Shown one piece after another: positions 1 to 64,000 of a stretch of 64,000 nucleotides of DNA. The number at the start of each line of letters is the position of its first letter. The first letter of the stretch is position 1. The stretch is from positions 62,001 to 126,000 of the forward strand of contig NZ_JAHWXP010000001.1 in the NCBI RefSeq assembly GCF_019857185.1. Direction: 5' to 3'. The DNA is from Alteriqipengyuania abyssalis. GTDB taxonomy: Bacteria > Pseudomonadota > Alphaproteobacteria > Sphingomonadales > Sphingomonadaceae. The notes below the pieces were generated by a model. The model was given only the letters and a program-made list of their open reading frames with translations, was not told where the DNA came from and searched no databases. Made by a program: the position numbers and the translations under genes.

Positions 1-1
1 C

Positions 2-2356
2 GCGACCGAGCTGTTCGAGAGTTTCTCGATCCGCAACGATAACGGCAATGTCGTGATCGAGGTCGAGGAAAACCCGGTCATCAACCGCATCATCCTCGAA
101 GGGAACGAGCGGCTGAAGGACGACAAGATCGTGCCGGAGATCAAGCTCGCCCCGCGGCAGATCTTCACCCGCTCGAAAGTCCGTGCGGACGTTGCTCGGA
201 TCATCGAGCTGTACAAGCGGCAGGGGCGCTTCGCCGCGACGGTCGAGCCCAAGACCGTGCAGCTGAGCCAGAACCGCGTCGACCTCGTGTTCGAGATCAC
301 CGAGGGGCCCAAGTCCAAGGTCCGCCAGATCAACATCATCGGGAACGAGGAGTTTTCCGACGGTGATCTGAAAGGCGAAATGGTCACCAAGGAAACCGGC
401 CTGTTCAGCTTCCTGAGCGGAAACACCGGTTACGATCCTGACCGTCTGGCATTCGACCAGCAGAAGCTGCGCGAATTCTACCTCAAGCAGGGCTATGTCG
501 ATTTCCGTGTCGTCTCGGCGGTGGCCGAGCTGACGCCGGACAAGCGCGATTTCATCATCACCTACGTCGTCGAGGAAGGCGAGCGCTACAAGTTCGGCGA
601 TGTCGAGGTGACGAGCGAGATTCGCGATTTCAATGGCGAGACGCTGACCCAGGGTCTGGGGATCACCAGCGGCGACTGGTACGATGCTCAGCGCATCGAA
701 GACACGGTCGAGCAGCTGAGTGAGCTGGCCGGCCGCTTCGGTTACGCCTTTGCCGACGTGCGACCGCAGTTCCGCCGCAATTCCGATGACCTGACCATGG
801 ATGTCACGCTGGTCATCAACGAGGCGCCGCGCGTTTACATCGAGCGGGTCGACATCAACGGTAACACGCTGACGCAGGACAAGGTGATCCGCCGCGAATT
901 CCGGTCCGCCGAAGGCGATCCGTTCAACTCGCTGCAGGTGGAACGAACCACGGCCCGCATCAACTCGCTCGGCTTCTTCCAGGAAGGCTTCGAGGTCGAG
1001 CAGAAGGAAACCGGGGAAGACGACCGGATCATCCTTGAAGCCAACGTTGTCGAACAGCCGACGGGTGAACTGCAGCTGTCGGCTGGCTTCTCCTCGCTTG
1101 AGAGCTTCCTCTTCTCTGGCTCGATCCGACAGCGCAACTTCCGCGGTCGCGGTCAGACCGTCGGGGCGTCCGCGCAGTTCTCGCGCTATTCGCGCTCGTT
1201 CAATCTGAGCTTCTCCGAGCCTTACGTGTTCGATCGGAACATCTCGGCCGGCGTCGATCTCTACCGTCGGGACGTCAGCAGCTTCAACTTCCTTGGCAAT
1301 GATCGCGAGCCGAGCTTCAAGCAGGCGACCACCGGTGGCTCGCTGCGGCTGGGCGTGCCGTTGACCGAATATTCGACCATCGTCGGCAGCTATACGCTCA
1401 ACTACGATCAGGTCAGCGTCGACGAGCGGCTCTATTTCCGCGATCTCGACGGAGACGGCACGACCGAGTGCGACCCGCTTCAGGCCAGCCGCTTCCTTTG
1501 CGACGTGATCGGGGACCGGGTCAGTTCGATCCTCGGCCTGAACTACGTCTACAGTTCGCTCAACAGCTATTATCGCCCGAGCCGGGGCGAGCGGATTACG
1601 CTCGGCGCGAGCTTTGCGGGCCTTGGCGGCGACGTTAAGTATGCCAAGTTCACCGCCAATGCCTCCAAGTACTGGTCCGTCTTCGGTGGCTTCATCTTCT
1701 CGCTGTCTGCCGAAGGTGGCTACATCAAAGGTCTTGAGGATCGCGGGCCGGGCGTCGACGATGTCCGCCTGACCGACCGCTTCTTCCTTGGTGAGCCGCA
1801 GTTCCGGGGCTTCGATATCCGGGGTGTCGGTCCGCGTATTCTGCGCCAGCCGTATGTGGACGGAGAAAACGGGCCGGAACTGATCACCGATCGCGACCGG
1901 GTCAGGGACGATTCGCTGGGTGGCAGCGCCTATTATCTGGGACGTGCTGAGCTCGAAATTCCGCTCGGCTCGGGTGCCCGTGAACTTGGTCTGCGCCCGT
2001 CGATCTTCGTCGATGTCGGTGCTCTGTTCAATGTGACGACGCCGACGCTGATCGATTACCCCAACGGGCTTCAGGGCACCGACGCCGACGGTAACCCGCA
2101 ATATGTCGAGGATGGTCTGATCGTGACCGATCCGCTGGATGACGAGGGCAATGCCAACACTCCGTACATCCTGCCCAACTCGCGTGTTCGCGAAGTCTTC
2201 CTTGGCGACAGCGCGAGCCCGCGCGTGTCGATCGGCGCAGGCGTGGACTGGAACTCGCCCTTCGGCCCGTTCCGCATCGATTTCGCCTATGCCCTGCGCA
2301 AGGAGCCGGGCGACGACACCAAGACACTCTCATTCAACGTAGGGACGCAATTCTGA
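2..2356 (+). CDS. bamA: BamA, outer membrane protein assembly factor (5' end outside the window)
   Basis: Core subunit of the BAM complex, which inserts beta-barrel proteins into the outer membrane. The reading frame is open from base 2, so the signal peptide and first POTRA region lie upstream of the window. What remains shows POTRA repeats (with GNERL, GNEEF and GNTLTQDKVIRREF-type segments) over about the first 350 residues, then a long barrel. The barrel carries the conserved RGF element (QFRGFDIRGVGPR) and ends in a terminal Phe (NVGTQF), the usual outer-membrane barrel signature. The stop overlaps the start of ompH (TGATG), so the two are translationally coupled. Identification is by family motifs; a Sam50/TamA relative is unlikely given the ompH-fabZ neighbours. 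Confidence 0.96.
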   Translation, partial: ATELFESFSIRNDNGNVVIEVEENPVINRIILEGNERLKDDKIVPEIKLAPRQIFTRSKVRADVARIIELYKRQGRFAATVEPKTVQLSQNRVDLVFEITEGPKSKVRQINIIGNEEFSDGDLKGEMVTKETGLFSFLSGNTGYDPDRLAFDQQKLREFYLKQGYVDFRVVSAVAELTPDKRDFIITYVVEEGERYKFGDVEVTSEIRDFNGETLTQGLGITSGDWYDAQRIEDTVEQLSELAGRFGYAFADVRPQFRRNSDDLTMDVTLVINEAPRVYIERVDINGNTLTQDKVIRREFRSAEGDPFNSLQVERTTARINSLGFFQEGFEVEQKETGEDDRIILEANVVEQPTGELQLSAGFSSLESFLFSGSIRQRNFRGRGQTVGASAQFSRYSRSFNLSFSEPYVFDRNISAGVDLYRRDVSSFNFLGNDREPSFKQATTGGSLRLGVPLTEYSTIVGSYTLNYDQVSVDERLYFRDLDGDGTTECDPLQASRFLCDVIGDRVSSILGLNYVYSSLNSYYRPSRGERITLGASFAGLGGDVKYAKFTANASKYWSVFGGFIFSLSAEGGYIKGLEDRGPGVDDVRLTDRFFLGEPQFRGFDIRGVGPRILRQPYVDGENGPELITDRDRVRDDSLGGSAYYLGRAELEIPLGSGARELGLRPSIFVDVGALFNVTTPTLIDYPNGLQGTDADGNPQYVEDGLIVTDPLDDEGNANTPYILPNSRVREVFLGDSASPRVSIGAGVDWNSPFGPFRIDFAYALRKEPGDDTKTLSFNVGTQF

Positions 2357-3039
2357 TGAAACTCGCCAAAGCAATGCTCGCCGGTGCGACCATCCTGGGC
2401 GCCACGCTGGCCGCCGTGCCCGCCGCCGCTCAGGTCAACGGCATCGCAATCAGCAACCCCGAAGCGGTGATCCTGCAGAGCGCGGCGCGTCAGGCCGCCT
2501 ATCAGCAGATCAGCCAGCAGTACCAGGCGCAGCTCCAGCAGCTCAGCACGGTCCGCCAGGAAGCCTCGCAGCTCGAGCGCAGCCTCGACACCAATTCGGA
2601 CAACCAGGTGAGCGACGCGGAAATCCAGGCGAACCCGACCGTGGTCGCCCAGATCCAGCAGAAAGAGCAGCAGATCGCGCAGATCTATCAGCCCATCCAG
2701 CTGGCGCAGGCCTATGCGATCGAGCAACTGGTGGCCGACTACGAAAACGCGCAAAATCAGGTCATCCAGCAGAAGAAGATCCAGATGCTGCTGAGCCCGG
2801 ACGTGGTCCAGTATGCGCCGGAAAACGCCAATGTCACGCAGGACATTCTGACCGTTCTCGACCAGCGTATGCCGACCGTGCAGACCGCGCCGCCGGCAAA
2901 CTGGCAGCCGAGCCGTCAGGCAGTCGCGCTGCAGCAGCGCATTCAGCAGATCCTGCTGGGCCTCGCGCAGCAGCAGGCGATGCAGGCCGCGCAGCAGCAG
3001 GGCCAGCAGCAGGCCCCCGCGCAGCCGTCCGGGCGCTGA
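2356..3039 (+). CDS. OmpH/Skp family periplasmic chaperone
   Basis: Predicted periplasmic chaperone of 227 residues that would hold unfolded outer-membrane proteins on their way to BamA. A signal peptide is visible at residues 1-25 (basic start, hydrophobic core, VPAAAQ cleavage region). The body is a long Gln/Ala-rich helical segment ([15 protein letters not shown]) typical of the coiled tentacles of Skp, ending in a low-complexity Q/A tail. It is longer than E. coli Skp (about 160 residues). It overlaps the bamA stop by one base and is followed by fabZ after 13 nt, a common sphingomonad arrangement. The family assignment rests on context and coiled-coil composition more than on fixed residues. 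Confidence 0.85.
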
Positions 3040-3052
3040 TACCCTCGCCGAC

Positions 3053-3523
3053 ATGGATAATAGCGAAACAGCCGACACGCGGAAAATGGATGTGCGGCAG
3101 GTCCTCAAGGCCCTGCCGCACCGCTACCCCATGCTGCTGGTCGACCGGGTCGAAAGCCTGACCAAGGGCGAGGACATCCATGCGGTGAAGGCGGTGACCT
3201 TCAACGAGGATTTCTTCCAGGGCCATTTCCCCGGCGCGCCGATCATGCCCGGCGTCTTGCAGATCGAGGCGCTGGCGCAGGCCGCCGCGATCCTCGGCAT
3301 CGAGACGCTGGAACTCGCCGGCAGTGGCAAGCTGGTCTATTTCATGGGTATCGACGGAGCCAAGTTCCGCGCGCCGGTGACGCCGGGCTGCCTGCTCGAT
3401 CTCAAGGTCTCGTTCCTGCAGAAGCGCAGCCGGGTCTACAAGTTCGCCGGCAAGGCGAGCGTGGACGGCAAGGTTACCTGCGAGTGCGAGTTCACCGCGA
3501 TGATCGCCGATCCGCCCGAATAG
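3053..3523 (+). CDS. fabZ: FabZ, (3R)-hydroxyacyl-ACP dehydratase
   Basis: Dehydrates 3-hydroxyacyl-ACP to trans-2-enoyl-ACP in type II fatty acid synthesis. The 156-residue protein has the hot-dog fold signatures: [13 protein letters not shown] near residue 22, the catalytic His in [20 protein letters not shown] near residue 59 with the partner Glu in QIEALAQ, and the [16 protein letters not shown] strand. Translation may instead begin at the Met of MDVRQV, 11 codons later. The gene closes the bamA-ompH-fabZ cluster, which links membrane assembly to acyl-chain supply. No SD sequence is obvious for either start. Confidence 0.96.
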
Positions 3524-3602
3524 GGGCGGGAGCGAAGCAGGCTTGCCAATCGGGCGCGTTGGGACTATCGGCGCGCCTTTCCCACCCAACAGCTGGACCG
3601 GT

Positions 3603-3615
3603 CGGAACCGTTCCG
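3603..3615. repeat. Short palindrome in the rpmE leader
   Basis: The leader of rpmE holds a 13-base palindrome (CGGAAC-C-GTTCCG) about 20 nt before the start codon. It could be an operator or a small RNA hairpin, but nothing here decides which. Confidence 0.35.
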
Positions 3616-3633
3616 AGGCTATGGAGACATGAC

Positions 3634-3858
3634 ATGAAGGCCGAAGGTCACCCCGATTATCACACCATCACGGTCAAGATGACCGATGGTACCGAATTCC
3701 AGACCCGCTCCACCTGGGGCAAGGAAGGCGACACGCTGACGCTGGAAATCGACCCGACCAGCCACCCGGCATGGACCGGCGGCAAGCAGCAGCTTCAGGA
3801 AGGTGGCCGCGTGGCCGCGTTCAACAAGCGCTTCGGTGGGCTCAGCCTCAAGAAGTAA
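3634..3858 (+). CDS. rpmE: 50S ribosomal protein L31 (zinc-free type)
   Basis: Large-subunit ribosomal protein bL31, 74 residues. The start was placed at [10 protein letters not shown] because this matches the family N-terminus and follows a GGAGACATGAC leader. The conserved segments [27 protein letters not shown] and FNKRFG are present. The CxxC zinc pair of the zinc-binding paralogue is absent, so this is the Cys-less form usual in alphaproteobacteria. A strong rho-independent terminator follows 38 nt after the stop, so rpmE is probably a single-gene transcript. Confidence 0.95.
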
Positions 3859-3896
3859 CGCGATTCTACGCGCTTTGCGGCCTCGTGCCGCGAGGG

Positions 3897-3925
3897 AAGG
3901 GCGGTCCGACGGGGCCGCCCTTTTT
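3897..3925 (+). terminator. Rho-independent terminator after rpmE
   Basis: AAGGGCGG pairs with CCGCCCTT around a 10-nt loop and is followed by an uninterrupted T run. It lies just downstream of the rpmE stop. Confidence 0.85.
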
Positions 3926-3951
3926 CGTTTGCCGAACCTGGTTGGCCCAAC

Positions 3952-4269
3952 CTAGCTGGCGCAGTCGACGCAGCGTGTCGCGATGGGCCGCGCCTCCAGT
4001 CGCTTGCGAGCGATTGGTTTCCCGCACTGACTGCACCTGCCGTAGGTGCCGTTCTCGATCCGCAGGAGCGCCATGCGGATCTGTGCGATTTCCTGGCGCA
4101 GGACGCCATCGACGCCCTCGAGCGCCTCGTCGTCGGCCAGATCGATCGCCTGTTCGCTCGAATCGGCATCGAGGGGGTGGCGCAGATCGTCTTCGATCAC
4201 GTCAGCCCGCTCGAGCAAGTCCGCGAGCCGCTGCTCCAGCTGTTCGCGCAGATCGCCATAGTCGGTCAT
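3952..4269 (-). CDS. TraR/DksA-type C4 zinc-finger protein
   Basis: A 105-residue relative of DksA, the transcription factor that binds in the secondary channel of RNA polymerase. The C-terminal zinc finger shows CSQC and CVDC spaced about 20 residues apart with the usual GTYGRCSQCGKPI lead-in; the N-terminal half is an acidic helical coil. The start was placed at the ATG of MTDYGDL because AGGAG lies 7 nt upstream; an in-frame GTG two codons earlier would leave no room for that site. It is shorter than classical DksA (about 150 residues), so it is probably one of the accessory DksA-like proteins and not the main one. Confidence 0.88.
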   Translation of the reverse strand: MTDYGDLREQLEQRLADLLERADVIEDDLRHPLDADSSEQAIDLADDEALEGVDGVLRQEIAQIRMALLRIENGTYGRCSQCGKPIARKRLEARPIATRCVDCAS

Positions 4270-4369
4270 TGCCACTCTCCTGTAACCGTTGTTGTCGACG
4301 GTTTAGCAGGAAGCGGCGGGGCAAAGATTGATCTCGGTCAATTCGAAAACGGTCGAACCGTGGTTCCTC

Positions 4370-5002
4370 TTACCAACCCCACGGCTTCTCGCGATACCAC
4401 TTGGTGATCACGTACTTGGTGCCTTTGCGCACCTTCATCCCGTGATGCATCGTATTGGGATTGGTCGACTGGTCGGGGCGGCGGTTGTTCCAGCACAGCA
4501 GCTTGCCCGTTTCGGGCTGGAAGCTCTTCTTGAGCACCTTGAACCGCGTCGCGCCGCCAGCTTCGGGTTCGTTGAGGTAGATCATGAAGGTCCAGGTGCG
4601 CTGCCCCGCGACCGAGCAGTATTTCTCCCAGTCCTGCCCGTCGGGATTGAAATAGTCGCAATGCGCCTTGAACTCCTGCCCGACGGCATAGCGCTGTCCC
4701 TGCAGGGGCTCGCCATGCGCGGGGTCGATGCCTGAAAGCTGCGCCAGCATCGCCTCGAGCCGCTGGGTGCGCGGGTCGTCCATCGGCAGATCGCAGGTCT
4801 CGCTGGTGCGGAAATACATGTCGCCGTCGTGATCGGCGAGGGTGGAGGGCCGCCGGTCCGCATCGATCATCCCGATCAGCTCCCCGCAGAAATCCGGATC
4901 GAGGAAGCGCCGCATCTGCAGGAGCTCGATCTTGGGGAAGGGCAGGCGCTGCATGCCCCGCGCCGCGAGTTCGTCTGAATCGGATTCGCCCGGATCGCGC
5001 AT
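4370..5002 (-). CDS. 2OG-Fe(II) oxygenase, prolyl 4-hydroxylase type
   Basis: Predicted 2-oxoglutarate and iron dependent dioxygenase of 210 residues, resembling the prolyl 4-hydroxylase alpha-subunit catalytic domain. The iron ligands are visible: HCD in EFKAHCDYFNPDG (HxD) and the distal His in NTMHHGMKVRKGTKYV, with the basic residues of that segment placed to bind 2-oxoglutarate. The C-terminus KWYREKPW is typical of this bacterial group. The natural substrate cannot be told from sequence. An internal Met (MQRLPFPK, codon 17) is an alternative start. Confidence 0.88.
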   Translation of the reverse strand: MRDPGESDSDELAARGMQRLPFPKIELLQMRRFLDPDFCGELIGMIDADRRPSTLADHDGDMYFRTSETCDLPMDDPRTQRLEAMLAQLSGIDPAHGEPLQGQRYAVGQEFKAHCDYFNPDGQDWEKYCSVAGQRTWTFMIYLNEPEAGGATRFKVLKKSFQPETGKLLCWNNRRPDQSTNPNTMHHGMKVRKGTKYVITKWYREKPWGW

Positions 5003-5135
5003 GCGCGCCTCATGCGAAGCGGTGGACTATTTTGCAAGCCGCGCAATAATGCTGCGTAAAGACGATGATTTTGCGTTTTTCACTTCCCAAATCGCGCTCG
5101 CCGTGCAAGCGAGCCTCCACACGCAAGTTCCGCTC

Positions 5136-5163
5136 TTGACGCGGCGATTCGTGTACGTAACTG
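5136..5163 (+). promoter_or_regulatory. Candidate promoter of tRNA-His
   Basis: TTGACG (5136-5141) and TAACTG (5158-5163) are separated by 16 nt and lie about 35 nt before the tRNA. The -35 is good, the -10 weak. Confidence 0.4.
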
Positions 5164-5197
5164 CCCTGCGCCTGGCGTGGCCGCGTCGGGGCATATG

Positions 5198-5274
5198 GCG
5201 ATCGTAGCTCAGTTGGTTAGAGCGCCGGTTTGTGGTACCGGAGGTCGGGGGTTCGAGACCCCTCGATCGCCCCA
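5198..5274 (+). tRNA. tRNA-His (GTG)
   Basis: A complete cloverleaf with anticodon GTG in the loop TTGTGGT, T-loop GGTTCGAGACC and the TAGCTCAGTTGGTTAGA D-arm. The extra G at position -1 required for histidine tRNA is encoded at 5197 and pairs with C73; the 3' CCA is also encoded. Confidence 0.97.
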
Positions 5275-5349
5275 TTTTCCCCTGCGGGTCTAGGGTTCGA
5301 GAGAACCGGCGCTGCCGGGTTCGTGCGAGCCCGGGTCACTCTTGCAGGG

Positions 5350-6429
5350 ATGATGCACAAGCCGATGAGCGCTTTCTGGACCGACCGCGATTTCGACGAC
5401 CACGAGGTCGTCCACTTCGTTCATGACGAAAAGCGGGGGCTGACCGCGATCATCGCTCTCCATTCCACCCATCTCGGCCCGGCAGCGGGCGGCACGCGGT
5501 TCTGGCATTATGCCGAACCTGCCGCCGCGATGCGCGACGCGCTGCGTCTGAGCCGCGGGATGAGCTACAAGAACGCCATGGCCGGCCTGCCGATGGGCGG
5601 GGGCAAGGCGGTGATCCTCGCCAATCCGGAACGCAGGAAGACGCCCGAGATGCTCGCCGCGTTCGGCGATGCGGTCGACGCTCTGGGCGGCAAATACGTC
5701 ACCGCCGAAGATGTCGGCATCACCGTGGAAGACATGGTCGCGGTGAACCAGCGGACCGATTACGTCTCCGGTCTGCCGGTCGCGGAAGGCGAGGCGGGCG
5801 GCAACCCTGGCCCGTTCACCGCACTTGGCATCTATCTGGGCATCAAGGCGGCGGTGAAGCACAAGCTGGGCCGTGACAGCGTCGAAGGCGTGCATGTCGC
5901 CATGCAGGGAATCGGCAGCGTCGGTGGCGGCGTTGCGCGTCTGCTCGCCAAGGACGGCGCGAAGCTGACGCTGGCCGACATCGATACCGACGGTGCACAG
6001 GCGCTGGGGCAGGAACTGGGTGCCGACGTGGTCGCTCCCGATGCGATCATGTCGCTGGGCTGCGACGTGTTCAGCCCCAATGCGCTGGGCGCGATCCTCA
6101 ATGATGAGGGGATTGCCCGGCTCGACTGCGCGATCGTTGCAGGCGGCGCGAACAACCAGCTTGCCGGGCCCGGAAACGGTGCCGCACTGGCCGAGCGCGG
6201 GATTCTCTACGCGCCCGACTACGTGATCAACGCGGGCGGCATCATCAGCGTCACGATGGAATATCTGTGCCGCCGCGACAGCGCTCCGTGCGACATTAAC
6301 GAAGTGCGCAAGCGCATCGCGCAGATCCCCGAGCGGCTGACCAAGATCTGGCAGGACAGCGAGGCGAGCGGTTCCTCACCCGACCAGGTCGCGGACGCGA
6401 TGGCGCAGAAGCTGATCGGCCGCGGCTGA
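5350..6429 (+). CDS. Leucine dehydrogenase-type Glu/Leu/Phe/Val dehydrogenase
   Basis: NAD-dependent oxidative deamination of a branched-chain or related amino acid to its 2-oxo acid, in the cytoplasm. The catalytic lysine motif PMGGGKAV lies near residue 83 and the Rossmann motif GIGSVGGGVARLL near residue 185. With the start at the MMHKPMSAFW pair the protein is about 359 residues, the usual leucine-dehydrogenase length; an upstream extension of the frame runs through tRNA-His and is not real. The ATG at 5353 or 5365 could also serve. Substrate (Leu, Val or Phe) is not settled by the motifs. Confidence 0.9.
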   Translation: MMHKPMSAFWTDRDFDDHEVVHFVHDEKRGLTAIIALHSTHLGPAAGGTRFWHYAEPAAAMRDALRLSRGMSYKNAMAGLPMGGGKAVILANPERRKTPEMLAAFGDAVDALGGKYVTAEDVGITVEDMVAVNQRTDYVSGLPVAEGEAGGNPGPFTALGIYLGIKAAVKHKLGRDSVEGVHVAMQGIGSVGGGVARLLAKDGAKLTLADIDTDGAQALGQELGADVVAPDAIMSLGCDVFSPNALGAILNDEGIARLDCAIVAGGANNQLAGPGNGAALAERGILYAPDYVINAGGIISVTMEYLCRRDSAPCDINEVRKRIAQIPERLTKIWQDSEASGSSPDQVADAMAQKLIGRG

Positions 6430-6544
6430 TCCGATCCGGCTCGCCCCGATCAGGCCGGGGATGATCCCGCGGCCTGCGGGCAAAAAACGCGACGAATCCT
6501 TGCGCGCAGCCCGCGCGGGCGGCATAGGGGCAGGCGATAAAATC

Positions 6545-7273
6545 ATGCATGGTTTCGCTAATCCCCGCCGGTTTCTAGGTCTCGCGAAAAGGCTGACACC
6601 GATCCTCCTCGTTGTGGGCCTGCTGGCCTCGACGGGCGCGATCGTGTGGGGCCTCGTCATGGTGCCGCCCGACCGCCTGATGGGCGAGACCGTGCGGATC
6701 ATCTTCATTCACGTGCCGACCGCGTGGCTTGGCATGGCGGGCTGGATGACGATCGCGGGGTCGAGCCTTGCGCTGCTCGTCTGGCGCCATCCGCTTGCGG
6801 CTCTGGCCGCGCGTGCTGCCGCCATTCCGGGCGCGGTGTTCACGGCGATCTGCCTCGCCACCGGGTCGATCTGGGGCCGGCCGACATGGGGCACCTGGTG
6901 GGTGTGGGACGGGCGGCTGACCAGCATGCTGATCCTGCTGTTCCTCTACCTCGCCTATATTGCGCTGAGCCAGGCAGTCGACCGCGAGGGTGCCTCGTCG
7001 CGCCTGCCCGCGATCTTCGGGCTGGTCGGGGCGGTCAACATCCCGATCATCAACCGCTCGGTCGTGTGGTGGAACTCGCTTCACCAGCCGCCCAGCATCA
7101 CCACCGGTGGCAGCAGCATCGACGGGGTCTTCCTGTGGCCGATGCTGATCGCGATGCTGGGCTTTACCTGCCTGTTCGCCGCGACCGTGCTGATGAACAT
7201 GCGCGCGCTGCTGGCACAGGCGCAGGCAGAGGCGCGGTTGCGCCGCCGCGCGATGGAAGCGGAGCCCGCCTGA
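6545..7273 (+). CDS. ccmC: CcmC, heme handling membrane protein
   Basis: System I cytochrome c maturation protein that moves heme onto CcmE. It has about six membrane helices, and the tryptophan-rich WWD segment is clear (WGRPTWGTWWVWDGRLT) with flanking heme-ligand His residues (IFIHVPTAW; NSLHQPPS). The start MHGFANPRRF gives 242 residues, the family length, and is preceded by purine-rich sequence (AGGGGCAGG). It is the first gene of a tightly packed ccmC-D-E-F-G-H-I operon; its stop overlaps the ccmD start by one base. The ccmA and ccmB genes are not adjacent. Confidence 0.96.
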   Translation: MHGFANPRRFLGLAKRLTPILLVVGLLASTGAIVWGLVMVPPDRLMGETVRIIFIHVPTAWLGMAGWMTIAGSSLALLVWRHPLAALAARAAAIPGAVFTAICLATGSIWGRPTWGTWWVWDGRLTSMLILLFLYLAYIALSQAVDREGASSRLPAIFGLVGAVNIPIINRSVVWWNSLHQPPSITTGGSSIDGVFLWPMLIAMLGFTCLFAATVLMNMRALLAQAQAEARLRRRAMEAEPA

Positions 7274-7428
7274 TGGTTCGCGAAGCCCTCTCCCAATGGG
7301 ACTATGTGATCGCCGCCTATGCGATCGCTATTCCGGCGATTGCCGCACTGCTGATCTTCAGCTGGCTGCGGATGCGCCGGGCAGAGCGTGCGCGCGACGA
7401 AGCGCGGCAGAAGGGTCGCAAGGGATGA
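7273..7428 (+). CDS. ccmD: CcmD, small heme exporter membrane protein
   Basis: A 51-residue single-helix protein (MVREALSQWDYVIAAYAIA at the start, then a hydrophobic span and the basic tail RMRRAERARDEARQKGRKG). CcmD helps release holo-CcmE from the CcmABC complex. It starts in TGATG overlap with ccmC and ends in ATGA overlap with ccmE. Identification is by size, topology and position; the sequence family is poorly conserved. Confidence 0.9.
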   Translation: MVREALSQWDYVIAAYAIAIPAIAALLIFSWLRMRRAERARDEARQKGRKG

Positions 7429-7907
7429 ATACGCAAAAGACCGGCCTCGCCCCCAAGCATCAGCGGCTGATTCTGGTGGTCGTCGCGCTGCTGGTGCTGG
7501 TCGCGGCAGGAATGCTCGCCGCGTGGGGCCTGCGCAGCCAAGCCGACTATTTCTATCTGCCCGAGGATATCGCCAAGAATCCGCCCGAGCCGGGCCGTGC
7601 GATCCGCCTTGGCGGGATGGTCCAGCAGGGTTCGATCCGCACGCTGTCGGATGGCGTGACCATCGCCTTCCGGGTGACCGGGCGTGAAGGCAATGCGATC
7701 CCGGTGACCTATCGCGGGATCGTGCCGGACCTTTTCGTCGAAGGATCGGGCGTGATCGCCAATGGCCGGCTGGGCACCAACGGCACTTTCGAGGCCGAGA
7801 CCCTGCTCGCCAAGCATGACGAGAATTACACCCCGCGCGAACTCGAAGGCCTGAGCGATCAGGCCATGCACGAAGTGCTCGAAGAAAGCGCAGCAGGCAC
7901 GCCGTGA
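7425..7907 (+). CDS. ccmE: CcmE, periplasmic heme chaperone
   Basis: Membrane-anchored heme chaperone of 160 residues. It covalently carries heme from CcmC to the CcmF/H lyase. After a short cytoplasmic N-terminus there is one signal-anchor helix (residues about 14-33), then the OB-fold beta barrel with YLPEDIA and RLGGMVQ. The heme-attaching His is in LLAKHDENYTP, with the conserved Tyr four residues on (HxxxY). The start overlaps the ccmD stop (ATGA) and the stop overlaps the ccmF start. Confidence 0.97.
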   Translation: MNTQKTGLAPKHQRLILVVVALLVLVAAGMLAAWGLRSQADYFYLPEDIAKNPPEPGRAIRLGGMVQQGSIRTLSDGVTIAFRVTGREGNAIPVTYRGIVPDLFVEGSGVIANGRLGTNGTFEAETLLAKHDENYTPRELEGLSDQAMHEVLEESAAGTP

Positions 7908-9865
7908 TTGCAGAGATCGGTCTTGCTGCCCTGTGGCTCGCCGCAGGGCTCTGCGCATTGCAATTCATCGCCGGCGTTCTCGGGGTGCGTGAGGCAGGCG
8001 CGGACGGCGCGGTTCATCCGGTCAGCGCGCTCGCGCGGCCTGCGGCGGTGGTGCAGGGCCTGCTGTTGCTGGTCGCCTTCGCCTGCCTGCTGCGCGTGTT
8101 CGCGGTGACCGACCTGTCCGTGTCGCTGGTCGCGGACAACAGCCACGTCGACAAGCCGTTCATCTACCGCCTGGCGGCGGCCTGGGGGAACCACGAAGGC
8201 TCGATGCTGCTGTGGGTCACCATCCTGGGCCTGGCTGGCGGGCTGGTTGCGCTGTTCGAGCGGCGGATGGACGATCGCTTCATGAAGGCGGTGCTGGCTG
8301 CACAGGCGTTCATCGCACTCGGCTTCCTTGCCTTCCTGCTGTTCAGTTCCAACCCCTTCGCGCGGCTGAACCCGCCGGCCGATTTCGGCGCCGGGCTCAA
8401 CCCGCTGCTGCAGGATATCGGCCTCGCGTTCCACCCGCCCACGCTCTACCTCGGCTATGTCGGCCTGTCGGTTGCGTTCAGCTTCGTCGTCGCCGGGCTG
8501 GTGACGCGCCAGGCCGGGCCGGAACTCGCGCGCGTCATGCGCCCGTGGGTGCTTGCGGCGTGGGTCGCGCTGACCCTCGGCATCGCGGCCGGCAGCTACT
8601 GGGCCTATTACGAGCTGGGCTGGGGCGGCTGGTGGTTCTGGGACCCGGTCGAAAATGCATCGCTGATGCCGTGGCTCGCCGCGACCGCGCTGCTCCATTC
8701 GGTCAGCGTGCTGGCGGCGCGCGACGCGCTGCGCACCTGGACGATCATGCTGGGCGTGGTCGCCTTTTCGATGAGTATGGTCGGCACCTTCCTGGTTCGC
8801 TCCGGGATTCTCACCAGCGTGCACGCCTTCGCCGTCGATCCGGAGCGCGGGGCCTTCATCCTCGGCCTGCTGGCGATCTATGTCGGCGGTGGCTTCGGGC
8901 TGTTCGCGCTGCGCGCCGGTGCGCTGGCGGAGGGCAAGCGCTTCGCACTGGTCAGCCGCGAGGGCGCGTTGGTGTTCAACAATGTTATGCTGAGCGGCAT
9001 TCTGGCAGTGGTGCTGCTGGGCACGCTGTACCCGCTGGCGGCAGAGGCGCTGGGCACGCGCGTGTCGATCGGCCCGCCCTATTACAATCCGGTCAGCGCG
9101 ATCTTCGCCGTACCGATGCTGCTGGTTCTGCTGGTCGGGCCGCTGCTGCGCTGGAAGCGCGACAGCCTGTCGCGCATCGCGGTGCCGCTGGCGATCGTGG
9201 GCGCGCTGCTGGCCGCCTCTGTCACCGTGCTGCTGCTGTTCACCGATGCCGGTGTGCTGCCGATCCTCGGCCTTGCGATCGCCGTTGCACTCGCACTGGC
9301 CAGCTGGCTGCCGCTGCGCGGGCGCAAGCTCAAACGCGTTCCGCTGGCGCTGTGGGGATCGATGCTGGCCCACTTTGGCGTCGCCGTGAGCCTTGCCGGC
9401 ATGGCCAGCGAAACCGCCTTCTCGATCGAGCGACTGGTTGCGGTCGAGGCTGGGGAAAGCGTTGCGGTCGGGCCGTACCAGGTCACGCTGCAGGAAGTGG
9501 ACCCCGTGGCGGGTCCGAACTGGACCGCGCTGGAAGGGCGGCTGGCGATCACCGGGGGCGGGGTGGACACCGTGCTGCGCCCGCAGGCGCGCTATTTCAC
9601 CGATCCCCCGCAAAGCACCAGCGAAAGCGCTTTGCTGACCCGGTGGGACGGACAGTTCTACGCCATCCTCGGCGATGCAGCGGGTGAGGGGCGCTGGCAG
9701 CTGCGGCTGTGGTGGAAGCCTTTCGTCACGCTGATCTGGTACGGCGCGCTGCTGATCGCGCTGGGCGGATTGCTGTCGATCTTCGGCCACCTGCGCGCCA
9801 GTGCACGTTCGCGCCGTATCCGCGAGGAAGTGGCCCGTCGCCGGGCGGAAAAGGCATTGCTGTGA
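7904..9865 (+). CDS. ccmF: CcmF, cytochrome c heme lyase subunit
   Basis: Large polytopic membrane protein (653 residues) that, with CcmH/I, attaches heme to apocytochromes c in the periplasm. The WWD heme-binding domain is intact (GWGGWWFWDPVENASLMPW near residue 240) and is flanked by His residues typical of the family (for example GNHEGSMLLW and LAFHPPTLYLGY). Many transmembrane helices and a periplasmic loop near the C-terminus are visible. It starts with GTG inside the ccmE stop region (GTGA overlap). Confidence 0.97.
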   Translation: MIAEIGLAALWLAAGLCALQFIAGVLGVREAGADGAVHPVSALARPAAVVQGLLLLVAFACLLRVFAVTDLSVSLVADNSHVDKPFIYRLAAAWGNHEGSMLLWVTILGLAGGLVALFERRMDDRFMKAVLAAQAFIALGFLAFLLFSSNPFARLNPPADFGAGLNPLLQDIGLAFHPPTLYLGYVGLSVAFSFVVAGLVTRQAGPELARVMRPWVLAAWVALTLGIAAGSYWAYYELGWGGWWFWDPVENASLMPWLAATALLHSVSVLAARDALRTWTIMLGVVAFSMSMVGTFLVRSGILTSVHAFAVDPERGAFILGLLAIYVGGGFGLFALRAGALAEGKRFALVSREGALVFNNVMLSGILAVVLLGTLYPLAAEALGTRVSIGPPYYNPVSAIFAVPMLLVLLVGPLLRWKRDSLSRIAVPLAIVGALLAASVTVLLLFTDAGVLPILGLAIAVALALASWLPLRGRKLKRVPLALWGSMLAHFGVAVSLAGMASETAFSIERLVAVEAGESVAVGPYQVTLQEVDPVAGPNWTALEGRLAITGGGVDTVLRPQARYFTDPPQSTSESALLTRWDGQFYAILGDAAGEGRWQLRLWWKPFVTLIWYGALLIALGGLLSIFGHLRASARSRRIREEVARRRAEKALL

Positions 9866-10389
9866 AAAAGCTCTGGCTCATCATTCCGCTGATGCTGTTC
9901 GCCCTATTTCTGGGGGTTGCGGCCTATCAGCTGACCCAGCCGCGCGACACGCTGGTCCGCAGCACGATGATCGGCAAGCCGTTGCCCGCGTTCGATCTGC
10001 CGGGCGCGACCGATGACGCACCGCGCGTCGCCTCGGGCCTGTTCGCCGATGGCCAGCCGCGCCTGCTCAACGTGTGGGCGACCTGGTGCGTACCCTGCAT
10101 CGCGGAGGCTCCGCAGCTGGAGGAACTGGCGAAACGCGGCGTTCCGATCGTCGGCATCGCGATCCGCGACGAGCCTGAGGCAATCGCGCAGTTCCTTGAA
10201 CAATATGGCGATCCCTATGCCGCGATCGCGCGAGACGATATTGCAGAGGTGCAGCTGGCACTCGGTTCCAGCGGGGTGCCCGAAACCTTCGTGATCGATG
10301 GCAAGGGCATCATCCGCCACCAGCATATCGGCGATATTCGCGAGAGCGACGTCGACGAGATCTACGCCAAGTGGGAGGCCGCAAAGTGA
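9862..10389 (+). CDS. ccmG: CcmG/DsbE thioredoxin-like thiol-disulfide protein
   Basis: Periplasmic membrane-anchored thioredoxin that keeps apocytochrome c or CcmH thiols reduced. The GTG start (MKKLWLIIPLM) overlaps the ccmF stop; the first 22 residues form a signal anchor. The active site is WATWCVPCIAEAP (CVPC), and the cis-Pro loop is GVPETFVIDGKG. At 175 residues it has the family length. A longer upstream reading frame lies inside ccmF and is rejected. Confidence 0.95.
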   Translation: MKKLWLIIPLMLFALFLGVAAYQLTQPRDTLVRSTMIGKPLPAFDLPGATDDAPRVASGLFADGQPRLLNVWATWCVPCIAEAPQLEELAKRGVPIVGIAIRDEPEAIAQFLEQYGDPYAAIARDDIAEVQLALGSSGVPETFVIDGKGIIRHQHIGDIRESDVDEIYAKWEAAK

Positions 10390-10808
10390 CGCCATTTCCG
10401 CTTCTGGCCGCAGCGATGCTCTCGCTCAGCGCACCCATCGCAGGTCCGGCGGCGGGGCAGATGACCTCTTCCGCGCCGCTGGCGAACACCCAGCTCGCCG
10501 ATCCGCAGCAGGAGGCGAGCGCGCAGGCGCTGATGGAAGAACTGCGCTGCCTCACCTGCCAGTCGCAGTCTATCGCCGATAGCAATGCACCGATGGCGGG
10601 GGACATGCGCCATCAGGTGCGCAGCCGGATTGCGGCGGGCGAAAGCCCCGAACAGGTCCGCGCCTGGCTGGTCGAGCGCTATGGCGATTACGTGACCTAC
10701 CGCCCGGGGCTCGATTCGGCGACCTGGCCGCTCTTCGCGCTGCCGGTGCTGTTTCTGCTGGTGGCGGGCGTGATCCTGTTCCGGCGGCTGGGGAGGCGCG
10801 GCGAATGA
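10386..10808 (+). CDS. ccmH: CcmH, apocytochrome thiol reductase (CcmH/CycL N-terminal type)
   Basis: Periplasm-facing membrane protein of 140 residues with a signal peptide and a C-terminal membrane helix (PLFALPVLFLLVAGVILF). The redox motif LRCLTCQ is present near residue 58, followed by the three-helix bundle ending VERYGDYVTYRP. It probably acts with CcmG and CcmF. The GTG start overlaps the ccmG stop by four bases; a GTG five codons earlier inside ccmG is less likely. Confidence 0.94.
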   Translation: MTPFPLLAAAMLSLSAPIAGPAAGQMTSSAPLANTQLADPQQEASAQALMEELRCLTCQSQSIADSNAPMAGDMRHQVRSRIAAGESPEQVRAWLVERYGDYVTYRPGLDSATWPLFALPVLFLLVAGVILFRRLGRRGE

Positions 10809-11536
10809 TCGGCACCTGGATCGCAATCGGCGTACTTGCACTCGCCGCCTTTGGCGTCGCCTGGCTGGTGGCGGGCGAGGGACGCCGCGTGTGGACGCTG
10901 ATCGCCTCCGCGCTGGTCTTCGCGCTGGCGGGCTATGCGTGGCAGGGCTCACCCGACCTGCCCGGCAGCCCGCGCTCCGCGAAGGTCGAGGTCTCACCGA
11001 CATCGGAGTCGCTGATCGATCTGCGGCGCAGCTTCTACAATATCGAAGGCATCATGCCCGCGCGCTTCGTGGTGACTGCGGATGCATTCTCGCGCCGGGG
11101 CAAGCATCGCGACGCCGCTGGCCTGCTGCGCAACGGCGTGCACGAGAATAGTGACGACGGGGAAGCGTGGCTGGCGCTGGCGCTCGCCCTTGCCGAACAG
11201 ACCAAGGGGCGGGTCACGCCGCCGGTGGAATATGCGTTCGAGCGTGCCCGCGAAGCCTCGCCGGGCAATCCCGCGCCGTCCTATTTCCGCGGCATCGTCT
11301 CGATGCGCGGCGGTGCACTGGGCGAGGCGCGCGAGTTCTGGGCACAGGCGGTCGAGGACGCGCCGGAAGGTGCGCGCGGCCGTGACTACGTCGCGGCGCA
11401 GCTGGAGCGGCTCGACGGCGTGATCCGCGTGCTCGGAGAACGTGCGATGGAGGAACGCCCGGCGATGCAGGGTGCGCCCGGAATGCAGGCACCCGGGGCG
11501 CAGCCGCAGATGGGCCCCGCGCAGCCGAGGCAATAG
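10805..11536 (+). CDS. CcmI/CycH-like TPR protein of cytochrome c maturation
   Basis: Last gene of the ccm operon, 243 residues. Two hydrophobic segments occupy the first 40 residues, followed by TPR-like helices ([60 protein letters not shown]). CcmI proteins bind the C-terminus of apocytochromes and hand them to CcmF/H. The tail is Pro/Gln/Met-rich. It starts in ATGA overlap with ccmH. The CcmI role is inferred from position and TPRs. Confidence 0.85.
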
Positions 11537-11566
11537 CCGGCACGCCGATCGCAACTGCGCGCGATG

Positions 11567-11595
11567 TTGCACTTGCACACGGGCACTGCTAACCG
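11567..11595 (+). promoter_or_regulatory. Candidate promoter of kup
   Basis: TTGCAC (11567-11572) and TAACCG (11590-11595) are separated by exactly 17 nt, between the ccmI stop and the kup start. Confidence 0.42.
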
Positions 11596-11669
11596 CGCCC
11601 GTCGCACCCGACAAACGCACTGGTTCGTCGACGCCGGGTCCGCAACAGGTTGAGCATCGCGAAGATTTT

Positions 11670-13598
11670 ATGAGCGGAGCATCCGTCCAGCCGGGCCTGG
11701 CACCGGAAAAATTCACCGAGTCGCACTCCAGCGGCTCGAAGGCGGCGCTCGCTGTGGGCGCGGTCGGCGTGGTCTTTGGCGATATCGGGACCAGCCCGCT
11801 CTACGCCTTCCGCGAGACCTTTCTGGGCGAACACAGCCTGACCATCGACAAGCTGCACATCTATGGTGTGGTCAGCCTGATCTTCTGGTCGATGACGCTG
11901 ATCGTCTCAATCCAGTACGTCACCATCCTGATGCGCGCGGATAACAAGGGGCAGGGCGGCACGCTGGCGCTGGTTGCGCTGCTCTCGCGCTATATCGGCA
12001 AGTCGCGCTGGGGTTTCCTCACCGTCGTGCTGGGCGTGTTCGCGACCGCGCTGTTCTACGGCGACTCGATGATCACGCCCGCGATTTCCGTGCTTTCGGC
12101 GGTCGAGGGCTTGACGGTGGTCAATACCGGGCTGGAGCCACTGGTCATCCCCATCGCGCTGGTCCTGCTGGTCGGGCTGTTCCTGATCCAGCGGCGCGGC
12201 ACCGCCGCCGTGGGCAAGCTGTTTGCGCCGATCATGATCGTCTATTTCAGCGTGATTGCGGTGCTGGGCACGATCCAGATCGTCCAGAACCCCTACATTC
12301 TGCAGGCGCTCAACCCCTGGTACGCGGTGCAGTTCTTCCTCACCGACGGCTACATCGCCTTCCTCGCGCTGGGTTCGGTCGTGCTGGCGGTGACCGGATC
12401 GGAGGCGCTGTATTCCGACATGGGCCATTTCGGCCGCGGCCCGATGCGGCTGAGCTGGTTCGGCTTCGTGATGCCCTGCCTGCTGCTCAACTATTTCGGG
12501 CAAGGGGCGATGATCGCGGCGATGGACCCGGCCGAGACGCTGGAGGCGATGAAGAGCCCGTTCTTCGTCATGGCCCCCGACGTGCTGCGCCTGCCGCTGG
12601 TGATCCTCGCCACTGCTGCGACGTTCATCGCCAGCCAGGCGGTGATCTCCGGCGCGTTCTCGATCACCCACCAGGCGATCCAGCTGGGCTTCATCCCGCG
12701 TCTTTCGACCGAACACACCAGCGCGACCGAGCGCGGGCAGATCTACATTCCCTTCGTCAACAACGTGCTGATGGTCTCGGTCATCCTGCTGGTGCTGATG
12801 TTCCAGTCCTCGACCAACCTCGCCAGTGCCTACGGCATCGCGGTGACCGGCGCGATGTTCATCGACACGCTGCTGATGGGCGTGCTGCTGATCGCGGTGT
12901 GGAAGTGGAAATGGTGGCTGATGGTGCCGGTGTTCCTGCTGTTCGTCTTCGTCGACGGGGCCTACTTCGCGGCCAACCTGCCCAAGGTGCCCTCGGGCGG
13001 CTGGTTCCCGCTGGTCGTTGGCGGATTCGCCTTCCTGCTGCTGACCACCTGGTCGCGCGGGCGCAAGCTGATGCGGGAGCGGATGGGCGAGGTCGCGCTG
13101 CCGATCGAGATCTTCGCCAAGTCCGCGCAGAACAGCGCCACCCGCGTGCCGGGCACCGCGATCTTCATGGCGTCGAGCACCGCCGGTGTGCCCTCCGCGC
13201 TGCTGCACAATATCAAGCACAACAAGGTGCTGCACGAACGCGTGGTGATCCTGACGGTCGAGATTCAGGACGTGCCCTATGTCGATCCGGAGCAGCGCTG
13301 CGAGTTCACCGAGATCGGCGACGGCTTCTACCGTGCGGTGCTGCGCTATGGTTTCATGGACGAAACCAACGTGCCCGAAGGACTGAAACACATGAGCCGT
13401 TGCGGCGGCAAGTTCGACATGATGGACACCAGTTTCTTCCTCAGCCGCCAGACGCTGCTGCCGGGAGACAAGCCGGGCATGCCCGTGTGGCGCGAGAAGA
13501 TCTTCAGTTGGATGCTGCGCAACGCGGCAAGCGCGATGGAGTTCTTCAGCCTGCCGACGAACCGCGTGGTCGAGCTGGGTTCTCAGGTGCGGATCTAG
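11670..13598 (+). CDS. kup: Kup, low-affinity potassium uptake protein
   Basis: Inner-membrane K+ symporter of the KUP/HAK/KT family, 642 residues with about 12 helices in the N-terminal 450 residues and a soluble C-terminal domain. Family segments are clear: [16 protein letters not shown] near residue 35, [32 protein letters not shown], and [13 protein letters not shown]. The start MSGASVQPG fits the family; an upstream in-frame extension overlaps ccmI and is not used. Neighbouring potassium/proton antiporter suggests a local ion-homeostasis pair, though the two are separate transcription units by spacing. Confidence 0.96.
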
Positions 13599-13688
13599 AG
13601 TTCTGCAAGACGCCATCCGCACGTTGCGGGTTTACGGCACCGACGGTTTCCCCTTGTCACCTTGCCGGTGATCGTCTCTCACGGGCCT

Positions 13689-14924
13689 ATGCTGAGCCTT
13701 AGCCCGGAAGTCGCGCTCCTCGTCCTGGGCATCCTCCTTCTCGCCACGGTGTTCGCGGGCTCGCTTTCGAGTCGGTTCGGATTGCCGGCGCTGATCGGCT
13801 TCCTGTGCCTGGGCATGCTGGCCGGGGTGGACGGGCCCGGCGGGATCGCGTTCGACGATTACCTGCTGACCCAGGGCGTAGGCATCGCGTGCCTCATCTT
13901 CATCCTGTTCTCTGGCGGCATCGACACCGACTGGCGCGACGTGCGCCGTGTTGCCACGCCCGCGCTGGTGCTGGCCACTGGTGGCGTTCTGATCAGTGCG
14001 GGGATCATGGCGCTCGCGGCGAACCTGCTGCTGGGGTTCAGCCCGTATCAGGGCTTCCTGCTGGGCGCGATCATCGCTTCGACCGATGCGGCGGCGGTGT
14101 TCGCCATCCTGCGGTCCACCGGGCTCGACCTGCATGGCGACGTCCCCGCGCTGATCGAGGTGGAATCGGGCTCCAACGACCCGATGGCGATCTTCCTCGT
14201 CGGGGCTGCACTGATGTTCATTACCGTGCCCGACTTCTCGCCGATCACGCTGGTCCCGCAATTCCTGCTCCAGATGGTGCTGGGCGCAGCCGTCGGCTTC
14301 GGCGCGGGCTACCTGCTGCCCGAGATCCTCAAGCGCTCGCAATACCGCCATGGCGGCCTCGCGTTCGTCATTTCCATCGCTGCTGCGCTGATCGCCTACG
14401 GGCTGGCATCCGTCCTTGGCGGAAACGGCTTCCTTGCCGCCTATGTCGCAGGTCTGACCGCAGGCAACCGGACCTACCGCGCGAGCACGATCGTCTCCAC
14501 CTTTCAGGATGGGCTGGCGTGGCTGGCGCAGGTGGTCATGTTCCTCACGCTCGGCCTGCTGATCACGCCGTCCAACCTCACCGGCGTGATCGTGCCCGGC
14601 CTCGCCATCACCTTCATCCTGATGTTCATTGCCCGCCCGGTGAGCGTGTTCGTGTGCCTCGCGCCGTTCCGTCAGTTCGGCTGGCGGGCCAAGCTGTTCG
14701 TGTCATGGGCGGGGCTGCGCGGCGCGGTGCCCATCGTGCTCGCCACCTTCCCCATCGTCGCGGGCGTGCCGAGCGCGTTCACGATCTTCAACATCGTGTT
14801 CTTCGTGGTTCTGCTGTCGAGCATGATCCAGGGGCCGACGATCAACTGGCTGGCCAACCGCCTGGGCCTGCGGGCCGAGCAGGATGTGGCCGGCCCCGTG
14901 CCTGCGGATGACGCGGAGCTCTAG
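13689..14924 (+). CDS. Potassium/proton antiporter, CvrA/NhaP2 type
   Basis: CPA1-family cation:proton antiporter of about 411 residues with 12 to 13 helices. Visible landmarks are the SGGIDTDWR loop, ASTDAAAVFAILR (the antiporter core with its Asp), EVESGSNDPMAIF (catalytic ND motif) and WAGLRGAVPIVLAT. It lacks the C-terminal TrkA_C/CorC-like regulatory domains of full-length E. coli NhaP2/CvrA, ending soon after the last helix. The ATG of MLSLSPEV was chosen; a TTG nine codons upstream is possible. Neither has a clear SD. Confidence 0.9.
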   Translation: MLSLSPEVALLVLGILLLATVFAGSLSSRFGLPALIGFLCLGMLAGVDGPGGIAFDDYLLTQGVGIACLIFILFSGGIDTDWRDVRRVATPALVLATGGVLISAGIMALAANLLLGFSPYQGFLLGAIIASTDAAAVFAILRSTGLDLHGDVPALIEVESGSNDPMAIFLVGAALMFITVPDFSPITLVPQFLLQMVLGAAVGFGAGYLLPEILKRSQYRHGGLAFVISIAAALIAYGLASVLGGNGFLAAYVAGLTAGNRTYRASTIVSTFQDGLAWLAQVVMFLTLGLLITPSNLTGVIVPGLAITFILMFIARPVSVFVCLAPFRQFGWRAKLFVSWAGLRGAVPIVLATFPIVAGVPSAFTIFNIVFFVVLLSSMIQGPTINWLANRLGLRAEQDVAGPVPADDAEL

Positions 14925-14935
14925 GCTCCGGTACT

Positions 14936-15592
14936 CTAGGCGCCCGTGGGCGGTTCTTCCTCGACCAGGCCTTCCTTGCGCTCCGGGTCGAGCCCGTGCC
15001 TGAGCAGCATCGGGATCTGGCTGAAGGTGAACGCGAAGCTGAGCCCCATGAACACCCACAGCTTGGACCAGAGCCAGTCCTCGAAGCTCAGGTTCATGCG
15101 CAGCACTTCGTTGAGCACCGCGAGGAACAGGAAGAAGAAACCCCAGTTGCGCGACAGTTTGAGCCAGCCTTCTTGGCTGAGCCCTTCGAACGCGGCCTCC
15201 AGCAGCCATTGCAGGAACGCCTTGCCGCGCAGCCAGCCGATCAGCAGCACGACACCGAAGAAGGCGTAGAGCACGGTCGGCTTCACCTGCACGTAGAACG
15301 GATCGCGCAGCAGGATCGTCATCCCGCCGAAACCGACGATCAGCACGGTCGACAGCATCAGCATCTTGGAGATCTGCCCGGTCAGCAGCTTGCTCGCGAT
15401 CAGTGCGGCGATGGCGGCAACGATGAATGCGCCGGTCGACTTGATGATGGCGACGAGCGTGCCGACGGAATCATCGCCATCGGGCCGGAAGAGGTAGAAC
15501 GAGAGCAGGAAGACGATCAACGGGCCATAGTCGATCGCGACGTTGAGCCAGCCGGATCTGGTCTTCTTGGGCGGCGTTTGGGTGTCGGCCAT
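14936..15592 (-). CDS. yciB: YciB/IspZ, inner membrane septation protein A
   Basis: Polytopic inner-membrane protein of 218 residues linked to septum and envelope synthesis. Family signatures include DYGPLIVFLLSFYLF, KPTVLYAFFGVVLL, WLKLSRNWGFFFLFLAVLNE and the VFMGLSFAFTFSQIP helix. The ATG at 15592 was preferred because GGAAG lies 7 nt upstream. It ends in a charged cytoplasmic tail. It follows ftsY on the same strand, as in many alphaproteobacteria. Confidence 0.93.
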   Translation of the reverse strand: MADTQTPPKKTRSGWLNVAIDYGPLIVFLLSFYLFRPDGDDSVGTLVAIIKSTGAFIVAAIAALIASKLLTGQISKMLMLSTVLIVGFGGMTILLRDPFYVQVKPTVLYAFFGVVLLIGWLRGKAFLQWLLEAAFEGLSQEGWLKLSRNWGFFFLFLAVLNEVLRMNLSFEDWLWSKLWVFMGLSFAFTFSQIPMLLRHGLDPERKEGLVEEEPPTGA

Positions 15593-15682
15593 CAATGTCT
15601 TCCCGTGTCGTTACGAGCGGCGCAGCCGCGCGGCATTCCATGCGCCAGGTCGGTCGCAAAAGCGAATCGCAATGACGACCTG

Positions 15683-16612
15683 TCAGGCCACCCCTGCGAT
15701 GACGCGCGCGACCAGATCGGGGTCGAACGGGCGCAGGTCGTCGAGCTGTTCGCCGACTCCGATGGCGTGGATCGGCAGGCCGTATTTCTGCGCCGCCGCC
15801 ACAAGGATGCCACCGCGTGCAGTGCCGTCCAGCTTGGTCATGATCAGCCCGGTGACGCCTGCGACCTCCTGAAACACGTCGATCTGGCTGAGCGCATTCT
15901 GGCCGTTGGTCGCATCGAGCACCAGCACGACATCGTGCGGCGCCTCGGGGTTGAGGCGGCCGAGGACTTTGCGGATCTTCGCCAGCTCATCCATCAGCTC
16001 GCGCTTGTTCTGCAACCGGCCTGCGGTGTCGACGATCAGCGCGTCGGTGCCTTCATCGGTCCCGCGCTTGACCGCGTCGAACACGATCGAGGCCGGATCG
16101 CCGCCCTCGGGCCCGCGCACCAGCGGCACGCCGACGCGGTCCGCCCAGGTCTGCAACTGGCCGATCGCGGCGGCGCGGAAGGTGTCGCCCGCCGCCAGCA
16201 TGACCTCGTAATCGTCTTCCATGAAGAGGTGCGCGAGCTTGGCGATGGTGGTGGTCTTGCCGCTGCCGTTGACGCCGATCACCAGGATCACCTGCGGGCG
16301 CGGAAAGGCGGTGACTTCGAGCGGCTTGGCGACCGGGCGCAGGATCGCGGCGATTTCCTCCGCCACCGCCTCGCGCAGCTGGCGTTCGGTAATCTCGGCG
16401 CCAAAGCGCTGTTCGCGCAGCGCCTCGCGCACGCGGCCAGCGGCTTCGGGGCCGAGGTCCGACATGATCAGCGCATCCTCGATCTCGTCGAGCGTGGCGT
16501 CGTCGAGCCGCGTATTTCCCACCGGCGCGATATTCTCGCTCAGGCGGTCGGAAGTCTTGCGAAAGCCGCCCAGCAGGCGGTCGCTCCAGCTGGAGGAGCT
16601 CTGTTCGCTCAT
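15683..16612 (-). CDS. ftsY: FtsY, signal recognition particle receptor
   Basis: SRP-receptor GTPase that docks ribosome-nascent chains at the membrane. The 309-residue protein has a short N domain and a complete G domain: G1 GVNGSGKTTTIAKLA, the DTAGRLQNKRELMDEL box, and G4 TKLDGTARGG. The long acidic A domain of E. coli FtsY is missing, as is usual in alphaproteobacteria. The start MSEQSSSSW overlaps the mtaB stop (ATGA), so it is coupled to mtaB; a longer frame upstream is out-of-frame mtaB sequence. Confidence 0.96.
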   Translation of the reverse strand: MSEQSSSSWSDRLLGGFRKTSDRLSENIAPVGNTRLDDATLDEIEDALIMSDLGPEAAGRVREALREQRFGAEITERQLREAVAEEIAAILRPVAKPLEVTAFPRPQVILVIGVNGSGKTTTIAKLAHLFMEDDYEVMLAAGDTFRAAAIGQLQTWADRVGVPLVRGPEGGDPASIVFDAVKRGTDEGTDALIVDTAGRLQNKRELMDELAKIRKVLGRLNPEAPHDVVLVLDATNGQNALSQIDVFQEVAGVTGLIMTKLDGTARGGILVAAAQKYGLPIHAIGVGEQLDDLRPFDPDLVARVIAGVA

Positions 16613-17784
16613 GCGAGCATCCCTTCGATGATCCGGGTGGGGGTAATGGAGGCGATGGTGCCCGGCGCGGTGCCTTCTGGCAAGGCGACGCGCGCGAAGT
16701 GCGGGGTGTAACCGCTGCCGTCCTTCTCGGCGAGCACTGTGTGCGGCTGGCCGATCAGGCTGGCGAGCCAGCCATCGCGGGTGCGCCGCACGGCGCTGCG
16801 CAATTCGGCAGCGCGCGCCTTGATCGTGGCGACGCCCACCTGCGGCATCCGCGCGGCAGGCGTGCCCGCGCGGGGCGAGTAGGGGAAGATATGTCCGTGG
16901 ACGATGCCGCATTCGCGGATGATCGAGAGGTTATCGGCATGATGCGTATCGGTCTCGGTCGGAAAGCCCGCGATCAGGTCCGCGCCGATCGCGATCTCGG
17001 GCCGCTGCGCCTTGAGCCGCGCGACCAGATCGACCGCATCGCCGCGCAGATGCCGCCGCTTCATCCGCTTGAGGATCAGGTCGCTGCCATGCTGGAGCGA
17101 GAGGTGCAGGTGCGGCATCACCCGTGGTTCGTCTGCGATCAGATCGAACAGCGCGTCGTCGATCTCGATCCCGTCGACAGAGGACAGGCGCAGGCGCGGC
17201 AATTGCGGGAATTCATCCAGAATTGCGGCGACCAGCGCACCGAGTCGCGGCTCGCCCGGCAGATCGTGGCCCCAGGAGGTCAGATCGACCCCGGTCAGCA
17301 CCACTTCCCGCGTGCCTTCGATCAGCCGCGCCTCGACCGCGCGCAACACGGCGGCGATATCGTCAGACCGGCTGGTGCCACGCCCCGCCGGGATGCTGCA
17401 GAAGGTGCAGGCATGGTCGCAGCCGTTCTGCACGCCGATGAAGGCGCGGGTCCCCTGCTGGCGCAGCGCCACGCGCGGCTCGGGGACGTTCCAGCTGCGC
17501 GCGTCGAGCTTGGCTTGATTGGCAACGAACCCGTCGACCTCGTCCATCGCGCCCAGCGCCTCGCGCTCGGTCTCGGCGGCGCAGCCGGTCACCAGCAGGC
17601 GCGCTCCGGGATGCGCCTTGCGCGCACGGCGGATCGCCTGCCGCGTATGGCGCACCGCCTCGCGCGTGACCGAGCAGGAATTGACCACCACCAGATCGGG
17701 CTGCGCCTCTACCAGCGCGGCGATCCGCTCGCTCTCGGCATGGTTGAGGCGGCAGCCGAGCGATATGACCCGGGTTTCGCTCAA
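16609..17784 (-). CDS. mtaB: MtaB, tRNA t6A37 methylthiotransferase
   Basis: Radical-SAM enzyme that adds a methylthio group to t6A37 of tRNAs. The 391-residue protein has the UPF0004 N-terminal domain (SLGCRLNHAES; NSCSVTREA; TGCAAE) whose three Cys bind the auxiliary cluster, and the radical-SAM motif CDHACTFCSIP followed by GRGTSRS. The start is a TTG overlapping the dapF stop (TTGA), matching the ATGA/GTGA overlaps elsewhere; the longer frame upstream is dapF read out of frame. A TRAM-like tail (HTVLAEKDGSGYTPHF) ends the protein. It forms a dapF-mtaB-ftsY operon. Confidence 0.94.
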   Translation of the reverse strand: MSETRVISLGCRLNHAESERIAALVEAQPDLVVVNSCSVTREAVRHTRQAIRRARKAHPGARLLVTGCAAETEREALGAMDEVDGFVANQAKLDARSWNVPEPRVALRQQGTRAFIGVQNGCDHACTFCSIPAGRGTSRSDDIAAVLRAVEARLIEGTREVVLTGVDLTSWGHDLPGEPRLGALVAAILDEFPQLPRLRLSSVDGIEIDDALFDLIADEPRVMPHLHLSLQHGSDLILKRMKRRHLRGDAVDLVARLKAQRPEIAIGADLIAGFPTETDTHHADNLSIIRECGIVHGHIFPYSPRAGTPAARMPQVGVATIKARAAELRSAVRRTRDGWLASLIGQPHTVLAEKDGSGYTPHFARVALPEGTAPGTIASITPTRIIEGMLA

Positions 17785-18590
17785 GAATAGTCGTCCAGCT
17801 CGAAGGTGCCGCGAAACGCTTCGCTGGCAGGGCCGGCCATGTGAATGCCGCCTTCCTCGTCGTGGCGGATGGTCAGCGTGCCGCCGGGCAGCGTCACCTC
17901 GACCTCGGCATCGACCAGCCCCTGGCGATAGGCGACGGTCGCGGTGGCGCAGGCCCCGGTGCCGCACGCCAGCGTGAGCCCGGCACCGCGCTCCCACACA
18001 CGCAGCCGGATCGCCTTGCGCGACAGGATCTGCGCGACGTTGACGTTGATCCGCTCGGGAAACAGCGGGTCGGTCTCGATCTCCGGGCCCAGCGTCTCCA
18101 GCGGCACGGCGCGTGCGTCGTCGACGAAGAACACGATATGCGGGTTGCCGACATTCACCGCGCTCGGCCGTTCGAGCATGTCCCAGCCCAGCGGCATCTC
18201 TCGCGTGTCCATCGCGTAGGCGAGTGGGATGTCCTGCCAGTCGAACCGCGCGCGGCCCATTGCGGCTTCGGCCATGTTCTCGCCCGGGCGCACGCGAAGA
18301 GTGCCGCCGGCGGTGGCGATGCTGGCGGGCTGGCCATGCAGGACCGCGACCGCGCGGGTCGCGTTGCCGCATGCCTCCACCTCGCCGCCGTCGGCATTGT
18401 GGATCCGCATCGCGAGGTCCGCCTCGTCCGACGGGCGGAGTACGATCAGCTGGTCGAAGCCGATCCCGCGGTGCCGGTCCGCCAGCGCGCGGATTTGCGC
18501 GGTGTCGAGTGAGGGCAGGTCGATCTCGCGCCCGTCGAGGATCACGAAATCATTGCCCAGGCCGTGCATCTTGATGAAGGGAAGGCGCAT
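17781..18590 (-). CDS. dapF: DapF, diaminopimelate epimerase
   Basis: Interconverts LL- and meso-diaminopimelate for lysine and peptidoglycan synthesis. The 269-residue enzyme has both catalytic cysteines: NADGGEVEACGNATR near residue 71 and ACGTGACATATVA near residue 213, plus the N-terminal KMHGLGNDFVILD. The start at MRLPFIKMHG was chosen; a GTG four codons upstream is possible. It is the first gene of the minus-strand dapF-mtaB-ftsY cluster. Confidence 0.96.
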   Translation of the reverse strand: MRLPFIKMHGLGNDFVILDGREIDLPSLDTAQIRALADRHRGIGFDQLIVLRPSDEADLAMRIHNADGGEVEACGNATRAVAVLHGQPASIATAGGTLRVRPGENMAEAAMGRARFDWQDIPLAYAMDTREMPLGWDMLERPSAVNVGNPHIVFFVDDARAVPLETLGPEIETDPLFPERINVNVAQILSRKAIRLRVWERGAGLTLACGTGACATATVAYRQGLVDAEVEVTLPGGTLTIRHDEEGGIHMAGPASEAFRGTFELDDYS

Positions 18591-18668
18591 AGTTCTGCGC
18601 ACTTATGGCGGGGTGGCCCCCGCGTAAAGGCCGTGCGCGTATAATGCGAGGTGTGCGGCGCGTGAGGC

Positions 18669-20351
18669 TCAGGCGCTCTTTCGGTGGTCGGGATCGGGAG
18701 CGGGCTGCGCGCCGGTTGCCACCGCGTTTTCGGCAAGCAGGTCGAGCTCGCTCAGCCGCTTGACCACGGCTGCCGCATCTTCCGGCTTGCCGTAGAGATA
18801 GCCCTGGCCCTTCATCTCCCCCATGCCGCGCAGGGTTTCCAGGATCGAAGCATCTTCGATCCCCTCGGCGGTAATGGGAATCTGGAGGCCCTGGCCCAGC
18901 GAGACGAGCGTGTTGACTATGTGATCCTGTTGCTCGCGATTGTGCATCAGCTCAGGCGAGGCCTGCGCCACGCGGCGCAGCTCGCCGACGAAACTCTTGT
19001 CGATCTTGACGCGGTCGAAGGGCAGGGTGCGCAGCTGGGTGAGGGTGGAAAAGCCGGTTCCGAAATCGTCGAGGCTGACACGCACGCCCAGGTTCTTCAG
19101 GCTGACGATCATCGTCTGCACCGCGGCGAGGTTTTCCTGCAGGCAGGCTTCGGAAATCTCCACGTCCAGCCGGTGGGGCGGAAAGTCGCTGCCCAGCAAC
19201 AGCTTCAGCAATTTCTGCGGCAGCCACGGATCGCGCAGCTGAACCGGAGAGATATTGATCGACAGGGTCAGGCTGGGGCTCCAGCTCTGGGCGTCGATCA
19301 GTGCGCGGCGGATCAGCATTTCGGACAGCGGGCCGATCAGGCCGCAATTTTCGGCGATCGGAATAAAGATATCCGGGCTGACTTCGCCCAGTTCCGCCGA
19401 ATGCCAGCGGGCGAGCATTTCGAAGCCGACCAGTTGCCCGGTCTCAAGGTCGATCTGCTGTTCGTAATGAGGGGTGAACTCGCCGCGTTCGAGCCCGGCG
19501 CGAATCGCCGTTTCCATCTCGCGTCTAATCCGCGCCTCGGCCTCCATCGAAAGATCGAACCAGCAGAACCGGTTCCGGCCTTCCTTCTTGGCCTGATACA
19601 TTGCGAGGTCGGCGCGACGCATCAGTTTGCGCGCCGCCGTTTCCAAATTCTCGATCGGCTCTTCGGGCCGGTGAACCGCGATACCTACCGAAATGGTCAC
19701 CTCGAGCGAACCGACCTCGGTATCGATCGGCCTGGCAATATTGCCGGTCATCTCGCATGCCCACAGTTCCAGACTGTCGGGATCATCCTTTACCAGCGGC
19801 ATGATGAACGCAAATTCGTCGCCACCCAGGCGCGCACAGTCCCCGCCGGGCGGCGTCATCGACTTGAGCCTGCGGGAGACTTCCAGCAGCACCTCGTCGC
19901 CGGCCTGGTGACCATTGGTGTCGTTGATCTCCTTAAAGCCATCGAGATCGATCATCACAAAACCAGCAGCGTACTGCGTGTCGCCAATCGCGGCGAGGGC
20001 GTTCATCATTTTCTCGGTCGCGCAGCGGCGGTTGAGGCAGCCGGTGAGAGGGTCGATCTGCGAAAGGTGTCGCGCCTGTTCTTCGGCCTCGCGGCGCTGC
20101 TCGATCTCCTTGCGCAGATCGACATAGCGACGCCAGCCGAAGATGATCAGCGCGATATTGAGCAGCAGGGCGTTGACGAGTGCGGTATCGGGCGGTGTGG
20201 CGCTGCTGTCGAGCCAGTGCCGCGCGACCTGCGGCATCACGGTGCCGCCGATGCCGACGAACAGGATGATCGCCGCAGTGGCGATGCCCAGCATCACCAC
20301 GTCGCGCTGCGCCTTGTCGAGGCGGGGCAGATCGTCGACCTTGTCACCCAT
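18669..20351 (-). CDS. GGDEF-EAL cyclic-di-GMP turnover membrane protein
   Basis: About 560 residues: two membrane helices near the N-terminus, then a short coiled segment, a GGDEF domain (LARLGGDEFAFIM motif intact near residue 185) and an EAL domain. The EAL domain keeps its key residues: ExLxR as GFEMLARW, NISPVQLRD, EISEACL, LDDFGTGFS, KIDKSF and the late E and Q (AEGIE; KGQGY), so phosphodiesterase activity is plausible. The RxxD inhibition site before GGDEF reads PGGD, so product inhibition may be lost. No periplasmic sensor domain is visible between the helices. Which activity dominates cannot be read from sequence. Confidence 0.92.
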   Translation of the reverse strand: MGDKVDDLPRLDKAQRDVVMLGIATAAIILFVGIGGTVMPQVARHWLDSSATPPDTALVNALLLNIALIIFGWRRYVDLRKEIEQRREAEEQARHLSQIDPLTGCLNRRCATEKMMNALAAIGDTQYAAGFVMIDLDGFKEINDTNGHQAGDEVLLEVSRRLKSMTPPGGDCARLGGDEFAFIMPLVKDDPDSLELWACEMTGNIARPIDTEVGSLEVTISVGIAVHRPEEPIENLETAARKLMRRADLAMYQAKKEGRNRFCWFDLSMEAEARIRREMETAIRAGLERGEFTPHYEQQIDLETGQLVGFEMLARWHSAELGEVSPDIFIPIAENCGLIGPLSEMLIRRALIDAQSWSPSLTLSINISPVQLRDPWLPQKLLKLLLGSDFPPHRLDVEISEACLQENLAAVQTMIVSLKNLGVRVSLDDFGTGFSTLTQLRTLPFDRVKIDKSFVGELRRVAQASPELMHNREQQDHIVNTLVSLGQGLQIPITAEGIEDASILETLRGMGEMKGQGYLYGKPEDAAAVVKRLSELDLLAENAVATGAQPAPDPDHRKSA

Positions 20352-20538
20352 GAGGCGTGGCAATCTTCATCCTGAGAATGCAGTTTTCCGTCCGGTTCGA
20401 CTCACTTTTGGCAGCAGGTCTTGAAAATCGGGTAAATGCGCCGTGCGAAAGTCGCGCCGATTGTGGTTTGCGTGCGATGGACCCTCGGCACGATCATGCG
20501 TTCTCCCCGAGGACGCTACAGATTCAAGGGAGCAGACA

Positions 20539-20946
20539 TTGCGCTACTGGCTGATGAAATCGGAACCCGACGTTTATGGGTGGGACGATCTGGAAAAGGA
20601 AGGCACCGGCGTGTGGGACGGTGTCCGCAGCCATCAGGCGAAGAACAACCTCGCCGCGATGGAGGTGGGCGACCAGGCGTTCTTCTACCACTCCAATATC
20701 GGGCGCGAGATCGTCGGCATCGTCGAAATCGTCGAGGCTCACATGACCGACCCGACCGACGATACGGGCAAGTGGGCTGCGGTGCGGGTAAAGCCCAAGA
20801 CCAAGCTTCCCAGCGTCGTGACCCTGAAACAGGTCAAGGCGGAGCCCCAGCTGGCCGAAATGCAGCTGGTCAAGCTGTCGCGCCTTTCGGTGGCCGAGGT
20901 GATGCCGGACGAGTGGTCGATCATCCTCGAAATGGCGGGTGTCTGA
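20539..20946 (+). CDS. EVE domain protein (THYN1-like)
   Basis: A 135-residue EVE/PUA-like fold protein beginning YWLMKSEPDVYGWDDL and containing WDGVRSHQAKNNLAAMEVGD and the HSNIGREIVGI strand, the family hallmarks. EVE domains bind modified bases in DNA or RNA; the bacterial role is not settled. The start is TTG, chosen because AAGGGAG lies 8 nt upstream and the family begins exactly there. A longer ATG-less extension is unlikely. Confidence 0.9.
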   Translation: MRYWLMKSEPDVYGWDDLEKEGTGVWDGVRSHQAKNNLAAMEVGDQAFFYHSNIGREIVGIVEIVEAHMTDPTDDTGKWAAVRVKPKTKLPSVVTLKQVKAEPQLAEMQLVKLSRLSVAEVMPDEWSIILEMAGV

Positions 20947-21061
20947 CGCGGCTTTCGCGCACTCCGATGCGCGGCGTTTGTTCCGAAATTATGATAGGTG
21001 GAGCGCCGTGACGCGCTGGTCGCAAGCGGCACTCGCTTGGGCGCATCCGACCCTGCCAAAG

Positions 21062-21087
21062 GGAACGTAAACCCCTGTTTCCCGGTT
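21062..21087 (+). promoter_or_regulatory. Candidate EcfG (general stress) promoter of the csbD-like gene
   Basis: GGAAC (21062-21066) is followed after 16 nt by CGGTT, close to the alphaproteobacterial EcfG consensus GGAAC-N16/17-CGTT, and lies 49 nt before a CsbD-family gene, a common EcfG target. One base departs from the consensus. Confidence 0.42.
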
Positions 21088-21135
21088 TCTTTATCACATC
21101 GGCGCTGATGCCGACGCATGAGATGGAGAACGCAA

Positions 21136-21306
21136 ATGGGTGAACTGAAGAGCAAGGTCGAAGGTAACGTCAACGAAGCCATCGGCAAGGTCAAGAAGCA
21201 GTCCAACGATCCCGAAACGCGCGCCGAAGGCCGCGGTCAGGAAGTGAAGGGCAAGGCCCAGCAGGCCAAGGGCGAAGTCCAGGGCGCGCTCGGCGACGAT
21301 ATCTGA
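21136..21306 (+). CDS. CsbD family stress-response protein
   Basis: A 56-residue hydrophilic Lys/Glu/Gln-rich protein with the family pattern VEGNVNEAIGKVKKQSNDP and GQEVKGKAQQAKGEVQ. CsbD-like proteins are induced by general stress; their molecular function is unknown. GGAG lies 8 nt before the ATG. A strong terminator follows, so it is a single-gene unit. Confidence 0.93.
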   Translation: MGELKSKVEGNVNEAIGKVKKQSNDPETRAEGRGQEVKGKAQQAKGEVQGALGDDI

Positions 21307-21325
21307 TCGTCACGCAGTGAAGTGA

Positions 21326-21363
21326 AAAGAGGGGCGGTGCCATTGCGGCGCCGCCCCTTTTTC
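21326..21363 (+). terminator. Rho-independent terminator after the csbD-like gene
   Basis: GGGGCGG pairs with CCGCCCC around a 13-nt loop, preceded by an A run and followed by five Ts. It can serve both strands, as the convergent ThDP enzyme gene ends just beyond. Confidence 0.87.
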
Positions 21364-21369
21364 GTCGCG

Positions 21370-23049
21370 TCAGGCCTTTGCGCGCAGACCGCTGACGGTC
21401 GCGCCGCTTGCAGCGAGCTGTTCGATGTCGATCTTCGCGTGGATCAGCCGCAATCCCTTGCGTCCCTTCGCCTCGATCAGGGCATCCTCGAATTCGCCGG
21501 TGGTTGCGGCAGTCGCGCTCCAGGCACCGAAACTCGCGGCGAAGGCCGCAAAGTCTGGATTGACCAGGTGGGTGGCAGAGATCCGTTCGGGAAACTCGCG
21601 TTCCTGATGCATCCGGATCGTGCCGTAGCCGCTGTTATCGACCACGATCGCCAGAAGATCGCAGCCCGCCTGCGCCGCGCTCGCCAGTTCCTGCCCGTTC
21701 ATCAGGAAATCGCCATCGCCCGCCACGGCGACCACGGTCCGCTCCGGAAAACGCTGCGCCGCCGCGACCGCTGCGGGCACGCCATACCCCATCGCGCCGC
21801 AGGTCGGCGCGAGCTGGCTGGGATAGCCCTCGTAACGCCAGTAGCGGTGCCACCAGCCGGCGAAATTGCCCGCACCGTTGCAGATGATCGTATCGGCGGG
21901 CAGCGTATCGCGCATGAACTGCACGCAGGCCGCGAGGTCGAGCGGGTAGGTGTCGCTCGGTGTCGCTGTGGCCCACTCGGCCCATTCCTGGTGCGCTTGT
22001 GCACCCGCGTCGAACGGCAGCGGATCCTCGCCCGCCCATAGCGCCGCGCTCTCTGCAAATTCGTCCATGCTGGCGCAGATGGAGAGGTCGGCGGGGTAGA
22101 CGCTGCCGATTTCCGCAGGATCGGGATGGACGTGGATCAGCGTGCGCTCCTTGTCCTCCAGCGGCGGGATGCGGTAGCTGTCGGTGGTTGCCTCGCCCAG
22201 CCGCGCGCCGACCACCAGCAGCAGGTCGGCCGCCTTGACCCGCTCTACCAGCTTGGGGTTCGGGCCATAGCCCAGGTTCCCCGCATAGACCGGAGAGGAT
22301 GGCGAAATCGCATCCTGCCGGCGGAACGCTGTCGCCACCGGCAGGCCCAGCCGCTCGGCAAACAGCTGGAAATACTCGCGGGATTTGGTGTTCCAGCCCG
22401 CTCCGCCGATGATCGCGAGCGGCGCGGCGGCATCGCCGATCAGCGCCATCATCGCCTGCATCGCATCGGGGCAGGGTGCCTGCGCGGGCCGCGTCACAGC
22501 CGCCCGGGGAAGCGCTTCGGTCGCGTCGTAAAGCATGTCTTCGGGCAGGGCGAGCACCACCGGGCCGGGCCGCCCGGAGATCGCGGTGGCATAGGCACGC
22601 GCGATATATTCGGGAATCCGGTCCGCCCGGTCGATCCGCGCGCTCCACTTGGAGATCGGCGCGAAAAATGCCGGGAAGTCGATCTCCTGAAAACCCTCGC
22701 GATCGCGCATGTCGCGCCCGACGTCGCCGATGAACAGGATCATCGGCTGGCTGTCCTGCATGGCGACATGCACCCCGATGCTGGCATTGGTTGCGCCCGG
22801 CCCGCGGGTGACGAAGGCAACGCCGGGCCGCCCCGATCCCGCAGCATTCATCGCGCCGTCGGCACAGGCCATGAACGCGGCGCCGCCTTCCTGCCGGCAG
22901 GTCGTCACATTGATCTGCGGAACATCGACCAGCGCGTCGAGCACCGGGAGAAAGCTCTCGCCCGGGACGGTGAAGATGCGATCGCAACCCTGCGCAGCAA
23001 GGCAATCGACGAGCAGGCGCGCAGCCTGCGGAGTTTTGTGGTCAGCCAT
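21370..23049 (-). CDS. Thiamine-diphosphate enzyme, acetolactate synthase-like
   Basis: ThDP-dependent enzyme of 559 residues in the acetohydroxyacid synthase/benzoylformate decarboxylase group. The N-terminal Glu that activates ThDP is in TCRQEGGAAFMACA; the PYR domain has FVTRGPGATNA; the C-terminal ThDP-binding motif is GDGDFLMNGQELASAAQAGCDLL ending in VDNSG (GDG to N). The family annotation 'acetolactate synthase-like' is structural; no small regulatory subunit (ilvH) is adjacent, so a biosynthetic AHAS role is doubtful. The start MADHKTPQAARLL fits the family. Confidence 0.88.
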   Translation of the reverse strand: MADHKTPQAARLLVDCLAAQGCDRIFTVPGESFLPVLDALVDVPQINVTTCRQEGGAAFMACADGAMNAAGSGRPGVAFVTRGPGATNASIGVHVAMQDSQPMILFIGDVGRDMRDREGFQEIDFPAFFAPISKWSARIDRADRIPEYIARAYATAISGRPGPVVLALPEDMLYDATEALPRAAVTRPAQAPCPDAMQAMMALIGDAAAPLAIIGGAGWNTKSREYFQLFAERLGLPVATAFRRQDAISPSSPVYAGNLGYGPNPKLVERVKAADLLLVVGARLGEATTDSYRIPPLEDKERTLIHVHPDPAEIGSVYPADLSICASMDEFAESAALWAGEDPLPFDAGAQAHQEWAEWATATPSDTYPLDLAACVQFMRDTLPADTIICNGAGNFAGWWHRYWRYEGYPSQLAPTCGAMGYGVPAAVAAAQRFPERTVVAVAGDGDFLMNGQELASAAQAGCDLLAIVVDNSGYGTIRMHQEREFPERISATHLVNPDFAAFAASFGAWSATAATTGEFEDALIEAKGRKGLRLIHAKIDIEQLAASGATVSGLRAKA

Positions 23050-23186
23050 CCGCCCGCGTCTAGAGCGGGCTGCGGCGGTGGGCAATCATCCCGCGCGTTA
23101 ACGCTTGAACGCGGGCAGTGTCCCACCGGCGGACGGGTAGGAGGGGCCGCTCGCCAATCCTTACCAAAAGGTTAAGCCTCGTGGAC

Positions 23187-23378
23187 ATGAGACGTTCGCT
23201 TGTCCTTACAAACGAATCGGCGCGGCACCCTTTCCGCGCCTCGCTGCCCGTGCGGCCCGATCTGAGGCGCGACCTGATTGTCCGGCGCACGCGCTGGTCC
23301 TTCGGGCGAAGCGACTGGGCCGGCTTTCTCGGCGCCTATGTCGTGTGCCTTGCCGGCGCGCTGATGTTCATCTTCTAG
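23187..23378 (+). CDS. Small membrane protein of unknown function
   Basis: A 63-residue reading frame starting MRRSLVLTNESARHPF, basic in its first 45 residues with one C-terminal hydrophobic helix (WAGFLGAYVVCLAGALMFIF). It lies in the gap between two minus-strand genes, with its stop overlapping the stop of the convergent transporter by 4 nt. There is no strong SD. The clean C-terminal membrane helix argues for a real tail-anchored protein, but comparison with relatives would be needed to be sure. Confidence 0.45.
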   Translation: MRRSLVLTNESARHPFRASLPVRPDLRRDLIVRRTRWSFGRSDWAGFLGAYVVCLAGALMFIF

Positions 23379-24688
23379 TCGAGGTGGACGCTCGGCAGAT
23401 GCTCCTCGGCGTGGAGCTTGCGGGCCATCCAGCAGGTAATCAGGCATAGCGCCACGCTGGCGAGCAGCTGTTCTGCGATCGATATGCCCAGATAGGTCAT
23501 GACCAGGGCCAGCACCGATCCGAACACCATGTAGCTGGAACTGATCACATTGGTTGCCGCGATGGTGCGCGAGGCCATGTTCCCCGCCACCCGGGTGGTC
23601 AGGAAGGCGTAAAGCGGCACCACGAAGATGCCTCCGGCGACCGAGATCATCAGCAGGTTGACCAGCAAAACCCACGCCAGCGGGTAGGTCAGAAACTCGG
23701 GCACGGTCAGGAAGGGGCCTTCGAGGCCGGTCGGCCACTGGCGCACGAACACGTAGAACAGGACGAGGAAAAATCCCATCGCCACCACCCCTGCGGGGGC
23801 ATGCCGGGCCGAAACCTCGCCCTTCAGCAGGTGATTGATCACTACCGATCCGATCGCGATCCCGATCGAGAACATTACGATGAACAGCGTCGCGACTTCC
23901 TTGTTGGCGTGGATCACGTTCTTCACCAGCGGGGGGAACTGGATGAACAGGATCGCGCCGACCATCCAGAACACGCTGATCGAAAGCGTGGCCAGCCACA
24001 CGACCCGGTCTTTCCGGACCGAGCGGATAAGCGCGATGGAAGAGCGCAGGATGTTCCAGTCGATCGGTTCGATCTCGCCCAGCGCCGGGGCTGCCGGGAT
24101 CTGGCGGCTCATCGCGTATCCGACCAGCGCGGTCATGATGATCGCCACCATCGCGGCCTCCACCGGAATCCAGCCTGCGATGATCGTGCCGAAAAGGATC
24201 GCGACATAGGTGCCCGCCTCGACCAGGCCGGTGCCTGCCAGCACCTCGGTCTTGCGCAGATGCTGCGGCAGGATCGCGTATTTGATCGGCCCGAGAAAGG
24301 TCGATTGCAGCCCTGCCAGAAACAGCGCGAACAGCATCAGGGGCACCGCCACGCTGTGCACCAGCGTATCCTGCCAGGCCAGGAAAAGCCCGGCTGCGCC
24401 GATGGTCATGATGCCGATCTCGCACAGCTTGACCGTGCGGATGATCTTCGCCTTGTCGCGCATGTCCGCCAGCTGGCCGGCGATCGCGGACACCACGATG
24501 AACGGACCGATGAACAGCCCGGTCGCGATCGCGCTGAACACGGTTTCCGTCTCGGGGTCGCTGTATACCGCGTACACCACGAACAGGACCATCGCGGTCT
24601 TGTAGAGATTGTCGTTGAAAGCGTTGAGCAGCTGTGTGCAGAACAGCGGCAGAAAGCGCCGCCGTCGCAGCAATCTCAACGTCGTCAT
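23375..24688 (-). CDS. MFS transporter, LplT-like
   Basis: A 437-residue, 12-helix major-facilitator protein. The N-terminus RRRRFLPLFCTQLLNAFNDNLYKTAMVLF and the segments GQLADMRDKAKIIR and LGPIKYAILPQHL match the lysophospholipid transporter LplT group, which returns lysophospholipids for reacylation. The ATG at 24688 was chosen because GGAGTGG sits about 7 nt upstream. The acyltransferase domain often fused to LplT in proteobacteria is absent. Substrate is inferred only from family resemblance. Confidence 0.8.
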   Translation of the reverse strand: MTTLRLLRRRRFLPLFCTQLLNAFNDNLYKTAMVLFVVYAVYSDPETETVFSAIATGLFIGPFIVVSAIAGQLADMRDKAKIIRTVKLCEIGIMTIGAAGLFLAWQDTLVHSVAVPLMLFALFLAGLQSTFLGPIKYAILPQHLRKTEVLAGTGLVEAGTYVAILFGTIIAGWIPVEAAMVAIIMTALVGYAMSRQIPAAPALGEIEPIDWNILRSSIALIRSVRKDRVVWLATLSISVFWMVGAILFIQFPPLVKNVIHANKEVATLFIVMFSIGIAIGSVVINHLLKGEVSARHAPAGVVAMGFFLVLFYVFVRQWPTGLEGPFLTVPEFLTYPLAWVLLVNLLMISVAGGIFVVPLYAFLTTRVAGNMASRTIAATNVISSSYMVFGSVLALVMTYLGISIAEQLLASVALCLITCWMARKLHAEEHLPSVHLD

Positions 24689-24814
24689 AAATCCACTCCG
24701 GCGCGCATGGCCGCACCTCTTGCCTGCCACGCGTTAGAACAGGCCAGCGACATGCGCAAAGGGTGATGACGCTTTTTCTGGGAGCCTGCATCGACTAGGG
24801 GCATTCACCAAGAG

Positions 24815-25384
24815 ATGCTGACACTTCCCAACCTGCTCACCCTGTCACGGATCCTCGCCGTGCCGTTGCTCGTCCTGTTCCTGTGGTGGCCGGACTGGCA
24901 ACTCGGGTATGCGCTGGGCTTCGTGCTGTACTGCGCGGCGGCGATAACCGATTATTTCGACGGCATGCTCGCCCGTTCGCAGGGGACCGTGTCCAAGCTG
25001 GGCCAGTTTCTGGACCCAATCGCGGACAAGATCATGGTTGCGGCGGTAATCCTGATCCTGACCGCCAAAGGCGGGCTCACGGGGCCGATCGTCGGCGACG
25101 CCCACGTTATTGCGGGGCTGATCATCCTGATGCGCGAGATTATCGTGTCGGGTCTGCGCGAATTTCTCGGCGGTATTCAGGTCTCGGTCCCGGTTAGCCG
25201 GCTCGCCAAGTGGAAGACCACGCTGCAGCTGATCGCGCTGGGGACGCTGATCCTGGCCGGCGTGTTCCACGAGATCGAGCCGATCCGGTGGGCAGGGCTG
25301 GGCGCCTTGTGGGTTGCCGCAGTCCTGACCTGCGTGACCGGCTACGATTACCTGCGTGTCGGGCTGCGCCACATGGATACGTGA
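24815..25384 (+). CDS. pgsA: PgsA, phosphatidylglycerophosphate synthase
   Basis: CDP-alcohol phosphatidyltransferase that makes phosphatidylglycerol phosphate from CDP-diacylglycerol and glycerol 3-phosphate. The catalytic signature DGxxARxxxxxxxxGxxxDxxxD is complete (DGMLARSQGTVSKLGQFLD then PIADK, residues about 50-72). It begins LTLPNLLTLSRI, the usual pgsA start, has 189 residues and about five helices. It is followed by a perfect inverted repeat. Confidence 0.95.
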   Translation: MLTLPNLLTLSRILAVPLLVLFLWWPDWQLGYALGFVLYCAAAITDYFDGMLARSQGTVSKLGQFLDPIADKIMVAAVILILTAKGGLTGPIVGDAHVIAGLIILMREIIVSGLREFLGGIQVSVPVSRLAKWKTTLQLIALGTLILAGVFHEIEPIRWAGLGALWVAAVLTCVTGYDYLRVGLRHMDT

Positions 25385-25412
25385 TTCGCACGCAAGAAAT
25401 TGTGCGAATCAC
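25381..25412. repeat. Perfect 11-bp inverted repeat after pgsA
   Basis: GTGATTCGCAC and GTGCGAATCAC flank a 10-nt loop, starting at the pgsA stop codon. No T run follows, so it may be a 3'-end stabilising hairpin, a weak terminator or an operator for the diguanylate cyclase gene 100 nt downstream. Confidence 0.75.
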
Positions 25413-25514
25413 TACCCAACTTCTTTCAGGTTTGTCTAAGTGACGGTTCCAAAAGGGGTAAAAATTCTTCGCTCGGTTAGCATCGGTGAAAGCTTCTTCG
25501 CGCCATAAAGGGGC

Positions 25515-26657
25515 ATGGCGACGAACCCCACGATAGAGGCGAACCCACCGGTAGCGACCTTGTTGCAGCGAATCGGGCTGCCGCGTCTGCGGTGGCCGCG
25601 TCTGGTGGCAGACAACTCCGAAATGCCGGCATCTGCGCAGATCGATCCGCGCGCGCGTCGTCGGCTGCTGGACGAGATCAGCAACTTCCTGATCGAGCAT
25701 GATCTTGAGGTCACACCGTCCAACCTGCTTGCGGCGCATGAGGCCTGTTCGGGCATCAATCCACGGCTGGCACGCAGGATCGAGTGGCGTCGCGAACAAG
25801 GCGAGCCGATCACCCAGACATGGCTCGAGGAGGCCACCGTGGTGGATCCTTGCGCGGGTAAGAAATCGATCGAAGATCTGGCGAAGGATATGGAACGCGG
25901 GATCGACGAGCTGTCGCGTGCGTCCAAGTCGATGCGCCGGGCGACCTCGGACTACGGCGACGAGCTTGAGCGCCGTGTCGATGATCTGCAGGGGCCGTGC
26001 GACACTGAAGAGCTGATCTCCACGCTCTCGAATTTTGCCGAGGCGATGATTGCGCGGTCACGCCAGACCGAGGAAGAACTGAAGGCGAGCGAACGCGAAA
26101 CGGCCAAGCTGCGCAGGAACCTGGATCGCGCTCGGCAGGATGCGCAGGTCGACTACCTCACAGGGTTGCCCAATCGCCGGGCCTTCGAAGAAGTTCTGGA
26201 AACATCCTATCGCGAGGCCCAGGACACTGGCGAGCCGTTGAGCGTGGCCTTCTGCGACATCGACCGGTTCAAGACAATCAACGACACACACGGTCATGAA
26301 GCGGGCGACCGGATCATTCGCGAGATTGCTGAGACGCTGTCGAGTCTTTGCACGAAAGACTGCTACATCGCGCGGCATGGGGGCGAGGAATTCGTTCTGC
26401 TCTTCAGGGGCGTAGAGCCGCAAGATGCACTCGCTCAGCTTGATGAGGCGCGCGAAGCGCTCGCATCGCGGCGAATGGTCAATCGGCGTACCGAAAAGCC
26501 GTTCGGCATGGTGACCTTTTCAGGCGGCATAGCCGATGTGCTGCAGTGCGCCGATCCGCGCGAGGCTCTCGCCGCTGCAGACCAAGCGCTCTATTGTGCG
26601 AAGCGCAGCGGGCGGAACCGAATTCGCCTTGCAGGCGAGCAATCGCGCGCTGCCTAG
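25515..26657 (+). CDS. GGDEF diguanylate cyclase, cytoplasmic
   Basis: A 380-residue protein making cyclic di-GMP. The first 170 residues are soluble, helical and charged, with a coiled-coil run (RQTEEELKASERETAKLRRNLDRARQD) leading into the GGDEF domain: DYLTGLPNRRAF, FCDIDRFKTINDTHGHEAGD and the active site RHGGEEFVLLF (GGEEF). The inhibitory RxxD site reads CTKD, so feedback control may be lost. No membrane helix is seen. The N-terminal domain is not one I recognise. Confidence 0.92.
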   Translation: MATNPTIEANPPVATLLQRIGLPRLRWPRLVADNSEMPASAQIDPRARRRLLDEISNFLIEHDLEVTPSNLLAAHEACSGINPRLARRIEWRREQGEPITQTWLEEATVVDPCAGKKSIEDLAKDMERGIDELSRASKSMRRATSDYGDELERRVDDLQGPCDTEELISTLSNFAEAMIARSRQTEEELKASERETAKLRRNLDRARQDAQVDYLTGLPNRRAFEEVLETSYREAQDTGEPLSVAFCDIDRFKTINDTHGHEAGDRIIREIAETLSSLCTKDCYIARHGGEEFVLLFRGVEPQDALAQLDEAREALASRRMVNRRTEKPFGMVTFSGGIADVLQCADPREALAAADQALYCAKRSGRNRIRLAGEQSRAA

Positions 26658-26658
26658 C

Positions 26659-27633
26659 CTATAGTGCGTTGCTGATCGCGGCGCGAAAATCCTGCCGTGT
26701 CCGGCGCAGCACGCGCGCTGCAGGTCTGTTGCTGACAGACGTGTGGACCCGCTTGTCGAACGATAGGTTGAGATCGTCGAGCAGGCTCGCAATCTCTTTG
26801 CGGCTCGATTCATGCGGCCGGATCATGTCGGGGATCAGCCCGAGGTCGAGATGGGTCAGCCCGAACTGGAACAGCTCACGAAAAGCGACCCTCTCCGTCA
26901 GGCCCTGACCGATCCGGAAATCATGCGCGATGGAGAGCCTCTCCAGCGCGTCGTCGACCCTGCTTATGTGGCGCTTTTCTGCGCTGCGGACCCGGTTCTT
27001 GACTACGATCCATTCGATTGGCCCCATCTCCTGCGTCAGCCGCTCTTCGCGCAGCGAGGCGACCGTCTGGCCGAAGCAGCCAGCCCGCTCGGGAACCCCG
27101 CTGACCGGGTTTAGATGCCCGAGCAGTTCGAGATCGAGGAACGACGCGTTGACCGGCGTCACCAGCGTGTCGGCAAGCGCGACGGCCCGGCGAAAGATCG
27201 CCGAGTCTGATCCGGCGGCGTCCAGTATAACGAAATCCGCGTCGCCGCCTAATCGGTTGATGGTCTGAAAAAGCGACGCCGTACTTGGCTGTTCGAGCAC
27301 GGCAAACTGCGGTGTTGGCAGCCTGATGCCAAGATTGTTGGCGGTGCCCTCGCGATAGGTCAGCCCGCGCTCGAGAGTGCGCTGGCGCCGGTCCAGATCG
27401 ACCGCGACGACCTGCTGGCCAACATGGGCGAGCGCGACTGCGACGTGGAAGGCGAGGGTCGACTTGCCGACGCCGCCCTTCTCGTTCGCGAAGGTGATGA
27501 TGTGGGGATGCAGTCTGGGGCGCATGGCCAGATCGGCGACGACGTTGCGCGGAATTTCCTCGTCGGACCAGCGCGGATTGATCCGCGCTGCCAGGGGCGG
27601 CTTCGCCCCTGAACCTTTCCACATTGCCGTCAT
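26659..27633 (-). CDS. MipZ-like ParA-family ATPase (division-plane positioning)
   Basis: ParA/MinD-type P-loop ATPase, 324 residues. The deviant Walker A motif NEKGGVGKSTLAFHVAVALA and the following VVAVDLDRRQRTLERGL closely match Caulobacter MipZ, which forms polar gradients and blocks FtsZ assembly away from mid-cell. The DAAGSDSAIFRRAVALAD Walker B region and the FLDLELLGHL helix also fit. It carries about 36 extra N-terminal residues before MRPRLHPHII; translation may begin at that Met (27525). It is not next to parB, as is normal for mipZ. Confidence 0.88.
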   Translation of the reverse strand: MTAMWKGSGAKPPLAARINPRWSDEEIPRNVVADLAMRPRLHPHIITFANEKGGVGKSTLAFHVAVALAHVGQQVVAVDLDRRQRTLERGLTYREGTANNLGIRLPTPQFAVLEQPSTASLFQTINRLGGDADFVILDAAGSDSAIFRRAVALADTLVTPVNASFLDLELLGHLNPVSGVPERAGCFGQTVASLREERLTQEMGPIEWIVVKNRVRSAEKRHISRVDDALERLSIAHDFRIGQGLTERVAFRELFQFGLTHLDLGLIPDMIRPHESSRKEIASLLDDLNLSFDKRVHTSVSNRPAARVLRRTRQDFRAAISNAL

Positions 27634-27818
27634 CCCGTACGCCCGCCCCGATTGCTGTGGTCCGGATGTGCGGTGATCCTGGTGCGCTGCGACCCGCCCG
27701 AAATCTCTATTTTTAACGCCTGCTGATCACCGACGGATCGGACACCTGCCATAAAAGCTCTGCGCCAGTCACGGTTTTTCTGGACTTTTTGGGCATTCAG
27801 GGTGCGCCGATCGGTCGA

Positions 27819-28715
27819 TCAGCCGGCCCGTAATTCATCCGCCAGCAGGCGGAAGTCATTCTCTCTAGGGCTATTCTTCCGCCATATCAGGGCGATGTCG
27901 CGCGCCGCAGCCGGCGCATCGAGCGGGCGCGCGATCACGTTCGTGCCCTTCAGGATGCCCGCTTCCAGCGCCATTTCGGGCAGCATGGTGACCCCCAGAC
28001 CGTTATCGACCATCTGCACCAGCGTGTGGAGACTCGTGCCGATCATGCTGGTCGCGGCGCGCAACTCGGGCCGGTTGCACGCGGCCAGCGCGTGTTCCTT
28101 CAGGCAATGCCCGTCTTCCAGCAGCAGCAGCCGGCCGTCCTCGATCGTCTCGGGCCGTATTTCCTTCGGCAGGTCGCGTGGCTCATCACCGGGATAGGCG
28201 ACGTAGAAGCGATCCTCGCCGATGATCTCCTGCTCCACCTCGCCGGTGGGGAAGGGGAGGGCGAGCAGCACGCAGTCGACCCGCCCGTGGTGGAGCGACT
28301 CCACCGCGTCGCTGCTGGTCTCCTCGCGCAGGAACAGTTCCAGCTCGGGCCGTTCGCGGCGCAGGCGGGGCAGGATGCGCGGCAGCATGAACGGCGCGAT
28401 CGTCGGGATCACGCTCATCCGCAGCGTACCGGTGAGTGGCTGGCCAGCGGCGCGCACCAGGTCCGACAGGTCTTCCGCCTGCCGCAGCAGAGCGTGCGCC
28501 TTCTCGACCACCTGCTGGCCAAGCGGAGTGAAGCGGACAACCCGCCGGCTGCGCTCCACCAGCGTCACGCCCAGCAGCGTCTCCAGCTCGCGGATGCCTG
28601 CCGACAGGGTCGATTGCGAGACGAAGCTCGCATCCGCCGCGCGGCCGAAATGGCCATGCTCGTGCAGCGCGACCAGATATTGCAGCTGACGGATCGTCGG
28701 CAGGTAAGTGCTCAT
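27819..28715 (-). CDS. oxyR: OxyR, peroxide-sensing LysR regulator
   Basis: LysR-family activator of 298 residues. The N-terminal winged HTH reads LQYLVALHEHGHFGRAADASFVSQSTLSAGI-style sequence. The two redox cysteines of OxyR are present with the exact spacing of Cys199 and Cys208 in E. coli (LLLEDGHCLKEHALAAC), so disulfide sensing of H2O2 is expected. It lies 6 nt downstream of rnd on the same strand and is probably co-transcribed. No catalase or peroxiredoxin gene is adjacent. Confidence 0.94.
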   Translation of the reverse strand: MSTYLPTIRQLQYLVALHEHGHFGRAADASFVSQSTLSAGIRELETLLGVTLVERSRRVVRFTPLGQQVVEKAHALLRQAEDLSDLVRAAGQPLTGTLRMSVIPTIAPFMLPRILPRLRRERPELELFLREETSSDAVESLHHGRVDCVLLALPFPTGEVEQEIIGEDRFYVAYPGDEPRDLPKEIRPETIEDGRLLLLEDGHCLKEHALAACNRPELRAATSMIGTSLHTLVQMVDNGLGVTMLPEMALEAGILKGTNVIARPLDAPAAARDIALIWRKNSPRENDFRLLADELRAG

Positions 28716-28721
28716 CCCGGG

Positions 28722-29897
28722 CTAGTCCTCGACATCGTCGATATGGGTCATCTTCAGCTTGCCCTTCTCGACCGCGAAGGCGAGCTTGCCTTCGACCAGG
28801 TCGAGCGCATCGCGGCCGAACACCTCGCGCCGCCAGCCTTCCAGGATCGGCAGGTCGCGCACGCCTGCCGCCAGCTGCTCCAGCTCGCCCGAGCGGGTCA
28901 GCAGGCGCGGAGCGACGTCGATTTCGCGCGCGCGGATCTTGAGCAGCAGCTTGAGCAGGTCGGCGACCAGCGCGCCTTCCTTGCCCAGCGGTGCGCCGCG
29001 ACTATTGCGCGCGGGCATCTCGCTGTCGGGCAGCGGCTCGGCGTTCTCCAGCACGTCCATCAGGCGGTTGCCGATCTCGTTGTCCTTCCACGCGTTCGAA
29101 AGGCCGCGGACCTTGGCAAGGTCGGCCTGCTTCTTAGGCGGATGGGAAGCAATGTCGGCCAGCGTCTCGTCGCGCATGATCCGCCCGCGCGGGATATTCT
29201 TGTGCTGCGCCTCGCCCTCGCGCCATGCGGCAACGGCCTTCAGCCGCCCGAGCACCTGTGCGTTGCGCCCCTGCGCGCGGATGCGCTTCCACGCCTTGTC
29301 GGGCTCGATCGCATAATTTTCCGGGTCGGCGAGCTTTTCCATCTCGGCGTTGAGCCACATGCCGCGATCGGTCTTCATCAGCTTCTTGAGAATTCGCGGG
29401 AAGATCTTGGCGAGATAGGTCACGTCCCCGATCGCGTATTCCAGCTGGCGGTCGGTCAGCGGGCGGCGGCTCCAGTCGGTAAAACGCGCGCCCTTGTCGA
29501 TCGTCTTGTCGAGCCAGTGTTCGACCAGATTGGCATAGCCGATTTGTTCGGACTGGCTGATCGCCATCATCGCGATCTGCGTGTCGAAGATCGGGTGCGG
29601 GGTCTTGCCGGTGAGGTTGTAGAAAATCTCCACATCCTGGCTGCCCGCGTGGAAGATCTTCAGCACATCCTCGTTCTCGGTCAGCAGGTCGAGCAGGGGT
29701 TTGAGGTCGATCCCCTCGGCCAGCGGATCGATCGCCGCAGCCTCGTGCTCGTCGCCGATCTGGACCAGGCACAGCTCGGGCCAATAGGTGTTTTCCCGCA
29801 TGAACTCGGTATCGACGCAGACGAAGTCGCCTTTGCCGAGCCGATCGCACAGGTCGGCCAATGCATCGGTGGTCGTGATCAGGTCGTGGATTTTCAT
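28722..29897 (-). CDS. rnd: RNase D
   Basis: 3'-5' exoribonuclease that matures tRNA 3' ends, 391 residues. The DEDDy catalytic set is visible: VDTEFMRENTYWPELCLVQ (DxE), FHAGSQDVEIFY, and QLEYAIGDVTYL; an HRDC-type domain follows. The start MKIHDLITTTDALADLC fits the family and has AAGAAAGA upstream; an in-frame extension to 29987 is low-complexity Arg-rich and rejected. It is divergent from aspS and leads into oxyR. Confidence 0.94.
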   Translation of the reverse strand: MKIHDLITTTDALADLCDRLGKGDFVCVDTEFMRENTYWPELCLVQIGDEHEAAAIDPLAEGIDLKPLLDLLTENEDVLKIFHAGSQDVEIFYNLTGKTPHPIFDTQIAMMAISQSEQIGYANLVEHWLDKTIDKGARFTDWSRRPLTDRQLEYAIGDVTYLAKIFPRILKKLMKTDRGMWLNAEMEKLADPENYAIEPDKAWKRIRAQGRNAQVLGRLKAVAAWREGEAQHKNIPRGRIMRDETLADIASHPPKKQADLAKVRGLSNAWKDNEIGNRLMDVLENAEPLPDSEMPARNSRGAPLGKEGALVADLLKLLLKIRAREIDVAPRLLTRSGELEQLAAGVRDLPILEGWRREVFGRDALDLVEGKLAFAVEKGKLKMTHIDDVED

Positions 29898-29969
29898 ATT
29901 TGATCTTTCTTTGCCGGGCGGAGTGCCGCCCTCGGGCCGTCGTGGCCCCTCCAATCGAGCGCGCCCGGC

Positions 29970-29998
29970 TTGACAAAACCGGGCCATTCGCGTGTTAG
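29970..29998 (+). promoter_or_regulatory. Candidate promoter of aspS
   Basis: TTGACA (29970-29975) and TGTTAG (29993-29998) with a 17-nt spacer, about 80 nt upstream of aspS in the divergent rnd-aspS gap. Confidence 0.52.
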
Positions 29999-30078
29999 CG
30001 CGCGCAAGCTTTCAGGGCTTTCGCCGTCCAGCTTCGGCACGCCCCTAGCGCCTAATCCCCGAACCGGAAAGTTCCACA

Positions 30079-31899
30079 ATGCACGCCTATCGCACCCATA
30101 CTTGCGCACAGCTTCGCGAAAGCAATGTCGGCGAGACCGTTCGCCTGTCCGGCTGGGTCCACCGCAAGCGCGACCATGGCGGTGTCCTGTTCATCGACCT
30201 GCGCGACCACTACGGCATCACCCAGATCGTCGCGGACGAGGATAGCGAGGCATTGAGCCTGCTGGATTCGCTCAAGTCCGAGAGCGTCATCACGATCGAC
30301 GGCGTGGTGAAGGCGCGGTCGCAGGAAACGCGCAACGCCAACCTGCCGACCGGCGATATCGAGGTCTTCGCCAAGTCCGCCACGGTCCAGTCGATGGCGG
30401 AAGAACTGCCGCTGCCCGTCGCAGGCGAGCAGGAATATCCCGAGGATATCCGCCTCAAGTACCGCTTCGTCGATCTGCGGCGCGAGCGGGTTCACAACAA
30501 CATCATGCTGCGCAACCGGGTCATCACCAGCCTGCGCCGCCGGATGATCGACCAGGGCTTCTCCGAATTCCAGACGCCGATACTCGGCGCATCGTCGCCC
30601 GAAGGCGCGCGCGACTATCTGGTGCCGAGCCGCCTGCATCCGGGTCGTTTCTACGCGCTCCCGCAGGCGCCGCAGATGTTCAAGCAGCTGCTGATGGTCG
30701 CCGGCTTTGATCGCTACTTCCAGATCGCGCCGTGCTTCCGCGACGAAGACCTGCGCGCCGACCGCAGCCCCGAATTCTACCAGCTCGACTTCGAGATGAG
30801 CTTCGTGACGCAGGAAGACGTCTTCCAGGCGATCGAGCCGGTGCTGGCGGGCGTGTTCGAGGAATTCTCCGGCGGCAAGACCGTGACGCCCGCGGGCGAA
30901 TTCCCGCGCATTCCCTATGCAGAGGCGATGCTCAAGTACGGCAGCGACAAGCCCGACCTGCGCAACCCGATCATCATCACCGATGTGACGCATCACTTCG
31001 AGAAGAGCGGCTTCGGTATCTTCGAGAAGATCGTCGGCGGTGGCGGCATCGTGCGCGCGATTCCCGCGCCGAACACCAACGAGAAGAGCCGCAAGTTCTT
31101 CGACGAGATGAACGACTGGGCGCGGCGCGAAGGCTATTCGGGCCTCGGCTACGTCACCCGTAAGGGTGGCGAGTTTGGCGGACCGATCGCCAAGAACCAC
31201 GGGCCCGAAGAAATGGCCAAGCTCTATGACGAGCTGGGTCTGGGCGAGAATGACGGCCTGTTCTTCGCGGCAGGCAAGCCCAAGGAAGCCGAGAAGCTGG
31301 CCGGTGCCGCGCGCACGCGCGTCGGCGAGCAGCTCGAACTGATCGAACAGGGCTGCTTCAAGTTCTGCTGGATCGTCGACTTCCCGATGTTCGAATACGA
31401 CGAAGATCAGAAGCGCATCGATTTCAGCCACAATCCGTTCTCGATGCCCCAGGGCGAGATGGACGCGCTGGAGAACCAGGACCCGCTCGAGATCAAGGCG
31501 TGGCAGTACGATATCGTCTGCAATGGCTACGAGCTGTCCTCGGGCGCGATCCGGAACCACCGTCCGGACATCATGTACAAGGCGTTCGAGGTGGCGGGCT
31601 ATTCCAAGGAAGACGTCGACGCGAACTTCAGCGGCATGATCGAAGCGTTCAAGCTGGGGGCGCCGCCGCACGGCGGCTCGGCTCCGGGGATCGACCGGAT
31701 CGTGATGCTGCTGGCGGACGAGCCGAACATTCGCGAAGTCATCGCCTTCCCAATGAACCAGCGCGCGCAGGACCTGATGATGGGCGCACCGTCGATCGTC
31801 AGCCCCAAGCAGCTGCGCGAGCTTTCGATCCGCACGGTCGAGCAGCCGAAACCGGACGCGCCCGAAGCAACCCGGGTCGATCGCGCCGGCGACGCCTGA
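30079..31899 (+). CDS. aspS: Aspartyl-tRNA synthetase
   Basis: Class II synthetase charging tRNA-Asp (606 residues, bacterial type). Order of parts: OB-fold anticodon domain ([22 protein letters not shown]), class II core with motif 2 [20 protein letters not shown], the bacterial GAD insertion (about residues 290-420), and motif 3 [22 protein letters not shown] near the C-terminus. It has its own candidate promoter. Whether it also charges tRNA-Asn cannot be told here. Confidence 0.97.
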
Positions 31900-31978
31900 C
31901 GGGGCCGGGTTACTCCCCATCTTGCCGCTTCGCCCGATGCCTGTAAGGTTCGGGCGAAGCTGGTGAGGAGGGGAACTC

Positions 31979-32902
31979 ATGCGGACTTTGAAGATGGTCG
32001 TGGTCGGGCTTGGCCTGGGCACGCTTGCCATGCCGGTTTCGGCGGAGACCTTGCGGGTCGTCGGGGTGTACCCGGCGCATAATGGCGATGCTGCCGAAGT
32101 GCAGTCGATCGGGATCGAGCAGTTCGGCGGGATCGACGGTCCCACGCTTTCCATCAAGGCCGCCGACGCACTGCGCAGCGCGTCGATCGATGGCGAACCC
32201 TATTTTCGCGTCGCCCCGGCAAGCGTGCTTCGCGATGGTGATGCGGTGCTGAGTGGCAGCGTGGCCACCGACGTCGATGTCTACCGCGCCTCGCCCAAGG
32301 AGGTGGAGACTTGCGTCAAGCGCGACGACAAGAACAAGTGCCTCGAAAAACGCAAGGAGAAGGTTCCCTGCGAGCAGCTGACGCTGTCGGTCAGGCCGAC
32401 CATCCGCCTGTATTCATATGACGGCGTGCTGATCCACGACGATGATGCGGAGTCCCAGCGTCAGGTGCGCTATTGCGCCGACGAGAGCGAGCCGGCGATC
32501 GACCCGATGGTCGACGAGGTGCTGGACGAGATTGCCGCGAGGCTGCGCTACGCGCTCGCACCCCAGCAGCGTGCGGAAGACATCCGCGTGCTCGAAACGC
32601 GCAAGGGCATGGAAAAGGAGCCCGGCCGTGCGTTCCGCGACGCGATCGCGATGACCAAGCGCGACGAGGAAATGGCATGCGATGCCTTCGCCGCGCTGGA
32701 GCCGACCATCGGCGAGCATGTCTCGCTGCTGTTCAATATCGGACTATGCGCGGAAGCCGGGGGCGATTTCGAGCGCGCGCAGGAATATTATCGCCGCGCA
32801 ATCAAGGCGGACCCCTCCAAGTCGAATCCCGGTGAGGGGCTCGACCGGATTCGGGCACGGCAGGAGGCCGAGCGGCAACTGGCGATCCATCACGGCGACT
32901 GA
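31979..32902 (+). CDS. Secreted protein of unknown function with a C-terminal TPR-like segment
   Basis: A 307-residue protein with a signal peptide (MVVVGLGLGTLAMPVSAET, cleavage near residue 23). The middle holds a charged Cys-containing loop (VETCVKRDDKNKCLEKRKEKVPCEQL) that could form disulfides. The last 70 residues look like a TPR unit (SLLFNIGLCAEAGGDFERAQEYYRRAIKADP). I do not recognise the family. It is convergent with a CsgG-like gene across a two-way terminator, and both encode exported proteins, which may be chance. GGAGG lies 7 nt before the ATG. Confidence 0.75.
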   Translation: MRTLKMVVVGLGLGTLAMPVSAETLRVVGVYPAHNGDAAEVQSIGIEQFGGIDGPTLSIKAADALRSASIDGEPYFRVAPASVLRDGDAVLSGSVATDVDVYRASPKEVETCVKRDDKNKCLEKRKEKVPCEQLTLSVRPTIRLYSYDGVLIHDDDAESQRQVRYCADESEPAIDPMVDEVLDEIAARLRYALAPQQRAEDIRVLETRKGMEKEPGRAFRDAIAMTKRDEEMACDAFAALEPTIGEHVSLLFNIGLCAEAGGDFERAQEYYRRAIKADPSKSNPGEGLDRIRARQEAERQLAIHHGD

Positions 32903-32940
32903 TTGGCGAGAGCCGGCTGGCCCGCCGCTGCTACAAACAG

Positions 32941-32980
32941 AAAGAGGCGGCCCGCATCGGTGCGAGCCGCCTCTTTTTTC
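32941..32980. terminator. Bidirectional rho-independent terminator
   Basis: AGAGGCGGC pairs with GCCGCCTCT, with As on one side and six Ts on the other, between two convergent genes. Confidence 0.88.
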
Positions 32981-32997
32981 GTCATCTTGGACCCGGC

Positions 32998-33804
32998 TTA
33001 CTGCGCGAGTGGTGCATCCTCTGCCGCGTCGTAGGGCAGGCCGCCCATTTCATCGATCAGCTTGGTGTACGCGTCGAGATAGGCGAGCACGATGACCTGA
33101 CCGATCTGCGTGTTCTGGTAGCTGCCGCCACCCGCACCGGCGAGGCCGCCCCACCAGCCTGCGCCACCGCCGGCAGCCCAGCCGAGATCGGTCTTGCGGG
33201 CATAGCCTTCGACCAGCGCTTCCTCGACCGTGGTGCGCGAATTGACCACCACCAGCGTAACGTTGGCCTCTTTCTTCTTGATGTTGATCCCGCCGACGAT
33301 GCCGCCGATCGCGCCGCCCAGCAGGCCGCCCAGAATGCCGGTCACCGCGCTGCCGCCCGAGTTGGAGTTACCCGAGACGATATCCGGCTGGAGGAAATAG
33401 TCGGCCACCTGAACCTGGCCGCGGCCGAGGTTGGAGCCTTCCTGCAGCTCGCCCTGGTCCGCCAGCGCGCGTTCCATTGCGCGGCTCTGCATCGAGCGGC
33501 CGCGGTTGACCATCGTGAAGCAGCCCGAACGCTGCACGAACAGGCGCAGAATCGCTTCGGGGCTGCCGAGGTTGTATTCGCGCCACCACTGATCGTCGGG
33601 CTCGACGATCGCGATCGTGCCGAGATTGCGGCTGCACCGCGGAATCTGCTGCTGGCCGCGCTCCTGCTCCTTGCGTCCCGAAGAGGCGCCGCGCGTGGTG
33701 CCGTCGCGGTTCTGCGCTCCCGACGACCTGCTCTGCGCGCTTGCTTCCGCCACCGGCGCGCTCAGCATCGCGGCCGCCGCAAGGGCCATAACAATCTTTC
33801 GCAT
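32998..33804 (-). CDS. CsgG/HfaB-like secreted protein
   Basis: A 268-residue exported protein with signal peptide (MRKIVMALAAAAMLSAPVAEASA). The body resembles the CsgG/HfaB family: GTIAIVEPDDQWW, a FVQRSGCFTMVNRGR segment, and a late QVIVLAYLDAYTKLIDEMGG helix. A glycine zipper (GGLLGGAIGGIVGGI) lies in the middle. CsgG forms outer-membrane secretion pores and HfaB takes part in holdfast anchoring, but no lipoprotein Cys follows the signal peptide here and no curli or holdfast genes are adjacent, so its job is unknown. ATG 33804 was preferred over an upstream TTG. Confidence 0.75.
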   Translation of the reverse strand: MRKIVMALAAAAMLSAPVAEASAQSRSSGAQNRDGTTRGASSGRKEQERGQQQIPRCSRNLGTIAIVEPDDQWWREYNLGSPEAILRLFVQRSGCFTMVNRGRSMQSRAMERALADQGELQEGSNLGRGQVQVADYFLQPDIVSGNSNSGGSAVTGILGGLLGGAIGGIVGGINIKKKEANVTLVVVNSRTTVEEALVEGYARKTDLGWAAGGGAGWWGGLAGAGGGSYQNTQIGQVIVLAYLDAYTKLIDEMGGLPYDAAEDAPLAQ

Positions 33805-33989
33805 AATTCTAAGGCTCCCATCCAAAAAATCACACGGGAGCCCCTACGCGATCCAGCGCAGCCCCCCGTTTCTTCAATGTGCGACCCTGATGAACAGCCT
33901 ATAACACCACGGCGGGCTTTGCGCCACGCAAGGATTTGGGCCTAACAGAGTTTTTCACATGACGGGGCGCGTAGAGGGGATTGCCCCCC

Positions 33990-34018
33990 TTGCGCGGGGT
34001 CGAGGGCTTGGATAGGGC
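33990..34018 (+). promoter_or_regulatory. Candidate promoter of acpP
   Basis: TTGCGC (33990-33995) and TAGGGC (34013-34018) with a 17-nt spacer, 44 nt before the acpP start. Confidence 0.48.
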
Positions 34019-34061
34019 GGTTGGCGATTAGCAACAGCAAGATGTCGAGAGGACATAGGTA

Positions 34062-34298
34062 ATGAGCGATACCGCCGAGCGCGTACAGAAGATCGTTGTC
34101 GAGCATCTGGGCGTGGAAGCCGACAAGGTGACGCAGGATGCGAGCTTCATCGATGATCTGGGCGCGGACAGCCTCGACATCGTTGAGCTGGTGATGGCGT
34201 TCGAAGAAGAATTCGGTGTCGAAATCCCCGACGATGCGGCTGAGAAGATCAGCACCGTCGGCGACGCCACCAAGTACATCGAAGAGCACAAGGGCTAA
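34062..34298 (+). CDS. acpP: Acyl carrier protein
   Basis: A 78-residue acidic carrier protein for fatty acid synthesis. The phosphopantetheine Ser lies in [15 protein letters not shown] near residue 38; the helices KIVVEHLGV and [15 protein letters not shown] are standard. GAGAGG sits before the ATG. It is followed by fabF, as in most proteobacteria. Confidence 0.98.
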
Positions 34299-34341
34299 GT
34301 CCTTGATGCTCTCGCGGCGGCGTGCTGCCGCCGCCATTTGC

Positions 34342-34382
34342 AGGCCCGACCCGGTTAGCGGGCCGGGCCTGTGCTGTTTTTG
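34342..34382 (+). terminator. Hairpin and T run between acpP and fabF
   Basis: AGGCCCG-A-CCCG pairs with CGGG-C-CGGGCCT around a short loop, followed by GTGCTGTTTTT. A second GGCGGC/GCCGCC hairpin lies just upstream (34315-34335). This would end much of the abundant acpP transcript while letting some reach fabF. Confidence 0.65.
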
Positions 34383-34391
34383 GAGATAAGT

Positions 34392-35651
34392 ATGCGCCGC
34401 GTCGTTGTAACCGGTCTTGGCCTTGTCACCCCGCTGGGCGGCGATGTCGAAACCTCGTGGAAGAACCTTATTGCCGGCAAGAGCGGGGCGGGGCCGATCA
34501 CCCGCTTCGACGCTTCCAACCAGAAGGCGACCATCGCCTGCGAGGTGAAGGGCAAGGATCACGAATGGGGCTTCGATCCCGACAAGCGGGTCGACACCAA
34601 GATCCAGCGCCAGGTCGATCCCTTTATCGTCTACGGTCTGGATGCGGCCGGCCAGGCGATCGAAGACGCGGGCCTCACCGAAATGGACCAGGCGACGAAG
34701 GAACGCACCGGCGTCTCGATCGGCGCGGGTATCGGCGGCCTCCCGGGGATCGAATATGAATCGGTCAACCTGCACGAGCGCGGGCCGGGCCGGGTCAGCC
34801 CGCACTTCGTCCACGGGCGTATCATCAACCTCATCAGCGGCCAGGTTTCGATCCGTTACGGCCTGATGGGCCCCAACCACGCCGTGGTCACCGCGTGCTC
34901 GACCGGCGCGCACTCGATCGGCGACGCGGCCCGCATGATTCGCGATGACGATGCCGACATCATGCTCGCGGGTGGTTCGGAATCGACCATCAACCCGCTG
35001 GGCATTGCCGGCTTTGCACAGGCCCGCGCGCTCAACACCGGTTACAACGACCGTCCCGAGCAGGCGAGCCGCCCCTATGATCGCAATCGCGAAGGCTTCG
35101 TTCTGGGCGAGGGCGCGGGCGTTGTGGTGCTGGAGGAATACGAGCACGCCAAGGCGCGCGGCGCGAAGATCTACGCCGAAGTGGTCGGCTACGGCCTGTC
35201 GGGCGATGCCTACCACGTCACCGCGCCGCACCCCGAAGGCAAGGGCGCGGAACTCTCGATGCGGATGGCGCTGCGCAAGGCGGGACTGGAGCCGGACGAT
35301 ATCGATTACATCAATGCTCACGGCACCTCGACCATGGCTGACACGATCGAGCTCGCCGCGGCCAAGCGCGTCTTCGGCGACGATCTGGGCGGCGCTTCGA
35401 TGAGCAGCACCAAGTCCGCCATCGGGCACCTTCTCGGCGGCGCAGGCGCGGTCGAGAGCATCTTCTGTATCCTCGCCATGCGCGACCAGATCGTTCCGCC
35501 CACGCTCAATCTCGACGATCCCGACGAGGGGACCGAGGGCGTCGATCTGGTGCCGCACACCGCGAAGAAGCGCGAAGTGAACGCCGTGCTCAACAACAGC
35601 TTCGGCTTCGGTGGCACCAATGCCAGCCTCGTGATGCGGAAGATCGACTGA
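34392..35651 (+). CDS. fabF: FabF, beta-ketoacyl-ACP synthase II
   Basis: Condensing enzyme of fatty acid elongation, 419 residues. The catalytic triad is visible: Cys in [15 protein letters not shown], His in [13 protein letters not shown] and His in [15 protein letters not shown]. The ATG at [17 protein letters not shown] with GGAGATAAG upstream was chosen over the earlier GTG, which lies in the terminator hairpin. The stop overlaps the mltG start by one base. Confidence 0.97.
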
Positions 35652-36613
35652 TGTTTCGCGCGCTCGCAGCGCTGGTGCTGATTGCGCTCGCGCTCGGCGC
35701 AGGCTGGTTCGCGTGGGGCTGGTATGGTGCCGGCCCCACGCAGCAGGACACCTCGTTCATCGTCCGCTCGGGCTCGACCCTCACGGGCGTCGCGCAGCAG
35801 CTGGAAGACGAGGGGCTGATTCGCAGCCATGAAGCCTTCCTGCTGCGGGCGAAGATCATGGGCGGCGACGATCCGATCAAGGCTGGCGAGTTCCTGATGC
35901 CGGGCGCCGCCAGCCCTGCGACGATCCTCGATACGCTGCAGCATGGCGAGGTGATCCGCCGGTTCGTGACCATTCCCGAAGGCACGCCTTCGATCCTGGT
36001 CTACGAAACGCTGATGGCAGAGGATCTGCTGACCGGGGAAATCCCGGTGCCCAAGGAAGGCAGCGTGCTGCCCGACACCTACGATTTCGAGCGGGGCGAA
36101 GATCGCGCGGCAGTGCTCGCCCGCATGCAGGCGGCAATGCGCAATTACCTCGCCGAAGCATGGCCGAGGCGCGCAAAGGACATCGCGGTCGACAATATCG
36201 AAGATGCGGTGACGCTCGCCTCGATCGTCGAGAAGGAAACCGGCGTGCCCGAAGAACGGCGCATGGTCGCCGGACTCTATTCCAACCGGGTGAAGGACGG
36301 GATGCTGCTGCAGGCGGACCCTACGATCATTTACCCGATCACCAAGGGCAAGCCGCTGGGCCGCCGCATCCGCCAGTCGGAGATCGCGGCGGTGAACGGC
36401 TACAACACCTACACCAGAGTTGGCCTGCCGACCGGCCCGATCACCAATCCCGGACGCGAGGCGATCGCGGCGGTGCTCAATCCGGCGGAAACCGACGCGC
36501 TGTTCATGGTCGCCGATGGTTCGGGCGGGCACGTGTTCTCCTCTACGCTGGAGGAGCACAACGCCAATGTCGCCAAGTGGTACAGGCTCCGCCGCGAACG
36601 GGGCGAGATGTAG
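35651..36613 (+). CDS. mltG: MltG, endolytic peptidoglycan transglycosylase
   Basis: YceG-like inner-membrane lytic transglycosylase that cuts nascent glycan strands and sets their length. One N-terminal membrane helix, a LysM-like region (IVRSGSTLTGVAQQLEDEGLI), and the catalytic Glu in SIVEKETGVPEERRMVAGLYSNR with LQADPTIIYP. The 320 residues fit the family. It is coupled to fabF by TGATG overlap, an arrangement common in proteobacteria. Confidence 0.95.
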   Translation: MFRALAALVLIALALGAGWFAWGWYGAGPTQQDTSFIVRSGSTLTGVAQQLEDEGLIRSHEAFLLRAKIMGGDDPIKAGEFLMPGAASPATILDTLQHGEVIRRFVTIPEGTPSILVYETLMAEDLLTGEIPVPKEGSVLPDTYDFERGEDRAAVLARMQAAMRNYLAEAWPRRAKDIAVDNIEDAVTLASIVEKETGVPEERRMVAGLYSNRVKDGMLLQADPTIIYPITKGKPLGRRIRQSEIAAVNGYNTYTRVGLPTGPITNPGREAIAAVLNPAETDALFMVADGSGGHVFSSTLEEHNANVAKWYRLRRERGEM

Positions 36614-36622
36614 CGGCGCTCG

Positions 36623-37144
36623 ATGGGCGATTCCCCGCTGATCCTGACCGCGCAATTGCCCGCAGACCTGCAAGGCTGGGCAACCGCGCTGCGGACAGAG
36701 CATTTCCCGCCGGAGCGCAATTACCTCGCGGCGCACGTAACGCTGTTTCACGCATTGCCGGGCTTCTGCGAGGGCGAAGCGATCCAGCACATGCGCCAGC
36801 TGGCGAGTGAATTTGCGCCGGTGGAGGGCCGAATCGCCGGGGTGATGTCGCTCGGCGGGGGCACCGCCATCAGGCTCGAAAGCGAGGGCATGCTGCGCCT
36901 TCGCGCAATGCTTGCCGAGCATTTCCATGGGCTGCTCACCGAGCAGGACCAGGGTGGCAAACGGCTCCATGTGACCGTGCAGAACAAGGTCTCCGGCAGA
37001 CAGGCGAAAGCGCTGCAGGCCGAGCTTACCCCGCAGGTCGAACCGCGCGACTTCGCCTTTCGCGGCTTTGGCCTGCACCGCTATCTGGGTGGTCCGTGGG
37101 AGCTGGTGGATGCCGTCAATTTCCGGGGAAGGGCACGCGCCTGA
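36623..37144 (+). CDS. 2'-5' RNA ligase/cyclic phosphodiesterase family protein
   Basis: A 173-residue 2H-phosphoesterase. The two HxT motifs are clear: AAHVTLFHAL near residue 39 and RLHVTVQNKV near residue 115. Bacterial members cyclise or open 2'-5' RNA linkages in vitro, and the in vivo substrate is unknown. It follows mltG after 9 nt. It is the last host gene before the tRNA-Met insertion site. Confidence 0.87.
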   Translation: MGDSPLILTAQLPADLQGWATALRTEHFPPERNYLAAHVTLFHALPGFCEGEAIQHMRQLASEFAPVEGRIAGVMSLGGGTAIRLESEGMLRLRAMLAEHFHGLLTEQDQGGKRLHVTVQNKVSGRQAKALQAELTPQVEPRDFAFRGFGLHRYLGGPWELVDAVNFRGRARA

Positions 37145-37164
37145 TCGCGCATCAACACAGCGCC

Positions 37165-37192
37165 TTGACCGCCGCGCAACCGCGCCCTAAGA
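37165..37192 (+). promoter_or_regulatory. Candidate promoter of tRNA-Met
   Basis: TTGACC (37165-37170) and CTAAGA (37187-37192) with a 16-nt spacer, 67 nt before the tRNA. Confidence 0.42.
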
Positions 37193-37258
37193 GCGCCGCC
37201 TGCCGTCGAGCTAACCGCTCCGGCAGGCCTCATGCCTTACCTGGTATGGCAAGATTGG

Positions 37259-37335
37259 GGCGGAGTAGCTCAGGTGGTTAGAGCAGCGGAATCATAATCC
37301 GCGTGTCGGGGGTTCGAGTCCCTCCTCCGCTACCA
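37259..37335 (+). tRNA. tRNA-Met (CAT), probably elongator; insertion site
   Basis: A full 77-nt cloverleaf: acceptor GGCGGAG pairs with CTCCGCT (one G-U), anticodon loop ATCATAA (CAT), T-arm GGGGGTTCGAGTCCCTC, and encoded CCA. CAT could also mark the lysidine tRNA-Ile2, but the acceptor and arms look like elongator Met. An integrase gene starts 178 nt downstream and points away, so the 3' half is the likely attachment site. Confidence 0.93.
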
Positions 37336-37355
37336 TTCTCGAATCCGCATGGGTT

Positions 37356-37444
37356 CGCTTGGGGCCGTATACATCCGCAAAATTCAATTAAAACAGAATG
37401 ATGTGAGCGATTCGCGTCCGCTTGCGTGCGCTTGCATTCGCTTG
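37356..37444 (+). repeat. CGCTTG repeats in the att-integrase gap
   Basis: Three copies of CGCTTG at 37419, 37429 and 37439 are spaced exactly 10 bp apart, with a fourth at 37356. Such phased repeats between an att site and an integrase are typical of arm-type recombinase or excisionase sites. Confidence 0.55.
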
Positions 37445-37460
37445 AAGCCGGATTTGGTGT

Positions 37461-37512
37461 GGGGGTATTTTGGGGGTATTTTCCGGGGGTAGCGAAAAGG
37501 AGCGATACCCCC
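37461..37512 (+). repeat. GGGGGTATTTT tandem repeat and hairpin over the integrase RBS
   Basis: GGGGGTATTTT occurs twice in perfect tandem (37461-37471 and 37472-37482). A third GGGGGTA (37485-37491) then pairs with TACCCCC (37506-37512). The 14-nt loop holds the SD sequence AAGGAG, and the ATG begins two bases after the stem. Confidence 0.7.
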
Positions 37513-37513
37513 A

Positions 37514-38767
37514 ATGGCCTTGAGTGAGATTCAGATCAAAAAATCGAAGGCGGCAGAGCGCCCATACAAGCTTGCGGATGGGGAGGGTCTATTCCTCCTT
37601 GTTCAAAAGAACGGCTCGAAGCTCTGGCGGTTGAAATACCGGTACCACGGTAAGGAGAAGCTGCTTTCTTTCGGCGCCTATCCCGAAGTAGGAATAGCGG
37701 CAGCAAGAGAACTCAAGAAAGTTGCCAAGGGGGTGTTGGCCGAGGGCCGGGACCCGATGGTCCACAAACCAGGTCGGGATTTCGAAGAAGCCAAGACCTT
37801 CAGGGCGATCGCCACCATGTGGCATCAGAACAGAGCAAGTAGTCTCGATCCCGCGCATGCGAAGCGTGTCTGGTCACGCATGGACCAGGATGTGTTTCCT
37901 GCCTTGGGCGAGCTCATGATGCATGAGATCACCCCACCAGAAGTGCTGAAGGTCATTCGGAAAATCGAAGAGCGCGGCGCGCTCGACATCAGTCGGCGGG
38001 CAAAGCAATGTATTGGACAAGTGTTCCAGTTCGCTATTGCCAGCGGCCTTTGTGATTCCGACCCTACTGCGCATCTTCGTGGGGCATTGAAGCCACGGCC
38101 TCGGGTCAAGCATATGGCGAAGCTACCTCTCGCGCAGCTACCCGAGCTGATGATTAAGATCGAGCAATATCAAGAAGAGGGTGAGAGACGCTCCGAGATT
38201 ACCCGGGCAGCATTGAATTTCGCTCTTCTTACATGGGTGCGGACGAAGGAGCTTCGGTTCGCCAAGAAGCACGAGTTCCAAGATATGGGTGGACCTTCAC
38301 CAGTATGGCGCATTGGCGCTGATCGGATGAAAATGGGCCGCGAGCATATTGTGCCATTGTCACGGCAAGCTGTCTCCCTAGCCCAAGAAATGATCAGCAA
38401 GTCCGAAGGCGAATACGTTTTTCCAGGTCAGAAGCCCAAGATGCCGCTTTCCGAGAATACGATGATCTACGGCCTATATCGGCTCGGGTATCACGGGCGG
38501 CAAACTGTTCATGGTTTCAGAGGTCTGGCGAGTACTTGGGCAAATGAGCAGCTTGTCGAAGTGGGAGAGCCCCCGATGTGGATCCGGAGATACCATGAGG
38601 ATTGGGTCGAACTTCAATTGGCGCACAGCGAAGAGAACGAAGTTCGCGGAGCCTACAATGCTGCGGAGTATCTCGCTCCTCGTCGTGCAATGTTGCAGGA
38701 TTGGGCGGATTACCTCGACTGCCTTGGCGGCAAAGCGCAGAACATTGCTGTTTTGAGGGCCGCTTGA
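37514..38767 (+). CDS. int: P4-type tyrosine integrase
   Basis: Site-specific recombinase of 417 residues. The N-terminal DUF4102-type arm-binding domain (LSEIQIKKSKAAERPYKLADGEGLFLLV) is followed by the core-binding and catalytic domains. Catalytic residues are in WVRTKELRFAKK (Arg I), TVHGFRGLASTWANE (HxxR) and the region HSEENEVRGAYNAAEYLAPRRAML (His and nucleophile Tyr). It lies 178 nt from tRNA-Met and points into the island, the standard layout. Base composition looks more AT-rich than the host genes upstream, in keeping with transfer. Confidence 0.95.
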   Translation: MALSEIQIKKSKAAERPYKLADGEGLFLLVQKNGSKLWRLKYRYHGKEKLLSFGAYPEVGIAAARELKKVAKGVLAEGRDPMVHKPGRDFEEAKTFRAIATMWHQNRASSLDPAHAKRVWSRMDQDVFPALGELMMHEITPPEVLKVIRKIEERGALDISRRAKQCIGQVFQFAIASGLCDSDPTAHLRGALKPRPRVKHMAKLPLAQLPELMIKIEQYQEEGERRSEITRAALNFALLTWVRTKELRFAKKHEFQDMGGPSPVWRIGADRMKMGREHIVPLSRQAVSLAQEMISKSEGEYVFPGQKPKMPLSENTMIYGLYRLGYHGRQTVHGFRGLASTWANEQLVEVGEPPMWIRRYHEDWVELQLAHSEENEVRGAYNAAEYLAPRRAMLQDWADYLDCLGGKAQNIAVLRAA

Positions 38768-38774
38768 TCCGCTC

Positions 38775-38999
38775 CTAAACTGTCGCCTGTCCTAGCCATT
38801 CCACCCGAAGGCGGTCGAACCCGACGACGATGCCCTCTGCGGTAACTTCAAATCCAAAGTCATCGTTCGAGGGCTCATAGTCTTCGAGAACCCAGTGATC
38901 CCCTGCATCAGTTACGATGGCGGCTCCTCGAGGCAGGTGCTCAAGCCGTCCGCTGATCCTTTTCCGATTCGCATTCATGTCGAGCTGTATGCCATCCAT
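38775..38999 (-). CDS. Small protein of unknown function (DUF5818-like)
   Basis: A 74-residue protein beginning MDGIQLDMNANRKRISGRLEHLPRGAAIV and ending in WVLEDYEPSNDDFGFEVTAEGIVVGFDRLRVEWLG. The RISGRL and EDY segments recall the DUF5818 family of sphingomonads, which has no known function; I am only moderately sure of that link. It overlaps the 3' end of the lytic transglycosylase gene by 25 nt in another frame and follows it on the same strand. Confidence 0.7.
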   Translation of the reverse strand: MDGIQLDMNANRKRISGRLEHLPRGAAIVTDAGDHWVLEDYEPSNDDFGFEVTAEGIVVGFDRLRVEWLGQATV

Positions 39000-39616
39000 C
39001 GCGCGATAACGCTCTTCACATATCCAGGTGTTTCTCGATTTTTCGGTATCCCGCCGGCTCGCGACACAGCGCCAGGGCCTGCGTTGTAAGCGGCCAGCGC
39101 GAGATGGATCGCGCCGAAGCGATCGAGCATCTGCTTCAGATACCGCGCGCCACCGTCGATGTTCTGAACCGGATCGTGGCGATTGCTGACACCAAGTTGC
39201 CTCGCGGTTCCCGGCATGAGTTGAGCGAGCCCCGCCGCGCCAGCCGGACTGATTGCCATGGGATTGAAGCGAGATTCTTGCCACACCAGAGCCAGGAGGA
39301 GGCGAGGGGGGAGCGAGTATCGCGCTTCGGCTTGCCGAATGAGTGGCTCGTACAAGGCTTCCTTGAAGCTTCGATCGATATGATCCGGTTCGCCATCTGA
39401 CTTGCCGAGATAGAACGCAGTTGGGTGAAAAGCGGGAGCTTGGTCGCTTCTAACCTCAACCTTGCTAAGTTCATGGTCGAAAACCTGAAATTCCTGCGCG
39501 CAGGCAGATCCAGTGATCGCAATCGCAAAGGCACCGCAACCACAGGTCACCAAGGACTTTCTAATCGCACTACCTTTCGCCTTGCTTCGACTCGTGTGAG
39601 AACATAAATAGAACAC
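38975..39616 (-). CDS. Lytic transglycosylase (SLT domain), secreted
   Basis: Up to 213 residues with a signal peptide (SLVTCGCGAFAIAITGSACAQ) and a Slt/goose-lysozyme-type domain: catalytic Glu in VWQESRFNPMAISPAGAAGLAQLMP, then LAAYNAGPGAV. Such enzymes open peptidoglycan for conjugation machinery and are often found in islands and type IV secretion operons. The upstream start is unclear (GTG at 39616 or a rarer codon closer to the signal peptide). It is divergent from the Toprim gene. Confidence 0.88.
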   Translation of the reverse strand: MFYLCSHTSRSKAKGSAIRKSLVTCGCGAFAIAITGSACAQEFQVFDHELSKVEVRSDQAPAFHPTAFYLGKSDGEPDHIDRSFKEALYEPLIRQAEARYSLPPRLLLALVWQESRFNPMAISPAGAAGLAQLMPGTARQLGVSNRHDPVQNIDGGARYLKQMLDRFGAIHLALAAYNAGPGAVSRAGGIPKNRETPGYVKSVIARWMAYSST

Positions 39617-39703
39617 TGAGGTGTAGGAAAGCGCCTTCTGCAGGTTTATTCGAGAGGAGAGGAGCTCGTTTGGACAGGGCTATTATGCAGCGATGGAGCC
39701 AGT

Positions 39704-40612
39704 ATGCCTGTTCCGACTTCAACCCTCCCACGCTCCTCGCTCGAGGACACCGCCCGCAAAATCTGCGAAAGCCGAGGCGGCAAATGGTCCGGCACCAAGG
39801 GAATGGCTTGCTGCCCTGCGCATGACGACCGCACGCCGTCACTCGGTGTGTCCCTCGGTCGACAGGCTATCCTTTTCCATTGCTTTGCGGGATGCGATCA
39901 GCAGAGCGTGCTGGCTGCTTTGGCGCGTGAAGGTTTCGAAGCACCGGCGCTTTTTTCAGCGGCTGCGACCGCCAACCAACCCGAGCCGACCAGCACGCGC
40001 AAACCCTCGGCGGCAGCGCTGAGGATCTGGCGCGATGCACAGCCACTGGGTGCCAGTCCGGCAAAGGAATATCTTGAAGGTCGCGGCATCCTCGCCGCAT
40101 CTCCGGCGCTCCGCTTCCACCCACGAACGCCGCTTGGTCCGAAGGGACGCACTCGCTTTTTGCCCGCCATGATTGCGGCAGTTAGCCTCGACGAGGGGCC
40201 GATCGCCATCCATCGCACATTCCTTTCGGGCGACGCCAAGGCCGACTTCGACAAACCGAAGCGCGCGCTCGGCGCGCTCGATGAAGCTGCTGCCCGTCTC
40301 TTCGCTCCGGTTTCCGGCAAGCTCGGCCTTGCTGAGGGAATCGAGAGCGCGATGTCGGCCTATGCTCTCACCGGTATTCCCGTCTGGGCGACCCTGGGCA
40401 ATGAGCGCTTCGGCCTCGTCAGCGTGCCCGAAAGCGTGACCGAGCTTCATCTCTTCGTCGATCATGATGCTGGCGGCGAGCTGGCCGCGTCGCGTGGCCT
40501 GGCCGCTTATGCCCGCGATGGGCGAACGATCCACGTTCGCAAACCATCCTCACGCGACACCGACTGGAACGATGAACTGACAGCATGGCTGCGCCGCAAA
40601 GCGGCGCGGTAG
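39704..40612 (+). CDS. CHC2/Toprim domain protein (plasmid/island primase-like)
   Basis: A 302-residue protein with a CHC2-type zinc ribbon near the N-terminus (ACCPAHDDRTPSL then ILFHCFAGC) and a Toprim domain at the C-terminus (LAEGIESAMSAYALTG with its Glu; LHLFVDHDAGGELAA with DxD). These parts are used in primases and related DNA-handling proteins of mobile elements. The polymerase core of a full DnaG is not seen. GGAG lies upstream of the ATG. It is followed by the large methylase-helicase gene. Confidence 0.88.
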   Translation: MPVPTSTLPRSSLEDTARKICESRGGKWSGTKGMACCPAHDDRTPSLGVSLGRQAILFHCFAGCDQQSVLAALAREGFEAPALFSAAATANQPEPTSTRKPSAAALRIWRDAQPLGASPAKEYLEGRGILAASPALRFHPRTPLGPKGRTRFLPAMIAAVSLDEGPIAIHRTFLSGDAKADFDKPKRALGALDEAAARLFAPVSGKLGLAEGIESAMSAYALTGIPVWATLGNERFGLVSVPESVTELHLFVDHDAGGELAASRGLAAYARDGRTIHVRKPSSRDTDWNDELTAWLRRKAAR

Positions 40613-40648
40613 AGGAGAGAGAGCTTCTCGAATTCCTGATCCGGCAGA

Positions 40649-40690
40649 GGGCGTGTCCCAATGCCCCCATCAGGAGGACGAATTGCCATG
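40649..40690 (+). promoter_or_regulatory. Hairpin and CAGGAG leader of the methylase-helicase gene
   Basis: GGGCGT pairs with ATGCCC (one G-U) around GTGTCCCA-type loop sequence at 40649-40666, followed by CCATCAGGAGGACG and the ATG at 40688. The same CAGGAG element precedes three other island genes. Confidence 0.5.
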
Positions 40691-43600
40691 TTTCAATCAG
40701 ACCTTTTTCCCGCCGGCGAGCAGTTGCCGTCCATGCCCTTGGCCTATGCCATTGGCACCCGAGTTGCCGCGCTTCTTGCTTCGGGACGTCATCTTACCCG
40801 TACCGACATTTCCGGGCTGTTCGCCGAAGAGACCGGTGTTCTGGACTGGGGAGGTGCCTGGACGATCGACGACTACAACAGCGCGGTCGAGATCGGCGCA
40901 CTACTCTGGCTTCGAGAGTCCTCACGGATCGATCTGGCGACGAATGTCCACGAAGCCGAAGCGCGGTTCGACTGGCTCGAAGCAGCCTTGCCGCCGCGGC
41001 ATGTGCGCAGCGAAGCACAGGTCGAGCTCCAGCAGTTTTCGACCCCGCCGATGCTGGCCTGGCTGATGGCGAAGGCTGCAGCTGTCTGCGCGCAAGACAC
41101 ACTCCTCGAACCGTCCGCAGGCAATGGCGCCCTCGCTCTCTGGGGCTGCCTCCAGAATGCTTCGCTGCTCCTCAACGAGATCGATCCGGCAAAACGAGAC
41201 GGTCTGGCCCATATCTTCTCTTCGGCCATGATCACTGCGCATGACGGGGAACTGATCGCCGACCTGCTTCGCGGCCCTGTTCCGTCGGCCGTGCTGATGA
41301 ACCCGCCGTTTGCCCACAGCCAGGAACGCGGCAAGGATGGTGATACCGCGCAGCGCCACCTACGCAGCGCGATCCGGGCGGTTGCCAATGGTGCGAGGAT
41401 TGTCGCCATCATGCCCGATGGCTTCGATGCTCCCACCTTCGCCAAGGCACAGGACGAAGCGTCACTACTTCTCGATGTTCGCCTGCAGCAGGCTTTTCGC
41501 CGAACAGGGACGGGGATCGTCGTTCGCCTGGTCGTCATCGATAAGGTGCCGACTGCGTCATCGCCCGCAATCACCGGAGATACCTGCGACCTGATCGCGC
41601 TCCACGAGCAGCTCAACGCGCTTCCGCCACGCGTACACACCTCCGCCAACCTCCATCGCCTGCCAATCGGGAAGCCAGTCTGTCTCGTTGGCAAGACTTC
41701 GACCCAAAGCGTGCCGGTTCGGCCGGTGGCGCCGTTCACCGCGACACCAGCAGCCACGGCGAATGCGACCAATCTTGCCTATTCGGTCCTCGCCGACCCC
41801 GCGCCTGTGCCCGAACAGGCAGGCATCTACCTACCTTACCGGCCCAGTCGCATCGCGTTCGAAGACGCGCCGGTTCATCCTACCCCGCTCGTGGAATCGG
41901 TCGCCATGGGTTCGGTCGCGGCACCGCAGCCCGATGTTTGCCCGCGCCTTCCCGCAGGTTGGCAGGCCGACGGCCCTCTGTCCGAAGCGCAGTGCGAGAC
42001 ACTGGTCTACGCTGCCCAGGCATTCGCGCGCGACCTACCGGGCCAGTTCAAGGTCAGCCAGGAAGGCACCGCGCTGGAACTGTCCAAAGATGGTCACGAA
42101 TACCGCCAGGGCTTCTTCCTTGGCGACGGAACCGGAGCGGGCAAGGGACGACAGATCGCGGCGGTCATCATGGACCGCTGGCTCGCAGGCGAACGTCGTC
42201 ATGTGTGGATCACCAAGAACGAGGCGCTGCTCGAAGATGCACGCCGCGACTGGGAAGCGCTTGGCGGGTTGCCGCTCGATCTACAGCCGCTCTCGCGCTG
42301 GAAACTCGGCCACCCTGTAACGATGTCCGAAGGCATTCTCTTCGTCACCTATCCGACGCTGCGCTCGGGCCGCGCCGAGGATACGCGGCTCGACCAGATC
42401 CTTGCCTGGGTGGGCGAGGATTTCGACGGCGTGATCGCTTTCGACGAAGCCCACGCCATGGCCAATGCTCTCGGCGGCTCGTCGGCCCGCGGCAAGGTCA
42501 AGGGCTCCGAACAGGGGATGGCGGGCCTCAGGCTGCAGAACCATCTCCCGCGCGCCCGCGTGCTCTACGCGTCTGCCACTGGCGCTTCGGATATCGCCAA
42601 CCTCGGTTACACTTCCCGCCTCGGCCTTTGGGGACCCGAGACCGCTTTTCCGACCCACGAGGCATTCATGACCGAGATCCGCGCTGGCGGCGTCGCGGCG
42701 ATGGAGCTCGTCGCCCGTGATCTCAAGGCCCAGGGCCTCTATCTTGCCCGTGCGCTGTCCTTCGCCGGGGTCGAGTACGAGATCCTCGAACACAGCCTGA
42801 CCGATGCGCAGATAAAAATCTATGATGCCTATGCTGATGCCTGGGCGATCATTCACCGCAACCTCGAAGCTGCGCTCGAAGCAACCCGCGTGGTCGACGA
42901 GGACAGCGGCGACACGCTCAACCGCAATGCCAAGGCTGCGGCGCTATCGATCTTCGAAGGCACCAAGCAGCGCTTCTTTGCCCAGCTCCTGCTTTCGATG
43001 AAATTGCCGAGCCTGATCCCCGCGATGGAAGCGGCGCTTGGTGAAGAGCATTCGGTTGTCGTGCAGCTGGTCTCGACCGCCGAGGCCATGCTCGACCGGC
43101 GCCTTGCCGACCTTACCGTGGAAGAACGCGAAGCTCTCGATATCGATCTGTCCCCGCGTGAATACGTAATCGACTACCTCACGAAGAGCTTCCCGGTACG
43201 ATTGATGCAGGTTTTCGCCGACGAGGACGGCAATCTTCGCTCCGAGGCGATGAGCGATGACGAGGGCAATCCCGTCTTCTGCCCGCGCGCCCTGGCCGCG
43301 CGCGATGCGCTGATCGAACAGCTCTGCGCACTGCCGCCCATCGCCACTGCGCTCGATGCGATTATCGAGCATTTCGGAACCGACGCAGTGGCCGAAGTCA
43401 CGGGCCGGACCCGCAGGCTTGTCCTGGGCCGCGATGGTCAGCAACGCCTCGAACGGCGTAGCCCCAGCGCCAATGTCGCCGAAGCGCAAAGCTTCATGGA
43501 AGGCACCAAGCGCATCCTGGTCTTCTCGGACGCAGGCGGCACGGGTCGATCCTACCATGCCGACCTTGGCTGCCGGAACCAGCAGCGCCGGGTTCACTTC

Positions 43601-44935
43601 CTGCTTGAACCGGGATGGCGCGCCGACAACGCGATCCAGGGTCTCGGTCGCACCAACCGCACCAATCAGGCTTCGGCCCCGCTCTTCCGCCCGGTCACCA
43701 CAGATGTGAAGGGCGAGCGCCGGTTCATCTCGACTATTGCGCGAAGGCTCGATGCATTGGGCGCGCTGACGCGCGGCCAGCGCCAGACCGGCGGACAGAA
43801 CCTGTTCGACCCGGCCGACAATCTCGAAAGCGACTACGCGCGCGACGCGCTCAGCCGCTGGTTCCAGCTGCTCTATGACGGCAAGCTCGAAGCCACCACG
43901 TTTGGCAATTTCGTCGAGCGGACCGGCCTCCGGCTCGAAAGTCCTGATGGCGGGCTGACCGACAATCTACCGACGATCCAACGCTCGCTCAACCGCATCC
44001 TCGCACTGCCGATTGCGCTTCAGAACGCGATCTTCGAGGAATACCTTGGCCTCGTCGAAGCGCGGATTGAAGCCGCGCGCGAGGCTGGAACGCTCGACCA
44101 GGGACTGGAAACCGTGAGGGTTGATCGCTTCACGGTCCTTGCCGACGAACTTCTCCGCACCGATCCCGTGACCGGAGCGGAGACCCGGCTCGTCTCGCTC
44201 GAAGTGACGAGGCACCTTCGGCCTCTGCGATTGCAGCGCCTCGTGCGGATGCACGAGATTGGCAGCCCGCACGCGATCCCGATGCGCAATGCGCGCTCGG
44301 GCAAGGTCGCGCTGTCGGTTCCTGCCCGGCGCCTCATCGCTGACGACGGCGCCGTGATCGAACGGCGCCGCCTGCTGCGCCCGCTCAACTCTGCTAACTG
44401 GACGCTTGAGGCAATCGGCGAGAGCCAGTGGGAAGAAATTGGCGTCACCGCGTTCACGAGCGCCTGGCGGGCCGAGGAAGTGGAAGCGGCCAAGTCACCG
44501 GTGACCGAGCTCGTCCATCTCGCCACCGGACTACTACTGCCAGTCTGGAAGCGCCTGCCTGGCGATCATGTCCGCGTCACCCGCCTCGTTGCCGAAGATG
44601 GCCAGACGATCATCGGCCGCGAAGTGCTCGATGTCGATCTCGCCGCAGTCGCCGAGACCTTTGGCCTATCCGTAGTTACCGGACCATCGGCTGAGAGGAT
44701 CGGCGACCTCGTCATCGCCAGCGGCAAGCCGCTGGGCCTCGCAAGCCACGATGCCTTGACCGTCAAGCGATCGCTGGTCGGGGGCGAACAGCGCCTTGAA
44801 CTGACCGGGTTCTCGCCGGATCGCCTCGACTGGTACAAGAACAAGGGCTGCTTCACCGAGATCATCCGCTACCGCACGCGGCTGTTCGTGCCAGTCTCCG
44901 TGGCTTCGTCCGTTCTTCCCGCGCTTGCCGCCTGA
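40688..44935 (+). CDS. DarB-like methylase-helicase (strawberry-notch type), antirestriction candidate
   Basis: A very large protein (1,415 residues). The N-terminal part is a class I SAM methyltransferase: EPSAGNGAL near residue 140 and the adenine-methylase motif NPPF near 203. The centre is a superfamily 2 helicase: GDGTGAGKGRQIAA (Walker A-like) near 480, FDEAHAM (DEAH) near 585, and QGLGRTNRTNQ (motif VI) near 980. This matches the strawberry-notch and phage P1 DarB group; DarB protects incoming DNA from type I restriction. The start MFQSDLFPAG follows AGGAGG by 9 nt. Antirestriction is an inference from family and island context. Confidence 0.88.
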   Translation: MFQSDLFPAGEQLPSMPLAYAIGTRVAALLASGRHLTRTDISGLFAEETGVLDWGGAWTIDDYNSAVEIGALLWLRESSRIDLATNVHEAEARFDWLEAALPPRHVRSEAQVELQQFSTPPMLAWLMAKAAAVCAQDTLLEPSAGNGALALWGCLQNASLLLNEIDPAKRDGLAHIFSSAMITAHDGELIADLLRGPVPSAVLMNPPFAHSQERGKDGDTAQRHLRSAIRAVANGARIVAIMPDGFDAPTFAKAQDEASLLLDVRLQQAFRRTGTGIVVRLVVIDKVPTASSPAITGDTCDLIALHEQLNALPPRVHTSANLHRLPIGKPVCLVGKTSTQSVPVRPVAPFTATPAATANATNLAYSVLADPAPVPEQAGIYLPYRPSRIAFEDAPVHPTPLVESVAMGSVAAPQPDVCPRLPAGWQADGPLSEAQCETLVYAAQAFARDLPGQFKVSQEGTALELSKDGHEYRQGFFLGDGTGAGKGRQIAAVIMDRWLAGERRHVWITKNEALLEDARRDWEALGGLPLDLQPLSRWKLGHPVTMSEGILFVTYPTLRSGRAEDTRLDQILAWVGEDFDGVIAFDEAHAMANALGGSSARGKVKGSEQGMAGLRLQNHLPRARVLYASATGASDIANLGYTSRLGLWGPETAFPTHEAFMTEIRAGGVAAMELVARDLKAQGLYLARALSFAGVEYEILEHSLTDAQIKIYDAYADAWAIIHRNLEAALEATRVVDEDSGDTLNRNAKAAALSIFEGTKQRFFAQLLLSMKLPSLIPAMEAALGEEHSVVVQLVSTAEAMLDRRLADLTVEEREALDIDLSPREYVIDYLTKSFPVRLMQVFADEDGNLRSEAMSDDEGNPVFCPRALAARDALIEQLCALPPIATALDAIIEHFGTDAVAEVTGRTRRLVLGRDGQQRLERRSPSANVAEAQSFMEGTKRILVFSDAGGTGRSYHADLGCRNQQRRVHFLLEPGWRADNAIQGLGRTNRTNQASAPLFRPVTTDVKGERRFISTIARRLDALGALTRGQRQTGGQNLFDPADNLESDYARDALSRWFQLLYDGKLEATTFGNFVERTGLRLESPDGGLTDNLPTIQRSLNRILALPIALQNAIFEEYLGLVEARIEAAREAGTLDQGLETVRVDRFTVLADELLRTDPVTGAETRLVSLEVTRHLRPLRLQRLVRMHEIGSPHAIPMRNARSGKVALSVPARRLIADDGAVIERRRLLRPLNSANWTLEAIGESQWEEIGVTAFTSAWRAEEVEAAKSPVTELVHLATGLLLPVWKRLPGDHVRVTRLVAEDGQTIIGREVLDVDLAAVAETFGLSVVTGPSAERIGDLVIASGKPLGLASHDALTVKRSLVGGEQRLELTGFSPDRLDWYKNKGCFTEIIRYRTRLFVPVSVASSVLPALAA

Positions 44936-44970
44936 TCCCTCGGGCAGACCCCTATCTCAGAATGAGAGTG

Positions 44971-45042
44971 GAGGGAGCCCTTTGGGCTTGTGGGCCTCGT
45001 GATCCTCACCTGCGCCTTCATTCCATCAGGAGAACACCCATG
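44971..45042 (+). promoter_or_regulatory. Leader of the ParB gene with CAGGAG element
   Basis: A small hairpin AGCCC-TTT-GGGCT (44976-44988) is followed by CCATCAGGAGAACACCC and the ATG at 45040. Confidence 0.48.
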
Positions 45043-47013
45043 ATCCAGTCGATTCCTTTGAAGAAGCTCGTCCCGAGCCCGCGCAACGTTCGCAACTCGA
45101 GCGACGTGCTGGCCGACCTCCAGCTGCGGGCAGACATTGTAGCGCGCGGCTTGCTGCAGAACCTTGTCGTGCGCAAAGGAAAGCGCGGCAAGTTCGAGGT
45201 CGAGGCCGGCGGTCGCCGCCTCGCTGCGCTGCAGGCGCTGGCCGAAGAGGGCACCTTGCCCGACAACCACGAGGTCACCTGCCTCGTCATCGAAGGCGAG
45301 GAAAGCGAAGTGCGCGAGGCCAGCCTTGCCGAGAACTTCCAGCGACTCGCAATGAACCCGGCCGACGAGGCGCAAGCCTTCGCTTCCATCATCGAGGCGG
45401 GAGCCACCCCTGAAGACGTGGCGCGTCGCTTCGGCCTCACCGTCCGGTTCGTCGAAGGGCGTCTGCGCCTGGCCTCTCTCGCGCCTTGCGTCTTTGAAGC
45501 CCTCGCCGAAGGCACGATCACGCTCGACATGGCGAAGGCCTACGGTGCGATTTCCGACGTGGAGCGCCAGGCGCATGTCTATGCAGAGTTGCAGGACGCC
45601 TGGTACGAGATCACGCCCGACACGATCCGCCGCATGGTGCTCGACGCCACGGTGCGCGGTTCCGATCCGCGAGCTGTCCTCGTCGGACGCGACGCCTACC
45701 TCGCCGCAGGTGGCCGGATCGAGCGCGAACTGTTCGACGATGATGCCAGCGAGAGCTGGATCGATGTCGCGCTGCTTGAGGACCTCGCGCACAAGGCCAT
45801 GGAAGAGGCAGCAGAAAAGACCGCGCTCGAATATGGCCTTGCCTGGGTGCGCCCGACACTTGGCACCTATGTCAGCCATGACCTCGTCGAAGGTCTCGGC
45901 CGTCTGCCATGCGAGCCTGCGCCAATGACCGAGCAGGAAGCGCAGGAGCTCGGCGAACTCGAGGCCGACTACGACCGCGTCGCCGCTGTGCTCGAAGACG
46001 AGGACAGCGACGAGGACGAGATTGCCAAGGCCGAACAGGAACTCGTGGTGATCGACCGTGCAATGCGTGCGATCAACGATCGCCCACCGGTCTTGGCCGA
46101 CGAGCTGAAGGCCGTGGCCGGTGCCTTCCTCGTCCTCTCGCGCAATGGCGAACCGACCTTGGTTCCACAGTTCTACACCGAGGCCGAAGTCATCGCTGAC
46201 GAAGGTGTGGTCGAGACCATCGAGGAAAGCGGTGCGGCGAAGCCCAAAGGGAGCTCGCTGTCCCAGCGCTTGCTTGACGAGCTCGCGATGCAACGCCGCG
46301 ACATCCTGGCAATCCATCTCGCCAATGATCCGGCACTGGCGCTCGACTTCATGGTTTTCACGCTCGCTGATGCCGATGGGCATGACTGGCGCGCCAAGAA
46401 AGCTTCGACCCTGGTCGGCTCGGTTGCGTCCGGGCCTGTCACCGGGTTCGAGGCCAAGGATGCACCGGCGAGTGCTGCGCTGGCCGAGTTCGCCGGTTCG
46501 CTCGACGAAAGCTGGCGCTCGGGAGAGAGTGATGTCGAGCGGTTTGCGAAGTTTCGAGCGCTTTCCGACGAGGCACGTTCGGCCTGGCTCGGCCATGTCG
46601 TCTCGCGCACTCTGGTTGCCAGCCTGGCCTGTGAAGGCGAACGCTCGGTGCCGCTGCACGAGGCGCTCGGCTCGCTCCTCGAAATCGAGACCGCGCATTG
46701 GTGGCGTCCCACGGCAGCCAACTACTTCGACCGCGTGGCCAAGGCCCGCACGCTCGAAGCGCTCGATGCCGCTGGCGGTCCCGAACTGGTCAGTCGCTAT
46801 GCTGCTTCGAAGAAGGCAGAACTGGCGAGTGCTGCCGAGCGCATTTTCTCGGGCAACTTCATCGGCGAGGCAGATATCAAGGAACGAGCGCAGGCCTGGG
46901 TACCTTCGATCATGCGTTTCGCCGGTGCCGAAGAGGTCGAACCGGTTGACGCCGAAGGGGATGAGCCGGTCAGCAATGTTACAGCTGATGAGATAGCCGA
47001 GCAGGCTGCCTGA
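45040..47013 (+). CDS. Large ParB/Spo0J-domain protein
   Basis: A 657-residue protein. The N-terminal 120 residues are a ParB N-domain (IPLKKLVPSPRNVR; the box FEVEAGGRRLAALQAL; LAENFQRLAMNPADEAQAF), followed by a KorB/ParB-type HTH (PEDVARRFGLTVRFVEGRLRLASL). The remaining 450 residues are acidic and of no family I can name. ParB N-domains load CTP in true partition proteins; here no parA is adjacent, so segregation is not assured. Related proteins occur next to DarB-like genes on sphingomonad islands. A long terminator follows. Confidence 0.86.
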   Translation: MIQSIPLKKLVPSPRNVRNSSDVLADLQLRADIVARGLLQNLVVRKGKRGKFEVEAGGRRLAALQALAEEGTLPDNHEVTCLVIEGEESEVREASLAENFQRLAMNPADEAQAFASIIEAGATPEDVARRFGLTVRFVEGRLRLASLAPCVFEALAEGTITLDMAKAYGAISDVERQAHVYAELQDAWYEITPDTIRRMVLDATVRGSDPRAVLVGRDAYLAAGGRIERELFDDDASESWIDVALLEDLAHKAMEEAAEKTALEYGLAWVRPTLGTYVSHDLVEGLGRLPCEPAPMTEQEAQELGELEADYDRVAAVLEDEDSDEDEIAKAEQELVVIDRAMRAINDRPPVLADELKAVAGAFLVLSRNGEPTLVPQFYTEAEVIADEGVVETIEESGAAKPKGSSLSQRLLDELAMQRRDILAIHLANDPALALDFMVFTLADADGHDWRAKKASTLVGSVASGPVTGFEAKDAPASAALAEFAGSLDESWRSGESDVERFAKFRALSDEARSAWLGHVVSRTLVASLACEGERSVPLHEALGSLLEIETAHWWRPTAANYFDRVAKARTLEALDAAGGPELVSRYAASKKAELASAAERIFSGNFIGEADIKERAQAWVPSIMRFAGAEEVEPVDAEGDEPVSNVTADEIAEQAA

Positions 47014-47042
47014 CCCCTCCTGACAGGTCCAGGTCACTCGGC

Positions 47043-47078
47043 AGGCGGTCCGTTCCATTTGGGACGGGCCGCCTTTTC
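47043..47078 (+). terminator. Rho-independent terminator after the ParB gene
   Basis: A 14-bp stem with two G-U pairs (arms 47043-47056 and 47061-47074) around ATTT, followed by a short T run. It isolates the following peptide cassette from the ParB transcript. Confidence 0.85.
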
Positions 47079-47196
47079 ATGTCAGATATCGGTTCGATAG
47101 ATGACCACTCCCGCTAAATGATCACACGCCAAAAGCAGGCAATAAATGTGCCGACGTATTGATTTTTCTAACTTCCAGAGAAAGGGTGTAGCGATC

Positions 47197-47271
47197 ATGA
47201 GAACCACGCCCGCCGCCAAATGCACTGAGCGATACAAGGACCCGACAAGAAGGGAACGAAAGCCAGGATGA
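47197..47271 (+). CDS. Possible 24-residue upstream ORF coupled to the graspetide precursor
   Basis: ATG at 47197 (after AAAGGGTG) opens a 24-codon frame (MRTTPAAKCTERYKDPTRRE then RKPG) whose TGA overlaps the ATG of the precursor gene. It is very basic. It could couple translation of the precursor or be a leader peptide; it may also be chance. Confidence 0.35.
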   Translation: MRTTPAAKCTERYKDPTRRERKPG

Positions 47272-47780
47272 CGACGAATACCCTGACGCGACGAACTGAG
47301 CCATTCCTAATGGGTTTCGCCACTGAGCGAGGTGGGGAAGTCGAGGAGTTGCGCGGTCGTTACAGCGACCGTCGCCAGATGTGGGTCGTCGAGGCCGAAG
47401 GGGTCGAGATCCCGATCGTCCAGGCCGGGGCAACGATGCTAGGCCAGACCCACACTAAGACCATGACCCAGGTAGAGGCGGACGACGACGACCAAGCGCG
47501 CGGCGCCTTGGGAGAGACGTCGACCACAACCCGCGTGCGGCAGGAGACGGACGACCAAGACCATGACATGATGGCTTTCGGCGGGACAAGGACATTGACT
47601 GAGGTACAGCAAGAGGCCGACGACCAAGACCAGAGCTTGGCCCCGATGGCGGAGACTTCTACGCTGACCAAGGTTAGGCAGGAGGCGGACGATCAGGATG
47701 CATCGCTTGCACTCCCTGAGCTGCAGACAAAGACCGATGTCCAGCAGGAGACTGACGACCAAGCCGGAATGTTGATCTGA
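47268..47780 (+). CDS. Multi-core graspetide precursor peptide
   Basis: A 170-residue precursor. Residues 1-58 are the leader, with EPFLMGFATE and RRQMWVVEAEGVEIPIVQ. Residues 61-166 hold five tandem cores at a 23-residue period (22 for the last), starting at 61, 84, 107, 130 and 152. The consensus is TxTxTxVxQExDDQD: cores 2, 3 and 4 match fully; core 1 is less regular and core 5 has lost its first Thr and last Asp. Thr hydroxyls and Glu/Asp carboxyls are the usual partners for omega-ester links made by ATP-grasp ligases. The ligase gene follows after 9 nt. Ring pattern and activity are unknown. Confidence 0.87.
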   Translation: MTTNTLTRRTEPFLMGFATERGGEVEELRGRYSDRRQMWVVEAEGVEIPIVQAGATMLGQTHTKTMTQVEADDDDQARGALGETSTTTRVRQETDDQDHDMMAFGGTRTLTEVQQEADDQDQSLAPMAETSTLTKVRQEADDQDASLALPELQTKTDVQQETDDQAGMLI

Positions 47781-47789
47781 CCAGCCCCG

Positions 47790-48725
47790 ATGACCGTCCT
47801 TCTGGCCACCAACAAGCGCGACGTGACGACGGATTTCATCGCCCTTGAGCTTGAGCGTAGGGCCTTGGCCTTCCACAGGCTCAACACTGAGGACATGCTT
47901 GAATACCGCGTCTTAATGCCGAACGGTGATCCATCCTGTATGCGTCTCGTTAATCGAACACGCGAACTTGAACTCAGCGAGGTGACCGGGGCCTATTACC
48001 GCCGCCCCCTTCCGCCGGAAATCCCCCATAACACCCCGTCAACCGCTGCTTATATGCAGGCGGAATGGTCAGCCATACTAAGGAGCGTGTGGAACGCGCT
48101 TGCAGGGCGGTGGCTCAATTGTCCCTTTGCGATACTGCGAGCTGAGGACAAACCAAGACAGCTGGCCGTCGCACGGGCGGAAGGGCTGCAGGTTCCGCGG
48201 ACCCTGATTACTAACGATGCTGAGCATGCGAAGAACTTCTTGGCGGACGGTGCAATCGTGGCGAAGCCGCTACGCCACGCACTCATCGAAGACGGAGGCG
48301 CCGGCAAAGTCGTTTTCACGTCGCGGGTCGAACAGGACAACGGGCTGACTGGAATCGAAAGCGCACCGGTGATTCTGCAGAGTGAGGTGCCCAAGCGTGC
48401 GGATGTGCGCGTTATTGTCGTCGATGACCAAGTCTTCGCGACCATGATCGAATCGCAGGCACACGAAGAAACAAGTGTCGACTGGCGCAAGGGCGTGCGG
48501 ACGGACTTGGAGCATCGCGCTATTACTCTGCCTCACGAAGTCGAAAAGGCCTGCGTAGCAGTGACACGTTCTCTCGATCTGCGGTACTCTGCGATCGATC
48601 TCATCGAAGATCCTGGCGGCATCTTCTGGTTCCTCGAGGCTAATCCAAACGGCCAATGGGCGTGGATTGAGCAACGCACCGGAGCTCGGATCGCAGAGGC
48701 TATCGTTTCGGGGCTGGTCAGATGA
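47790..48725 (+). CDS. MvdC/MvdD-type ATP-grasp peptide ligase (graspetide maturase)
   Basis: A 311-residue ATP-grasp enzyme predicted to form ester links between Thr and Glu/Asp side chains of the adjacent precursor. The N-terminal pre-ATP-grasp part has LLATNKRDVTTDFI, HRLNTED and the YYRRP segment at 69-73. The ATP-grasp core has VAKPL at 158-162, the QSEVPKRADVRVIVV strand at 197-211, and the hallmark FLEANPNGQWAWIEQRTG at 281-298 with the metal-binding Glu and Asn. This last motif is characteristic of microviridin-type ligases. It overlaps the next gene by ATGA. The codon style appears less GC-rich than neighbouring island genes. Confidence 0.92.
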   Translation: MTVLLATNKRDVTTDFIALELERRALAFHRLNTEDMLEYRVLMPNGDPSCMRLVNRTRELELSEVTGAYYRRPLPPEIPHNTPSTAAYMQAEWSAILRSVWNALAGRWLNCPFAILRAEDKPRQLAVARAEGLQVPRTLITNDAEHAKNFLADGAIVAKPLRHALIEDGGAGKVVFTSRVEQDNGLTGIESAPVILQSEVPKRADVRVIVVDDQVFATMIESQAHEETSVDWRKGVRTDLEHRAITLPHEVEKACVAVTRSLDLRYSAIDLIEDPGGIFWFLEANPNGQWAWIEQRTGARIAEAIVSGLVR

Positions 48726-49549
48726 ATCTCCTCGACCTCCTATTCCCCTATGCCGAGCCTCTATCGGACGCTGAGAGCAAAGCGCAGAAAGAAGGCCTCG
48801 ACAGCGATATCGCCGCCATCGAGTCTGCCAAGTTCAAAAACGATCCCGCCCGCGCGCTTGCGGAGGCCCAACGCGTGGCCGACGCCGAGACCGCCAGGGT
48901 CCGCACTGCTGAAACAAAGGCTACGACCTATCTCGCCGTTCTCGCGGCGCTGGTCCCTCTTATCATTGCGTTCCAGGCGGCGACTTGGGAGGAACGAGCT
49001 GGTCCGGCCCCGACCTGGTTGAAGCTGCTCGTACTGAGCGTGGCCATGATCTACTTGGCGGCTGCGGGATACCACGCGTTTCGAACATTGCAGGTTTCGG
49101 GCTTCGAGCGGGTCGTGGAAGGAGAGATCGCGGCTGCTTGGAGCACGCGTCAACCGCTCCGTAGGCTGACACGAAGCACACTGCTCGCTTCCCGCCGGTC
49201 GAGAAATGCAGTCAACCGGAAGGTCACCTGCATCAAGGTTACCCACGAACATCTCATCCGCGCATTCGCGGCGTTCGTGCTCATGCTCGCGCTCGACCCA
49301 ATCTTCTACGCCGTTGATTGGACAATGGGCGATGCTGACGGGTCGGTCAAAGATACTCCGACGGCCGCAGCGACAATTGCTGTCGAAGCAACCGGAGAGG
49401 TCTCGGATGAAAGTCGAGAAGCGTTGCCGGCAGACGACGGTCCAGTGGTCGGCCCTTCGGGCACGCCTTCCACTGGAACTCCTGAGGCACCGCCAGCACA
49501 ACCGGGCTCAGATGCCGACGGATCTCCAAGGGGCGTGCGAAAGGACTGA
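48722..49549 (+). CDS. Three-helix membrane protein of the graspetide cassette
   Basis: A 275-residue protein coupled to the ligase gene by a 4-nt overlap. Residues 16-68 form a charged helix (AEAQRVADAETARVRTAETK); helices follow at about 69-85, 99-117 and 180-197; a Thr/Ser/Pro/acid-rich tail of 75 residues ends it. The N-terminal coil plus two close helices recalls 2TM effector (SLATT-like) proteins of conflict systems, but this is only a resemblance. It could be immunity, export or the target of the peptide. No transporter ATPase or peptidase is in the cassette. Confidence 0.72.
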   Translation: MNLLDLLFPYAEPLSDAESKAQKEGLDSDIAAIESAKFKNDPARALAEAQRVADAETARVRTAETKATTYLAVLAALVPLIIAFQAATWEERAGPAPTWLKLLVLSVAMIYLAAAGYHAFRTLQVSGFERVVEGEIAAAWSTRQPLRRLTRSTLLASRRSRNAVNRKVTCIKVTHEHLIRAFAAFVLMLALDPIFYAVDWTMGDADGSVKDTPTAAATIAVEATGEVSDESREALPADDGPVVGPSGTPSTGTPEAPPAQPGSDADGSPRGVRKD

Positions 49550-49633
49550 GCGCAGTCATGATGGGTGAGGTGCTTCCGGCCGGCTGAGACCCCGACATCT
49601 GCTGTTAGGATCAGCCTCCTTCATCACAAGCAT

Positions 49634-49645
49634 CCCAAATTTGGG
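49634..49645. promoter_or_regulatory. Perfect 12-bp palindrome upstream of the ArdC gene
   Basis: CCCAAATTTGGG, about 90 nt before the ATG. This is operator-like, but no regulator is identified. Confidence 0.4.
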
Positions 49646-49667
49646 CGCAAAGGACCCACCAAGTACG

Positions 49668-49736
49668 AGAGCAGAGGGAGCTTTGCTCTTCCTGAACCGG
49701 GACATGTCCGTCCCGGCGATCAGGAGAACTCCCATG
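49668..49736 (+). promoter_or_regulatory. Two-hairpin CAGGAG leader of the ArdC gene
   Basis: Hairpin 1 pairs AGAGCA with TGCTCT (49668-49689). Hairpin 2 pairs CCGGGAC with GTCCCGG (49697-49716). CGATCAGGAGAACTCCC then leads to the ATG at 49734. Confidence 0.55.
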
Positions 49737-50663
49737 ACCAAATCCCGCCGCACTGCTTCAGATTCGCCAGCCCGGCGCATCACCGATGCCATCATCGAAA
49801 AGCTTGAGCAAGGCACCAAGCCCTGGGTCAAGCCGTGGCGAGGCGTGCCGGATTCACGGCCCTTGCGCTCCTGTGGAACCCCCTATCGCGGCATGAACAC
49901 CTTCTGGTTGTGGATGGTGGCCGATGGCTGCGGATACGCCTCGCCATACTGGATGACCTACCGTCAGTGCCAGAAGCTCGGCGGACAGGTCCGCAAAGGC
50001 GAAAAATCGACCATCGCGATCTTCTACAAGAGCTACACCAAGGAGGTCGAGAACGCCGAAGGCGAAGCCGACACTGAAAACCGGCGTGTGCTCAAGGCCT
50101 ATGCCGTGTTCAATGCCGATCAGTGCGACGGCCTCCCTGAGTTCTACCATCCCAAGCCGCTGGTTGCCGCGCTTGAGCCCGAAGGGCGCAAAGAGCGGCT
50201 CGATGCCTTCTTTGCCCATATCGGCGCAGACCTGCGCCACCATGGCGCGCAGGCCTATTACGAACCGCTGCGCGACCGCGTCACCATGCCGCCAGCTGAA
50301 CTGTTCGAAGCCTACGACCACTACTACGCGACGCTCGCACACGAGTTGTCGCACTGGACGGGTCATTCTTCGCGGCTCGACCGCGATCTCAAGAACCGCT
50401 TCGGCAGCGACGCCTATGCGGCCGAGGAACTGATCGCCGAACTGTCCTCGGCCATTCTCGGGGCAGAACTGGGTCTTCCGGTCACACACCTTGACCATCA
50501 CGCCAGCTACATCGCGTCCTGGCTCAAGATCCTCAAATCAGACGAGCGTGCGATCCTCACCGCTGCGGCCAAGGCCGAGGAAGCGGCCAGCCTGCTGCTC
50601 GAGCTTGGTGGCCACCAGTCCTGCGAAGGGGAGGCCAACATCGATCTCGCCGATGCAGCCTGA
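49734..50663 (+). CDS. ArdC-like antirestriction metalloprotein
   Basis: A 309-residue protein with the ArdC N-terminal ssDNA-binding domain (ITDAIIEKLEQGTKPWVKPW; the PYRGMNTFWLWM segment; GQVRKGEKSTIAIFYKSY) and a C-terminal zincin-like peptidase with LAHELSHWTGHSSRL (HExxH) and the Glu of ELIAELSSAI. ArdC-type proteins protect incoming single-stranded DNA from restriction during conjugation. It begins after the CAGGAG leader at MTKSRRTASD. Together with the DarB-like protein it gives the element two distinct antirestriction candidates. Confidence 0.92.
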   Translation: MTKSRRTASDSPARRITDAIIEKLEQGTKPWVKPWRGVPDSRPLRSCGTPYRGMNTFWLWMVADGCGYASPYWMTYRQCQKLGGQVRKGEKSTIAIFYKSYTKEVENAEGEADTENRRVLKAYAVFNADQCDGLPEFYHPKPLVAALEPEGRKERLDAFFAHIGADLRHHGAQAYYEPLRDRVTMPPAELFEAYDHYYATLAHELSHWTGHSSRLDRDLKNRFGSDAYAAEELIAELSSAILGAELGLPVTHLDHHASYIASWLKILKSDERAILTAAAKAEEAASLLLELGGHQSCEGEANIDLADAA

Positions 50664-50674
50664 GGAGCAGTGAG

Positions 50675-51115
50675 ATGGGACGTTCCGTCAGATATCCGAC
50701 CGGCTCCGTGGTGGCCTCTCGCCTGCTCGATGACGGCGAATACGAAGATATCGACTGGGTCTACGAGTGCCTCGTAGACGAGATCATCGATACCACGAAG
50801 GCGGCATTTCCTTCCTTTCAGCGCTTCGATGGATGGCGCGGCCGCGAGGACCGCATTCTCCTACGAAACGCCTTCGCCGATTGCGGCATATCGACGTGGT
50901 GTGGGCTTGCCGCGATCTGGCTCGTCGAACGCGACGATCCCCGGTACTGGGAAGCCGACTTCAGCCAGCCGCGAACGGCGAGGGCGCAGCACTGGCTTGC
51001 CCAGGTGTCCGGACGGTTCGTCGACCTGTTTGGTGAGCTGCGCATGGTCGGGCGGTTCTCGAATGGCGAAGCAATCTTCGAGCGCTCCCGATCCGCTTGC
51101 GCAATTTGGTCCTGA
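50675..51115 (+). CDS. Island protein of unknown function
   Basis: A 146-residue soluble protein starting MGRSVRYPTGSVVASRLLDDGEY with GAGGAG before the ATG, 12 nt after the ArdC gene, so probably co-transcribed. It contains WVYECLVDEIIDTTKAAFPSFQRFDGW and several Trp and Cys residues, with no motif I recognise. The position between ArdC and a DUF2493 gene suggests a role in the element's transfer or maintenance, but nothing in the sequence proves it. Confidence 0.75.
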   Translation: MGRSVRYPTGSVVASRLLDDGEYEDIDWVYECLVDEIIDTTKAAFPSFQRFDGWRGREDRILLRNAFADCGISTWCGLAAIWLVERDDPRYWEADFSQPRTARAQHWLAQVSGRFVDLFGELRMVGRFSNGEAIFERSRSACAIWS

Positions 51116-51274
51116 TCCTGCCTCGTCCCGGTCCGCCGGGGGAGGCCCTTGGGCCGGTCGGGGCTCGCCGCAACCTGCGGCCCGTCGGCCCGTGTTGCCC
51201 GCGCCAGCCTAGGGCCGCAGGTTTCCCGCTACGCGGTGCGTCACGCCCCTTGTCCCGGCCCTGATCGGGCTCCG

Positions 51275-51337
51275 GCGGACAAGGCCGAGGCAATGGTGCC
51301 TCCTCTCCTTGTCCGCACGATCAGGAGACACCCCATG
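51275..51337 (+). promoter_or_regulatory. Nested hairpin and CAGGAG leader of the DUF2493 gene
   Basis: GCGGACAAGG (51275-51284) pairs perfectly with CCTTGTCCGC (51307-51316); inside, GAGGCA (51287-51292) pairs with TGCCTC (51297-51302). ACGATCAGGAGACACCCC and the ATG at 51335 follow. Confidence 0.6.
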
Positions 51338-52276
51338 TACGACAGCTTCATCAACCAGTTGAGCGGCCTTGACCTTTCAGGCCTCAGCATCAGGCCAACC
51401 CCCTTCAACGACACAGACTTTCCCTGCGATGACGCGATCGACCAGACGCTTGGCGCAGTCTGGTCCGACCTTTTCGCGATGTTTTCCGACACCGCCCTCG
51501 AGGCCGATGCCGAGGATATTGCCTGGGGCGTGGTCAATCTCTTTCACCGCGCAGCCAGCCGCAAGTCGGCTCAGCTCGACCGGGCCAGCGACGAGATCCG
51601 AGTCCTGCTCGCATCCGCCGATGGCTCCGAAGTGCATTCGAGCAATCTTGAAGAGCAGGTAGAGCGCGCGCAGGCCGCCGAAGCCAGCATGCTTGCCTTC
51701 GAGCAGATGCGCGAAACCGCCGCTGCGCTCTATCTTGAAGAGATCGGATCGTCCTGGCGTCCCATGACCGGTTCGCGTTCGAACCACGCCGCCCATATGA
51801 CGTCCGCTGTCGTCAATGCACGTGACTTCCTGCGGGCTCGTGCAGAGCGCCGCCGGGATGCCAATACACCGCAAGGCACGCCAATCGTCTTTTCCGGAGG
51901 CCGGTCTTCGTTTGCCACCGCGGAAGACGCCAAGGCTTTCGCCTCCAAGGTCTGGTCAACGCTCGACAAGGTACGTGATCATGTGCCCGACATGTTTCTG
52001 GTGCACGGCGGCGACACCAAAGGCGTTGATCGGCTTGCGGCCAGCTGGGCCGAACGGCACGATATACAGCAATTGGTATTTTCACTCGACAGACGGCTGG
52101 GGGCACGAGCCGGGTTCAAGCGCAATGAGCAGATGCTTCAGATGAATCCGCGCTATGTGGTCGCGCTTCCTGGCAATGGCGTTCTTGAGCGTCTAGTGAT
52201 TGACGCCAAGGCCCGGCGTATCACCGTCGTTGACCGGCGCAGCTTGGGTGCAAGCATCCCAAAACGATATGATTGA
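51335..52276 (+). CDS. DUF2493 (SLOG-type) protein
   Basis: A 313-residue protein. The first 190 residues are acidic and helical with no known family. The C-terminal 120 residues are a DUF2493 domain: IVFSGGRSSFATAEDAKAF, FLVHGGDTKGVDRLAASWAE and the GARAGFKRNEQMLQ segment, a Rossmann-like SLOG fold that may bind nucleotides. Such proteins are common on plasmids and islands with unknown role. The start MYDSFINQLSG follows the CAGGAG leader. Confidence 0.85.
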   Translation: MYDSFINQLSGLDLSGLSIRPTPFNDTDFPCDDAIDQTLGAVWSDLFAMFSDTALEADAEDIAWGVVNLFHRAASRKSAQLDRASDEIRVLLASADGSEVHSSNLEEQVERAQAAEASMLAFEQMRETAAALYLEEIGSSWRPMTGSRSNHAAHMTSAVVNARDFLRARAERRRDANTPQGTPIVFSGGRSSFATAEDAKAFASKVWSTLDKVRDHVPDMFLVHGGDTKGVDRLAASWAERHDIQQLVFSLDRRLGARAGFKRNEQMLQMNPRYVVALPGNGVLERLVIDAKARRITVVDRRSLGASIPKRYD

Positions 52277-52291
52277 ACGTCGAACTTGCTA

Positions 52292-52321
52292 CGCGCCGGC
52301 GACGATTATGTCGCTGGCGCG
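52292..52321 (+). terminator. Stable hairpin after the DUF2493 gene
   Basis: A 12-bp stem (CGCGCCGGCGAC with GTCGCTGGCGCG, one G-U) around GATTAT, followed by a T-rich but broken tract. It may be a weak terminator, placed just before the truncated metabolic gene. Confidence 0.5.
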
Positions 52322-52433
52322 CTAATTGGTTCTTGTTTCGTGCGGTAGGCCAACAGCCTTTTGTAGTCCGATGCAAATTCGCCTGGCTTTACGCCCCCGC
52401 CCGGTCCTCCTTCGACAATATAAGAGCACTGGT

Positions 52434-53195
52434 GGTGCGGCTGAAGTCGATCAGGTCTACTTCCCGCAGCTCGAGGTCATCGGCGACATCGCCGGATCGG
52501 TCGAGCGGCTGGGAAACCGTCTGGATGGCAAGCTGCAGTGCGATCGCAGCTATTACACTGTGCTGCACCACGAGATTGCTTCGCACATTTCCGAGACCAG
52601 CGACGACGAACGTTTTCCGATGGTCCCCCAGCGCGTGGTTGCCGACGTACGCAGCGTAATGGCGCGCGATGATATCGTTGCGCTCGACAACGGTATCTAC
52701 AAGATCTGGTTCGCCAGAAACTACATTGCGAATGAACCGGGTACCATCCTTCTCGACAATGCATTGGCGACGATGGGCGCAGGCCTTCCATCGGCCATGA
52801 TAGCGGCGATGCTGTCGCCGGGGCGCAGAGTGCTCGCGGTATGCGGCGATGGCGGGTTCATGATGAACTCGCAGGAGCTGGAAACGGCCGTCAGGCTGGG
52901 CCTGAACCTCGTCGTACTCGTCCTGAACGATGCGGCATACGGCATGATCCGCTGGAAGCAGGACCAGCTCGGCTTTCCGGACTACGGCCTAACCTTTTCC
53001 AATCCCGACTTCGTCACCTACGCACAAAGCTATGGAGCGACCGGTCACCGGGTCGAGCGGAGCGCAGATCTTGTGGCGGTCCTGAACGCCGCATTCGAGG
53101 CGGGCGGCGTGCACCTTGTCGATCTGCCCGTCGACTACTCCGAAAACAAGAAGGTGCTGATCGACGAACTCGGCGCAAAGGTGTGCGAGCTATGA
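52434..53195 (+). pseudogene. 5'-truncated acetolactate synthase-like gene
   Basis: From the AEVDQVYFPQLEVIGDIAG segment onward the frame matches the second half of a ThDP acetohydroxyacid synthase-type enzyme, including the ThDP motif CGDGGFMMNSQELETAV to VLND. The N-terminal half with the catalytic Glu is missing; the upstream frame (SCGRPTAFCSPMQ) is unrelated. An enzyme without its PYR domain should be inactive. The cut lies near 52,435, next to the island genes, so it probably marks a recombination joint. It still overlaps the following ALDH gene by ATGA. Confidence 0.82.
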
Positions 53196-54586
53196 AGACG
53201 ATCGTTCACAATCCGTTCGACCGCGAGCCGGTTGCAGAAGTGCCGCTTGTCGACTGGCCTCAAATCGATGAATGGCTGAATGAAGCGCAGTTGCTCCACC
53301 GCGACCGCCATGGCTGGCTTGCCGTGCACGAGCGTGTCGCCATCCTCTGGCGGGCTGCGGATATCATGCGCGAACGAGCCGAGGATCTGGCTCTCCAGAT
53401 CGTCAGGGAGGGCGGCAAACCGCTGGTCGATGCGCGCGTGGAAGCCGGTCGCGCGATCAACAGCGTCGACTTATGCGTTCAGGCGCTCAGCGATGGCGGC
53501 GGTCACGAGATCCCCATGGACCTGACAGAAGCGGGTGCGGGAAGGACGGCATATACCTTCCGCGAGCCGATCGGTCCTGTCGTGGCGATCTCGGCATTCA
53601 ATCACCCGCTCAACCTGATCGTCCATCAGGTTGGACCGGCGGTAGCAGCCGGGTGCCCCGTTCTCATCAAGCCTGCGCTGGAAACGCCTCTGTCATGCCA
53701 GAGCTTCGTGAGCATTCTTCATGAAGCCGGCCTGCCCGAGGCCTGGTGCTGGTTCGCACCTTGCGGCAACGATATTGCCGAAAGAATGGTAACCGATCCG
53801 CGCACGGAGTTCTTCTCATTCATCGGTTCTGCGAAGATCGGCTGGATGCTTCGCTCGAAGCTGGCGCCGGGAACCCGCATTGCTCTCGAGCACGGCGGCG
53901 CGGCGCCGGTAATCGTGGACAGCGGCGTGGAGCGCGCAGCAGTGATCGCCTCGTTGCTCAAAGGCGGGTTCTATCATTCGGGTCAGGTCTGCGTTTCCGT
54001 GCAGCGCGTGTACGTCCCTGCTGCAGAATTGAAAGACTTCGCTCATGACCTAAGGCGAGCTGCCGAAAAGCTGGTAGTGGGCGATCCCGCCGATGCTGAG
54101 ACCCAATGCGGACCCCTGATCCGAACGGAGGAAGTTGACCGCGTCGAACGCTGGGTCGATGAAGCCATCGCAGCAGGAGGCACCCTGGTGTGCGGGGGAA
54201 GCCGTCTGAGTGACACTCTTTTCTCCCCGACCGTCATTGTCGATCCTCCGGATAGTGCCAAGGTATCCCAGGAAGAAATCTTCGGCCCCGTGATCTGCGT
54301 GTATGGCTATGACGATATCGACCTGGCTATCGAGCAGGCCAATGCCCTGCCTTACGCCTTTCAGGCCGCTGTATTCAGCGATCGGCTGTCAATCGCCAAT
54401 CATTGCATACAGTCTCTTGCGGGATCAGCTGTGATGGTGAACGACCATACGGCATTCCGCGTGGACTGGATGCCTTTTGCAGGGCTGCGCCGCTCCGGGC
54501 TTGGCGTCGGCGGGATCCCCTACACTATGGCGGATATGAGCATTGAAAAAATGGCCGTCTGGAACTGGCCTGCGGCGGCATCATAG
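53192..54586 (+). CDS. Aldehyde dehydrogenase
   Basis: NAD(P)-dependent aldehyde dehydrogenase of 464 residues. The catalytic Cys is in YHSGQVCVSVQRVYV near residue 270, the general-base Glu in ALEHGGAAPVIV near residue 236, and the oxyanion Asn region in ISAFNHPLNL. It was coupled to the acetolactate synthase-like gene, now truncated, so its old partner is lost. That pairing suggests the two once acted in one pathway, possibly on a 2-oxo acid derived aldehyde, but the substrate is unknown. Confidence 0.88.
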   Translation: MKTIVHNPFDREPVAEVPLVDWPQIDEWLNEAQLLHRDRHGWLAVHERVAILWRAADIMRERAEDLALQIVREGGKPLVDARVEAGRAINSVDLCVQALSDGGGHEIPMDLTEAGAGRTAYTFREPIGPVVAISAFNHPLNLIVHQVGPAVAAGCPVLIKPALETPLSCQSFVSILHEAGLPEAWCWFAPCGNDIAERMVTDPRTEFFSFIGSAKIGWMLRSKLAPGTRIALEHGGAAPVIVDSGVERAAVIASLLKGGFYHSGQVCVSVQRVYVPAAELKDFAHDLRRAAEKLVVGDPADAETQCGPLIRTEEVDRVERWVDEAIAAGGTLVCGGSRLSDTLFSPTVIVDPPDSAKVSQEEIFGPVICVYGYDDIDLAIEQANALPYAFQAAVFSDRLSIANHCIQSLAGSAVMVNDHTAFRVDWMPFAGLRRSGLGVGGIPYTMADMSIEKMAVWNWPAAAS

Positions 54587-54630
54587 CCCGTTCGACAGAC
54601 CCGGGATGGCGACACGGGCAGCTTCGCACT

Positions 54631-54672
54631 CGTCGGCCTTTCCCGAAGTTAAGTCTCTTATGGGCGGCCGAC
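54631..54672. repeat. Spaced inverted repeat between convergent genes
   Basis: GTCGGCC (54632-54638) and GGCCGAC (54666-54672) are 27 nt apart in the gap between aldehyde dehydrogenase and the MerR gene. Possible terminator or recombination scar. Confidence 0.35.
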
Positions 54673-54723
54673 AAAAGCCGTGCATTGGCGAGCCTGACCG
54701 AACTGGCGCACGAGGCGCGGACA

Positions 54724-55122
54724 TCAAGGCTCGGCGGTACCCGCAAGTGCATCGATGATGCGGCAATCGCCTACAGTGTCTTGCTCGCAGGCAGCGATCA
54801 TACGCCCAAGTTCCGTCCGCAACGCCTCCAGGCTCGCGATCTTGCGCTCGACCTCGCCGAGATGGCTTCTGGCCAGAGCGTCGATGCCCGCGCAGGACCG
54901 GTCGGCATCATCGGAGAGGTCGAGCAATTCCCTGATGCGTGCCATGGAGAAGCCGAGATCACGCGCGCGCCGTATGAAGTTAAGGCGCGCTTCCTCTGCT
55001 GGTCCATAATCGCGATAATTGGCCCGCGTGCGTGGAGGGGCAGCGACGATACCCTCACGCTCGTAGAAGCGGATTGTTTCGGATTTGACGCCGGTTATCC
55101 GGGCAAGTTGACCAATTCTCAT
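54724..55122 (-). CDS. MerR-family metal-sensing regulator
   Basis: A 132-residue MerR regulator. The winged HTH is MRIGQLARITGVKSETIRFYEREGIV with the wing RANYRDYG, then a dimer helix. Metal ligands suggest a divalent metal: a Cys in DDADRSCAGIDAL (the ZntR Cys79 position) and a C-terminal C-x7-C loop (ACEQDTVGDCRII). CueR has Ser at the first position, so a Zn/Cd/Co/Pb-type sensor is more likely than copper. It is divergent from a cation transporter gene and shares its operator. Confidence 0.9.
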   Translation of the reverse strand: MRIGQLARITGVKSETIRFYEREGIVAAPPRTRANYRDYGPAEEARLNFIRRARDLGFSMARIRELLDLSDDADRSCAGIDALARSHLGEVERKIASLEALRTELGRMIAACEQDTVGDCRIIDALAGTAEP

Positions 55123-55140
55123 GACAAAGGCTCCTGCCGC

Positions 55141-55171
55141 TTGACCTTGTAGTTACTACAAGGTGCATAGG
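55141..55171 (+). promoter_or_regulatory. MerR-type promoter and operator of the cation transporter
   Basis: TTGACC (55141-55146) and CATAGG (55166-55171) are 19 nt apart, the long spacing typical of MerR promoters. Within the spacer lies a 21-nt palindrome, ACCTTGTAGT-T-ACTACAAGGT (55144-55164). It is 34 nt before the transporter start and 22 nt from the divergent MerR start. Confidence 0.82.
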
Positions 55172-55197
55172 GCGGATCGACGCAAGGAGTCGAGTAA

Positions 55198-55815
55198 ATG
55201 GGAAAGACCTGCTGCGGCCCCGATGAGGCCGGTGCAAACAACAACGATCCGACATGGCGGCGCATTCTGTGGATCGCACTGGGCCTTAATGCAATCATGT
55301 TCGGCGTGGAGATCGTGGCAGGCATTGCTGCGGATTCGCGCGCCTTGCAGGCCGACGCGCTCGACTTTCTCGGTGATGCGGCAAACTATGCTATCAGTCT
55401 CGGTGTAGCGGGGATGGCGCTCGTCTGGCGCGCGCGTGCGGCTCTCGTAAAGGCGGCGACCATGCTGGCTTTCGGCCTGTGGGTGCTCGGCTCGGCCATC
55501 TGGGGTTTCTTTGTCGGGGCGTCGCCCGACCCGGGAACGATGGGCGCCATCGGTTCTCTTGCTCTGGCGGTAAATCTCGCCGTCGCCGCGATGCTGTTCC
55601 GGTATCGCTCGGGCGATGCGAACATGCGCTCGGTGTGGATCTGTTCGCGCAACGACGCGATCGGTAATATCGCCGTGCTGGCGGCAGCGATTGGCGTTTT
55701 CGGCACCGGCCGTGCGTGGCCCGATCTGGTTGTGGCGAGCATCATGGCAGGACTGGCGGTGTGGGGAAGTGCCGAAGTCTCCAAACAGGCCCGTGGCGAA
55801 CTGCGCTCTACCTAA
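55198..55815 (+). CDS. Cation transporter, short CDF-like
   Basis: A 205-residue membrane protein with about six helices and no cytoplasmic C-terminal domain. The N-terminus carries a CC pair (MGKTCCGPDEAGANNN). The CDF metal sites are altered: helix 2 has DALDFLGDAAN (DxxxD) and helix 5 SRNDAIGNIAV (DxxxN), rather than the HxxxD of zinc exporters. Regulation by the adjacent MerR protein through the shared operator is strongly suggested. Probably a divalent-metal efflux protein. Confidence 0.85.
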   Translation: MGKTCCGPDEAGANNNDPTWRRILWIALGLNAIMFGVEIVAGIAADSRALQADALDFLGDAANYAISLGVAGMALVWRARAALVKAATMLAFGLWVLGSAIWGFFVGASPDPGTMGAIGSLALAVNLAVAAMLFRYRSGDANMRSVWICSRNDAIGNIAVLAAAIGVFGTGRAWPDLVVASIMAGLAVWGSAEVSKQARGELRST

Positions 55816-55876
55816 ACTCCAGAATATCCCCGCGATCGGGGGTTGGAGGAAATACATTTCCGTCTACACCCTGCTA

Positions 55877-55893
55877 TTGCGAATTAATTGCAA
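55877..55893 (+). promoter_or_regulatory. Fur-box-like site before the FTR1 gene
   Basis: TTGCGAATTAATTGCAA, a near-palindrome like the TTGCGAAT-type Fur boxes of alphaproteobacteria, 18 nt upstream of the start codon of an iron permease gene. Confidence 0.5.
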
Positions 55894-55911
55894 CAGATAT
55901 AGAGACCCCTC

Positions 55912-57864
55912 ATGCATCGCATCGTCTCCGCCACCGTCCATCCGGCACTGCGGCTCATTCTGCTGGCGCTTGCGCTGTGTCTGTCCGTCACCGCGAACGC
56001 GGAAGAACCCGACGTGCGAACCACCTGGCGTCTGCTCGATTATATCGCGGTCGACTACGCCTCCGCCGTTTCCGAGGGACGTGTTGCCGACGAATTCGAA
56101 TATCGCGAAATGGTGGAGTTTTCCGATGTCGTGGCGCGGCAGATCGCTGCATTGCCGGATACTAAAGACAATCAAGCACTCATCCGCCGATCGGACCAGC
56201 TGCGAGCTCTGATCGCCAATAAGGAACCCGCCGAGCGAGTTGGGCGCTTAGCGCGCGCGCTGGCAGCCTCGTTGCTGACAGCCTACCCGGTTCCGCTTGC
56301 CCCTTCGCAGGCGCCCGACCTTGACCGCGCCCGCACTCTCTTCGCGCAGAACTGCGCCTCGTGTCACGGCGCCGCCGGAAGTGCGCCACCGGCCGCAATG
56401 CAGGCACTTGATCCCCCGCCGATCGACTTCACCGATATCGACCGGGCGCGGCAGCGCAGTGCGTTCGGGCTTTACCAGGTCATCACGCAAGGGCTGGAAG
56501 GAACGTCCATGGCCAGCTTCGCATCGCTGTCCGACGAGGATCGCTGGGCGCTTGCATTCCATGCCGGCAGCATTGCTTTTGAAGATGTGGCCAAGGGCGA
56601 GCGTATTTGGCGGGAAGATGATGGCATACGCCAGCTTGTCCCCGATCTCGAGACGCTCGCCGCGCTCACACCGGAAAGTCTGGCCGAGCAGATCGGCGAG
56701 GACCGTGCGCTCGCCGTCATGGCCTATCTTCGCGCCAATCCCGATGCGGTGGGACAGGCAAATGACGCAGGTTCGCTCGCCTTCGTTCGCGATACGCTCG
56801 ATCGCAGCCTGTCAGCTTATCGGGCTGGCAACCGAGAGGAAGCGCGGCAGCTTGCCCTGTCTGCCTATCTCGACGGGTTTGAACCCCTGGAGGCCCTCCT
56901 GGCAACGCGCGATGGCGGTTTGATGCGGGAGGTAGAACAGGCGCTCGGGCAATTCCGGGCCGGAATAGAGTCCGGTGCGAATCCATCCGAACTACAGCAA
57001 CTAAGGGCTCGCATCGATAGTCTGCTGGCAAGAGCCGAGGAAGCGTTGGCTCCTGAGGCGGCCAGCGAAATCTCGAACTTTCTCGGGGCGTTCACCATCC
57101 TGCTGCGCGAGGGGATCGAAGCACTTCTGGTTGTGATCGCCATGATCGCCTTTGTGAAAAAGTCGCACCGCTTCGAGGTACTGCCCTATGTCCATGGCGG
57201 GTGGATCGCTGCTCTTCTTGCAGGTGTCGCCACCTGGGTCCTGGCAACCTACTTTGTGAGCATCAGCGGTGCGAGCCGCGAGATGACCGAAGGGATCGGC
57301 GCGCTGCTTGCGGCTGTCATTCTCGTATCGGTCGGGATCTGGATGCATGGCAAATCCCAGGCCGAGGAATGGCGGCGCTATATCCAGGAAAAAATGGGCA
57401 AGGCGCTTTCGCGCGGATCGGCATGGTTTCTCTTTGGTCTTGCATTCGTGGTCGTCTACCGGGAAGCGTTCGAGACTATCCTGTTCTACGCTGCCCTGTG
57501 GAACCAGCAGAGCAGCGGCATCATACTGGCAGGTGCCTTGTCCGCAGTAGCGCTGCTGGCGCTCATTGCATGGGCCATGCTGCGCTACAGCCGCAAACTG
57601 CCGATCACCCAGTTCTTCCGCTACAGTGCTATCCTGATTGCGATCCTTGCGGTCATTCTCGCGGGCAAGGGCGTGGGCGCTTTCCAGGAGGCCGGAGTTC
57701 TTTCCGCCACTTTCATTGCCGGCTTGCCGCGCCTCGCCGAACTCGGCTTCTTCCCGACTGTCGAGACGATCGGCGCGCAATTGCTCACGCTGCTGGCCCT
57801 GATTGCCGGATTTCGGGTAAGTCGATCACCATCGGGACCGCAGCCGGCAGCTGTCGAGGGATAG
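55912..57864 (+). CDS. Cytochrome c-FTR1 fused iron permease
   Basis: A 650-residue protein with signal peptide, a c-type cytochrome domain (CASCH heme motif near residue 150, distal Met in GTSMASFASL) and a C-terminal FTR1 permease with seven helices and the two REXXE-type motifs REGIEALLVV and YREAFETILFY. FTR1 imports Fe(III) after oxidation; the fused cytochrome may take up the electron, standing in for the multicopper oxidase of yeast. The upstream Fur-like box fits iron control. The membrane domain starts at about residue 385. Confidence 0.9.
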   Translation: MHRIVSATVHPALRLILLALALCLSVTANAEEPDVRTTWRLLDYIAVDYASAVSEGRVADEFEYREMVEFSDVVARQIAALPDTKDNQALIRRSDQLRALIANKEPAERVGRLARALAASLLTAYPVPLAPSQAPDLDRARTLFAQNCASCHGAAGSAPPAAMQALDPPPIDFTDIDRARQRSAFGLYQVITQGLEGTSMASFASLSDEDRWALAFHAGSIAFEDVAKGERIWREDDGIRQLVPDLETLAALTPESLAEQIGEDRALAVMAYLRANPDAVGQANDAGSLAFVRDTLDRSLSAYRAGNREEARQLALSAYLDGFEPLEALLATRDGGLMREVEQALGQFRAGIESGANPSELQQLRARIDSLLARAEEALAPEAASEISNFLGAFTILLREGIEALLVVIAMIAFVKKSHRFEVLPYVHGGWIAALLAGVATWVLATYFVSISGASREMTEGIGALLAAVILVSVGIWMHGKSQAEEWRRYIQEKMGKALSRGSAWFLFGLAFVVVYREAFETILFYAALWNQQSSGIILAGALSAVALLALIAWAMLRYSRKLPITQFFRYSAILIAILAVILAGKGVGAFQEAGVLSATFIAGLPRLAELGFFPTVETIGAQLLTLLALIAGFRVSRSPSGPQPAAVEG

Positions 57865-57881
57865 GAGATCCCGGTTTGCGA

Positions 57882-58358
57882 TCAGCGGGGTCCGGTGCCG
57901 AGACGGCGCGCGAGCCACAAGGTGGCCGTGGGAACCGCGACCCACATCACGATCGGTACCAGGCCGATTTTGGTCCCGGGCACAAGCGGCATGATTGCAC
58001 TATAGGACCACCCCCAGTCGGCACCGACAGCCAGCACTTCGACCATGGCAGTAATGGCCAGGCCGATTCCCAGGAACACGACAAAACGCGAGATCGGCCA
58101 GTCTACGAGCCACGGCGTTTTACCACTGCCGACAGAGGCGCCGAGATAAGCGGCCACCATGATCCCGGCATCGCCGAACGAGGCCAGGCCGCAGCGACGT
58201 GCTGCCTCGGCAGGCGACAGACCTCCCGACTGGTAGAAAGGAAGCTGGAGCATCTCCCAGGCGAAAGCGATGAGAATTCCGAATATCGCGATCCAGAGGG
58301 CTGGATGAGCACCGCGCCATTCGCGCGATTCCTCAGAGATTTGGTCCTGATCCTGCAT
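57882..58358 (-). CDS. Membrane protein of unknown function in the copper operon
   Basis: A 158-residue protein with four helices (LWIAIFGILIAFAWEMLQLPFYQ; MVAAYLGASVG; FVVFLGIGLAITAMVEVLAVG; LVPIVMWVAVPTATLWLA). It lies 44 nt downstream of the copper ATPase gene on the same strand, so it is the last gene of the copper operon. I do not know the family. The ATG of MQDQDQISEES was chosen; a longer N-terminal frame overlaps the ATPase gene and looks out of frame. Confidence 0.75.
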   Translation of the reverse strand: MQDQDQISEESREWRGAHPALWIAIFGILIAFAWEMLQLPFYQSGGLSPAEAARRCGLASFGDAGIMVAAYLGASVGSGKTPWLVDWPISRFVVFLGIGLAITAMVEVLAVGADWGWSYSAIMPLVPGTKIGLVPIVMWVAVPTATLWLARRLGTGPR

Positions 58359-58402
58359 CGTCTGATTCGTCACTCCTGCGATCTCCGTCCCGTCCCCATC
58401 GC

Positions 58403-60742
58403 TCAGGTATCGAATTTGGGAAGAGCGAGGCCGCGCAGGCGCAGGGCGTTGCCGATCACCGATACCGAAGACAGGCTCATCGCTGCGGCCGCGATCATCG
58501 GGTTCAAAAGCAACCCGGTCCATGGATAGAGGACACCTGCTGCGACCGGTATGCCGAGCGCATTATACGCAAAGGCAAAGAACAGGTTCTGCCTGATGTT
58601 GCGCATAGCGGCCCGAGACAGGACGAGCGCCTGAACAACGCCGACGAGGTCGCCGCGCACCAATGTCACGCCCGCGCTTTCGATCGCGACATCGGTACCC
58701 GTTCCCATCGCGATGCCGACATGCGAAGCGGCAAGCGCGGGTGCGTCGTTTATGCCGTCGCCGGCCATAGCGACCCGGCGACCCTCGCTCTTCAACTGCT
58801 CGATCTTGCGATGTTTGTCCTCGGGCGAGACGTTCGCTTCGACTTCGTCGATACCGACCTGGCTTGCTACCGCACGCGCGGTGGCTTCGCTGTCGCCGGT
58901 AAGCATCACGATCTTGATGCCGCGCTCATGCAACGCGGCAATAGCGGTGCGGCTGGTTGCCTTGATCGGATCGGCGACCGCGATAAGGCCTGCCGGTGCC
59001 CCGTCCACGGCCACGAACATCACCGTCTGTCCGAGGCTTCGGCCTTCGTCCGCCGTTGACCGCCAGCCTTCTTCGAGCGCCCCTATACGCTCCATCATCT
59101 TTTCATTCCCGATCGCGACCAGGCGCTTGTCGACATTTGCCTGGATACCTTCGCCGGTCACGGATTCGATATCGGAAGCGTCGAGAATGGCAGCGCCCCT
59201 GTTTTGAGCCCCTTCCACGATCGCGTGGGCGAGCGGATGCTCGCTTCCTCTCTCAACGGCAGCGACAAGGCTCAGCAATTCCTGCTCGTCGAAATTTGGC
59301 TGCGGTTTTACGTCGACAAGATCAGGCTTGCCCCGGGTCAGCGTTCCGGTCTTGTCGACGACCAGCGTATCGATCTTTTCCAGCGTTTCGAGCGCTTCGG
59401 CGTTCTTGATCAGGATCCCGTGCTGCGCGCCCTTGCCGGTACCGGTCATGATCGACATCGGCGTCGCCAGTCCGAGCGCGCAGGGACACGCGATGATCAG
59501 AACGGCGACCGCGTTGACGAGCGCGTAGGCAAGGGCCGGTGCCGGTCCCCAGATGGCCCAGACGACAAAACTCACGATAGCGACAAGGACGACGATGGGT
59601 ACGAACCATCCGGTGACCTGGTCGGCGAGCCGCTGGATCGGTGCCCGGCTGCGCTGGGCCTCCGCGACCATCTGCACGATCTTCGAGAGCATGGTGTCCG
59701 CGCCGACCTGCGTCGCGCGCATGGTGAAGCTGCCGGTCTGGTTTACGGTGCCCCCGATCACGGGATCGCCCGCGCTTTTCTTGACGGGAATGGGTTCGCC
59801 ACTGATCATGGATTCGTCGATGGCACTGCTTCCATCCTCGAGCGTGCCATCGACGGGGACCTTGTCGCCCGGACGCACGCGCAGCAGGTCCCCCGACGTC
59901 AATTCATCGAGCGGTACTTCGCGCTCGTCCCCGCGACCGAAGATCTTCATCGCGGTCGGGGGTGCGAGTTCGAGAAGCGCTCGCAAGGCGCTCGATGTCG
60001 ATCCGCGCGCCTTGAGCTCGAGCACCTGCCCGAGCAGCACGAGGGTCGTGATAACCGCTGCGGCCTCGTAATAGACGCCGACCCGGCCCGCATGATCGCG
60101 GAATGCCTCGGGAAAGATGTCCGGGGCGAGGGTTGCCACAAGGCTGAACAGATAGGCGATGGCGACGCCGAAGCCGATCAGGGTGAACATGTTGAGGTTC
60201 ATGGTCCGGACCGATTGCAGCGCGCGGGTGAAGAAGGGCCAGCCGCCCCAAAGCACCACCGGAGTTGCCAGCAGGAGCTGCAGCCACTGCGCGATAGCGG
60301 GTTCGATGACCTGATCGAACGGTCGCGACGGGATCATGTCGCCCATCGCATAGGCGAAGAGCGGCAGCGTGAAGAGCGCGCTCCACCAGAACCTTCGCCG
60401 CATGTCGACGAGTTCGGGATCGGGGCCCTCGTTCAGAGTGACCGTTTCGGGCTCGAGGGCCATCCCGCATATCGGGCAAGAGCCCGGCCCCGGCTGCCGG
60501 ATCTCCGGATGCATCGGACAGGTATATATGGTACCTTCCGGGACATCCTCGACAGCATCGAGGTGCGCCTTCGAAAGATACATCTCCGGATCCGCGCGGA
60601 ACTTGTCGAGGCAGCGCGAGGAGCAGAAGTAATGGTCGCCACCCTCGTGTCGATCGACGAAGCGGGCGCCGTCCATCTTCACGCTCATTCCGCAAACGGG
60701 GTCGGTCGCCATACCCTCGATTGCATTGTGCCCATCGCTCAT
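58403..60742 (-). CDS. Copper P-type ATPase with YHS and heavy-metal domains
   Basis: P1B ATPase of 779 residues that exports Cu(I). The N-terminus holds a YHS domain ([23 protein letters not shown]) and an HMBD ([22 protein letters not shown]) in place of HMA domains. The transport motif is CPC ([13 protein letters not shown]), phosphorylation site [11 protein letters not shown], nucleotide His in [11 protein letters not shown], and the last helices carry [15 protein letters not shown] with the copper-site residues. It lies between the multicopper oxidase gene and the small membrane protein gene. Confidence 0.95.
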
Positions 60743-60755
60743 CTGTCGTTCTCCC

Positions 60756-62297
60756 CTAATTGGCCATCACCACGAACTGCCCCATCATGCCTGCGTCCTC
60801 GTGCTCGAGGATATGGCAGTGATACATGTAGGGAGTGTCGGGATCGGTATTTTCTTCGAACCGCAACAGCAGCCTGACCTGTTCACGCGGGTTGACGATT
60901 ACGGTGTCCTTGAAGCCCGCCTCTTCCGCCCGCGGAGGCCGACCGTCCCGGTCGAGCAAGCGGAACTGCACGTTATGAATATGAAAGGGATGGGCCATCA
61001 TCGATGCGTTGGCGATTTCCCATATTTCCCACTGACCCACCGGTACGCGCTGATTGATGACGTCCATGTCCATGGTTTCGCCGTTGATCGACATGCCCCG
61101 GCCCATCATGCCCATATCGAGCACGAAACGGCGGCTGCGAACGGCGAGTGAGGGGTCTGGCGCAGCAAGCGCGGCCAGAGTGGGCGGGAGCATTACTGGA
61201 GTTGACGCGCCTGAGGGGCGCATATCGAGGATCGAAAACGTGCGCCCCTGCCTCTCGCGATCGGCCCGGTTTCCCATCATTCCGCCGCCCATCATACCCC
61301 CGCCTTGCCCGCCCATCATGCCCATGGCGTTAGCAGGGCTGCTGGCAATCAGCCGGAGCGGACGCCCTTCGGAAAGATCGACGATCACTTGTGCGCGTTC
61401 GCCTGGGGCAAGGGTAAGACTGCGAACCTCGCTTGGCGCGGCAAGCAGGCCGCCATCGCTTGCGATGAGTTGCATCGGACGATCACCTTCGAGCGAGAAG
61501 GTGTAGAACCGCGCATTCGATCCATTGAGAAGCCGCAGGCGCAGCGGACCGGCGGCGGCCTCGAAAACGGCATTGGCCGTTCCGTTCACATAGATGCGCT
61601 CACCCATCACCCCCATCATCCGCGAGTGCATATCGAGCGGGTAAACAAGGCGGCCCGCGCCGTCGATCACGCGATCCTGCACGACGAGCGGTATGTCATC
61701 TACACCGTACCGGCTCGGCAGATCGAGGCGATCCTCTTCCTCGTCGCGCACGTAGATCGGGGCAGCAAGTCCGGCATAGACCTGTGGTCCGGCCCGGCGA
61801 TGCAGATGCGAATGATACCAGTATAACGAAGCGCGCTGGCGTATTTCGAAGGACGGGCTCCAGCGCTCACCGGGCCGTATGAGCTGGTGCGGCCCGCCAT
61901 CCGCTGTGGCGGGAAGTTCGAAACCATGCCAGTGGACGGTCGCATCTTCGGCAAGCTTGTTGTCGATGTGAAAGCGAACCTGTTCGCCGCGGCGCATTTT
62001 GAGGGTCGGGCCGAGATAGGATGCGTCGATACCGATCGTCGGTGACGCCGTGCCGGGCACGAATTCTTTCTCGCCCGGTGTCAGGGACAGGCGAAAGACA
62101 CGCTCGCCCCGTTCGATCGTTCCTGCCTGTAGCCGAGGTATGGCAAGAGGATTGCTTTCGCCTCCCTGATCGAGCGACATCCTGCTTTGCGTACCGCAAC
62201 CCAGCAGCGGCAGCGCGGCGAAACCCGTCGCCGCGAGGCCGGCGCTCTTGATGAAGTCGCGGCGATCCTTAAAGTCGGGCCTGTCGATACCTGGCAT
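60756..62297 (-). CDS. Tat-exported multicopper oxidase (CueO/CopA type)
   Basis: A multicopper oxidase (about 513 residues) that oxidises Cu(I) in the periplasm. A Tat signal is present ([24 protein letters not shown], with a possible lipoprotein Cys). Copper ligands: [21 protein letters not shown] and [13 protein letters not shown] (T1 Met). A Met/Gly-rich loop ([18 protein letters not shown]) may bind excess Cu(I), as in CueO. The ATG at MPGIDRPDF was preferred over an upstream frame. It follows the cusF-like gene after 58 nt. Confidence 0.94.
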
Positions 62298-62355
62298 ATT
62301 CACCTGTTTTTGCGTGGGAGGCACCGGCGCAACCGAGCGCCTCCCACCCACCGTC

Positions 62356-62742
62356 CTATCGCGGCGTTACCGAGGTAACGACGCTGCCTTCGGTTCCAGT
62401 ACGAAATTCAAAGGCTATTCCCTCACCGACACTGACCTGTTCGAGGATTTGCGCGTCGGCTTCGAAGGTCATGGTCATCGCGGGCCATCCGATACTTTCG
62501 ACCGGACCATGCTCGATGGTCACCGTGCCCGCCTCGGAATCGATGGCTGTAACCGTTCCCTCCGCACTGGCGCTCTGCTCGCCGCCGGTCTCCTCCGCCA
62601 TCGGCATTTCGCCTGACATGGGCATGCTGTCCGAGTTCGCCATGTCGTCTGACATCATGGTCTCTGAGCTGTCGTCTGCAGCGTCGCAGGCTGCAAGCGC
62701 CAGCGGTGCCGCGAGCAGGATCATGTAGGTTGGGGTACGCAC
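62356..62742 (-). CDS. CusF-like copper-binding lipoprotein
   Basis: A 128-residue periplasmic lipoprotein: signal peptide ending LAACDAAD (lipobox Cys), an acidic Met-rich linker, then a CusF-type OB fold with the copper site His, Trp, Met, Met ([20 protein letters not shown]). CusF passes Cu(I) to the CusCBA efflux complex. It overlaps the end of the cusA gene by 22 nt and precedes the oxidase gene. Confidence 0.92.
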
Positions 62743-64000
62743 TCTTCTTCTCCTTGAGGGTTGGCCGGTTTTTCCGGACGGGGGCGCCGCAACAACAGAT
62801 AGGCGGCGGGAAGCAGGAACATGGACAGGAGCGGGGCGGTGATCATGCCGCCAACCATCGGCGCGGCGATGCGGCTCATGACTTCCGAGCCCGCGCCGGT
62901 GCCGATCAGGATCGGAAAGAGACCCGCAAGGGTGACTGCGACGGTCATCGCCTTGGGCCGCACGCGCAGGAGCGCGCCTTCCCGGATGGCCTCGTCTACT
63001 TCTTCGGCGCTCAGATCACCGCGTCGCCGCTCCAGTGCGGCTTTCAGGTAAATCAGCATCACTACGCCGAATTCGGCGGAGACGCCGGCAAGCGCGATGA
63101 AACCGACCGCAGTCGCCACCGACTGGTTGTAGCCCATCAGATAGAGCAACCAGTATCCGCCCGTCAGCGCGAAGGGCAGCGTGCCCATGATCAGCAAGGC
63201 TTCGTCCCAGCGCCGGAAAATGAGATAGAGCAGCAGGAAAATGATCGCAAGCGTCGCGGGAACCACGACCTTCAGTCGCTCATAGGCGCGCGTCAGATAT
63301 TCGAACTGGCCCGCATAGGACAGGCTGACGCCGGCAGGAAGATCGACACCCGCGGCGACGACCTCCTGCAGATCGGCGACCACCGAAGTAAGATCGCGGC
63401 CCCGGACGTCGACGTAGATGTAGCTGGTCAGTCGGCCCTGTTCGCTCTTGAGCATGGGCGGACCGTCGCTGACGGCGATACGGGCGACAGTGCCAAGCGT
63501 GATCTGTTGGCCGGACGGCGTCAGAACCGGCAAGGCCCTGAGTTCCTCGACGCTGTCCCTGATTTCGCGGGGATAGCGCACATTGATCGGATAGCGCGCC
63601 AGCCCCTCGACGGTCCGTGCGACATTGGCACCGCCAACTGCACCAGAGACGATCTGCTGGATGTCGGCAATGTTGAGCCCGTATCGCGCGGCCGCCATCC
63701 GGTCGATATCGACATCGACATAGCGACCGCCCGACAGGCGCTCCGCCAGGGCGGAACTCACGCCAGGCACGGTTTTGGCGATACGCTCCACATCGAGTGC
63801 AACGCGTTCGAGTTGATCGAGATCGTCGCCTGAAACCTTGACCCCGATCGGGCTCTTGATCCCGGTCGCGAGCATGTCGATCCGGTTGCGGATCGGCGGC
63901 ACCCAGACATTGGCGAGGCCCGGCACCTGAACGACCCGGTCAAGTTCCTCGACCAGCAGATCGGGCGTCATTCCCTCGCGCCACTCCTCGCGCGGCTTGA
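62721..64000 (-). CDS. cusA: CusA-type RND efflux pump (C-terminal part, continues past the window)
   Basis: The open frame runs off the right edge; 426 residues are visible. It begins with [22 protein letters not shown] and [27 protein letters not shown], both characteristic of CusA/CzcA heavy-metal RND pumps. Late helices contain [23 protein letters not shown]. With the CusF-like protein it gives a copper/silver efflux module; cusB and cusC would be expected upstream on this strand, beyond the window. Confidence 0.95.

What the first reader, a model, noticed from the sequence alone, without database searches (positions are those of the whole stretch)
47448..47765. Five cores at a 23-residue period, with degenerate ends
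Cores 2-4 (precursor residues 84-98, 107-121, 130-144) are near identical at the Thr, Gln, Glu and Asp positions while linkers vary. Core 1 (61-75) has a shifted pattern and core 5 (152-166) lacks the first Thr and last Asp. Strong conservation of T, E and D with drifting linkers points to selection on ring-forming residues; the two outer cores may be decaying or make fewer rings. Three Thr and four acids per core allow up to three esters.
Basis: partly seen in the sequence, partly recalled or inferred. Interest (0 to 1): 0.8.

Follow-up and report, generated by a model that had tools for sequence, protein, structure and literature searches.

The report
Five-core ester-ring peptide precursor, mobile
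The gene encodes a 170-residue precursor with five copies of a short Thr/Glu/Asp module that a neighbouring enzyme probably ties into ester rings; it belongs to a known peptide class (graspetides), and its two unusual end copies are conserved module types rather than worn-out ones.

Summary
The 170-aa ORF at 47268-47780 carries five 15-residue cores at exactly the stated coordinates, spaced 23, 23, 23 and 22 residues, far above chance. It heads a three-gene operon: precursor, graspetide-type ATP-grasp ligase (47790-48725), and a three-helix membrane protein (48722-49549). Precursors beside 78 distinct homologous ligases carry the same core, TxTxxxxExDD. This is a multicore graspetide locus of the thuringinin-like kind, not a new class.

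The selection claim is supported. In ten three-core relatives, 18 of 19 Thr/Glu/Asp ring positions are invariant and the other is Ser/Thr; linkers vary far more. The decay claim is not supported. Core 1 keeps all seven ring residues, and core 5's missing first Thr and last Asp are shared by all ten relatives and by most cores in other phyla. Relatives have three cores (first, middle, last); this lineage has three middle cores. First, middle and last cores keep different loops, so the product looks like an ordered set of distinct modules.

Whether cores 1-4 make a third ester is open; sequence covariation does not settle it. The operon is cargo, inserted between parB and ardC of an element beside tRNA-Met and an integrase.

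The parts
47268..47780 (+). graspetide precursor, 170 aa
   Evidence: ORF; homologous precursors upstream of the same ligase, 78 distinct ligases
47268..47441 (+). leader, residues 1-58, with EPFLMGFAT (relatives D/E-PFLLRFAT; compare microviridin PFFARFL) and GRYxxxxxxWVV
   Evidence: alignment of relatives; PFFARFL / Phhx(1,2)h motif described in PMC8939145
47448..47492 (+). core 1, residues 61-75, THTKTMTQVEADDDD ('first' type: T1, K4, D15)
47517..47561 (+). core 2, residues 84-98, TSTTTRVRQETDDQD ('middle' type)
47586..47630 (+). core 3, residues 107-121, TRTLTEVQQEADDQD ('middle' type)
47655..47699 (+). core 4, residues 130-144, TSTLTKVRQEADDQD ('middle' type); identical in protein to the only middle core of L005
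47700..47720 (+). conserved linker ASLALPE before the last core
47721..47765 (+). core 5, residues 152-166, LQTKTDVQQETDDQA ('last' type, canonical: no T1, no D15)
47790..48725 (+). ATP-grasp ligase, graspetide synthetase type (best model TIGR04187, 266 bits, below its cut-off of 350)
   Evidence: invariant residues across 38 homologues
48722..49549 (+). predicted three-transmembrane-helix protein conserved third in the operon; no Pfam family or solved fold
44962..47013 (+). ParB-like protein, upstream border of the inserted operon
49641..50663 (+). ArdC-like antirestriction protein, downstream border (ORF as listed from TTG; an in-frame ATG lies at 49734)
37514..38767 (+). tyrosine integrase of the element that carries the operon, just past tRNA-Met (37259-37335)

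Best explanation
This is a multicore graspetide biosynthetic operon of the thuringinin-like kind. The leader of the precursor (PFLxxFAT) recruits the ATP-grasp ligase encoded next to it. The ligase activates side-chain carboxylates of E10 and D12/D13 in each core with ATP and joins them to the hydroxyls of T3 and T5, giving at least two ester rings per core (inferred). Cores 1-4 carry one further Thr (T1) and one further Asp (D15) and may form a third ring; core 5 is the common two-Thr form. The five cores are not redundant copies: relatives keep a fixed order first-middle-last with different conserved loops (MTQV, xVRQ, DVQQ), and this lineage has three middle cores. The membrane protein is probably needed for export or for a step at the membrane. 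The peptide is plausibly a multivalent protease inhibitor, as other characterised graspetides are. Shown by sequence: operon, enzyme family, cores, constraint, core types, mobility. Inferred: ester formation, ring count, export, activity.
For: Ligase: TIGR04187 2.9e-79, MvdC/MvdD 1e-47 to 1e-50, solved graspetide ligases 7m4s (AMdnB), 5ig8, 5ig9 and 7mgv (CdnC) at 1e-60 to 1e-67 by profile, with FLExNPNGQW and a DWR triplet invariant among 38 homologues. Precursor: beside 78 distinct ligases, mostly two to five TxTxxxxExDD cores. Constraint on ring residues. Position-specific core types and three-core relatives. Published match: precursors with several repeats of Lee group 3, 5 or 6 motifs sharing a leader (cluster 13), and an uncharacterised membrane protein specific to thuringinin loci (cluster 18) (PMC8939145). 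Precedent for two esters per repeat (thuringinin) and for three nested esters (OEP6-1): PMC12291112.
Against: No ring has been shown. The ligase falls below the curated cut-off of every NCBIfam maturase model. No peptidase or ABC exporter is encoded in the operon, so maturation is unexplained. The motifs of Lee groups 3, 5 and 6 could not be read (paper not held), so the exact group is unassigned.
Confidence: 0.88

Rival explanations
1. The outer cores are decaying and make fewer rings.
For: Core 5 lacks T1 and D15 and core 1 has a different loop. Truly degenerate cores exist elsewhere in the family: last core of L033 (LQPQILAGREGCDDF) and cores in L044.
Against: All ten relatives have the same first and last core types with conserved ring residues; position 1 of the last core is always Leu/Ile and position 15 always Ala/Val/Ile. 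Core 5 has the canonical form seen across phyla. Core 1 has all seven ring residues.
Confidence: 0.05
2. Cores 1-4 form three nested esters (T5-E10, T3-D12 or D13, T1-D15) and core 5 two, up to 14 rings in one chain.
For: T1 is invariant in first and middle cores of relatives where other cores have Leu. T1 cores have an acid at 15 in 27/27 alphaproteobacterial cases against 14/53 of the rest, with no such association at 14 or 16; three alphaproteobacterial ligase clades carry such cores. A three-nested-ester graspetide, OEP6-1, is known.
Against: Every core without Lys4 has an acid at 15 whether or not T1 is present (26/26), so the two may simply descend together; the nine K4 cores with T1 are one homologous core. 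Outside Alphaproteobacteria T1 does not go with an acid at 15 (1/8).
Confidence: 0.35
3. Lys4 of the TKT form (cores 1 and 5) makes an omega-amide, so the canonical core is T,K,T with E,D,D, and cores 2-4 replace the Lys link by T1-D15.
For: Lys4 is in 98% of the non-alphaproteobacterial cores; three conserved nucleophiles face three conserved acids; all 28 unique cores without Lys4 have an acid at 15 against 34 of 164 with Lys4.
Against: Eight of the 26 alphaproteobacterial cores without Lys4 also lack T1, leaving D15 without that partner; core 1 has both K4 and D15; thuringinin, the nearest characterised kind, has two esters per repeat. Lys4 could equally be a salt bridge or a contact to the ligase.
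Confidence: 0.15
4. The repeats are an acidic, unmodified repeat protein (for example metal-binding) and the ligase acts elsewhere.
For: Asp-rich repeats; the element carries copper resistance genes.
Against: Strict linkage of this precursor to a graspetide-type ligase over several phyla, a microviridin-like leader motif, and constraint on Thr as well as acids.
Confidence: 0.04

Closest known systems
Thuringinin-like graspetides (cluster 13 of Makarova et al. 2022; Lee groups 3, 5, 6)
   Same: Several T/E/D cores behind one shared leader, a single ATP-grasp ligase, an uncharacterised membrane protein in the locus (PMC8939145)
   Different: Five cores of three position-specific types; T1/D15 cores in place of the TKT form at most positions; carried on an integrative element. 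Group motifs and cluster members were not available for direct comparison.
OEP6-1 (Lee group 6)
   Same: Possible model for three nested esters in a stem-loop (PMC12291112)
   Different: Whether the T1-T3-T5 / E10-D12-D13-D15 core has that connectivity is untested
Plesiocin (group 2)
   Same: Tandem hairpin-like cores with two esters each, one ligase
   Different: Plesiocin's TTxxxxEE core (recalled, not read here) is absent; cores here are TxTxxxxExDD
Microviridins (MdnB/MdnC)
   Same: Homologous ligases and a similar leader motif (PFLxRFAT vs PFFARFL)
   Different: No TxKxPSD core; one ligase instead of two; multicore

Membership tests
Graspetides (class) | ATP-grasp ligase of the MvdC/MvdD/graspetide synthetase type next to the precursor | tested here: met
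Graspetides (class) | leader with a P-h-h-x(1,2)-h recognition motif | tested here: met
   EPFLMGFAT in the window, D/E-P-F/Y-L-x-R-F in relatives; motif from PMC8939145
Graspetides (class) | core with Thr/Ser/Lys preceding Asp/Glu, conserved across homologues | tested here: met
Graspetides (class) | side-chain ester or amide links in the product | not testable with these tools
   needs co-expression and MS
Thuringinin-like (cluster 13; Lee groups 3/5/6) | several repeats of a T/E/D core behind one leader | tested here: met
   description
Thuringinin-like (cluster 13; Lee groups 3/5/6) | exact core motif of one of the groups | not tested
   defining papers not held; motifs not readable
Thuringinin-like (cluster 13; Lee groups 3/5/6) | cluster 18 membrane protein in the locus | tested here: inconclusive
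NCBIfam TIGR04187 (SAV_5884-type maturase) | score above the curated cut-off of 350 bits | tested here: not met
   266.5 bits
MvdC / MvdD equivalogs (microviridin ligases) | score above cut-offs 425 / 475 bits | tested here: not met
   170.9 / 162.1 bits
Microviridin | TxKxPSD core | tested here: not met
   absent from the translated precursor; motif from PMC7823629

The most novel reading that the evidence does not exclude
One precursor mixes two ring chemistries made by one ligase: a canonical TKT-type core and a T1/D15-type core with a third nested ester, so that cores 1-5 become an ordered, hetero-multivalent chain with up to 14 cross-links. Across the family a third link would be either Lys4-based or T1-D15-based.
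Probability: 0.15. Interest if true: 0.7.

Novelty: new member of a known kind. Interest (0 to 1): 0.38.

Why it matters
It indicates that copies in a multicore graspetide precursor are position-specific modules under purifying selection rather than interchangeable or decaying repeats, and gives a simple rule to test (every core without Lys4 has an acid at position 15). A precursor with both core types would let ring number per core be compared in one MS experiment with one enzyme. It also places such an operon as cargo of a mobile element in sphingomonads.

Tried and rejected
Selection for dissimilar codons between cores (to avoid recombination) was tested and not found: DNA identity matches random synonymous coding. 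T1-D15 covariation as proof of a third ester was rejected as confounded with core type. The third gene was searched in Pfam, PDB sequences and PDB folds from a good model (pLDDT 83.5): no PDB match below E 0.05 and only scattered weak Pfam hits in single members. Attempts to read the papers that define the Lee and Ramesh groups failed (not held). A first start-codon pattern search of the own genome served only to place the window.

Full report
Check of the observation. The precursor ORF runs from 47268 to 47780 (+), 170 aa. Self-match at a lag of 23 residues is 37, against a best of 24 at any lag in 10,000 shuffles. The spacing is 23, 23, 23 and 22. Numbering each core 1-15, all five have T3, T5, E10, D12 and D13; cores 1-4 also have T1 and D15, core 5 has Leu and Ala there. 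Core 1 differs in its loop only (MTQV), not in ring residues.

The operon. Ten bases downstream lies an ATP-grasp gene (47790-48725) and, overlapping its end, a membrane protein gene (48722-49549). The ligase matches TIGR04187 (2.9e-79), MvdC (3.5e-50) and MvdD (1.7e-47), all below curated cut-offs, and by profile the solved graspetide ligases 7m4s, 5ig8, 5ig9 and 7mgv at E of 1e-60 to 1e-67, plus 9bou at 4e-48. Its C-terminal FLExNPNGQW and a DWR triplet are invariant in 38 homologues. The leader contains EPFLMGFAT; relatives have D/E-PFLLRFAT, close to the microviridin leader motif PFFARFL described in PMC8939145.

Homologues. One scan of species genomes gave 79 loci, four plasmid loci were added, and samples of the same family, order, class and phylum a few more. 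Precursors beside 78 distinct ligases carry mostly two to five cores of the form TxTxxxxExDD, in Alpha-, Beta- and Gammaproteobacteria, Bacteroidota, Nitrospirota and Bacillota. The commonest core is ELxTKTxxxxExDD: Leu at position 1 (86% outside Alphaproteobacteria), Lys at 4 (98%), nothing fixed at 15. These percentages come from cores picked with a pattern that already demands T/S at 3 and 5 and acids at 10, 12 and 13, so they say nothing about those five positions; the constraint test below was made on a free alignment.

Constraint. Ten three-core relatives (ligase about 61-68% identical to the window's) were aligned without that pattern. The 19 T/S/E/D ring positions have mean entropy 0.046 bit, other core positions 0.69, linkers 0.80 (permutation p 1e-5 against other core positions, 3e-5 against linkers). 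Eighteen of the 19 are invariant and the other is Ser or Thr. Against two near relatives (96% ligase identity) the cores show 6 synonymous and at most 1 non-synonymous change, the leader 4 and 3. Window against L005: cores pS 0.95, pN 0.03; ligase pS 0.73, pN 0.22; core 4 is identical in protein to the middle core of L005 while 12 of 45 bases differ. Within the window the cores differ in DNA as much as random synonymous coding would give (279 against 271 expected identities over all pairs). So the similarity of the cores is held by selection. Core loops are constrained too: MTQV in the first, xVRQ in the middle, DVQQ in the last.

The ends are not degenerate. Relatives have three cores in fixed order: first (TQ[ST]KTMTQVExDDDD), middle (ETSTxTRVRQExDDxDAS) and last (ELQTKTDVQQExDDxx). 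The window and its close relatives L003, L004/L020 and L034 have five: first, three middle, last. Position 1 of the last core is Leu/Ile and position 15 Ala/Val/Ile in all ten relatives, as in the canonical core. Decayed cores do occur in the family (L033 last core, L044), but not here. The linker before the last core (ASLxLPE) is conserved, contrary to the picture of drifting linkers.

Ring number. In Alphaproteobacteria T1 is accompanied by an acid at 15 in 27 of 27 distinct cores, against 14 of 53 without T1; positions 14 and 16 show no such association there. On the ligase tree the cores with T1 and D15 fall in three alphaproteobacterial clades and one Nitrospirota row, with five changes by parsimony. 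But every core without Lys4 has an acid at 15 whether or not T1 is present (26 of 26 in Alphaproteobacteria, 2 of 2 elsewhere; 34 of 164 with Lys4). The T1-D15 link is therefore confounded with core type, and a third ester is possible, not shown. Thuringinin has two esters per repeat and OEP6-1 three nested ones (PMC12291112).

Third gene. It is present directly after the ligase in nearly all loci, shares E56, R59 and N165 in all 43 aligned members, and is predicted as long helices with three membrane segments (pLDDT 83.5). No Pfam family, PDB sequence or PDB fold matches it convincingly. Makarova et al. describe an uncharacterised membrane protein specific to thuringinin loci and suggest peptide transport; this is probably the same family, not verified.

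Setting. A tRNA-Met (37259-37335) is followed by a tyrosine integrase (37514-38767), a primase-like protein, a strawberry-notch helicase, ParB and ArdC, then copper and metal resistance genes. In the Sphingomonas aliaeris plasmid (L106) parB and ardC are 141 bp apart; in the window, Croceicoccus mobilis (L034) and a MAG (L020) the operon lies between them. None of nine sampled same-genus genomes has the ligase. The operon is mobile cargo (inference from these facts).

Verdict. A real multicore graspetide locus of a published kind, with constraint on ring residues confirmed and the decay reading rejected. What is new is modest: position-specific core types, the Lys4/acid-15 rule, and the mobile setting. 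Ring formation, ring number and activity remain to be shown by experiment.

Noticed in passing
window 37259-64000: Integrative element beside tRNA-Met with integrase, plasmid-like backbone (primase, helicase, ParB, ArdC) and copper/heavy-metal resistance cargo (P-type ATPase, multicopper oxidase, RND pump, FTR1-cytochrome fusion).
   Followed up: partly
window 47014-49640: The three-gene operon is inserted between parB and ardC, which lie 141 bp apart in a Sphingomonas aliaeris plasmid (L106); same insertion in L034 and L020.
   Followed up: yes
cores of all loci, L001-L105: All 28 distinct cores without Lys4 have an acid at position 15; only 34 of 164 with Lys4 do.
   Followed up: partly
window 48722-49549: Membrane protein conserved in nearly all loci, no Pfam, PDB sequence or PDB fold match.
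   Followed up: partly
window 52326-53195: ORF holding only the C-terminal domain of a thiamine-pyrophosphate enzyme, next to an aldehyde dehydrogenase; looks truncated.
   Followed up: no
L033 upstream of 4001; L044 135-560: Relatives with truly degenerate cores (Thr lost), showing that core decay does occur in the family.
   Followed up: no
L090 upstream of 4001: Bacteroidia precursor with ladder-like cores (TETFTKADGEDADTD, TSTLTESTESTDQDKD) that may form three or four nested links.
   Followed up: no
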